DNA of 30,582 nt from a virus: IMG/VR virus record IMGVR_UViG_3300046474_000188, positions 1 through 30,582 of that record. One strand, given 5' to 3'. A program made the translations under genes and the position numbers. Below are positions 1 to 30,582 of the stretch, piece after piece. The number at the start of each line of letters is the position of its first letter. Position 1 is the stretch's first letter. The notes below the pieces were generated by a model. The model worked only from the letters and a program-made list of their open reading frames with translations. It did not search any database and was not told the DNA's origin.

Positions 1-2591
<2,591 letters not shown>

Positions 2592-2593
2592 CC

Positions 2594-2815
2594 ATGAAGT
2601 ATCTCTGGAACCTTCTGGTCTCTCTTGACCAGTTCATCAATACGTTCCTCCTTGGGGACCCTGACGAAACCGTTTCGAGCCGTGCTGCTAAGGCAATGCT
2701 CAAAGGGAAGCGTTGGGGTTGTGTGCTTTGTCGTCTCCTCGATTATGTGGAGAAGGATCACTGCCTGAAGTCCCTTGAAACTGATGAAGGCTCTCAGGCA
2801 ATTCTTAAAGACTAA
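2594..2815 (+). CDS. Conserved small phage protein of unknown function
   Basis: 73 residues, between the fibre genes and the lysis genes. The N-terminus (MKYLWNLLVSLDQFINTFLLG) is hydrophobic and could associate with membrane. The middle has DPDETVSSRAAKAMLKG and a WGCVLCRLLDYV segment with a CxxC pair, followed by a Cys-containing acidic tail. I recognise this DPDETxSSRAAK/GCVLCRxLD family as common beside lysis genes in proteobacterial phages, but no function is known to me. Spacing to both neighbours is 2 nt, so it is co-translated with the lysis cassette. A role in lysis is inference. Confidence 0.65.
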   Translation: MKYLWNLLVSLDQFINTFLLGDPDETVSSRAAKAMLKGKRWGCVLCRLLDYVEKDHCLKSLETDEGSQAILKD

Positions 2816-2817
2816 CT

Positions 2818-3051
2818 ATGACTCCCCTCAACTCAATCGAGCATCGGGTAACCGTGCTGGAGCTTCGCATGGACGCTACTGAGTCTGATGTGCAGGACGT
2901 GAAAGACGAACAGAAGAACACAGCCCGTGTTGTCTCTGCTATCGAAACGAACCTGCTTCAGATCAAGTATGCCGTCTACGGCGGGGCCTTGGTGATGGCC
3001 GCACAGACCTTCGGGATCGGCGAGATCGTCAAGAAGCTCGCAGGACTTTAA
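2818..3051 (+). CDS. Small membrane protein, holin or XhlA-like candidate
   Basis: 77 residues with a charged, heptad-like N-terminal helix (residues 5-50, ending in DVKDEQKNTARVVSAIE) followed by one hydrophobic segment (about 50-70, including YAVYGGALVMAAQ). A cytoplasmic coiled coil before a single C-terminal membrane helix resembles XhlA-type holin accessory proteins. It lies 2 nt after the preceding gene and 3 nt before the endolysin, which supports a role in holin function. A second small membrane protein after the endolysin is an equally good holin candidate, and this one may be an antiholin. Confidence 0.55.
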   Translation: MTPLNSIEHRVTVLELRMDATESDVQDVKDEQKNTARVVSAIETNLLQIKYAVYGGALVMAAQTFGIGEIVKKLAGL

Positions 3052-3054
3052 CCC

Positions 3055-3588
3055 ATGACACCTGAAGTCTTCTCCAAGGCAACAGGTGTGCCTCTCTCGC
3101 GTGCTCAGAAGTGGGCTGACCCTGTCTCGGCAGCGTTGGCGCTCTACGGTATCTCAGAGCCTTTAGAAGTGGCGCACTGGCTTGCTCAAGTCGGCCACGA
3201 ATCAGGTGGCTTCGTATATACCAAGGAACTCTGGGGTCCTACGGCACAGCAGAGCCGGTACGAAGGTCGGAAGGACCTTGGCAATGTACAACCCGGTGAC
3301 GGGAAACGATACATGGGCCGTGGATTGCTTCAGACAACCGGACGTTCCAACTACACAACCGCAGCGGCGAAACTCGGCATCGACTGTGTCAATCATCCTG
3401 AACTGTTAGAAGAACCAACTTATGCGGCCCTGTCGGCGTGTCAGTTCTGGCTCGACAACAAGTGCGGGACCCTAGCACTGGCCGATGACATCCTGCGGCT
3501 CACCAAAAGGATCAATGGTGGTACCAACGGTCTCGAAGATCGTCAGGCTCGCACCAAGGTCTCAAAATCAATCCTCATAGGAAAATGA
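3055..3588 (+). CDS. Endolysin, glycoside hydrolase family 19
   Basis: 177 residues. It hydrolyses the glycan strands of host peptidoglycan at lysis. The GH19 signature is clear: HESGGF with the presumed catalytic Glu49, a second acidic residue at Glu58 (YTKELW), then GKRYMGRGLLQTTGRSNY and a C-terminal INGGTNGLEDR segment typical of phage chitinase-like lysozymes. There is no signal peptide or N-terminal membrane anchor, so export needs a holin. It sits between two small membrane proteins and its stop overlaps the next start (ATGA). No Rz/Rz1 spanin pair was recognised nearby. Confidence 0.92.
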   Translation: MTPEVFSKATGVPLSRAQKWADPVSAALALYGISEPLEVAHWLAQVGHESGGFVYTKELWGPTAQQSRYEGRKDLGNVQPGDGKRYMGRGLLQTTGRSNYTTAAAKLGIDCVNHPELLEEPTYAALSACQFWLDNKCGTLALADDILRLTKRINGGTNGLEDRQARTKVSKSILIGK

Positions 3589-3776
3589 ACATGACGTTCC
3601 TCTCCCGTCTCAAAGAACCGTCGTCGTGGGCTGGTATCGCAGTCCTTGCACAACTCGCAGCATCCACGCTGGACCTCCACGGTGACGTGGGTGGTGCAAC
3701 AACTCAAGTATTGTCTGCGGTGGCCGCTGTGGCCGCTGTGGTCCGTGCCGAGCAGAAAGCATCAGCAGCGAAGTAA
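3585..3776 (+). CDS. Small membrane protein, putative holin
   Basis: 63 residues starting at an ATGA overlap with the endolysin stop. The N-terminus, MTFLSRLKEPSSWAGIAVLAQ, begins a hydrophobic segment (about 15-30), and a second Ala/Val-rich segment (about 38-53) precedes a short charged tail (RAEQKASAAK). Two membrane helices with a LKEPSTWAG-type start are familiar from small phage holins next to GH19 or muramidase endolysins. A second Met two codons after the first is an alternative start. It is the last gene before the terminator. Confidence 0.6.
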   Translation: MNMTFLSRLKEPSSWAGIAVLAQLAASTLDLHGDVGGATTQVLSAVAAVAAVVRAEQKASAAK

Positions 3777-3777
3777 G

Positions 3778-3823
3778 AAAAAACCCCCTTGGTTTCCTTA
3801 ACGGATTCCTTGGGGGTTTTTTT
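3778..3823. terminator. Bidirectional Rho-independent terminator
   Basis: The left arm AAAAAACCCCC (3778-3788) pairs with GGGGGTTTTTTT (3812-3823). A T-run follows the hairpin in the + direction and the A-run gives a T-run in the - direction. It separates the + strand lysis operon from the - strand integrase operon and could stop transcription from both sides. Confidence 0.85.
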
Positions 3824-3999
3824 CATCCTACGTGAAGCAGTCGCAAGAGTAAGGTGAGAACCGCGACGACAGCAAGGGTGACCCCGGCTCCGGCAGCGAA
3901 CGGATACCACAATCGATCCGTGCGAGCCTTCAGGGTCTCCTCCATCATCTTGTTGATCTCAGCTTGAATTCTGGTGATGTCCAATTGATCTCTCTCCAT
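3823..3999 (-). CDS. 58-aa membrane protein coupled to integrase 1
   Basis: The start ATG (3997-3999) is one base after the integrase 1 stop, with an AAAGGGGA Shine-Dalgarno inside the integrase end, so the two are translationally coupled. The N-terminal half is an amphipathic charged helix (MERDQLDITRIQAEINKMM, then EETLKARTDRL). The C-terminal half is one hydrophobic segment (WYPFAAGAGVTLAVVAVLTLL). The stop lies within the terminator stem region. Function unknown. Co-expression with an integrase would fit a lysogeny-stage role such as superinfection exclusion, but that is inference. Confidence 0.7.
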   Translation of the reverse strand: MERDQLDITRIQAEINKMMEETLKARTDRLWYPFAAGAGVTLAVVAVLTLLLRLLHVG

Positions 4000-4000
4000 C

Positions 4001-5311
4001 TCAGTTCCCCTTTATTGTAGGCGTCTTTTTATCCATCCACTCAGCCAGCACTTCAATCGGATACCCCTCTCCGTACCCCGCACCAACCCCGGGGGTCACA
4101 TGGCCGAGGAGGGCATCCATGATCTCCAGCGGGCACTGAACAGCCCTCAGTTGATCCTTGACGGTGTGTCGTAAAGAGTGTACCCCGAGCTTGGTCCCCT
4201 TGAGGCCCTCTCGGCTCCGTATCCACTTAACTAAGGCAGCGCTGACGGGTTCCGAGGAGGCGTACTGTGGGTAGATTCGGACTGCGTCACCCGAGCGGTT
4301 TTTGGCGTCCCTAAGGCACTGCCACGCCCTATCGGTGAGCGGAATCCTCCGGGTGCTCCCCGGGGTCTTGAGGGTTCTCCAAGGGTGCGGCTTCAGCGTG
4401 ATGTGCGGGTGTTTCCCACCGTGGATGTCCCCCTTGGCAAGCCCGACGATCTCTGCTAGGCGTGCTCCGGTTTCCGCAACGACCGTGAGGATCGACCGAA
4501 GGGTGTCCTGACCGTGGACCTCGATGGCAAGCTCCAACGACCTGAACTGAGCCTCGGTAAAAACTTCCCGGTCGACAGAATCCTTGCCGTAGTCAGGTAT
4601 TTCTAACTTGGCGAAGACGTTCTCGATTTTCAGTTCGTTCTCACGGATTGCCCGGGAGACTGCAGCCTTGATCGGGGCGATGTAGCGCTGAACGGTGGCC
4701 GTGCTCATGTCCCTGTTCAGCATCCACTTAATGAACCCGTTGGCATCCTGACGCCTCACGGTCCTTAGTTCCTTGTCGGTCCCGAGGTACTCGATCAGAT
4801 ACCTGAAGGCACGCTCACACCGCGTATCGTCGCTAGGACGGGCTGCTGTGTATTGTGCAAGGCAATCCCCCAACGTGGTCCCGAAGGAGCCTTTGAGGAT
4901 CGCCACGGCAGCTTCCTCGACCTTCGACAACTTCGGCTTCTCTTCGAGGATGTCGTGGAATCTGAAGAGCGGACCATCGGCTGGCTGTACAGGATCGACG
5001 CCGTGTTCACGTAACATGGACAGCGCTTTTTCTTGAACAATCATGCGCTCTTTGCCGGGAGCAGAGGAACGCAAAAAACCCCACTCTTTATCCGTCTGAC
5101 GTATCAGTTGGGCAATAAGCGGGGCGGCTTGCAACGGGTCTGTTGTCTTGAGACTTTGAACAACGTGTGTCTTCCCGAGGACCCCGATCAAATCGAGCGG
5201 GACCTTTCTGCGGAAGTAGAGGACCGGTGATCCGGGCTTCTTCCAACAGCAGGGTATCTTCATCGGTGGTAACTCCGGTGATAACTCCGGTGGTAACGAT
5301 CCGGTGTCCAC
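4001..5311 (-). CDS. int: Tyrosine recombinase/integrase 1
   Basis: About 436 residues, the usual length for a phage integrase with arm-binding, core-binding and catalytic domains. The catalytic domain shows the full set: Arg in TGARLAEI, Lys in the LKTPGSTRRIPL strand, HSLRH, LLGHV and the Tyr nucleophile in the GYGEGY segment near the C-terminus. The longest start is GTG at 5311 with AAGGAG ten bases upstream. An ATG at 5263 with GGAG nine bases upstream is an alternative giving 420 residues. The N-terminal codons of the long form overlap a tandem repeat array that probably forms attP. It would catalyse site-specific integration and, with a helper, excision. Confidence 0.92.
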   Translation of the reverse strand: MDTGSLPPELSPELPPMKIPCCWKKPGSPVLYFRRKVPLDLIGVLGKTHVVQSLKTTDPLQAAPLIAQLIRQTDKEWGFLRSSAPGKERMIVQEKALSMLREHGVDPVQPADGPLFRFHDILEEKPKLSKVEEAAVAILKGSFGTTLGDCLAQYTAARPSDDTRCERAFRYLIEYLGTDKELRTVRRQDANGFIKWMLNRDMSTATVQRYIAPIKAAVSRAIRENELKIENVFAKLEIPDYGKDSVDREVFTEAQFRSLELAIEVHGQDTLRSILTVVAETGARLAEIVGLAKGDIHGGKHPHITLKPHPWRTLKTPGSTRRIPLTDRAWQCLRDAKNRSGDAVRIYPQYASSEPVSAALVKWIRSREGLKGTKLGVHSLRHTVKDQLRAVQCPLEIMDALLGHVTPGVGAGYGEGYPIEVLAEWMDKKTPTIKGN

Positions 5312-5440
5312 AGTGAGCTAACTCCTTGATTCCACAGCGTTTCTACGGTGATAACTGGTGCCCAAGAGATGGATCGGGTACTCGTAGAACTCAATGGAAT
5401 CAAGGACTTACATGCTGCAAAGTGGTAACCGGTGGTAACT
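5264..5440. other. attP: Putative phage attachment site (attP) with arm-type repeats
   Basis: Six copies of (C)GGTGRTAAC lie at 5264, 5276, 5288, 5346, 5421 and 5430; the first three are exactly 12 bp apart. A perfect 11-bp inverted repeat, CCTTGATTCCA (5324-5334) and TGGAATCAAGG (5395-5405), brackets the centre. Within it, TGGTGCCCAAGAGAT (5356-5370) read on the - strand ends in CTTGGGCACCA, which resembles a tRNA 3' end, a common attB target. Array plus core next to an integrase start is the classic attP layout. The repeats could instead be operators for the nearby RHH protein. Confidence 0.55.
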
Positions 5441-5496
5441 AAAGCCGATACTTCAGAGATACCGCCATTAGCGGGCTGAACTATCGTCCTCGGTTC

Positions 5497-5793
5497 TCAC
5501 AGTGCCCCAAGTTCCTTCAGGTATTCTTGAGCCAGCTTATTGCCAGCACGGTCAAAGAACACCTGCATCGACTTGATACCGCCCTTGTTCTCCATCAACC
5601 ATTTGATCTTCAGGTACAACTCCGGTTCGATCTTCAGGTTGTACGTCATTCGGTTCTGCTCTTTCATGATCTCCGGGTTCTCCCAAGGAAACCGCGCCTT
5701 TCGGGTGGCTTCCTCCCGTGCCGCGTCTTTCAGCTTTTCGATCTCTGCAAGTGCCTCTGCCAGCTTCTCTTCTGCCGTCTTCATCATCATCAT
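5497..5793 (-). CDS. Ribbon-helix-helix-like DNA-binding protein, putative regulator or excisionase
   Basis: 98 residues with a good Shine-Dalgarno (AGGGGCG) before four ATG codons in a row. Residues 5-35 are a charged helix (AEEKLAEALAEIEKLKDAA). Residues 47-98 look like an Arc/MetJ-type fold: a strand RMTYNLKIEPEL, a helix YLKIKWLMENKG, then a longer helix after a turn. It lies between the attP-like array and a TTGCAC-type promoter, so it may be an Arc-like repressor, an excisionase or an accessory factor for integrase 1. I recognise the fold pattern only, not a named family. Confidence 0.5.
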   Translation of the reverse strand: MMMMKTAEEKLAEALAEIEKLKDAAREEATRKARFPWENPEIMKEQNRMTYNLKIEPELYLKIKWLMENKGGIKSMQVFFDRAGNKLAQEYLKELGAL

Positions 5794-5848
5794 TCGCCCC
5801 TAGTCTAAGTAGTTTTGTGTGTGAGTGCGTTTGCTTGACCGTGACTGC

Positions 5849-5877
5849 AGTGTATAACCTTGCTCAACTATGTGCAA
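5849..5877 (-). promoter_or_regulatory. Host-type promoter for the RHH gene
   Basis: Read on the - strand: TTGCAC (5872-5877), 17-nt spacer, TACACT (5849-5854), 55 bp before the RHH start. The same -35 and spacing recur at four other places in the window, which raises confidence although the -10 is weak. Confidence 0.45.
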
Positions 5878-6071
5878 GAACCTTTTTCCGTTTCCCTTGT
5901 CTCCTGTGTGCGGGCGACAACAAAGCCAGAAAAGTCCTCCATCGCGTCCACGAGGTCTTCGTAGGGCAGCGAGGGGAACCCAAGGCCGTAGATGCGATAA
6001 CCGAACTCAGCGTCACCCGAGAGGGTCAGTGATTTCCCGTCGGGGGTCGTCGCGGTTACAAGAGTCGTCAT
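5868..6071 (-). CDS. 67-aa protein of unknown function
   Basis: MTTLVTATTPDGKSLTLSG starts at 6071 with GGAAG four bases upstream. An upstream in-frame extension exists but has no ribosome site. The protein is acidic, with a short beta-like N-terminal half and a helix around YEDLVDAMEDFSGF; the tail is charged (RTQETRETEKGS). No family recognised. It lies between the RHH gene and integrase 2, and its end overlaps the promoter of the RHH gene. Confidence 0.5.
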   Translation of the reverse strand: MTTLVTATTPDGKSLTLSGDAEFGYRIYGLGFPSLPYEDLVDAMEDFSGFVVARTQETRETEKGSCT

Positions 6072-6139
6072 GGTGCTTCCAGTTCCGTTACAAGTTGTTT
6101 CAAGTTGGCCGAACCGCATCTTACGACCAATTCTGCTAA

Positions 6140-6155
6140 ACAGGGTATTCCCTGT
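6140..6155. other. Perfect inverted repeat between integrase 2 and the small gene
   Basis: ACAGGGTATTCCCTGT has 6-bp arms around TATT. Read on the - strand it follows the integrase 2 stop and is followed by TTTAGC, so it may be a weak terminator. It could also be an operator for the gene starting at 6071. Confidence 0.4.
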
Positions 6156-6197
6156 GCTCTTTTTGGGAGGGGTGACATAAATACGACATTTAAGTAG

Positions 6198-6995
6198 TTA
6201 CCGCACTGCGGCAAGAAGTTCATCATCCGAAATGTGAGCGTAGCGTAGCGTCGTCTCGATCTTCCGATGACCGAGGAGCTTCTGGACCACTGCGATGTTC
6301 TTCGTCTTAGCCAGCGTGCGGGTTGCGGCGGTGTGGCGCAGGGAATGCAGGACGAAATCGTCGTCCCCTTGGAGACCCATGTGTTCCTTCAGACGATTCC
6401 AAACGATGCGGATTTGGCCGACCGTCAGGTGCTCGAATGTCCCTCCGGCCAGCGCAGCTTTCGCACGGTCGTTCAGGGGAATCGAGCGGGCCTTCTTCGT
6501 CTTGTTCTTCCAGAGGCGAATCCAGTCGCCGTCGATATTCTTCGCTTCGAGTTCCATCAGTTCCCCTCGGCGCATCCCGGTCTCGATCAGGACGGTCAGG
6601 AACCGAGCGATCTCCGTCTCGTTCCACGCGGTCAACATCAGGAACATCGTCTTCTCTTCTTCCGGCGACAACCAGCGGACCCGGTCGTTGTCCTCGGAGC
6701 GGTAGGTGATCTTAGGCATCTTGCTGATCCACTCGCGGTCCAGCGCGTACTTGAGGATCGTATGGACGTTCGTCAGCTTGCGGTTGATCGTAGCGTCAGC
6801 AAGGCGGTTGTCCATATCTTGGACAAAGGCATCGATGTGGATCGTCTTCACTTCAGCCAGCGGAAGATCACCGACCACCTTGATGAACGCCTCGACGTTG
6901 GTGATCGCGGTCGAGCAGTAAGCCTTACCAGCCCACAGGGGCCGCTTGGCAACCATCAGGAGTTCGTTCAGGGTCGTGGGGGTCTTGATCTTCAT
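6198..6995 (-). CDS. Tyrosine recombinase/integrase 2
   Basis: 265 residues from the ATG at 6995, which has GAGG seven bases upstream; a 40-residue longer frame lacks a ribosome site. An N-terminal SAM-like core-binding domain (residues 1-100) is followed by the catalytic domain with Arg in ETGMRRGELM, Lys in NKTKKARSIPL, HSLRHT, LLGHRKIETTLRYAH with the Tyr nucleophile near the end. It is compact, like XerC/D or short phage integrases, and lacks the extra arm-binding domain of integrase 1. It has its own promoter and is isolated from the upstream operon by a terminator. Its role could be excision, a second attachment site or dimer resolution. Confidence 0.88.
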   Translation of the reverse strand: MKIKTPTTLNELLMVAKRPLWAGKAYCSTAITNVEAFIKVVGDLPLAEVKTIHIDAFVQDMDNRLADATINRKLTNVHTILKYALDREWISKMPKITYRSEDNDRVRWLSPEEEKTMFLMLTAWNETEIARFLTVLIETGMRRGELMELEAKNIDGDWIRLWKNKTKKARSIPLNDRAKAALAGGTFEHLTVGQIRIVWNRLKEHMGLQGDDDFVLHSLRHTAATRTLAKTKNIAVVQKLLGHRKIETTLRYAHISDDELLAAVR

Positions 6996-7019
6996 ATGTG
7001 CCTCGCTGTGTGAGACTCT

Positions 7020-7048
7020 ATTATGTAAGACAATGCAGCCCTGTGCAA
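7020..7048 (-). promoter_or_regulatory. Host-type promoter for integrase 2
   Basis: On the - strand: TTGCAC (7043-7048), 17-nt spacer, CATAAT (7020-7025), with TCTC starting four bases after the -10 as in the two right-hand promoters. It lies 25 bp before the integrase 2 start and just after a terminator. Confidence 0.55.
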
Positions 7049-7060
7049 GAACTATCTTTC

Positions 7061-7089
7061 GAAAAAATACCCCTCCGGTTAGGGAGAGG
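7061..7089 (-). terminator. Rho-independent terminator of the replication operon
   Basis: On the - strand CCTCTCC (7083-7089) pairs with GGAGGGG (7070-7076) with one G-T pair, followed by TATTTTTT. It lies 7 bp after the stop of the last operon gene. Confidence 0.8.
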
Positions 7090-7095
7090 TAATTG

Positions 7096-7332
7096 TTACT
7101 CGGTGTGCTCGGCATATCCAGCGAAGCCGTTGGCCTTGTTCGTCAGCCAGAACCCCTCGGCATTCTTGCGCATCCGCTTGGCGATCATCTGCGTAGGCTT
7201 GAGGCATCTGCGGGGGTCCAAGGCGCTCGTGTAGTCACCCGTACGGTGCTGCTCGAAGGCTGCGGTGCTGTTGAAATACTCGTTGCAGCCGGGGCACTGG
7301 TTGCGGTCCCCGGAGAGTTTGCCATCTTTCAT
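7096..7332 (-). CDS. Small FDXHR-type zinc-binding protein
   Basis: 78 residues. The start at 7332 overlaps the upstream stop (ATGA). Residues 10-35 carry CPGCNEYFNSTAAFEQHRTG, a C2H2-like pattern; the phage family I recall reads CxxCxxxF...FDxHR. The rest has RRCL and KNAEGFWLTN, also typical of that family. A nucleic-acid or protein-interaction role is likely but unproven. It is the last gene of the operon and is followed by the terminator. Confidence 0.7.
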   Translation of the reverse strand: MKDGKLSGDRNQCPGCNEYFNSTAAFEQHRTGDYTSALDPRRCLKPTQMIAKRMRKNAEGFWLTNKANGFAGYAEHTE

Positions 7333-7517
7333 CGTGATTTTTCCTTGCCGTAGCATTGGCGACTACAGACCGGACAGTCGTACGTCGCGTATCGACCATC
7401 ACGCTGCGTATCGTGGAGGACTACTTCCTTCTGGAGACACTCGAAGACGGTCCCACAGGTGCAGTCGAACGTCCATGTGCGCTCTTCCGGGATGGTCCCG
7501 CGTTTGATGATTTTCAT
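7329..7517 (-). CDS. Small zinc-ribbon protein
   Basis: 62 residues starting with an ATGA overlap to the previous gene. It holds DCTCGTVFEC near residue 18 and a CPVCSRQC near residue 49, a four-or-more cysteine ribbon likely to bind zinc. MKIIKRGTxPEER starts are familiar from small phage zinc proteins. No enzymatic motif is present; function unknown. Confidence 0.65.
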   Translation of the reverse strand: MKIIKRGTIPEERTWTFDCTCGTVFECLQKEVVLHDTQRDGRYATYDCPVCSRQCYGKEKSR

Positions 7518-7687
7518 GATCCCATCCTGTCAGGGTTGTCTTTCCACGATTGAAGAAACGCCTCCCGCTCCAACCTCTCGATCTTGCGGAGCATCTCTTC
7601 GTACTGACGGCGCGGTATGGTGACCGTGGTCTCGTTCATGGGGATCGGCTCGACGCCGAAGAGGAAGGTAGCGGTGGGGTTGATCAA
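7514..7687 (-). CDS. Small coiled-coil protein of unknown function
   Basis: The TTG at 7687 overlaps the upstream stop (TTGA) and gives 57 residues; an ATG at 7639 would give 41. The TTG start is chosen because nearly every neighbour uses stop-start overlaps and the extra residues (INPTATFLFGVEPIP) look coding. The C-terminal part, RRQYEEMLRKIERLEREAFL, is a helix with heptad character. No family recognised. Confidence 0.45.
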   Translation of the reverse strand: MINPTATFLFGVEPIPMNETTVTIPRRQYEEMLRKIERLEREAFLQSWKDNPDRMGS

Positions 7688-7860
7688 TGGAGGTCTTCGC
7701 CGTTGGTTACTGCTTGATAGAGGAGGTTGGCTTGGTGAAAGCCTTCCCAGTTGTCGACCCCGGCTTCCCGGAGACACTGAAGGAACAGGGCGTTCTCTTT
7801 CAGTTCCTCGTAGTGGTCCGTGGGGATCGTTGAGAATGCGGTGCGGACAACAGGCGGCAT
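7684..7860 (-). CDS. 58-aa protein of unknown function
   Basis: Begins directly after the upstream stop (TAAATG). The sequence MPPVVRTAFSTIPTDHYEEL, then FLQCLREAGVDNWEGFHQA, has the LxxxGVDNWEGF pattern that I know from small proteins of many phages. It is probably helical and cytoplasmic. Function unknown. Confidence 0.6.
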   Translation of the reverse strand: MPPVVRTAFSTIPTDHYEELKENALFLQCLREAGVDNWEGFHQANLLYQAVTNGEDLH

Positions 7861-8004
7861 TTAAAATCCGGGCATGTTAGGAATCCCACACATCTGGTCC
7901 ATCTCGAAGTGCTCTGCAGCAGCTTGCCAATAGTCCTGATATGTGAGGGAAGGGACGCAGAACCAGAACGGCAGCGTCCACCAGAGGTACATCGTTTGGA
8001 ACAT
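7861..8004 (-). CDS. 47-aa aromatic-rich protein
   Basis: The start overlaps the upstream stop (TGATG). MFQTMYLWWTLPFWFCVPSL is strongly hydrophobic and Trp-rich, followed by a polar helix (YQDYWQAAAEHFEMDQM). A membrane-associated N-terminus is likely. No family recognised; the exact packing between its neighbours supports a real gene. Confidence 0.5.
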   Translation of the reverse strand: MFQTMYLWWTLPFWFCVPSLTYQDYWQAAAEHFEMDQMCGIPNMPGF

Positions 8005-8246
8005 CAGACCTTAGCGCCCACAGCACGGCGACGGGCACGGATCGAGCGGCGAATCGCGGCTTCCTTCCGGTACACCGAAGGGGCACTGCGGACGTCGCTG
8101 AAGAGGTTGCGGTTGTCTTGATACATGACGACGACCAGTTCCCACAGGCCCGTCAGGAACGTCCACAGGAACACCGGGGGAATCAGGACGACGACGACGA
8201 GGGCTGCGTACACGTACGACAGGGGGAGGTCTTTGCGCTTGTTCAT
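8004..8246 (-). CDS. 80-aa single-span membrane protein
   Basis: Start at 8246 with GAGG seven bases upstream; a longer frame exists but is antisense-like and unsupported. Residues 10-42 are hydrophobic (YVYAALVVVVLIPPVFLWTF), then an amphipathic stretch and a very basic C-terminus (IRRSIRARRRAVGAK) that would stay in the cytoplasm. Function unknown. Confidence 0.55.
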   Translation of the reverse strand: MNKRKDLPLSYVYAALVVVVLIPPVFLWTFLTGLWELVVVMYQDNRNLFSDVRSAPSVYRKEAAIRRSIRARRRAVGAKV

Positions 8247-8332
8247 TTTGAGCCTCGGATGATTTGGATGATGTCCGCGATAGTCCAACCAATACAGAAG
8301 GCACCGACGTAGAAGAGAATGTGTTCGGTCAC
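8243..8332 (-). CDS. 29-aa membrane peptide
   Basis: GTG start overlapping the MazG stop (GTGA) and a stop overlapping the next ATG (ATGA). The peptide is almost entirely one hydrophobic helix (ILFYVGAFCIGWTIADIIQII). The double overlap is the main support; function unknown. Confidence 0.5.
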   Translation of the reverse strand: MTEHILFYVGAFCIGWTIADIIQIIRGSK

Positions 8333-8640
8333 CGGTCGTCTCCCGAACCTTGGATGGTGCCGAGCAGTTGGCGACGCGAGAGCTTCGCGATGTTGCCGTC
8401 AGCGACCGTAGCCAGCGTGAGACCGAGGTCATTCGCCAGCGCTGCCACGAACCAGAGGACATCCCCGAGTTCTTTCTTCATGTGCTTGATGTCGATTTCG
8501 TATCCATCACGGATCGACTTTCCGACGTAGCCCTGAATCTCACCGACTTCGCCAGCGAGGCCGAAGAGTGCGTATTCAGTCGTTGCGGAGTCCAAACGAA
8601 AGGACATAGCCTCGCGCTGGTATTCGTTCAAATCATTCAT
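8329..8640 (-). CDS. MazG-like nucleotide pyrophosphohydrolase
   Basis: 103 residues from the ATG at 8640, which overlaps the upstream stop (ATGA). The all-alpha NTP pyrophosphatase pattern is visible: GLAGEVGEIQ near residue 29 and KKELGDVLWFVA near residue 55, supplying the metal-binding ExxE and ExxD residues. Such enzymes hydrolyse (d)NTPs to monophosphates and PPi; phage versions may also lower host alarmone levels. It is shorter than host MazG and has a single domain. Confidence 0.8.
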   Translation of the reverse strand: MNDLNEYQREAMSFRLDSATTEYALFGLAGEVGEIQGYVGKSIRDGYEIDIKHMKKELGDVLWFVAALANDLGLTLATVADGNIAKLSRRQLLGTIQGSGDDR

Positions 8641-8825
8641 TTCTTCTCTCTCTTGATGTCTTTGAGTTGGGTTTCGAGAACCCGGATGCGGGCTTCGAGG
8701 ATTGCGGTATGGTCGTAGGCGTCTTGAGCACGTACCCAATCGCCATCCGACGATTCGTCCTCTTCAACGCTGTAGTACCCATCGGAACTGCAGTAGAGGT
8801 CGTAGCGTTTGAATACGGTGCTCAT
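8637..8825 (-). CDS. 62-aa protein with C-terminal coiled coil
   Basis: The N-terminal half has a Tyr/Ser/Glu-rich stretch (YDLYCSSDGYYSVEEDESSD), and residues 38-62 form a helix of heptad type (AILEARIRVLETQLKDIK). The same layout is common in small phage proteins placed beside nucleotide genes. No function is known to me. The stop overlaps the MazG start. Confidence 0.55.
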   Translation of the reverse strand: MSTVFKRYDLYCSSDGYYSVEEDESSDGDWVRAQDAYDHTAILEARIRVLETQLKDIKREKK

Positions 8826-8827
8826 GT

Positions 8828-9016
8828 TTATTCGCCTCGGGTAGCCTTTCGGTAATCGGCTTCCAGTTGTTGGTAGTGCGCTTCGATCTTCTCTCGGAGT
8901 TCCAAGCGTTCTTTGGATGGCATCTTGTGCGCCCCTAACACTTCGTTCAGCATCTTGCCGAGGTCGCTGTCAGGGGACACACGAGTGCCCTTGTAGTACA
9001 GGGCGGCGGTGCTCAC
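8828..9016 (-). CDS. 62-aa protein of unknown function
   Basis: The GTG start overlaps the upstream stop (GTGA). The protein (MSTAALYYKGTRVSPDSDLG...) is mostly helical, with a charged C-terminal helix ERLELREKIEAHYQQLEADY. No family recognised. Confidence 0.5.
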   Translation of the reverse strand: MSTAALYYKGTRVSPDSDLGKMLNEVLGAHKMPSKERLELREKIEAHYQQLEADYRKATRGE

Positions 9017-9723
9017 AGGAGTTCCGGGTAGAGTTTGTTCAGGTGCTCGATGGTTGCCTCGACTTCCTTGAGGGCCGCTGCGGTTGCTGTCTGGTATCGA
9101 GCCGGTGCGAAGTTTTCCTCACGCGATTCGCAGCCAGCCGTGGGACGGTTGTCGATCAACATCCCGGTGGCCTCAGTAACCAGCAGGATCGTTGCGCACG
9201 CCTTCACGGCTCCAAGGTGATGCACGAGTTCCTTGGGGTCCACACGTTCACCAGAGACCCACGCTTTGATGTGTCGGAGCATTGCGCCCACGTACGTCAT
9301 CGCCTCGACTTCGGTCTTGAGGTAGTTGTTCTCGCCGTACTTCCGCTTGCCACTGTGCAGGGCCGCACTTTCGTGCAACTCGGCGATCTGGTGGATCAGG
9401 TGGACGGGCGGCTTCTTGTCCCCGTAGAGTTGCTTGGGGTTCGGTGCGGTGGTCTTGAGGCCCTTGAGCTTGGCTTCGAGGCCCATGTCGGAACTTGCGG
9501 GTCCTCCGACAGCAGGGCGTGTGTAGGTGACCGAGTGCTGATGCACACTCACGGGGTCCATGCGCCACTTGTTTCCAGTTTGTGCGTCACCCGGCATCGG
9601 GTCGTAGGGGTGTCCCATTGCAGGGCCGTGGAAGTAGCCCGGAGGGATTTGTACAACTGCTCCCGGTTTTAGACAACCACCAGCTTGTGCGATGGCGTCG
9701 TCGAGTGTCATGAAAGGGGTCAT
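9013..9723 (-). CDS. dATP/dGTP diphosphohydrolase-like protein (DUF5664 type)
   Basis: 236 residues from the ATG at 9723, which overlaps the exonuclease stop (ATGA). The core at about residues 125-200 reads HLIHQIAELHES, then SGKRKYGENNYLK, VGAMLRHIKAWVSGE and DPKELVHHLGAVKACATILL. I know this KYG-NW/RHLxAW/HHLAHAxAC pattern from the phage DUF5664 family, annotated as the N-terminal domain of dATP/dGTP diphosphohydrolases. The N-terminal 100 residues are not typical. A dNTP-pool role fits the MazG, ThyX and RNR genes of this phage. Activity is inferred from the family only. Confidence 0.6.
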   Translation of the reverse strand: MTPFMTLDDAIAQAGGCLKPGAVVQIPPGYFHGPAMGHPYDPMPGDAQTGNKWRMDPVSVHQHSVTYTRPAVGGPASSDMGLEAKLKGLKTTAPNPKQLYGDKKPPVHLIHQIAELHESAALHSGKRKYGENNYLKTEVEAMTYVGAMLRHIKAWVSGERVDPKELVHHLGAVKACATILLVTEATGMLIDNRPTAGCESREENFAPARYQTATAAALKEVEATIEHLNKLYPELL

Positions 9724-10448
9724 GGTGTCCAGAGAATAGGTTCGTTCTTTTCGAAGTCCCAATCACTTGCGTGAAGGATACGGGCGCATCGAGCTTGTAC
9801 TAGGGCGTCCTCTTCGGTGAGTTTCGCCTTGATGAATGCGGCCTTCACGGTTTCCCATGAGACCCCTTTGGTATCCAGCAGCTTCGCAGCGGAGATCGGA
9901 CCAATCCCCTTGCATCCGGGGTAACCATCGGTCGTATCGCCGGTCAGCGTCTGAAACAGGAAGTTCCTGAAGGCTTCTTCCTCGGTGACCGTCTGCCACT
10001 CACCGTTGAGGCGCTGGTCGATGTGGTAGAACTCGCCGGGGATCGTCTTCATGTCCTTGTCCATCGACAGGATTCCGCACTGGCCTTTGAACTTCGTCTG
10101 AAGGATTCCCATGCAGTCGTCACCTTCCAGCATCGGCTTCTCGAAGTGGGGATACTTCTCCTTCGCCCACGACTTCAGAGCGTTGTAGCCCACAGGCTTG
10201 CGACTCTTGCGGTTTGTCTTGTATTCCGGGTAGACGTCCTTGCGGAAGTTGTAGTCGCCTGTGAAACACAGCTTGAACTCGTCACAGCCAGAGTCGTCGC
10301 AGAACTTCTTGATCAGGTCGTCGAAGTAATCCTTGGCCTTCGCGATGTCAGTCCAGATTGACCAGACATCCGTGTCCCATTCGATCTCCGTTTCGTGTGC
10401 CGAGGAGGCGCGGTATGCGGGAATGTCCGCGTCAATCAGGAGCATCAT
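9720..10448 (-). CDS. 5'-3' exonuclease (T7 gp6-like, FEN family)
   Basis: 242 residues. It removes 5' ends and RNA primers and in T7-like phages degrades host DNA. Acidic metal-binding motifs appear in order: LLIDADIPAY at the N-terminus, YKTNRKSRKP around residue 77, EGDDCMG near 108, SMDKDMKTIPG near 129, and the helix-hairpin-helix TLTGDTTDGYPGCKGIG near 168. The start at 10448 overlaps the upstream stop (ATGA). Confidence 0.88.
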   Translation of the reverse strand: MMLLIDADIPAYRASSAHETEIEWDTDVWSIWTDIAKAKDYFDDLIKKFCDDSGCDEFKLCFTGDYNFRKDVYPEYKTNRKSRKPVGYNALKSWAKEKYPHFEKPMLEGDDCMGILQTKFKGQCGILSMDKDMKTIPGEFYHIDQRLNGEWQTVTEEEAFRNFLFQTLTGDTTDGYPGCKGIGPISAAKLLDTKGVSWETVKAAFIKAKLTEEDALVQARCARILHASDWDFEKNEPILWTP

Positions 10449-10816
10449 TCGGTGATAGCCTCCACGCGAATCTTCGCCGCGTACTTGCCGTGGCTGATGA
10501 TCTCGACGATCTCTGCCTCGTTGTCCTTCAGCGAGTGACCCTTGAAGCCCTCCAGAGCCGCTTCGAAGCTCTCGTAGCTGTCACGGCTGTACTGGCCTTC
10601 GTCGTTGCGGAAGCGGAACTCAGCGGTCACCGTGGTGCCTACGAGCCACATCGCGCTCTCTTCGATCAGACGACCTTCTTCGCCGTCGATGGTTGCTAAG
10701 TACGACTGCTCCGGGAAGTTGCGATCATCGCGGACGCCGGTGATGAAGATGTCGTGGCCGACGATCCAGTTGTACTTGTCGCTACGGCAGATGTCGCCAG
10801 CTTTGAACTTACTCAT
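10445..10816 (-). CDS. 123-aa protein of unknown function
   Basis: Start at 10816 with GAAGGAG nine bases upstream. MSKFKAGDICRSDKYNWIVG and later strands suggest a small beta-barrel (SH3-like) N-terminus, followed by an acidic middle and an alpha/beta C-terminus (ESFEAALEGFKGHSL...). No named family recognised. It overlaps the end of the preceding gene by 8 nt. Confidence 0.5.
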   Translation of the reverse strand: MSKFKAGDICRSDKYNWIVGHDIFITGVRDDRNFPEQSYLATIDGEEGRLIEESAMWLVGTTVTAEFRFRNDEGQYSRDSYESFEAALEGFKGHSLKDNEAEIVEIISHGKYAAKIRVEAITE

Positions 10817-11063
10817 ATTGAATTGCTCCTTCGTCTGCGCCAACGGCGTCATTGATCATTCGCATACCATCTTCGAGAGCCTCGATGAGTGCGTACGCTT
10901 CGTTTTCTTGTTCGACCTGATACGGGTCTAGGCACTCCGAAGTAATCTTCAGGAGCGTTCGGATGTCAGCTTCGAAGTTGTATTCAACTCCGTTTACTTC
11001 GACGGCCATGTGCAGGAGGTTTCCGTAGAGATACGGAGTGACCCCGACTTTCGGTGACGGCAT
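10809..11063 (-). CDS. Small acidic protein of unknown function
   Basis: 84 residues from the ATG at 11063. Alternatives are GTG at 11081 or ATG at 11009; none has a clear Shine-Dalgarno. The sequence VEVNGVEYNFEADIRTLLK, then a helical acidic tail, looks coding. The chosen start lies 80 nt inside the preceding gene in another frame, an unusually long overlap for this phage. Confidence 0.45.
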   Translation of the reverse strand: MPSPKVGVTPYLYGNLLHMAVEVNGVEYNFEADIRTLLKITSECLDPYQVEQENEAYALIEALEDGMRMINDAVGADEGAIQYE

Positions 11064-11244
11064 GGATATGATTGAGACCACGTTGGGTGACGCACCAACG
11101 CCCCCCGAAGGTGTCGTCAGTCAGTCGTGTTGTAATGAGGCCGAGAGAAGCAGCCATAGCTACCTCATAGGCGTTCTCTCGGGCAAAGTTTCCCTTTAGC
11201 GCGAACGGTTCAGTCCACGCCTTGTTCAGCAGTTCGTTGAGCAT
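10984..11244 (-). CDS. 86-aa protein of unknown function
   Basis: The start at 11244 overlaps the DNA polymerase stop (TGATG). The first 55 residues (MLNELLNKAWTEPFALKGNF, then AMAASLGLITTRL and GGRWCVTQRGLNHI) look like a small winged-helix-type phage protein. The last 30 residues are Arg/Ser-rich and coincide with the out-of-frame overlap, so they may be a recent extension. Function unknown. Confidence 0.5.
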   Translation of the reverse strand: MLNELLNKAWTEPFALKGNFARENAYEVAMAASLGLITTRLTDDTFGGRWCVTQRGLNHIHAVTESRGHSVSLRKPPAHGRRSKRS

Positions 11245-13169
11245 CAGTGGCAGTCCGCCCAGTTGTCACCGATCTTGAACTCGGCACCCACAGGGCACTT
11301 GAGGTTGAAGTAAGTGCCAGCACGTTGAGCGCATAGCACAACCATCTCTCCAAACTCCTGCTCCAATCCTTCACGCACAGCGAACTGTTGTTCATCGTGA
11401 ATGAAGCCGAGGAGAGTGAAGTCCGCATCCCAGCCATAGCGATAGCCGCGACGTTCAGCTTCCAAGAAGCACTCCACGACCCAACGCTTCGCGATAGCGG
11501 CACCAGCGCCCTGTAAGAGCGTGTTGAGGGCAGCGTGCTTGTGACGGACAGAGATGCGACGGCCATCCAAGCCGAACAGGTGACCACGTTCAGCAGCCTT
11601 GTCCACGGCTTTCTTCAGGGACCCGAGGGCCGGAAGTTTCGCGAGGAATGCAGCCTTCAGCCCCTTGCCGACAGTCCGCTGGAATGCTTCGGACTTCGTA
11701 GGGTGTGTGATCGATCCGATCTTGGCATCGCCAGCCCCGTAGAGCCACCCATAGATGAACGTCTTCGCGTTGTCACGAGTAGGAAGACCAGCAGCGGCCT
11801 GATTGACCGCGTGGATATCCCCTTCGAGGATTACTCGTCCGTACTCCCCGTCATCCCACTTCGCCATGTAGTGGGCAAGGCAGCGCAGTTCGATCCCTGA
11901 TAGGTCGGCACCCACTTGTCGGAAGCCAGCGCGCACATGGAAAAGCCTTCGGCAGTCTTCGCCCCACAAAGCTCGCACACTAGGTACTTGGGCAATGTTT
12001 GGGGACGAGTGCGTGCAGCGGCCTGTAACAGCGCCGTTTGTGTTGCAGGAGTGGTGGATGTGTCCTTGCTTCTCAGACTTGAGCCATGCCTGATTTCCTT
12101 CCGCAAGCTGCCCAATTCGTTTCTCCAGTAAGAAGTAGTCCGACAGAATCTTCGCTTCGGGGTAGTCCAGCTTCGACAGAATCACTTCGTCGACAACAGG
12201 CTTGCCACCTTCAGTGAAGACCTTGGGTTCCCATCCGTACTTGCGGATGAGTCGTTGTGCGATCTGGTCGCGGGAACCGGGGTTGAACTCGGTTACTTTG
12301 GCCTTCAACTGCTTGCCCGTCTTTGCGCTGATACGCTCTTCGACGAGGGGCGGGAAGGTTTCCATCATGTGCAGACGAAGATCGTCACGCTTGGCTGCAA
12401 GGGTCGCGTAGAGCCTTCCTGCGTCTTCAACCTTGAACGGCCAGCCTGACCTCTCCATCATGGAGCAGAACCAACGGATGTCGTGTTCCAACTGCAGAGC
12501 ACGTCCGTCATACTCGATAGCCCCAAGCTTGTTCCAGAGGGCCTCAGTGACTTCAACGTCGAGGTCACAGTAGTCGCCCATGGCATCGCTGTACTCAGCC
12601 CACTCAAGGGCCACAGGGTAGTTAGCCTTGCCCCATGCAGCGACCCATTTCTCCTGCGCATCCTCGTCGAACTTCTTGAGGGCTGCGGGAGTCAGGGATT
12701 CCATGTGCGTCAGGAAGTCGGTCTCGTAGTTGGCACGAATCCACTCATCCTTGAAGTCATCGGCGTACTCACCCTTTTGGAGTCCCAAACGATAACCCCA
12801 AGCCTCTAGCTTGTGGGAACCAACAAGTTTCCCCGGGAGTCTTCCGGCCTTGATGTGACCACCATCGCGGGTGATCAGGTCGGAGAAGATCAGGCGAGAC
12901 ATAACCAGCGTGTCCCGTACCCGTTCCCGCTGTACCACGAACCCCGGATACAACTTCTGGATCACAGGGATGTCGTACGAGATGATGTTGTGTCCACCAA
13001 GGATGCCTTCGTCCGCTGCCTTCTGCAGATACTGAACGGCACCTTGGATATTCTTCGGAGTCCAGCGGCGCTTCTCCCCGGTGCTTGGGTCCTTGACGGA
13101 CACGCAATGGATCACCGTTACATCTTGCAGGAGACCATTGGTTTCCAAGTCAAACAGGGTAACGCGCAT
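11244..13169 (-). CDS. DNA polymerase, family A (T7 gp5-like)
   Basis: 641 residues from the ATG at 13169, which has AAGGAAC seven bases upstream. The N-terminal 3'-5' exonuclease has FDLETNG (Asp7, Glu9) and GHNIISYDIP. The polymerase has motif A (ADLSGIELR), the O-helix motif B (TRDNAKTFIYGWLYGAG) and motif C (IHDE). A Tyr occupies the O-helix position that is Phe762 in E. coli Pol I and Tyr526 in T7, so poor discrimination against dideoxynucleotides is expected. It is a little shorter than T7 gp5 (704). It works with the primase-helicase and ssDNA-binding protein encoded upstream. Confidence 0.93.
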   Translation of the reverse strand: MRVTLFDLETNGLLQDVTVIHCVSVKDPSTGEKRRWTPKNIQGAVQYLQKAADEGILGGHNIISYDIPVIQKLYPGFVVQRERVRDTLVMSRLIFSDLITRDGGHIKAGRLPGKLVGSHKLEAWGYRLGLQKGEYADDFKDEWIRANYETDFLTHMESLTPAALKKFDEDAQEKWVAAWGKANYPVALEWAEYSDAMGDYCDLDVEVTEALWNKLGAIEYDGRALQLEHDIRWFCSMMERSGWPFKVEDAGRLYATLAAKRDDLRLHMMETFPPLVEERISAKTGKQLKAKVTEFNPGSRDQIAQRLIRKYGWEPKVFTEGGKPVVDEVILSKLDYPEAKILSDYFLLEKRIGQLAEGNQAWLKSEKQGHIHHSCNTNGAVTGRCTHSSPNIAQVPSVRALWGEDCRRLFHVRAGFRQVGADLSGIELRCLAHYMAKWDDGEYGRVILEGDIHAVNQAAAGLPTRDNAKTFIYGWLYGAGDAKIGSITHPTKSEAFQRTVGKGLKAAFLAKLPALGSLKKAVDKAAERGHLFGLDGRRISVRHKHAALNTLLQGAGAAIAKRWVVECFLEAERRGYRYGWDADFTLLGFIHDEQQFAVREGLEQEFGEMVVLCAQRAGTYFNLKCPVGAEFKIGDNWADCH

Positions 13170-13180
13170 ACTTGTTCCTT

Positions 13181-13711
13181 TTAAAAGAAGTCGTTCGATT
13201 GGAACGTGAACTCGGGATACTTCGCCTTGAGGCGTCCGAGACGTTCCGCTTTGATGTTTGCCGAGTAGGTGACGATCTCGGTCATGTACGTCTTCATGAA
13301 CTCCGTGGTCCCATAGACGTTCGTCCCATCGAACCAGCACTGGCTGATCGAATCCGGGAAGCACGCAACGCGGTGCCAGAGGTCCGTGACCAGAAGCACG
13401 TCCATGGTCTTTTCGTCGTTCTGGAACACCATGTCGGTGTCCTCGTATGTCGGGTCGCTGATGTTCTTCAGACTGAACATCGACGCCAGAGTCGCGACCG
13501 ATTGGTGGCTGGTCGTTGCGTAGTCCTGATCCTTGACCTCACGGCCAAAGAGTGAGTCACGAACAGCACCGCCGATCAACAGCAGGTCCGGGTGGAGTTC
13601 CCGAAGGACCCGAAGGCCCTTGCCGTACTTCCGTTCGACGACGCCGCTGCCCGGGACCTTGATGATCTGGTTCGGGTCCTTGATCGGGTCGTATTCCTTG
13701 AGAAGGTTCAT
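13181..13711 (-). CDS. Nucleotidyltransferase with CCA-adding enzyme/poly(A) polymerase-like head
   Basis: 176 residues from the ATG at 13711 (GGGAGTG upstream). Residues 45-64 read LIGGAVRDSLFGREVKDQDY, the GG-x-V-RD...D-x-D signature of class II Pol-beta-type nucleotidyltransferases, with Asp61 and Asp63 as likely metal ligands and TMDVLLV as a candidate third acidic strand. The neck, body and tail domains of full CCA enzymes (about 400 residues) are missing. It could repair tRNA 3' ends or modify another RNA. An RNA ligase lies 300 bp upstream in the same operon. The substrate is inference. Confidence 0.7.
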   Translation of the reverse strand: MNLLKEYDPIKDPNQIIKVPGSGVVERKYGKGLRVLRELHPDLLLIGGAVRDSLFGREVKDQDYATTSHQSVATLASMFSLKNISDPTYEDTDMVFQNDEKTMDVLLVTDLWHRVACFPDSISQCWFDGTNVYGTTEFMKTYMTEIVTYSANIKAERLGRLKAKYPEFTFQSNDFF

Positions 13712-13712
13712 G

Positions 13713-13889
13713 TCACACTCCCGATTTAGCGAGGAGTTCAAGGGCACGGGCATATCGCGACGTGAGTTCGTGTGCGCTGGCTTCCGCGCGGTATGCCTGA
13801 GCGAGAACGCGGATAGCTTGGGCCGAGGCGCTGATAACACCGTCTTCTTCGAATCGATTGGCAAGAGCCAGTGCTTGATTCAGATTCAT
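13713..13889 (-). CDS. 58-aa helical protein of unknown function
   Basis: The start at 13889 overlaps the upstream stop (ATGA) and the stop is one base before the nucleotidyltransferase ATG. MNLNQALALANRFEEDGVIS, then AQAIRVLAQAYRAEAS and YARALELLAKSGV, predicts two or three helices. No family recognised. Overlaps on both sides support it. Confidence 0.6.
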   Translation of the reverse strand: MNLNQALALANRFEEDGVISASAQAIRVLAQAYRAEASAHELTSRYARALELLAKSGV

Positions 13890-14023
13890 TCGTCTTCTCC
13901 GAGTACGTCAAAGGCCGAGTCGAACTTCTTCCCGGCGTTGCGGTATGCCATGTAGCCAGCGGCGATCAGCACAGCCACGAAGGCTAGGGCGATGCCATAG
14001 ACCAGTACGTCTTCGGGGTTCAT
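13886..14023 (-). CDS. 45-aa single-span membrane protein
   Basis: ATGA overlaps at both ends. MNPEDVLVYGIALAFVAVLI is a short polar N-terminus running into one membrane helix (about residues 7-25), then a basic YRNAGKK and an acidic tail. Function unknown. Confidence 0.6.
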   Translation of the reverse strand: MNPEDVLVYGIALAFVAVLIAAGYMAYRNAGKKFDSAFDVLGEDE

Positions 14024-14622
14024 GCGTTCCCCTTAGGAAGGTGGTCGTTCTCGATGAGGACCTTGAAGACTTGCTTCGAGGCCGTGTGGTACACGATGAT
14101 CCCTTCGGGTTTCATGAAGCCGGGAACAGCGAAGGAACCCTTGTACTTCAGGAAGTCCAGCGCCCAATCCACGTCTGCCATGGAGCCTTGCAGGATCACA
14201 GGAACCGTCTCGCAGCACTTCGGAGTGTTCGGGTTGTGTGCGCCCCAACGAGCCGTGTTGAACAGGGCGAAGCGCTTGTGATCGAGGCCGTAGGTGCTTT
14301 GGATGCCCGCGCCATACCATTCACCGAAGTGCTGGCCGTGGCCGAGCTTGAACAGTTCAGCTTGGTTCTCGTAGCACCACTGTGCGAAGCCGAAGTTGTC
14401 CGTCTGCTTGCCAGCGTGGTTCGGCGTGATCCAGCGATTGCGGGAACCGACACGCATGGTCACCAGTTGACCTTCAGCGTTGTACGTCTCTGCAACGATG
14501 TTCTCGTCCGAGAGGCGGTCGTCCACCGTGATCACGATCTGAGCGTTCGTGCCGTCGATCTTCTCGGTGATAATGATGTCCCGCTTCAGGCGCGGGGTCT
14601 TCGGGTAGGGTTGGAATTCCAT
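14020..14622 (-). CDS. RNA ligase, Rnl2-like nucleotidyltransferase
   Basis: 200 residues. Ligase motifs appear in order: motif I TEKIDGTN with Lys21 as the adenylated lysine, SRNR (60-63), motif IIIa FGEWYG (99-104), motif IV PEGIIVY near 173 and motif V FKVLIEND near 188. This is the catalytic core of T4 Rnl2-type ligases, here without a clear C-terminal domain. It would seal nicks in RNA, for example host-cleaved tRNA. The start forms a TGATG overlap with the upstream stop. A DNA ligase function is less likely because motif I is KxDGTN, the Rnl2 form. Confidence 0.8.
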   Translation of the reverse strand: MEFQPYPKTPRLKRDIIITEKIDGTNAQIVITVDDRLSDENIVAETYNAEGQLVTMRVGSRNRWITPNHAGKQTDNFGFAQWCYENQAELFKLGHGQHFGEWYGAGIQSTYGLDHKRFALFNTARWGAHNPNTPKCCETVPVILQGSMADVDWALDFLKYKGSFAVPGFMKPEGIIVYHTASKQVFKVLIENDHLPKGNA

Positions 14623-14858
14623 CAGAGTTGCACCTTTACCTTGATCTTTACGGCCGCGTAGAGTTGGGTGTCAGGGAAACGGTTGTTCATTTCAGCGGCG
14701 AACTTCTTGGCGACACGCTTATCGCTGTTGATGAAGATTTCGTGCGACGGGTATCCATCACCTATGACGCTCCCCGGTGCCCCGTAGATCAGGTTGGTAT
14801 CTGCGGAGTCCTTCAGGTCAGTACGACGAACTGCATAGACGGTTACTTTGGTTTTCAT
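14622..14858 (-). CDS. 78-aa protein of unknown function
   Basis: Start at 14858 with a GAGAGAAAG ribosome site. An alpha/beta protein with strands KVTVYAVRRT and AAVKIKVKVQL framing the sequence; the middle has SDKRVAKKFAAEMNNRFP. No family recognised. It is coupled to the RNA ligase by a TGATG overlap. Confidence 0.55.
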   Translation of the reverse strand: MKTKVTVYAVRRTDLKDSADTNLIYGAPGSVIGDGYPSHEIFINSDKRVAKKFAAEMNNRFPDTQLYAAVKIKVKVQL

Positions 14859-14876
14859 CTTTCTCTCTCGATGTGT

Positions 14877-16505
14877 TTAAAACCCGTACGCCTCGTCGAG
14901 TTCTTTCTCGGACGGCTGCGGTACGAAGTCGGTTGATTTGTCGAACAGGCGACCAGAGTTACGGTCGTATCCGAGTGCGATGGTTCGGCCCGTTGCTTGG
15001 CCTGTGTATCGGTCCTTCAGAATCCGGAAGGTCGTCGTTTGGCGAACCTCTTCGTCTTCCGCTTGCTGGTCTCTTTCGAGGCCGAACATGAAGAAGCTCC
15101 AGAAGCCGATTGCTCGTGCGCCCTTGAAGTGACGGATGGATACATGCCCGCCTTCCTCGTGGCTCTTCCCTTCGGGGGTTGCCAAGTGGGAGACGAAGTG
15201 GATGATGATGCTGAGTTCATTCGCCAGCCCCGCCATCTCTTTCATGATCTTTTCCAGCGACCCGCGTTCGTCCGATGTGTCAGCCATGGCCGTCAAGTGG
15301 TCCACGTAGAAGATGCGGATTCCTTCGGCATGCGCCATGTATCGGATCTTGGCCGCTACAACGTCCCACTCGGTCTCTCCGAAGGAGTCGTATAGGTAGA
15401 CCTTCCCCTCAAGCTCGCGGACGGCCTGAAGGCGCTCCTCGCGGGTCCAAGAGCCATCGGGAATGTGGAACCTCTTGCCCTTCGCCTTGCCAGCGATCCG
15501 AGCAGCGGTTTCCGTGGGCTTCTGCTCCAAGAAGATGCAGCCGACCTTCATGCCCAACGTGTGAACGTCGTACTCGATCTGTTGAGTGATGAAATCGGTC
15601 TTGCCGATACCAGTGCCAGCGCCGAACGCATAGATTTCGCCGTAGCGTCGTCCGTAGGTCAGCTTCGTGAGACCGTCCAAGAACCATGCGAGACCTTGTT
15701 CGATCTCTCGGTCCAACTCCGCATACAGGTCAGCGATCCCCACGATTCCATCGGGGCGGTACGCCTTCGCATTCCACAGGGCTTGAACGACTGCTTCACC
15801 CTTGCCCTTCATCAGGCACTCGTTGGGGTCCTTCAGGGGCAGCGAGGCGATCTTGACCTTACCGGGCGGGAACATCTCAGCGACCGCAGCAGCAGCCTCC
15901 TGACCTTGCTCGTCCATGTCGAACATGAGCACGATCTCTTCGAAACCCTCGAAGAACTCCATCTGCCTCGCCATGTCTTTCTTGGCACTATGGGCACCAC
16001 CGGGGACACTGACGACCGGCCACTTGTTACCCTGCAACTGCGATACGGTCAGCGCATCGAGTTCGCCTTCGCAGACAACGATCTTCTTCCCCTTGTTGAA
16101 GAGGTTCTGACCGAACATCGGCGGGTGCTTCGGTTCTCCGAGGAACTTGAAGTCCTTGTCGGCAGTCCTGATCTTCACAGCCACGACAGCGCCGTCTTTG
16201 AAGTACGGGTACATATGGACAGCTTCGCTCTTGAAGGACCCCACACGGACACCGAAGTGTCTGCAGGTTTCCTCACTGATGCCTCGGGCCTTGAGACCCT
16301 TCACATCGGCGTTGCTGTAGAAAGCTAGATCGTCTGACACTTTGGTGTTCCTTCGTTTGTATGTGGGTTCCTCACCATCGTGTCGACCTTTACAGCCGTT
16401 GGCAAAGCAGTGGGTATGTCCGTCTGAGTAATGAGCGTTGGCATCTGAAGAGCCGCACTGCTCGCACGGTCCTTTGAACAGCAGGGTTGACTCTTCGTAT
16501 TCCAT
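14877..16505 (-). CDS. DNA primase-helicase (T7 gp4-like)
   Basis: 542 residues. The N-terminal zinc-binding domain has Cys14, Cys17, Cys33 and Cys38, like the four cysteines of T7 gp4. The TOPRIM primase fold follows with VVCEGELDALT and LMFDMDEQGQEAA. The helicase domain has Walker A GAGTGIGKT (Lys302), a LFLEQKP-like EQKP strand and Walker B IFYVDHL, and an acidic C-terminus ending in Phe, as in T7 gp4 where it contacts the polymerase. It primes and unwinds at the fork. Confidence 0.93.
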   Translation of the reverse strand: MEYEESTLLFKGPCEQCGSSDANAHYSDGHTHCFANGCKGRHDGEEPTYKRRNTKVSDDLAFYSNADVKGLKARGISEETCRHFGVRVGSFKSEAVHMYPYFKDGAVVAVKIRTADKDFKFLGEPKHPPMFGQNLFNKGKKIVVCEGELDALTVSQLQGNKWPVVSVPGGAHSAKKDMARQMEFFEGFEEIVLMFDMDEQGQEAAAAVAEMFPPGKVKIASLPLKDPNECLMKGKGEAVVQALWNAKAYRPDGIVGIADLYAELDREIEQGLAWFLDGLTKLTYGRRYGEIYAFGAGTGIGKTDFITQQIEYDVHTLGMKVGCIFLEQKPTETAARIAGKAKGKRFHIPDGSWTREERLQAVRELEGKVYLYDSFGETEWDVVAAKIRYMAHAEGIRIFYVDHLTAMADTSDERGSLEKIMKEMAGLANELSIIIHFVSHLATPEGKSHEEGGHVSIRHFKGARAIGFWSFFMFGLERDQQAEDEEVRQTTTFRILKDRYTGQATGRTIALGYDRNSGRLFDKSTDFVPQPSEKELDEAYGF

Positions 16506-16720
16506 TAATCTCTCGTGTAGGTGGGGCAGTGATCTTTGAGTTCCTTACGGCGGTTGATGAAACCACCGAGGGGCTTGGGTGTGCAGCCGATGAAGTACAT
16601 CGACGCGGGCAGGATCGGCATCTTCACCGGGTACTTGCAGAGACCGTCACCGCTAGGGTGTCGTCGTCCCGCTGCCGTCTGTCGCCACTCGGCGTGCTTG
16701 CAGCCTTCGCATGTCTTCAC
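16505..16720 (-). CDS. Small cysteine-rich protein, probable zinc binding
   Basis: 71 residues from a GTG that overlaps the upstream stop (GTGA). CEGCKHAEWRQTAAGRRHPS, then GLCKYP, an IGC and a final DHCPTY give a Cys pattern I know from a conserved small phage family of unknown function. The stop abuts the primase-helicase start. Confidence 0.65.
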   Translation of the reverse strand: MKTCEGCKHAEWRQTAAGRRHPSGDGLCKYPVKMPILPASMYFIGCTPKPLGGFINRRKELKDHCPTYTRD

Positions 16721-17070
16721 GATGCGTCGAACTCTTTATGGTCACGAACGAAGTCGTGTACCTGTTTGGATTGCGTCAGGCCTAACTGCGTGTTGCTGCG
16801 GAAGTGCTTGATCCACGACACAGCGCTGACATCGGCACCGCCCGCACGCCCTACGACGTTGTTGGTGTATTGGATGTCCGACAGGTAGACCCATTGGCCG
16901 ACCTTCTTGTTAAGCTGCTGGTGCAACTCGTGATTCGAGCGGGTGACCTTGAGCGGCTCCGAGACCGTCTTGACATCGAACAGCTTGTTGAAGACTTGCT
17001 CTGCTACGTGGTCTCCCGTGGAGTTCGCCACAGCGAGCACAGCTTCGAGGTATGCGCGGTTGTATTTCAT
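16717..17070 (-). CDS. 117-aa protein of unknown function
   Basis: The ATG at 17070 (overlap ATGA with the preceding 49-aa gene) is chosen over an ATG two codons upstream. The N-terminal helix MKYNRAYLEAVLAVANSTGD is followed by a helical middle (SNHELHQQLNKKVGQWVY) and VSAVSWIKHFRSNTQ. No family recognised. It is basic enough to bind nucleic acid, but no motif proves it. Confidence 0.5.
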   Translation of the reverse strand: MKYNRAYLEAVLAVANSTGDHVAEQVFNKLFDVKTVSEPLKVTRSNHELHQQLNKKVGQWVYLSDIQYTNNVVGRAGGADVSAVSWIKHFRSNTQLGLTQSKQVHDFVRDHKEFDAS

Positions 17071-17216
17071 TTCCATTCCGTATCGGTGAGTTCGCCGTTG
17101 ATGGCTTCGATGCCATCGGCTAGTTTGTTTTCGATGTACTCAATGATCGTTTCGCTATCGAGGTTGTCGGGGACCTTGAAGGTCACGTAGACCTTCCATT
17201 CGGTTGTCTCAGGCAT
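17067..17216 (-). CDS. 49-aa protein of unknown function
   Basis: Starts one base after the ThyX stop and ends in an ATGA overlap. MPETTEWKVYVTFKVPDNLD, then SETIIEYIENKLADGIEA, predicts a strand-helix layout. No family recognised; the tight packing supports it. Confidence 0.6.
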   Translation of the reverse strand: MPETTEWKVYVTFKVPDNLDSETIIEYIENKLADGIEAINGELTDTEWK

Positions 17217-17217
17217 T

Positions 17218-17868
17218 TCAGTAACCCATCAGGGCGTTGAAGGAGTGCGGGTAGAGGGCGCTCAACTCTTCCTGAAGGTAGCCAGCGACATCGCGGCATT
17301 CCTTCTGTGCGTGAGCGTCGAGGCGCTGCTGACAGACCCGAGCGAATGCCATCAGCGAACCGGACCAAATCCATTCGGTCATCGTGTTCAGAGGGAGAAC
17401 CATGCGGGCCTGTTCAGGGGCCACGCCACCACGGAGCAGGGCGTTGTATTGCGCCAGTGCGTGTGCGGAGTTGTTGGTGACCATCAGGTCTGCCCACTGC
17501 TGCGTACACTCGGGCAGGTTGTTTGCCGAGCCTTGCTTCACACTCTCTGCGCGTCCACGGAATTCCGAGGGGCAATAGAACTCAGGCTCGCTGTCGATGT
17601 AACGGCGGCTCTCTTCGTTCCACGAGAGGCCAACCTGATGCTTCACCAACTGACGCGCCACGAACAGTGGTGCTTTGATGCGGAACTGCACGAAGCAGTG
17701 AGCGAAGGGTGACCAGTGGCCGTGCTTCGCGAGGTAATTGATGAGCCGCACGTCTTGATCTTGAAGGGTCTTTACTTCCTTCGCGAACGAGACGCGGGCC
17801 ACGTTTGCTACGGTTGCGTCGGACCCCATGGAATCCAAGAGTTCAACTTTGATGTCTGCGTAGTTCAT
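17218..17868 (-). CDS. thyX: Flavin-dependent thymidylate synthase ThyX
   Basis: 216 residues from the ATG at 17868 (AGGA upstream); the longer frame to 18024 lacks support. It methylates dUMP using FAD, NADPH and methylene-tetrahydrofolate. The signature region reads ARQLVKHQVGLSWNEESRRY, where the usual RHR-x7-S is KHQ...S, a variant I recall from phage ThyX. The flanking SPFAHCFVQFRIKAPLF and a C-terminal LxPQ-like helix fit the family. It supplies dTMP for replication together with the phage RNR. Confidence 0.9.
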   Translation of the reverse strand: MNYADIKVELLDSMGSDATVANVARVSFAKEVKTLQDQDVRLINYLAKHGHWSPFAHCFVQFRIKAPLFVARQLVKHQVGLSWNEESRRYIDSEPEFYCPSEFRGRAESVKQGSANNLPECTQQWADLMVTNNSAHALAQYNALLRGGVAPEQARMVLPLNTMTEWIWSGSLMAFARVCQQRLDAHAQKECRDVAGYLQEELSALYPHSFNALMGY

Positions 17869-17884
17869 AGGGGTCCTAAGGGTG

Positions 17885-18154
17885 TTAGACGGTGAAAACG
17901 ACCAGAAGGTCATCGAGGCTCGGTAGGTCAACGACGCGTGGCGGGAAGCCGAGGTGGTAGCGCACGTAGCGCTGTTCGGTGATCGGGTGGAGCTTCTGTT
18001 CGCTGATGATGTTGTAGCCGTCATCGCGGAGTTCAGTGATACGGCGGGTCAGCGACTGGATCGAGTAATCCATGATTGCTTCGCGCTGCGTGATGCTGCC
18101 GACATCGAAGAAGTGATTGAGCAGCTTCTGGCGTTGGGTCATCTTGGGTTTCAT
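17885..18154 (-). CDS. Winged helix-turn-helix-like protein
   Basis: 89 residues with AGAGAGAAAG upstream. MTQRQKLLNHFFDVGSITQR, then SIQSLTRRITELRDDGYNI, follows the pattern of small phage wHTH proteins (QRxxVLxHL..GSITxxEA...LxxRIxELRxxGY). A C-terminal acidic segment (VDLPSLDDLLVVF) follows. It may regulate transcription or act in replication; no target is visible. Confidence 0.65.
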   Translation of the reverse strand: MKPKMTQRQKLLNHFFDVGSITQREAIMDYSIQSLTRRITELRDDGYNIISEQKLHPITEQRYVRYHLGFPPRVVDLPSLDDLLVVFTV

Positions 18155-18176
18155 TTCTTTCTCTCTTTGAAAGGGT

Positions 18177-18365
18177 TTAGAACAACAGTGAAACGAGGTA
18201 GCTGACGAGCACGACGAGCGACATGAGCCACACGTACGTCACATTTCGTGCAGCAGCGGTGTAGCGGATGTACGGGCGCTGTACGAGAGCGATGAAGCCG
18301 GTGACTTCTACGAACGACCAGAAGCCGTAGATGAGGCCGAGTGCAACGATGAGGAATGTCGGCAT
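18177..18365 (-). CDS. 62-aa two-span membrane protein
   Basis: The start at 18365 overlaps the endonuclease stop (TAATG). MPTFLIVALGLIYGFWSFVE and VTYVWLMSLVVLVSYLVSLL are two hydrophobic segments joined by a basic loop (QRPYIRYTAAARN). Function unknown. Confidence 0.6.
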   Translation of the reverse strand: MPTFLIVALGLIYGFWSFVEVTGFIALVQRPYIRYTAAARNVTYVWLMSLVVLVSYLVSLLF

Positions 18366-18775
18366 TACTTTTTCTCTTCGGATAACCAAGCTTCAGGGAT
18401 GAGCTTGTCCGCATACTGGAAGCCGTTCTTGGCACACCAGCTTGCGTAGGTTGATTTCGAACCCTTGTACAGGGGCGAGGCGGAACGACTGAAGACGAAT
18501 CGGATATCGAGTTCAGGGTGCTGCTTCTTGACTGCCAGATGTTTCGTGCGGTCGGATGAATCGAACAGGCCCTTGCCTTCGATGATGATTCCGTTAGCCA
18601 AGCGGAAGTCGGGGGTGTAGGTATGCGGAATCGAATACGCCAGCTTCAGCGTCTCGTACTCATATTCCACACCCGCCTCTTCGATCTGCGCAGCGATCTT
18701 CTCTTCGAGACCACTACGCATCTTTTGCTTCAGCTTCAGTCCAGCGTTCTTCTTGCTGAACCAGTTCTTCTTCAT
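18365..18775 (-). CDS. Endonuclease I, Holliday junction resolvase (T7 gp3-like)
   Basis: 136 residues, near the T7 gp3 length (149). It cleaves branched DNA and helps degrade host DNA. Expected catalytic residues are seen: Glu in LEEKIAAQIEEAG, Asp in YTPDFRL, and Glu and Lys in IIIEGKG; the LYKGSKSTYASWCAKNGF region is also typical. The TGATG overlap couples it to the ssDNA-binding gene. Confidence 0.92.
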   Translation of the reverse strand: MKKNWFSKKNAGLKLKQKMRSGLEEKIAAQIEEAGVEYEYETLKLAYSIPHTYTPDFRLANGIIIEGKGLFDSSDRTKHLAVKKQHPELDIRFVFSRSASPLYKGSKSTYASWCAKNGFQYADKLIPEAWLSEEKK

Positions 18776-19353
18776 CAGAAGTTGACGTCTTCGTCAGCCT
18801 TGCCCGCCGGTTCATCGTCATACGCCGAGTCCGGAATGCGTTGCGTCATCGTGCCGCCAGCGACGAAGTCAGCCTCGTCATCAGCCTCGAAGCCACCAGC
18901 GTTGTACTCGACCAGCTTGATGATCTGCACCGAGTTGATGTACAGCGTCACGCCGATGTTCTTGCCGCTCGTGTACGCCGATGCAGCGCCCTTGACCTTG
19001 ATCACCGAGCCGCTGCCGATGTGCAGGTCTTCCGTGTTGCGGATCGGATTGCCTTGGCCGTCGAACAGCTTCGGAGCCGGTCGCTTGTTGCCCTTGGCGT
19101 CCGTGGCCTTCGACTTGAAGTTGATCGTCACGGTGCCGTCTTCGTTGCGCTTGTACGGCTTGTGGGCTTCCTTGGCCTTCTTCGCACCAAGCTCTTCCAC
19201 GGCTTCGTCGTCGATCAGTTCGATCAGCGCTTCAGCAGCTTCTTCCGAGCATGTGATGGACGTCTTGTAGACGCCGCCTTCATCGAACTTCGTGTCCGGG
19301 CGAATCAGGTTGGTAAAGCCAGCAGCGCCCTTGGGCGAGGTAAAGTTCTTCAT
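18775..19353 (-). CDS. Single-stranded DNA-binding protein (T7 gp2.5-like)
   Basis: 192 residues with AAGGAAC upstream. An OB-fold-like beta region starts MKNFTSPKGAAGFTNLIRPD and includes a Lys/Arg-rich NFKSKATDAKGNK stretch and VIKVKGAASAYT. The C-terminus is acidic and ends in Phe (GKADEDVNF), as in T7 gp2.5, where this tail contacts the polymerase and helicase. Its position directly before endonuclease I matches T7 gene order. Confidence 0.85.
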   Translation of the reverse strand: MKNFTSPKGAAGFTNLIRPDTKFDEGGVYKTSITCSEEAAEALIELIDDEAVEELGAKKAKEAHKPYKRNEDGTVTINFKSKATDAKGNKRPAPKLFDGQGNPIRNTEDLHIGSGSVIKVKGAASAYTSGKNIGVTLYINSVQIIKLVEYNAGGFEADDEADFVAGGTMTQRIPDSAYDDEPAGKADEDVNF

Positions 19354-19368
19354 TGTGTTACGGGTTCC

Positions 19369-19518
19369 TTAGGAATTGAAATGGTCGACGTCGAACTCGA
19401 TCTCTTCGACATAGATGCCTTGGCTCATGAAGCCGACAGCTACGTCCAGCGGAACGAGTCCACCGCTGTGAAATTCGTCTTCAGGGTTGCGATACAGGTG
19501 GGTCTCTTCGTGCAGCAT
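19369..19518 (-). CDS. 49-aa acidic protein of unknown function
   Basis: ATG at 19518 with GGAG six bases upstream. MLHEETHLYRNPEDEFHSGG, then LVPLDVAVGFMSQGIYVEEI. It lies between the polymerase terminator and the ssDNA-binding gene. No family recognised. Confidence 0.55.
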   Translation of the reverse strand: MLHEETHLYRNPEDEFHSGGLVPLDVAVGFMSQGIYVEEIEFDVDHFNS

Positions 19519-19537
19519 TGGTGGCTCCAGAAATGCA

Positions 19538-19557
19538 GAAAGCCACCCGAAGGTGGC
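19538..19557 (-). terminator. Stem-loop terminator after the RNA polymerase gene
   Basis: On the - strand GCCACC and GGTGGC enclose a TTCG tetraloop (arms 19552-19557 and 19542-19547), followed by TTTCT. The stable UUCG hairpin with a short T-run probably gives partial termination between the polymerase gene and the replication genes. Confidence 0.6.
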
Positions 19558-19560
19558 CTA

Positions 19561-19579
19561 CGTTGTGTTGTGTTGTGCA
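19561..19579 (-). promoter_or_regulatory. TGCACAACACAACACA element, copy B
   Basis: The - strand reads TGCACAACACAACACAACG, 8 bp after the RNA polymerase stop and just before the UUCG hairpin. Two further copies (22585 and 26118) share 15-16 of 16 bases. It is a candidate promoter of the phage polymerase for the replication genes, or an operator. Confidence 0.4.
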
Positions 19580-19586
19580 GAAAAAA

Positions 19587-22100
19587 CTACGAGAAGCAGT
19601 ACTCCGAGTCGAGGACTACCTTGAGGTCAAGGTTTCCACGAGCGGGCACTTGGATCACTTCGAGATTCTTCAGGAGTGCCAGCGTATCTTGCGCAGCATC
19701 GGGAGACTCAGCACCCATCTTTGCGGTCAGGGCACGCTTCGCGCCATCCAAAAGGTCCTGCAGGGGGTCATTCGCTTCGTACATTTCAACGAACGTCTCA
19801 CGAACAATCTTCGAGAACCGCGCCATGTTGTTAGGCGTCGATGCGAACGAGTCGTGGATCAGCAGGAAGTCCGTGATTCCTTCTTCGACCGACTTGAGCA
19901 CCACGCTATGAAGGTGGGCTGCGTCAAGCGAGTGGATGAAGTTCGGGGAGATACCGGTCTTCTGCTCGTTCTTGTTGATCTGCTTCGTGTACGCCTCGAA
20001 CAGCTTCGGCTTGTACTTCTTCGGGACGCGGAGTTCGCTATCCCAAACCATCGTCGTGACTTGCTTGTAGGTGGCCTCGTAGTACGTGGAGATAACCGGG
20101 AAGCCGGTCGGGCTGACCCAACACGAGGGCAGGTTAGCGTCCGACAGTTCCTTCGAGATTGCACGGAAGAACGTCTTGCACGCTTCAGCACCCGGTACGG
20201 TTTCCTTGATTGCCGCGAAGTTGATCTTGGCGAGGTAAGCGCATGCGGCACGGCGAATCGTAGCGTCGTCACCAAAGTGCTTCTTGGCGGATTCGCTGCG
20301 CAGTTCGTCTTCCCACAATTGCTTCGACATACCACCAGCTTCCGAGCCGTAGCCGTAAGTCATGGTGTTGCGCTTCGTGATCGAGCGGTCGATGCCGTTG
20401 TCCTTGTATGTGCTCCACAGTTCAGCGATGCTTCCGACTTCAACATCACCGAAGTCTTTCGCAACGACAGCAGCGGAAATCTGAGCGACAGCCTTGTACA
20501 CATCCTTCGGGGTCTCCGAGGGAATCAGGTTGACGTGCTTGCCACCTTCTTCGTCCCGCAGGATTGCCGAGAAGTGCTGCAGACCCGAGCACGAACCATC
20601 GATAGCGACCGGGATACGGCACACATACGTCGTAGGGGCCTTCAGAGCCTCTACAAGGGCTTCGGCTGCTGCCATGAAGCAGAAGGGACTATCGGCCATC
20701 GACCAGACGTCTACGGTGCTCTTAGGGGCTGCTACGACGCTGCGGATCAAGTCCATGTTGTCGTCAGTCCACTGCACACGCTGTTCGCGGGGTGCCTTGT
20801 CCATACCAACTCCCTTGACCTTGAAGCCACCGGTCGTCGCTACGTGCCACTTCAGCCACCAGAGACCATCTTCGGTCAGGACTTCGCCGCGAGCCAAGTT
20901 GAACATGGCCTTGCAGTAATCCGAACGTTGATGATTGAAGCTAGGGCGGGCATACACTCGCGCACGAAAATCAAGGTAGTGCGGCTGGTAGAACTCAGGC
21001 TCGTTGACCAGTTCCTCCGCAGCAGCAAGGGCGCTGTTGATCGCAATACGCTTCGCCGTAACCGCCTTGTTGAAGCGGTAGTCGGCTGCGCACTTCTTCT
21101 TGTCCTCAGAGTTCCAATCGATGCTGCGGGGCGTGCCCGGCATCACATCACCGTCCTTGCCAATCTCGATCTTCTTGCGGTTGCAATGCTTGACGAGGTT
21201 GAACACGAAGCGGTTGATCTGGAACGGGACTTCTTGAATCGCGTTCAGCGCACGGATGAACGGAGCATCAGCAGCGATAGCCGCGTTGATGGCCTCACGT
21301 TGAGCCTTGTTCGCGTGGTTGATCAGCGGGTTCTTACGGGCCACTCGGGGATCGAGGTAAGCACCACGGTCGAACGAGTCCCACTTCGCAGGGGGCACCA
21401 GCATCGCGCCAAACTCGGGGTGATCGTATTGGATCGCTTCAGTCGTCGACCCGATGAACTCAGCAGCCACTTCAGAGAACGTGAGGCACAGGGTCGGCCA
21501 CTTGTCCTCTTCACCCTTGTGTTCAAAGGTGGCGAACATGTCAGTCGCAGCCATCACCATCATGACCAGACCAGCAGCGAAGCCAGCATTGATATCCGCC
21601 TCTTCACCGAAGATGGGGAACCGCTTCTGAGCTTCCATACCGGCGATCATGCGCTCTTGCTTCGAGCGGGGCAGGGCCTTGAGTGCCGCCTTGTATTCCT
21701 TACTGTCTTCCTTCTGCCACGCGGCCTCGGCGACCATCTGGCGAACGTCGAAGCCCAACGCCGTGTAAAGGTCTGACATGGAAGCACGGGCAGGATCGTC
21801 CGTGTTTGCCAACGCAGCCCTACGGGTCATGTGGGTCAGCAGGAGCATCGCAAGGACGTCCAGCTCGATCATTTCCAGAGCCGGGAAGTACGCGGGCTTC
21901 TGACGCGGAGCGGATGCCAGTTCATTGCGCATCGCTTCGAGGGTCTTCGGCATCGCTGAATCGATCAGGCGGCGACCAGCTTGGCTGACCTCACCATTCT
22001 CGATAGCACGCTCTTCGTTCTTCAGGTGACGCAGACGGCCACCTTCGTACATTGCTTCTTCGCGTTCCAGATTCGTGCCGTAGTTCAGTGCGATGTCCAT
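19587..22100 (-). CDS. Single-subunit DNA-dependent RNA polymerase (T7 type)
   Basis: 837 residues from the ATG at 22100 (GGAGAG upstream; a 42-residue longer frame runs through the promoter). Catalytic features of T7 RNAP are all present: DGSCSGLQHFSAIL with Asp501 (T7 Asp537), SITKRNTMTYGYGS with Lys576 and Tyr584 (T7 Lys631, Tyr639), SPNFIHSLDAAHLH and LLIHDSFAS with Asp750 (T7 Asp812). The C-terminus is YCFS rather than FAFA. It is made first from a host promoter and then transcribes later genes. Its promoter specificity is not known. Confidence 0.95.
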   Translation of the reverse strand: MDIALNYGTNLEREEAMYEGGRLRHLKNEERAIENGEVSQAGRRLIDSAMPKTLEAMRNELASAPRQKPAYFPALEMIELDVLAMLLLTHMTRRAALANTDDPARASMSDLYTALGFDVRQMVAEAAWQKEDSKEYKAALKALPRSKQERMIAGMEAQKRFPIFGEEADINAGFAAGLVMMVMAATDMFATFEHKGEEDKWPTLCLTFSEVAAEFIGSTTEAIQYDHPEFGAMLVPPAKWDSFDRGAYLDPRVARKNPLINHANKAQREAINAAIAADAPFIRALNAIQEVPFQINRFVFNLVKHCNRKKIEIGKDGDVMPGTPRSIDWNSEDKKKCAADYRFNKAVTAKRIAINSALAAAEELVNEPEFYQPHYLDFRARVYARPSFNHQRSDYCKAMFNLARGEVLTEDGLWWLKWHVATTGGFKVKGVGMDKAPREQRVQWTDDNMDLIRSVVAAPKSTVDVWSMADSPFCFMAAAEALVEALKAPTTYVCRIPVAIDGSCSGLQHFSAILRDEEGGKHVNLIPSETPKDVYKAVAQISAAVVAKDFGDVEVGSIAELWSTYKDNGIDRSITKRNTMTYGYGSEAGGMSKQLWEDELRSESAKKHFGDDATIRRAACAYLAKINFAAIKETVPGAEACKTFFRAISKELSDANLPSCWVSPTGFPVISTYYEATYKQVTTMVWDSELRVPKKYKPKLFEAYTKQINKNEQKTGISPNFIHSLDAAHLHSVVLKSVEEGITDFLLIHDSFASTPNNMARFSKIVRETFVEMYEANDPLQDLLDGAKRALTAKMGAESPDAAQDTLALLKNLEVIQVPARGNLDLKVVLDSEYCFS

Positions 22101-22138
22101 GTTGCTCTCCGTGATCGGTTCAGTGCGTTGAGGAACGT

Positions 22139-22167
22139 ATATTAGCTCCTTTCGCTGGACAGTGCAA
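22139..22167 (-). promoter_or_regulatory. Host-type promoter for the RNA polymerase gene
   Basis: On the - strand: TTGCAC (22162-22167), 17-nt spacer, TAATAT (22139-22144), 39 bp before the start codon. The -35 is the right arm of an inverted repeat GTGCAA-N7-TTGCAC (22162-22180), which could be a repressor site. Confidence 0.6.
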
Positions 22168-22220
22168 CACAGGATTGCACAAAAAAATTTGGACGGGGTG
22201 TTTGCCCTGTCTCTGTTAGG

Positions 22221-22359
22221 AGGCAATCTCGGTAGCTATTTGATTGTCAAGGCTTTTTGCTAGAGATTCTCTAGGATTTGGGACCCCCGAGACCTCCTGA
22301 GACCCCTGCGGGGCTATCGACCAGTTTCCTTTAAAATCAATGGGTTACCGAGATTGCCT
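22221..22359. repeat. 14-bp perfect inverted repeat with 111-bp spacer
   Basis: AGGCAATCTCGGTA at 22221-22234 and its exact reverse complement at 22346-22359. The spacer contains a 15-bp palindrome (22260-22274) and a C4-TGC-G4 hairpin (near 22303-22313), so the whole could fold as a branched structure in DNA or RNA. Confidence 0.7.
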
Positions 22360-22383
22360 TCTTATAGAGAGATGGGCAACCTT

Positions 22384-22405
22384 GCACAACTCTGTGGGGA
22401 CTATA
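22384..22405 (+). promoter_or_regulatory. TTGCACAAC site with ACTATAGGGG
   Basis: TTGCACAACTCTGTG is followed at 14-nt spacing by TATAGG. It matches the promoter at 26950-26978 except for a 3-nt shorter spacer. It may be a weak or regulated start, or a repressor site, upstream of the RNR gene. Confidence 0.3.
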
Positions 22406-22584
22406 GGGGCCTAAAGGCTTCCTTTGGATTACCCATAGATTTCCATGGATTGATCATCATTATTAAATCTCTACTTAATAACTAAGGGTCTCCAAAGGAA
22501 CCCTCAGGGCGTTACACCAAAGACCATGCATGCGGTCGATAGCAAACAGCCTCAGCCCTGAGCCTTCCTTTGGACACCTTTTTT

Positions 22585-22600
22585 TGCACAACACAACCCA
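22585..22600 (+). promoter_or_regulatory. TGCACAACACAACCCA element, copy A, before the RNR gene
   Basis: Lies 27 bp before the RNR start codon on the + strand; one base differs from the two - strand copies. TACTTT follows at 22603 and could serve as a -10 (TTTTTG-17-TACTTT), so this may be a host-type or a phage-polymerase promoter. Confidence 0.4.
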
Positions 22601-22627
22601 ACATACTTTGAGAGAGTATCCAGAGAG

Positions 22628-24604
22628 ATGAACGCACCTTCACTGCGGGCGCAGCTAGTAGCTCGCCGCACATACCAAAGACCCTTGGATTCCGAGGGCA
22701 CCGTATTTGAAACATGGGAAGACATGGTCGGTCGAGTAATCGGTCACCAGATGTGGCTGTGGGATCGCGCACAGCTTGGTGGTATCGGTCAGGACGAACT
22801 GTACGAACTGAATGAGCTTCAGACGCTGATGTTGGAGCGTAAGGTTCTGATGAGTGGTCGTACGCTGTGGCTCGGGGGCACTTCGGTTGCCAAGAAGCGC
22901 GAAGCTTCGCAGTTCAATTGTTCGTTCACCCAAGTCGAGACCGTACAGGACATCGTCGATGTTATCTGGTTACTGCTTCAGGGCTGTGGCGTGGGCTTTA
23001 GTCCCATCGTCGGTCAGCTTACGGGCTTCCAGAAGCGCATCCCCACAATCGAGATCATCCGCTCCAACCGCACCGAGAAGGGTGGTCGTGAGCACAACGT
23101 AGAGACGTTTGAAAATGGCGTGTGGACAATCGCAGTCGGTGACTCTGCAGAAGCTTGGGCAAAAGCCTTGGGCAAACTGGTCGCCCATAGACACAACGCC
23201 AGTAAATTTGTATTCGATGCCTCGGCTATACGCCCCGCTGGTGAGAGACTTGCAGGATATGGATGGATCAGCAGCGGAGACGATGCACTCGTCAAAGCCG
23301 TCGAAGCCATCTTCGCAATCCTCAATCGACGAGCAGGTTCGCTCCTCACTCGCATCGACATCCTCGACATCGTCAATTGGCTGGGCACGATCCTGTCCTC
23401 GCGTCGCAGTGCTGAGATTGCTCTTTTTGAGTACGGTGCAGACGAATGGCAAGAGTTCGCAGTAGCCAAGCGCAACTGGTGGGAAGACAACGTGCAACGC
23501 GCACAGTCGAACAACTCCCTCCTGTTCAAGCAGAAGCCTTCGCGGGCTGAACTGCAGCACATCTTCGACCTGATGGTTGAGGCTGGTGGTAGTGAGCCGG
23601 GTTTCATCAACGGTGAAGCTGCGACCCGTAGGGCACCTTGGTTCAAGGGTGTCAATCCGTGTGCTGAGATTCTGCTCGGCAACAAATCATTCTGTAACCT
23701 GACCGAAGTAGACGTGTCCAAGTTCAAGGGCGACTCTGCTGGCCTTCGTCGTGCAATCGAGCTTGCTGCTCGTGCGAACTATCGACAGACCTGCGTTGAC
23801 CTGAACGATGGCGTGCTCCAAGAGGCATGGCACCGTAACAACGACTTCCTTCGCCTCTGCGGTATCGGGCTGACGGGTGTCGCTGGTCGTCCTGACATGC
23901 GCTCGTATGAGTATGAAGAGCTTCGCCGTACTGCACATGCTGCAGCCTATGGCATGGCCGACGAACTCGGTACGCCGCGCCCGAAGAACATCACAACGAT
24001 CAAGCCCTCGGGCACCCTGTCGAAAGTGATGGACGCCGCTGGTGAAGGTATGCACAAGCCCATGGGCCGCTACATCTTCAACTCGGTCAACTTCGGCAAA
24101 CACGATCCGCTCGTGAAGCTGTGTCGTGAGGCTGGTTACAAGGTCATCCCGAATCCCTCGGACCCCGAAGCATTCCTGATCACTCTTCCTGTTGAAGCGA
24201 AGGGCGTTGAGTTCTCCAAGTTCGTCAAGGACGGCCGAGAGCTTGAAGTCAATCTCGAATCAGCGATTGATCAGCTTGAGCGTTACAAGATGCTCATGCA
24301 GTCGTGGTGTGACCAGAACGTTAGCGCAACGATTTCCTATGGTGTGGACGAAGTTCCTGCCATCGTGGATTGGTTGCTGACGAACTGGGATACCTACGTT
24401 GGTGTGTCGTTCCTGTTCCGTACGGACCCGACGAAGACCGCAAAGGACCTCGGTTACCTCTACCTTCCGCAGCAGCCTGTGACGAAGGAAGAGTACGAAG
24501 CATATGTCGCCACACTGCAGCCGATCGATCTCAACAGCACCGCGCAAGACTTGGACGCTGAACTGATGGACGAATGTGTGAACGGGAGTTGCCCGATTCG
24601 GTAG
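22628..24604 (+). CDS. nrdJ: Adenosylcobalamin-dependent (class II) ribonucleotide reductase
   Basis: 658 residues; ribosome site GAGAGAG is close to the ATG. It reduces ribonucleotides to deoxyribonucleotides using a B12-derived radical. It resembles the monomeric Lactobacillus-type enzyme: Cys in SQFNCSFTQ (one redox Cys), the finger loop NPCAEILLGNKSFCNLTEV with the radical Cys, Glu and second redox Cys, and a C-terminal CVNGSCPIR pair that relays electrons from thioredoxin or glutaredoxin. It is a little shorter than the 739-residue L. leichmannii enzyme. It is the only + strand gene between the replication operon and the right-hand - strand operons. Confidence 0.93.
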   Translation: MNAPSLRAQLVARRTYQRPLDSEGTVFETWEDMVGRVIGHQMWLWDRAQLGGIGQDELYELNELQTLMLERKVLMSGRTLWLGGTSVAKKREASQFNCSFTQVETVQDIVDVIWLLLQGCGVGFSPIVGQLTGFQKRIPTIEIIRSNRTEKGGREHNVETFENGVWTIAVGDSAEAWAKALGKLVAHRHNASKFVFDASAIRPAGERLAGYGWISSGDDALVKAVEAIFAILNRRAGSLLTRIDILDIVNWLGTILSSRRSAEIALFEYGADEWQEFAVAKRNWWEDNVQRAQSNNSLLFKQKPSRAELQHIFDLMVEAGGSEPGFINGEAATRRAPWFKGVNPCAEILLGNKSFCNLTEVDVSKFKGDSAGLRRAIELAARANYRQTCVDLNDGVLQEAWHRNNDFLRLCGIGLTGVAGRPDMRSYEYEELRRTAHAAAYGMADELGTPRPKNITTIKPSGTLSKVMDAAGEGMHKPMGRYIFNSVNFGKHDPLVKLCREAGYKVIPNPSDPEAFLITLPVEAKGVEFSKFVKDGRELEVNLESAIDQLERYKMLMQSWCDQNVSATISYGVDEVPAIVDWLLTNWDTYVGVSFLFRTDPTKTAKDLGYLYLPQQPVTKEEYEAYVATLQPIDLNSTAQDLDAELMDECVNGSCPIR

Positions 24605-25128
24605 TAACAGAGCAGTATCCGGTGACTCGCCCTCAGAAGCGCGAAGACAACCCGGCACTTCAGGTGGGAAGCCTGATCCTTAGTGTGCGCCTTGGCGAGG
24701 GCGCTTTAGTTCTCGCTTTGTTCCGCTCTCACTCCGTAGCGGTTATCCACGGGGTTCCAAATTCAAAAGAGCATGAGGGGCTGAACCTCTCCACGTATCT
24801 CCAACGTGCCGAACAATGGGAGCCATTCGGGTTCGAGGACCGACCATACAAAAGAGTACCGCAAGCTCATGCGTTAATGAGCGGAGTTGGCCTCCCTCGG
24901 CGTAGGAACGAGGCACAGCGTGAAGTTGGAGCAGTTACGAGGAACGAAAGCACGGAGTCTAATTAACCACCGGCCTGATACGTGACCCCGACGAGGTACG
25001 CACTACGTAGCAAACTGCTCGTCCGTATATAGCATGGGAACCTCGCGACTTGACATCGCAATGGGGCTGATACCGCTCGGCTAATGAGTAGCGCAACACC
25101 CTCGAAATCCTAAGTGCAACGCTTAGGT
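24605..25128 (+). ncRNA. Hairpin-rich 3' region of the RNR transcript, candidate structured RNA
   Basis: No convincing gene. Perfect local inverted repeats follow one another: GCGCC/GGCGC (24687-24704), CCGCT/AGCGG (24723-24742), CACGT/ACGTG (24792-24808), CGAACAATGG paired with CCATT-cgg-GTTCG (24810-24835, ten pairs with a 3-nt bulge), GCTCAT/ATGAGC (24865-24882), CCTCG/CGAGG (24895-24913) and CCTAAG/CTTAGG (25109-25127). The region lies between the RNR stop and a terminator. It could be a structured RNA or a long leader/trailer; a 130-codon open frame from 24574 to 24966 is the alternative. Confidence 0.35.
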
Positions 25129-25156
25129 CTCAAACCTCTTGTTGAGGGGTTTTGAG
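25129..25156 (+). terminator. Terminator-like hairpin downstream of the RNR gene
   Basis: CTCAAA-CCTC-TTGTT-GAGG-GGT-TTTGAG forms a stem with a small bulge; GGGGTTTTG resembles the T7-type terminator tail. The following T-run is short, so strength is uncertain. Confidence 0.5.
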
Positions 25157-25310
25157 CGTGCTCTCTGAGGAGGGTGAAAGGTCTCTCTCTTTCTCTCTCC
25201 CTTACTCCCTTTCCAGAGGGCACACTCAAAACACATCGAGCTTCACCAACGAGTAAAGGCCGGAATCCGAAAATTCCAGCCACAAAACGATTCTCCAAGA
25301 TTTTTGGATT

Positions 25311-25331
25311 AATCAAAGGGGGGCACCCCCC
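25311..25331 (-). terminator. G6/C6 hairpin after the right-hand minus operon
   Basis: On the - strand GGGGGG-TG-CCCCCC is followed by TTTGATTAAT, 5 bp after the TAATAA stop of the 59-codon gene. It likely ends the leftward operon and faces the RNR terminator. Confidence 0.5.
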
Positions 25332-25336
25332 AGTTA

Positions 25337-25516
25337 TTACTCGACCACATCCTTCCTCGCCCGGTTCAGGGCAACCTCCCGACTCCTGAAGAACCCTTCG
25401 ATTCTCCTCTGCATATCGTCGTTTTCCCCGTATTCGGGGCCACGTCGGAGCGCCTTGCCCGTCCTAGGCATGCCTCTCCCATTCGTTTGCAGCCCCTCAG
25501 TGCCGTTCGTTCGCAT
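25337..25516 (-). CDS. 59-aa basic protein of unknown function
   Basis: MRTNGTEGLQTNGRGMPRTG, then GPEYGENDDMQRRIEGFFRS and a helix EVALNRARKDVVE, ending in TAATAA. AGGG lies a few bases before the ATG at 25516; an internal ATG at 25471 with GGGAGAGG just upstream would give 44 residues. The hairpin directly after the stop supports a real transcript end. No family recognised. Confidence 0.4.
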   Translation of the reverse strand: MRTNGTEGLQTNGRGMPRTGKALRRGPEYGENDDMQRRIEGFFRSREVALNRARKDVVE

Positions 25517-25580
25517 ATCCCTGTACTACCCTACGTTGTGCGGGGTCAGCCCGTCACAGAGCCTCTAAACGCGTTGTGGA

Positions 25581-25718
25581 TTAGACCAGCGTACAGACGC
25601 GCCACGCCGTTCCCTTGGTTTCCCTAGGGGTTGGCATAGGCGAGCGCGTACGGAGCCGTTCTAGGCCCTGTAAGACGCCAGCAAAGTGTATCGACGCGTG
25701 TTTATCAGGGTCTCCCAT
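25581..25718 (-). CDS. Possible 45-aa protein
   Basis: MGDPDKHASIHFAGVLQGLE, then a basic tail. There is no clear ribosome site and no family. It is listed because the stretch 25517-25799 otherwise holds no gene; it may be spurious. Confidence 0.2.
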   Translation of the reverse strand: MGDPDKHASIHFAGVLQGLERLRTRSPMPTPRETKGTAWRVCTLV

Positions 25719-25766
25719 GGGTTCTCATGCCGTATAGGCGCGAAAGCACATAGGAAACACCGATAA

Positions 25767-25778
25767 CCCCTAAAGGGG
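25767..25778 (-). terminator. Weak hairpin after the 62-aa gene
   Basis: CCCCTTTAGGGG on the - strand, followed by TTATC, 22 bp after the stop of the 62-codon gene. It may attenuate transcription within the leftward operon. Confidence 0.3.
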
Positions 25779-25799
25779 CTCAATGGTGCGATCGATCGA

Positions 25800-25988
25800 T
25801 TAGTGAGTGTGGAGACCGCGCAAGCAAATCTCAATGGGGACAATGGTTACCTGAGGGTATCCACGCATACGTGAGACGCCATAGGCCGATTGTAAAGATT
25901 TCGCGTCGATATAACCCCTGATTGTATCTTGTTCAAAAGCGACCCAGCGACGCAAACCCGCCTCATGCGGGTAACGGTAGTAACCCAT
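25800..25988 (-). CDS. 62-aa protein of unknown function
   Basis: ATG at 25988 with AAGGTGA seven bases upstream. MGYYRYPHEAGLRRWVAFEQ, then DTIRGYIDAKSLQSAYGV and GYPQVTIVPIEICL, is an alpha/beta composition that looks clearly coding. No family recognised. It starts two bases after the stop of the 38-aa gene, so the two are coupled. Confidence 0.6.
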   Translation of the reverse strand: MGYYRYPHEAGLRRWVAFEQDTIRGYIDAKSLQSAYGVSRMRGYPQVTIVPIEICLRGLHTH

Positions 25989-25990
25989 GT

Positions 25991-26107
25991 TCAATTCACC
26001 TTAACGAAATACTGCCACGCGCCAGAACGCATGCGCCGGAACAATGCAGGGTTCGACAGTCCCCCGCGTTCGTACCATTCCCATTTGCTTACCCGAAGGT
26101 TTCCCAT
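25991..26107 (-). CDS. 38-aa protein of unknown function
   Basis: ATG at 26107 with CAGGG seven bases upstream, directly behind the copy C element at 26118-26133. MGNLRVSKWEWYERGGLSNP, then ALFRRMRSGAWQYFVKVN, is Trp- and Arg-rich and basic. No family recognised. Confidence 0.55.
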   Translation of the reverse strand: MGNLRVSKWEWYERGGLSNPALFRRMRSGAWQYFVKVN

Positions 26108-26117
26108 AGTTCTACCC

Positions 26118-26133
26118 TGTGTTGTGTTGTGCA
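26118..26133 (-). promoter_or_regulatory. TGCACAACACAACACA element, copy C
   Basis: On the - strand it is followed by GGGTAGAACTATG, that is, a purine-rich start region, ribosome site and start codon of the 38-aa gene. It lies 7 bp after the stop of the GP88-like gene. The layout fits a promoter read by the phage polymerase or a regulated host start. Confidence 0.45.
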
Positions 26134-26140
26134 GATTCGA

Positions 26141-26902
26141 TTAAACAGCGTGGATTGCAATAACCTTGCGTGCGACGTCGACAACAAAGCCTGACATATC
26201 AAACTTTGCCTGACCCTTGGCATAAAGTGCCACAACGACGCCTTGGGGTTCCATATGACGGATATCGCTATCGTCTCCGCCGATGCATTCCATGCCCTCA
26301 AACTCTTCGGGAATGTCGGCAGCATTGCGGAATACGACAGCCAAGCGCATGCCGTTTGCCTTCGCAATGTCCACGTACTTCCGATACGACGCGACGCCTG
26401 AGAATGAGTAGGTCAAATCATAGTTGGCGGGAAGGTTGCGCCGATTCGCAATTTTGGTGTAATCATAGAATTGAACGTCAGGGAACACGGACATAACGTT
26501 AGGATATTCCACGCCGTCAACGGTCAACGAAACATTTTCCCATTTGATATCTGACGTTCCATTCAGACGCACAAGCGGAGTGAGACCATTCTTAGCGGCT
26601 TTTTTCACAAGCTTGCGAATGTTGCCAACAAGGGTATCCATGAATTCAACGCGTGCTTCGAAAAAGTATTTCGCCTTGTTGATCCGGGCAATTTGCACAT
26701 TCGACATAGCACCACGTCCGGCAGTGTAAAGGCATGCTGTCTTGCATTGTGCAATTTCAGCCATGGCGCAAGTGTTGTAACCCGATACGTCAGCCGGTGC
26801 CATGTACAGAATGCCCGTCATGAAACCGTATTCCTGACCCTTGACGGTCTTTGCGTTCGTGTCGATGGACAGAAGGTTTTTCGATTTAGCTTGCATGGTC
26901 AT
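26141..26902 (-). CDS. GP88-like phage protein
   Basis: About 253 residues from the ATG at 26902. Conserved features: LLSIDTNAKTVKGQEYGFMT, ILYMAPAD, a Cys cluster CAMAEIAQCKTACLYTAGRG, ARINKAKYFFEARVEFM, LVRLNGTSDIKWE, FPDVQFYDYTKIANR and YDLTYSFSG. I recognise these from the gene product 88 family of mycobacteriophages and many plasmids. Its biochemical role is unknown to me; the three to four cysteines suggest metal or cluster binding. It has its own TTGCAC promoter and follows the 49-aa gene. Confidence 0.75.
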   Translation of the reverse strand: MTMQAKSKNLLSIDTNAKTVKGQEYGFMTGILYMAPADVSGYNTCAMAEIAQCKTACLYTAGRGAMSNVQIARINKAKYFFEARVEFMDTLVGNIRKLVKKAAKNGLTPLVRLNGTSDIKWENVSLTVDGVEYPNVMSVFPDVQFYDYTKIANRRNLPANYDLTYSFSGVASYRKYVDIAKANGMRLAVVFRNAADIPEEFEGMECIGGDDSDIRHMEPQGVVVALYAKGQAKFDMSGFVVDVARKVIAIHAV

Positions 26903-26931
26903 TCTCACTTGGTTCGTTTGGGCGCTGCGTT

Positions 26932-26978
26932 TGCTGCACCAGAGACATGACTATAGCCCCCTGCACAAAGTTGTGCAA
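26932..26978 (-). promoter_or_regulatory. Host-type promoter with conserved leader, for the GP88-like gene
   Basis: On the - strand: TTGCAC (26973-26978), 17-nt spacer, TATAGT (26950-26955), four bases, then TCTCTGGTGCAGCA (26932-26945). The same leader stands at the same offset behind the promoter at 28141-28169. Two more TGCACAA sites lie just upstream or inside (26962 and 26985), possible repressor sites. Confidence 0.65.
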
Positions 26979-27031
26979 GAGGCGTTGTGCAAAATAAATG
27001 AAAAAACTTTCTCGAATCCCTGAGACCCTTA

Positions 27032-27181
27032 CTAGGCAAGGGTTTCCGCTTGTTGCTCACTGAGCGCCAACACTCGCTTAAGGTGTGCAATTACGCTTTT
27101 CCAATAGGCGCGTTGAGGGGAACCCTTAGGCCAAACCTTTTTGTGGCGCTTGGCACGCTTCAAACGTTGGTCGATAGTCAT
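27032..27181 (-). CDS. 49-aa basic protein of unknown function
   Basis: MTIDQRLKRAKRHKKVWPKG, then SPQRAYWKSVIAHLKRVLAL and a short polar tail. Strongly basic in the first half, mostly helical; nucleic-acid binding is possible. It starts three bases after the stop of the 30-aa gene. No family recognised. Confidence 0.6.
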   Translation of the reverse strand: MTIDQRLKRAKRHKKVWPKGSPQRAYWKSVIAHLKRVLALSEQQAETLA

Positions 27182-27184
27182 TGG

Positions 27185-27277
27185 TTACCTGCCGTAAAAG
27201 AGAGTGACGATAAACACGCATGCACCGATAGCCGTGCCGATAGCCGTGCCAATTACCAAAGCTTCGTTGAAGGTCAC
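27185..27277 (-). CDS. 30-aa membrane peptide
   Basis: GTG start overlapping the upstream stop (GTGA), with GGAG eight bases upstream. MTFNEALVIGTAIGTAIGAC, then VFIVTLFYGR: a single membrane helix with GxxxG-like spacing. Function unknown. Confidence 0.55.
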   Translation of the reverse strand: MTFNEALVIGTAIGTAIGACVFIVTLFYGR

Positions 27278-27459
27278 TGCAGGGTCTCCGAGTGACTAGC
27301 GACATACCGCGCTGCCGCCTCACTTACAGGCGTGCATGCATGAAAAAAGTGTTGGACTTCACTCCAGACGATACGCCCGGTTAGCTTGGGAGCCAGTGTG
27401 CATACTGCGGTTTCGAAGCATGCGAAATATGCGGATTTGATTTGATCTTTGCGAGTCAT
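27274..27459 (-). CDS. 61-aa protein of unknown function
   Basis: ATG at 27459 with GGAG nine bases upstream. MTRKDQIKSAYFACFETAVC, then TLAPKLTGRIVWSEVQHFFH and a helical tail (EAAARYVASHSETL). Three cysteines; no zinc motif is evident. No family recognised. Coupled to the 30-aa peptide. Confidence 0.55.
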   Translation of the reverse strand: MTRKDQIKSAYFACFETAVCTLAPKLTGRIVWSEVQHFFHACTPVSEAAARYVASHSETLQ

Positions 27460-27477
27460 TTAAAGGGTCTCCAAGGG

Positions 27478-27960
27478 TTATCGATATGCCGCAAGGTACT
27501 TGAGAAAATCACTATCACGCAGAATCTCAGAGACGCTATAGGACGTTGCGTAGCAATGCGGCAACTCACGAGTCTTGCGCATATGCAAGCGTGCATTAAT
27601 CGTTACATATCGCGAACCATCGCGCGTCTCAATGGTTACTGATACTCCCATGGGGAAACCTTGTGTATCCTCAGGGATAGTTTGTTTCGGCTGTTCATTA
27701 ACGTACGGGTAATCCGGATGATACGAACCGACACAAACCCAATATGCTTCACTCAAAGCCTTTGCAAAGGTGTATGAGGAAACCAATTGCACGAACTGAT
27801 AACGGCACTCGTTGAAACCCTCAGTAAGCGCTTTAACTTGCCAAGCGGCTTTATCACCGTGTTTCATCTCTGCGGGCGTATGGTCAACCTTGCATGCATT
27901 AACGAAAGCAACCGCGCCCATACGCTTATATGTGTTTGCGTTGCGGGTAACTCGTGCCAT
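27478..27960 (-). CDS. 160-aa protein of unknown function
   Basis: MARVTRNANTYKRMGAVAFV begins a basic N-terminus; a helical middle (ALTEGFNECRYQFVQLVSSYTF) is followed by beta-type sequence (GVSVTIETRDGSRYVTINARL) and a C-terminal helix. No family recognised. It is the second gene of the operon transcribed from the promoter at 28141-28169. Confidence 0.5.
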   Translation of the reverse strand: MARVTRNANTYKRMGAVAFVNACKVDHTPAEMKHGDKAAWQVKALTEGFNECRYQFVQLVSSYTFAKALSEAYWVCVGSYHPDYPYVNEQPKQTIPEDTQGFPMGVSVTIETRDGSRYVTINARLHMRKTRELPHCYATSYSVSEILRDSDFLKYLAAYR

Positions 27961-27978
27961 GGTGATTATCTCTCAGTA

Positions 27979-28092
27979 TTAGTTAGCGACGCGCAACGAG
28001 ATTGCAACGACAGTTCCCATAAAGCCAACAAACGAAAGGGTCAAACCTGCGTACGCTGCAATGGTCAGAGCTTGTTTAACTTTGGCGAACAT
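27979..28092 (-). CDS. 37-aa membrane peptide
   Basis: ATG at 28092 with AAGGAA six bases upstream. MFAKVKQALTIAAYAGLTLS, then FVGFMGTVVAISLRVAN: a short basic N-terminus and one long hydrophobic helix. It is the first gene after the promoter at 28141-28169. Confidence 0.55.
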   Translation of the reverse strand: MFAKVKQALTIAAYAGLTLSFVGFMGTVVAISLRVAN

Positions 28093-28122
28093 TTCGTTTC
28101 CTTCGGTGTCGTTGCTGGTCTG

Positions 28123-28169
28123 TGCTGCACCAGAGATTCCATTGTGCCTGACGATACACAGATGTGCAA
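28123..28169 (-). promoter_or_regulatory. Host-type promoter with conserved leader, right-hand operon
   Basis: On the - strand: TTGCAC (28164-28169), 17-nt spacer, CACAAT (28141-28146), four bases, then TCTCTGGTGCAGCA (28123-28136). A TGTGCA arm lies upstream, so the -35 is again part of an imperfect inverted repeat like that at the RNA polymerase promoter. Confidence 0.6.
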
Positions 28170-28819
28170 CACAAAGATGCACAAAGTTTTCCGAGGGGTT
28201 CTAGGGTTTGTCCGTCGTCTCTCTTTAACGACACTCCCCCCCACCACGCACTACCTTTCTAATGCCCATATCGTGGACAGACATGCCGTCTCTCGTGCGC
28301 CTATGCCAATGCATCAGGCATGCAAGGCCAATGCGTATCCCTATAAGTAGGGAATCTGAGACGGAATCACCATGCATTAGATAGTTCATCTAGTGTTTCC
28401 CCTTTAGAATCAAGGGGTTACATGCATGCACCCTCGAATCCCTGTCGCTGGCGTGCGCTCTCCCAGTCCTACATGTACCCCCTAGGGTCTCTCAGGAACC
28501 CTTTCGCAAAAGCCGGTAAAGCCCTGCCGTTGTTGTTGTTGTTCCACCTTGTTGCGTGGACACCACAGTCCCACCCAAAACCCCAAGTACCCCCGGGACC
28601 CCCTAGGTACGTGGAGTTAATCTGTCCCCATTACACAAGAATCCCAAAGACCATGGGGGGTAGGGGGGAACCTAAAGATTATCTAAAGGATTATCTCTGT
28701 GATTCCCGTCAGAGCCTTTAGATAATCTTTGGTGAATATCATTAATGATAATAACCATAGAAAGAACCCTTAGTCCCTCTAGATAATCCGAGGGAAACCA
28801 AAGTAACCCTTGGATTAAT
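28170..28819. other. Non-coding region before the structural genes
   Basis: No convincing gene in 650 bases. It contains hairpins TCCCTA-TAAG-TAGGGA (28338-28353) and CCCCTT-N7-AAGGGG (28399-28417), G/C tracts (28574-28603 and 28653-28670), a long stem-loop (28671-28732) and an AT-rich stretch. It probably carries the late promoter for the + strand virion genes, but I could not identify one. A genome end could also lie here. Confidence 0.4.
28671..28732. other. Long stem-loop upstream of the virion genes
   Basis: AAAGATTATCTAAAGG (28674-28689) and CCTTTAGATAATCTTT (28715-28730) are exact reverse complements. Inside, CTCTG (28695-28699) pairs with CAGAG (28710-28714) around a 10-nt loop, giving 21 pairs with one 5-nt bulge. 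No T-run follows, so it is not a typical terminator; an RNase III site or a protein-binding DNA structure is possible. Confidence 0.7.
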
Positions 28820-29551
28820 ATGGCACTCGAAACCGCAACTTATATTTCCCAGTTGGTCGCAGCAAACCCAACTGGCGCTGACCCAATTGCAAATGCAGAC
28901 GACCATCTTCGGATGATCAAACAGGTCCTTCAGAATACCTTCCCTAATCTTTCAGGGCCGGTCAGTATGAACCAGTCCCAGCTTAATACTGCCATGCCTA
29001 TTGGCGGCATTATCATGTGGTCGGGAGCTTCTATTCCGTCGGGCTGGGCATTGTGTAATGGTCAAACCGTAGCTCGGTCGGATGGTGCGGGTAATATCAC
29101 CACGCCTAGTCTCTTGGATAAATTCCCGACCTGCGCTGGTGGCTCTTATGCCGTTGGTGCCACTGGTGGTGTAGCTACGGTAGCCCTGTCGGTCGCGCAA
29201 CTCCCCCCGCACAACCACACGGCCAACACGGATACCCAAGGGAACCACACCCACCACGTCACCGGTAACACAGGTGGAGCTGGTGCTCACTCCCACTCGC
29301 TGCCGAACAACGGCTCCGTACAGGCAGGCTCGGATAACGGTGGCGCTATGTCTCCGGTTTCCACGGGCTACGGCTCGGGCCGCAATCAGAACCCCACGGA
29401 CCCTGTCGGGGACCACGGTCACTACTTCGAAGTCGACACATGGGCTGCGGGTAACCACGCGCACAACGTCTTCGTTGGCAGCACCGGCTCGGGCGCAGCT
29501 ATCGAGAACCGTCCTCCGTTCCAAGCCCTCTACTTCATCATGAAGGTCTAA
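28820..29551 (+). CDS. Tail-collar domain protein 1
   Basis: 243 residues. The N-terminal ~65 residues (MALETATYISQLVAANPTGA...DDHLRMIKQVLQNTFPNL) are shared with the next gene and probably anchor it to the virion. A phage tail collar motif follows: IGGIIMWSGASIPSGWALCNGQ. The C-terminal half is Gly-rich with HNH, HTHH, HSHS, HGH and HAH motifs, as in metal-binding receptor tips, and ends ENRPPFQALYFIMKV. It likely sits at a fibre or spike tip and contacts the host. No strong ribosome site is seen before the ATG. Confidence 0.85.
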   Translation: MALETATYISQLVAANPTGADPIANADDHLRMIKQVLQNTFPNLSGPVSMNQSQLNTAMPIGGIIMWSGASIPSGWALCNGQTVARSDGAGNITTPSLLDKFPTCAGGSYAVGATGGVATVALSVAQLPPHNHTANTDTQGNHTHHVTGNTGGAGAHSHSLPNNGSVQAGSDNGGAMSPVSTGYGSGRNQNPTDPVGDHGHYFEVDTWAAGNHAHNVFVGSTGSGAAIENRPPFQALYFIMKV

Positions 29552-29555
29552 GCAC

Positions 29556-30101
29556 ATGGCGCTCGAAACCGCTTCCTACATTTCGCAGCTTGTCCCTGCC
29601 AACCCGTTGTCGACAGACTCGGTCTCCCAGTCGGACGATCATCTCCGTCTGATCAAGGTGGCCCTCAAGAACACCTTCCCCAACCTCGATGCCCCGGTGA
29701 CGGTCACGCCCTCTCAGATGAACAACCCGGTTCCCAAGGGTGTCGTCGTGATGTGGTCGGGAGACATCGGTCTCGTACCGGCTGGCTGGGCGCTCTGTAA
29801 CGGAGCCAATGGGACTCCTGACCTTCGCAACAAGTTCGTGCTCGGCTCGGGCGATCTGTATGCCCAAGGGTCCTCAGGTGGCTCCGCTACGACTGACATG
29901 GCTGGTTCGCACACGCACACGCTCAACTCGGCCACGGCGAACCTCTTGGTCACCACGACCAAGGTGGCTGCTGGTACGGACGTCGATGCGATCACCGCAG
30001 TGACCCCTCAGGGCCACACGCACACCGCGAACCTCGTGGGCGACCATCAACACGCTGACCTGCCTCCGTATCTGGCGCTGGCGTACATCATGAAGCTCTA
30101 A
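29556..30101 (+). CDS. Tail-collar domain protein 2
   Basis: 181 residues starting four bases after the previous stop. The N-terminus (MALETASYISQLVPANPLST...DDHLRLIKVALKNTFPNL) is a close paralogue of protein 1. The collar motif (VMWSGDIGLVPAGWALCNG, then PDLRNKFVLGSG) and the His-rich HTHT/HTHT/HQH strands ending LPPYLALAYIMKL follow. The tip differs from protein 1, so the two may be alternative or stacked receptor-contact proteins. Confidence 0.85.
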   Translation: MALETASYISQLVPANPLSTDSVSQSDDHLRLIKVALKNTFPNLDAPVTVTPSQMNNPVPKGVVVMWSGDIGLVPAGWALCNGANGTPDLRNKFVLGSGDLYAQGSSGGSATTDMAGSHTHTLNSATANLLVTTTKVAAGTDVDAITAVTPQGHTHTANLVGDHQHADLPPYLALAYIMKL

Positions 30102-30104
30102 TCA

Positions 30105-30582
30105 ATGCCGACCTTCCCGCTTCGCAAATTGGGAGGCGTGGGGGTCATCACTGACGCAAATCCCTACGACCTTCCGCCGAACGCCTTCTCCGAGGCGAAC
30201 AACGTGATCTTCGACGAAGAGCGCATCACGCGTGCTCCCGTCTTCAAGCAACTCTTCAACCCGATCCGCTCGGCTCTGTCCTACGACGCAGCCGGGACGA
30301 TGACCTATGACTCCAACACGAATCCTTATGACTCTGCGGAAGGCGGTAGCTCAATCGCTGCTCGCTTTGTGTCTTCGTATGCCGATCCAATCAACGGCGA
30401 GTCGGTCTTCGTATGCGACAACGATGGAACGATCCGTGCCTACCCGGGCAACGCTCTCACGTTCCTCACGCCTCCTTCGGGTCTCGTAACGAACGACAAC
30501 GTCTGGTCGCATGCGCAGGTATCGAGCTTCTCGTTCCTCACGCGGGCCGGAATGGTCCCTCAGGTGCGCGATCTGCTCGCCG
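30105..30582 (+). CDS. Virion structural (tail) protein, 3' partial
   Basis: The frame runs to the window end (159 codons). MPTFPLRKLGGVGVITDANP, then YDLPPNAFSEANNVIFDEER and a beta-rich continuation, match a podoviral structural protein start that I recall (PLRxVGxxGVxxDxxPYDLPxxAFSxxxNVRF), usually in the tail module. Its exact role, tail tube, stabilisation or spike, cannot be set from this part. It begins three bases after the previous stop. Confidence 0.6.
   Translation, partial: MPTFPLRKLGGVGVITDANPYDLPPNAFSEANNVIFDEERITRAPVFKQLFNPIRSALSYDAAGTMTYDSNTNPYDSAEGGSSIAARFVSSYADPINGESVFVCDNDGTIRAYPGNALTFLTPPSGLVTNDNVWSHAQVSSFSFLTRAGMVPQVRDLLA

Follow-up and report, generated by a model that had tools for sequence, protein, structure and literature searches.

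An RNA ligase and a short nucleotidyltransferase as probable independent accessory enzymes in the helicase-polymerase interval of a T7-like phage

In a T7-like podophage, the helicase and DNA polymerase genes enclose a variable interval with an RNA ligase gene and, a few hundred bases further on, the gene of a short nucleotidyltransferase. We propose that these are two independent accessory enzymes, of which the ligase would seal RNA and the nucleotidyltransferase would extend RNA 3' ends (estimated probability about 0.58). The pair combines known phage gene families in a new way.

The window, i.e. the whole stretch of DNA that was analysed, is a virus record of 30,582 bases, which is partial. 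Its minus strand encodes a T7-type RNA polymerase, a gp2.5-like SSB, endonuclease I, ThyX, a primase/helicase, the studied region, a family A DNA polymerase and a 5'-3' exonuclease. Positions 13181-14622 are the exact span of the RNA ligase and nucleotidyltransferase genes. In the direction of the minus strand the interval and its borders are arranged as follows.

14877..16505, minus strand: T7 gp4-like DNA primase/helicase, upstream border of the variable interval (phrog_239, E=4.5e-183)
14622..14858, minus strand: 78-aa ORF between helicase and ligase
14020..14622, minus strand: RNA ligase, 200 aa (PF09414, phrog_548, motifs in 50 relatives, AlphaFold2 and Foldseek)
13886..14023, minus strand: hydrophobic 45-aa single-span membrane microprotein
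13713..13889, minus strand: 58-aa ORF
13181..13711, minus strand: short nucleotidyltransferase, 176 aa (phrog_1614, PF01743, hhalign to E. coli Cca/PcnB)
11244..13169, minus strand: family A DNA polymerase, downstream border of the variable interval (phrog_17, E=1.5e-133)

Along the whole run of genes from helicase to polymerase, adjoining starts and stops overlap or almost touch. A preceding sequence-only reading had placed two tiny genes between the two enzymes, and these were found at 14023-13886 and 13889-13713. The nucleotidyltransferase ORF was listed mechanically with a TTG start at 13864, but the start is likely the ATG at 13711, which adjoins the preceding stop codon. The reading frames of the ligase, the nucleotidyltransferase and the 45-aa and 58-aa ORFs are all intact in the close relative L002 (compared records carry L numbers), and the dN/dS values against this relative are 0.47, 0.23, 0.44 and 0.34, respectively. 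Hence, all four ORFs are real genes and under purifying selection. The studied region has no close nucleotide match in the phage collection, and no Rfam family matched in the window.

The 45-aa protein has the acidic tail FDVLGEDE, and a single-span membrane protein of 45-51 aa with an acidic tail (mostly F[DN]xDEYx) is located 3' of the ligase gene in many relatives (L002, L013-L018, L020-L023, L026, L027, L029, L030 and L049). This protein is a steadier neighbour of the ligase than the nucleotidyltransferase is. In L030, a record without nucleotidyltransferase, homologues of the 78-, 45- and 58-aa genes are followed by the polymerase gene, with the homologue of the 58-aa ORF immediately before it.

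The ligase matches PF09414 with E=2.2e-11 and 44.6 bits (cut-off 27), and phrog_548 with E=4e-24 over the first ~219 of 341 profile positions. Its motifs read EKIDGTN (I, with K21), GEW (III, with E101), PEGIIV (IV, with E173) and FKVL (V, with K187), so that the KxDG element with the acceptor lysine and motifs III, IV and V of the Rnl2/PF09414 family are all present. E20, K21, D23, G24, N26, the GEW of motif III (E101) and E173 are invariant in 50 of 50 distinct relatives, and K187 of motif V is kept in 48 of the 50. The second lysine of motif V in T4 Rnl2, which we take to be K227, has no evident counterpart, since motif V reads FKVL. The AlphaFold2 model of the ligase has a mean pLDDT of 90, and the sole significant neighbour found with it in Foldseek was the Naegleria RNA ligase NgrRnl (E ~1e-4, query-normalised TM-score ~0.5). 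This best structural match is a nick-sealing RNA ligase. The likeness to Rnl5 is structural only: the score against the Rnl5 profile of NCBIfam, TIGR02306, is 15.4 bits, far under the cut-off of 151. The catalytic fold and motifs I-V are common to the window ligase, T4 Rnl2 and the Rnl5 enzymes NgrRnl and DraRnl.

In contrast to these enzymes, the window ligase has no additional domain. T4 Rnl2 carries a C-terminal helical domain, whereas the window ligase ends 13 residues past motif V; Rnl5 enzymes carry an N-terminal nick-sensing domain, whereas just 20 residues precede K21. Judged from these boundaries, the protein is the lone catalytic domain of an ATP-dependent RNA ligase of the Rnl2/Rnl5 type. 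The catalytic domain of T4 Rnl2 alone retains adenylylation and the joining of pre-adenylated ends but seals nicks poorly in the full reaction. Both known add-on domains for substrate binding are missing from the 200-residue ligase. The same domain, with 51% identity, occurs as 'RNA ligase 2' (phrog_548/PF09414) in Rhizobium phage RHEph21, where its gene takes an equivalent position immediately behind the helicase gene and a nucleotidyltransferase is missing. A scan of genome contigs with the ligase gave matches only in Caballeronia, a betaproteobacterial MAG and Saccharopolyspora.

The nucleotidyltransferase matches PF01743 just over the gathering score (E=3.6e-5), and most of the protein (residues 35-174) matches phrog_1614 (E=1.4e-7). 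Its active site is GGAVRD-x8-KDQD with a third acid within MDVLLV. The columns G47, G48, R51, D52, D61 and D63 are invariant, and GG..RD and D.D are kept in 15 diverse members of the family. As the sequence-only reading had recognized, the catalytic cores of both enzymes are intact, and the assignment of the two proteins to their families stands on these profile matches and conserved motifs. Its remark that a nucleotidyltransferase with only a head domain is unusual was not borne out. The same PHROG also contains proteins of phiKMV (gp16, E=6e-57), gh-1 (7e-58), LKD16, Lolek, VPv81, Lo5R7ANS and BB8. In a published survey, 37 out of 46 Pectobacterium Autographiviridae phages carried a gene of this kind, as did about 60 of the more than 500 others (PMC7693777). 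Therefore, a short stand-alone nucleotidyltransferase is the norm in phages, T7-like ones included. phiKMV gp16, Lo5R7ANS gp33, BB8 p30 and the gh-1 protein share the catalytic motif with the window protein, are of similar size (184-217 aa vs 176 aa) and are likewise encoded near or inside the helicase-polymerase interval; the identity of the window protein to the members compared is ~17-25%. A locus search based on VPv81 found nothing, and a search of the literature returned no experimental function for the widespread phrog_1614 nucleotidyltransferases.

As the AlphaFold2 model of the nucleotidyltransferase (12 sequences, pLDDT 45) was set aside, profile-profile comparison was used instead. 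With hhalign the protein aligns to E. coli Cca/PcnB from the GGAVRD motif through the first neck helix (probability 96%, E=3.7e-9). It thus has head motif A in common with bacterial CCA-adding enzymes and poly(A) polymerase I and is remotely homologous to them as far as the first neck helix; by this alignment it descends from a CCA/poly(A) polymerase head. FPDSISQ stands opposite RRDLTINA, so that RRD of motif B is replaced by FPD. ANIKAERLGRLKAK is aligned beneath the EDPLRVLRVARFAAR region of the CCA-adding enzyme, and EDxxR of motif D is not retained, the sequence being AERLGRLKAK. Both the hhalign result and the family alignment therefore lack the RRD and EDxxR pair of class II CCA-adding enzymes. 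The neck, body and tail domains are missing as well: the protein of 176 aa stops inside the first neck helix, whereas Cca has 412 aa. Repair of CCA ends is unlikely because the protein has neither the CTP- and ATP-selecting residues nor the tRNA-holding domains. Judging from motifs and domain content, the protein is not a CCA-adding enzyme.

We then come to the distribution of the two genes, for which the sequence-only reading had proposed a check of co-occurrence. The outcome was mostly negative. Among 50 ligase-bearing records phrog_1614 was found in four, namely the window phage, its close relative L002, L031 and, weakly, L067, and PF01743 in three. Conversely, the ligase is present in 1 of 13 related nucleotidyltransferase records. 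PF09414 exceeded its cut-off in 1 of 19 nucleotidyltransferase-bearing records, that of L031, with a weak match in the large phage Tr1. Many of the compared records are fragments, and absences of either gene are therefore soft. The match in L067, a possible further pairing, was not taken as strong support, since the protein fits phrog_18122 better (E=2e-64 vs 1.2e-4) and ~2.2 kb separate its gene from the ligase. This gene of L067 (7705-8550), downstream of the RNA ligase, encodes a nucleotidyltransferase-like protein with the motifs GGAVTS...DVDVYF and R..KY..RGY.

In the clade of the window, most loci (L007-L030) have the ligase between helicase and polymerase and no nucleotidyltransferase. 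Both genes occur together only in the phage of the window (L001 and L006, which are identical) and in one further lineage (L002, L003, L024 and L025). The ligases of the window and L002 are 73% and the nucleotidyltransferases 83% identical, and the pair is kept in both diverged lineages. In L031 a different phrog_1614 gene ends ~10 bases before the ligase gene, which is the reverse of the order in the window. Hence, the adjacency of the two genes arose at least two times, and L031 is the best counter-evidence to their independence. In other relatives the same gap is occupied by an HNH-like or methylase-like gene (judged by eye). The interval contains the ligase only in RHEph21 and most of L007-L030, the nucleotidyltransferase only in Lo5R7ANS and BB8 (profile-confirmed, with no RNA ligase match), and neither gene in LUZ100 and RHEph01 (profile-confirmed). 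In phiKMV and LKD16 it contains a nucleotidyltransferase and a DNA ligase; the order in phiKMV is helicase, nucleotidyltransferase, DNA ligase, polymerase. The ligase and the nucleotidyltransferase have been gained and lost independently. As both are interchangeable passengers of one interval, gene neighbourhood is weak evidence of a joint function.

The sequence-only reading had combined the two genes into a tRNA-repair cassette, in which the nucleotidyltransferase puts back the nucleotides lost from cut or trimmed tRNA ends, which the ligase reseals, so that host anticodon nucleases are countered. The intact active sites of both enzymes and their adjacency in the window and L002 lineages, and in opposite order in L031, are in line with this idea. 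A similar pairing of RNA ligases with RlaP nucleotidyltransferases is predicted in jumbo phages, there together with kinase/phosphatase healing enzymes (PMC7824862). RlaP likewise has a Pol-beta fold; however, it belongs to another Pfam family (PF10127) without a match in the window, and the window nucleotidyltransferase, neither RlaP nor by motif of the CCA type, lacks a tight co-distribution with the ligase. The ends left by anticodon nucleases require healing by a kinase/phosphatase before an ATP-dependent ligase joins them. The T4-type combination of Pnkp and ligase was not found: the polynucleotide kinase family AAA_33 (PF13671), the sole kinase family examined, has no match in the window, which is a partial record of 30.6 kb, or in 10 related records. 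Without such a kinase for 5'-OH/2',3'-cyclic-P ends, the ends produced by a PrrC-type nuclease would need a host or other enzyme for healing, whereas repair of 5'-P/3'-OH breaks by the ligase is possible. Moreover, no tRNA genes were found in the window, and the pair is rare among relatives. Coupled tRNA repair is thus possible but unsupported, and we regard the cassette as unlikely. Quite unlikely, in our view, is a two-enzyme RNA repair unit of T7-like phages that does without healing enzymes, in which a catalytic-domain-only ligase and a functional RlaP analogue derived from a CCA head were assembled at least twice (window/L002 and L031).

Each enzyme may also be considered by itself. The RNA ligase could replace a missing phage DNA ligase and seal replication nicks, acting from the very interval that holds the DNA ligase gene of phiKMV. 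PF01068 was detected in the positive controls phiKMV, gh-1 and LKD16, but in none of 16 related or nucleotidyltransferase-bearing records, five of which carry the RNA ligase and exceed 40 kb (L012, L030, L031, L008 and RHEph21). Given this lack of a DNA ligase and the precedent of phiKMV, the RNA ligase might do part of the job. Against this, Rnl-type ligases require an RNA 3' end, the OB-fold domain is absent, and a host ligase could serve; since close relatives manage without either ligase, we rate such a replacement low and consider it highly doubtful. For the nucleotidyltransferase, modification of a protein or tRNA to regulate or disable the target, as by MNT/MenT-type toxin-antitoxin enzymes, would agree with the action of small Pol-beta-fold enzymes of like size; MenT3 is reported to add cytidines to tRNA (PMC11541572). 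The protein groups with the CCA/PolyA_pol head family, however, outside the MNT families, PADLOC gave no match, and no paired HEPN-type gene was seen. This role is very improbable.

For the two independent enzymes that we favour, activities and substrates are inferred from sequence. K21 of the ligase would accept AMP from ATP; the AMP would be transferred to an RNA 5'-phosphate, and this end would then be joined to a 3'-hydroxyl. The most likely task of the ligase is the repair of RNA breaks made by nucleases that produce 5'-P/3'-OH ends. The activity of the nucleotidyltransferase is most likely some form of 3'-end nucleotide addition, presumably the template-free extension of RNA 3'-OH ends by one or a few nucleotides.

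Several other features of the phage and its relatives were observed. Two different tyrosine recombinase/integrase genes (4001-5311 and 6198-7115, minus strand) suggest temperate features in a T7-like phage. LUZ100, with a helicase 59% identical to that of the window, has likewise been reported to have temperate features (PMC10134795). A 47 kb relative (L012/L091, NZ_FCOI02000046.1) is an entire contig of the Caballeronia temeraria genome assembly, which hints at soil bacteria of the Burkholderia type as hosts of the clade and at its possible persistence as an independent replicon. A B12-dependent (class II) ribonucleotide reductase gene (22628-24604, plus strand) is encoded opposite to the replication genes and lies upstream of the gene for the RNA polymerase. 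Two adjacent tail-collar-like genes (28820-29551 and 29556-30101, plus strand) with the near-identical beginnings MALETA[TS]YISQLV are likely a tandem duplication. In the gene at 9013-9762 (minus strand) the C-terminal half matches the dATP/dGTP diphosphohydrolase domain PF18909, overlapping a match to the T7-lysozyme-type phrog_2252; a fusion or a mixed profile is possible. In L011 the DNA polymerase gene is interrupted by ~650 bp (5343-6000) containing an HNH/endonuclease VII-like nuclease ORF, possibly a group I intron or homing insertion.

Adjoining genes for an RNA ligase and a nucleotidyltransferase suggest a tRNA-repair pathway, yet in these phages the two genes assort independently in one slot.

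Follow-up and report, generated by a model that had tools for sequence, protein, structure and literature searches.

GOLLD RNA is a closed multimeric RNA cage, and ROOL RNA is a phage RNA that lies near tRNA islands and has no known function. Phage T4 carries two small stable RNAs of unknown role, RNAs C and D, inside its tRNA array. GOLLD has been described as joining a constant 3' region to a variable 5' region, with tRNAs sometimes present in the linker (PMC12286853). In Staphylococcus aureus, the icaR mRNA carries a 3' UTR motif that pairs with that mRNA's ribosome-binding region; translation is blocked and a site for RNase III is formed (PMC3868564).

We analysed a single virus record from IMG/VR, 30,582 bases long (the window), in which a sequence-only reading had placed a possible structured non-coding RNA behind the ribonucleotide reductase (RNR) gene. 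Comparison with relatives indicates that a conserved structured RNA very probably lies on the plus strand at 24609-25232. Like GOLLD (RF02032), the element is phage-encoded and folded, has tRNAs near or inside it, and combines a constant 3' region with a variable 5' region (PMC12286853). Unlike GOLLD, its constant part is about 120 nt long, ends in a hairpin with a (UC)n loop and is tied to an RNR unit. It resembles ROOL (RF03087) in being a phage RNA near tRNA islands but lacks the fixed 570-nt fold. By analogy, the element may function like GOLLD or ROOL. Its likeness to T4 RNAs C and D is one of description only, and it differs from them in its covarying modules and in having an RNR gene in its unit. 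With the icaR mRNA it shares a 3' UTR pyrimidine motif complementary to its own ribosome-binding region and a proposed RNase III substrate (PMC3868564), although the phage motif is a (UC)n loop, mostly of 18-20 nt, on a stem of 24-34 bp and its pairing is predicted.

The RNR gene and the element lie in a divergent unit

Family profiles place a T7-type single-subunit RNA polymerase gene at 19587-22226 on the minus strand, which also encodes DNA polymerase, primase-helicase, ThyX, a 5'-3' exonuclease and two integrases. The class II RNR gene (NrdJ; 22628-24604, plus strand; PHROG 367, E 4.7e-164) is the first and only clear gene of its unit in the window. Because it stands alone on the plus strand beside minus-strand genes, it belongs to a unit of its own that is divergent from the RNA polymerase operon. 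Eight relatives have the same layout, with the element's unit divergent from that operon. From the right, a GP88-like gene (26141-26908, family profiles) runs towards the RNR unit, and the element sits between the two convergent units.

The motif TGCACAACACA precedes the RNR unit (22585-22595, plus strand). Two further exact copies, at 19569-19579 and 26123-26133 on the minus strand, also stand ahead of units, and a copy with one mismatch lies at 4849 on the minus strand; 0.57 copies are expected in the window. TGCACAACACA is likely the phage's own promoter or part of one. Directly 5' of the RNR ATG is a purine leader, GAGAGAGTATCCAGAGAG (22610-22627, plus strand), and a GAGAGAG leader is common to the RNR-bearing relatives read.

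A long inverted repeat lies where the RNA polymerase gene of the window begins (22200-22252 / 22328-22380; 53 nt, 75%), with a counterpart in the relative L037 (2032-2075 / 2178-2221; 44 nt, 93%). Whether it is a divergent promoter or an origin we raise as a question only. The two integrase genes (4001-5311 and 6198-7115, both minus strand), found alongside the T7-type RNA polymerase, indicate a temperate lifestyle.

Hairpin density is weak evidence of structure

The element had been proposed from a density of hairpins at 24605-25156 that appeared higher than in other non-coding parts of the window. This stretch contains nine perfect hairpins that do not overlap and have stems of 5 bp or more, compared with 3.19 +/- 1.6 in dinucleotide shuffles, and 0 of 200 shuffles reach nine. 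The remaining stretches of 540-550 nt in the window contain one to seven such hairpins; the seven occur in a coding stretch. When stems of at least 6 bp are counted, the stretch is ordinary (two hairpins versus 0.86 in shuffles, equalled by 38 of 200), and its folding energy as a whole is that of shuffled sequence (-181.7 versus -185.1 +/- 6.6 kcal/mol, z +0.52). Hairpins are thus dense at the shorter stem length but not at the longer one, and density alone is weak evidence. The evidence for structure is conservation across relatives.

Helices of E1, P4 and P6 are kept while their sequence changes

We searched the viral contigs of IMG/VR with RNR, with NrdA and with DNA patterns, which yielded about 20 distinct relatives. 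In these, the unit's last gene is followed by a module named E1, a slot and a 3' domain that runs from CTAATGAG..CCCGAAA through the hairpins P4, P5 and P6. Matches to the element lie at the equivalent place in 13 of the 18 contigs searched, a single strong one in each.

E1 (24609-24679, plus strand) stands directly behind the RNR stop and has the consensus CCGG-UGAC-[P2]-AGACAA-CCCGG, followed by P3 with the loop UGGGANG. In the window, it comprises P1 (24619-24622/24652-24655), P2 (24627-24630/24641-24644) and the hairpin P3 (24660-24676, loop UGGGAAG), all on the plus strand, and covariation supports E1. The covariance model matches it with 80 bits, the window sequence being among those from which the model was built. 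Across 13 distinct sequences, standard pairs occupy 97% of pair cells and both sides have changed in 10 of 13 pairs (39 cells), a score reached by 0 of 500 shuffles. The signal collapses when the partner is slid by one base, and covariation is also seen when the alignment is fitted to the model. One of the patterns used to fetch E1 had P1 fixed, with P2 and P3 left free; the RNR scan supplied the CTAG form of P1.

The 3' domain begins with a conserved single-strand motif, C2 (CTAATGAG...CCCTCGAAA; 25080-25107, plus strand), which is kept in E1-bearing relatives and lies 5' of P4. P4 (25109-25127, plus strand), a hairpin with a YGCAAYG loop, is paired in 99% of cells and changed on both sides in 23, and again 0 of 500 shuffles reach its score. 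The pattern that fetched P4 was partly structural; L008, L014, L037, L080 and L157 entered by other routes.

P6 (25149-25232, plus strand) is a long hairpin that folds in 16 of 16 sequences, with 24-34 pairs and a conserved mismatch in the stem, over a pyrimidine-rich loop of 14-20 nt in most. In the window it measures 84 nt, with 29 pairs and -40.3 kcal/mol, and its loop TCTCTCTCTTTCTCTCTC (25181-25201, plus strand) carries a (CT)n motif that is unique in the window, where 0.15 are expected. The outer arms have 33 cells changed on both sides versus 7.8 in shuffles, a number that 0 of 1000 shuffles reach. P6 is found in each of the 16 sequences, whether E1 accompanies it or not, and is thus the constant piece. 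The shuffle tests ignore the kinship of the sequences, so their figures are no probabilities, and the argument lies in effect size and the slid controls.

About 40 G-U pairs are kept on the plus strand in E1 and P4, including the invariant U-G pair that closes P3. These wobble pairs would be mismatches on the opposite strand, which argues that E1 and P4 are read as RNA from the plus strand. The minus strand of P6 yields folds of similar quality, and the orientation therefore cannot be read from P6 by itself.

P5 (25129-25156, plus strand) had been read as a terminator near 25129-25158. We reject an intrinsic terminator because no U-run follows either P5 or P6. The bounds first given for the element, 24605-25156, do enclose hairpins, but 25156 falls just within the first arm of P6 and the element runs on to about 25232. 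The central proposal, a structured non-coding RNA, is upheld by compensatory changes in relatives: the helices of E1, P4 and P6 are kept while their sequence changes.

Such an RNA competes with a protein-coding gene in the frame 24574-24966, which in the window is open for 130 codons. This frame has no Pfam match. In L009, the nearest relative, a tRNA-Tyr takes the place of its first part, and the remainder is near-identical with a 7-nt deletion. A frame broken in this way is not a gene, and we give the coding explanation next to no chance.

Downstream of P6 in L080, L040/L045 and L014, we observed tRNA-like sequences in which the D and T arms are present and the anticodon arms are shrunken (for example CCACCTCGGGTGG), on which ARAGORN makes no call.

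The region between E1 and the 3' domain is a slot for different inserts

The slot (24682-24768, plus strand) is variable, holding a tRNA in relatives and hairpins in the window; one of these hairpins, CCGTAGCGGTTATCCACGG (24734-24752, plus strand), is common to the window and L028. The slot contains tRNA-Trp in L005 and L020, tRNA-Tyr in L015, a tRNA-like gene whose middle is enlarged (35 bits) in L045, and an HNH gene in L028. A tRNA also stands at the slot position in L009 (tRNA-Tyr) and L157 (tRNA-Trp), where E1 is not recognisable. The tRNA ends abut the next module. In L007, L026, L027 and L031 the slot is empty, so that E1 meets the 3' domain within about 95 nt, and the minimal forms (L031, L007) run from E1 to P4 in only about 120 nt. 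Across the sequences compared, these data show that the slot accepts tRNAs, HNH genes or further folded modules.

One such slot module, E2, has the S1 stem variants GCAGAG/CTCTGC, TGTGG/CCACA and ACAGG/CCTGT and a putative loop pseudoknot of 3-4 bp. A pattern scan of viral contigs matched E2 at this locus only.

Further folds follow on the plus strand of the window. A branched module (24769-24882), near-identical in L009, is predicted either to pair GCATGAG (24771-24777) with CTCATGC (24866-24872) or to form a competing hairpin at 24865-24882. The M module (24934-24986), GTTACG-AGGAACGAA-hairpin-TGATA-CGTGAC, counts like E2 as a slot module and is common to the window, L006 and L157, in which the internal-loop letters are identical and a change in the outer stem preserves pairing. 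The hairpin GCGA-CTTGACA-TCGC (25045-25059) has the stem GCGT/ACGC in L009, a compensatory change.

Between RNR and E1, HNH genes (named by eye from translation) are present in L005, L015, L019 and L020. Homing-type HNH genes reach right up to RNA elements in L005 and L028, and their stop codons lie inside them: the TGA of CCGGTGAC in E1 of L005 (near 2458), and a TAA within P4 of L028 (reverse, near 1183).

The element is independent of any one RNR type

The element's unit carries a class II RNR in the window and NrdB-NrdA in other phages; in one phage it lacks an RNR. In L026, L027, L040 and L045, the RNA lies behind NrdA, a class I RNR that is non-homologous to NrdJ. In the RNR-less unit of L037, about 600 nt separate the RNA polymerase gene from E1 and contain no long correctly oriented open frame. 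L008 and L079-L082 keep the P4-P6 part and lack E1. By these sequence comparisons, the element is shown to be independent of any one RNR type. The earlier suggestion that the RNA regulates the RNR describes a possible role, but one that must accommodate the same RNA behind the non-homologous NrdA and, in L037, without a preceding RNR.

Comparison with known RNA families

Rfam, at gathering and relaxed thresholds, placed no family in the element and found only tRNAs in some relatives. The GOLLD model matched 0 of 9 contigs at E<=10, and relaxed Rfam scans for it were silent too. The ROOL model had no match in 9 contigs, but the ROOL control was equally silent; the gathering scan of the window was silent as well. 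The idea of a new class therefore holds in so far as Rfam and the GOLLD model are unmatched, whereas the ROOL test is weak. Among isolate phages, blastn found no relative of the element, returning tRNA-Trp matches and short chance matches, and the E1 pattern gave only apparent chance matches in bacterial genomes.

Three known ribozyme or riboswitch classes were considered and rejected. For a group I intron, the order P4-P5-P6-P7-P3-P8 was weighed by eye; P3 and P7 covary unconvincingly, and RF00028 is unmatched at the locus. For a decayed hammerhead in C2 (CTAATGAG...CGAAA), the essential core G of CUGAUGA is an A, and no Rfam hammerhead matches. A cobalamin riboswitch was considered because NrdJ is a cobalamin-using RNR; it has no Rfam match, the position is downstream and the same RNA lies behind NrdA. 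Elsewhere, contig G006, that of L014, has a weak group I intron match at 44994-45118 on the minus strand (21.6 bits, E 5.4e-5, below the cut-off).

Predicted pairing of the P6 loop with the RNR leader

In every RNR-bearing relative read, a GAGAGAG leader precedes the unit's first gene, NrdJ or NrdB alike, and often does so twice. The predicted duplex between the P6 loop and the RNR leader in the window has -22.3 kcal/mol, and 0 of 3795 other same-strand windows are as good. The leader is also the best same-strand partner of the loop in L009 (0/2031) and L045 (0/1709), and overall it is the best same-strand site in 3 of the 10 phages ranked. It is near the top in L007, L014 and L020. In L006, L015 and L019 it does not stand out (rank about 50-80 of 2219), and in L008 it does not do so by energy. 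A perfect loop-leader complement of 7-9 nt, the type of motif described for icaR, occurs in 12 of 12 phages tested; in L008, with its shorter pyrimidine run, there is an exact 9-nt match, CGAGAGAGC/GCTCTCTCG. GAGAGA also stands before the starts of other genes in the window, and L037 retains P6 with neither an RNR nor a GAGAGAG leader ahead of E1. Since any pyrimidine loop will pair with a purine leader, and GAGAGA is in use ahead of other phage genes, regulation by pairing of the (UC)n loop with the leader is a tentative and rather doubtful proposal.

The best explanation of the whole, which is quite possibly correct but which we do not hold with confidence, is that the element is the structured 3' part of a divergent unit that would regulate itself through the P6 loop and the leader. 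The unit would start in the divergent promoter region beside the phage RNA polymerase gene, and the gene and its structured tail would be made as one RNA. RNase P would excise the slot tRNAs, and P6 would end and stabilise the RNA. The (UC)n loop could then pair with GAGAGAG, the ribosome-binding leader at the 5' end, either within one RNA molecule or between two copies; less of the first gene (RNR) would be translated, and the duplex may serve as an RNase III substrate, like the icaR 3' UTR. E1 and the middle modules would be accessory folded domains. The boldest reading, which we think unlikely, is a new, modular phage RNA class with a tRNA plug-in slot, its own divergent unit and a (UC)n hairpin that controls the unit's nucleotide-metabolism gene via GAGAGAG.

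Alternatively, the processed RNA from E1 through the modules to P6 could act alone, as a folded particle or in trans as is thought for GOLLD and ROOL, with the RNR as a passenger. This would account for L037, whose RNA lies in the same kind of divergent unit without an RNR, for RNR types being swapped while the RNA stays, and for a layout like that of GOLLD as described (PMC12286853). It fits poorly with unmatched GOLLD and ROOL models (the ROOL control being silent), with minimal forms of such short length (L031, L007) and with phages that have only P4-P6 (L008, L080), and we consider it improbable. It is also rather unlikely, to our mind, that the 3' domain is a passive transcript end, with P4-P6 as a processing and termination site (an RNase III stem and a C/U-rich loop for Rho entry) and E1 and the inserts as the tail of a tRNA operon with a hot spot of HNH-gene and RNA-module insertion. 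Such an end would leave the conserved letters of the E1 and P4 loops unexplained, and the absent U-tract means that it would not be an intrinsic terminator, even though the location between convergent units, the long P6 stem with its conserved mismatch and (UC)n loop, the presence of P6 in 16/16 sequences whether or not E1 is there, and the tRNA ends that adjoin the next module directly all agree with it.

The element's own long inverted repeat, and a locus that is a hot spot of swapping, might instead reflect a DNA-level element such as a cruciform or a replication, packaging or recombination site. We regard this as very improbable, because many G-U pairs are kept on the plus strand, the loops are conserved in single-strand fashion and tRNAs occupy the same array in the same orientation.

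If the proposed loop-leader pairing is true, the locus would be an example, in a phage, of deoxynucleotide supply under 5'-3' UTR self-regulation. The element adds a covariation-supported RNA family that is absent from Rfam, and its natural variant series (minimal, tRNA-bearing, HNH-bearing and RNR-less) is a test set for the role of folded RNAs in phage tRNA islands.

A possible hammerhead-like ribozyme in the convergent region of relatives

An intergenic stretch of the convergent region matches a Type II hammerhead-like ribozyme in L005 (4950-5012, minus strand), L003 (4454-4513, minus strand) and L028 (5769-5832, plus strand), with 27.7-32.1 bits against an Rfam cut-off of 37. Its sequence was not found in the window by blastn. 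The core of CGAAAC, GUC and CUGAUGA is complete in L005 and L028, and L003 has CUGAAGA. Similar sequence is present in L006, L007, L014, L019, L020, L031 and L077.
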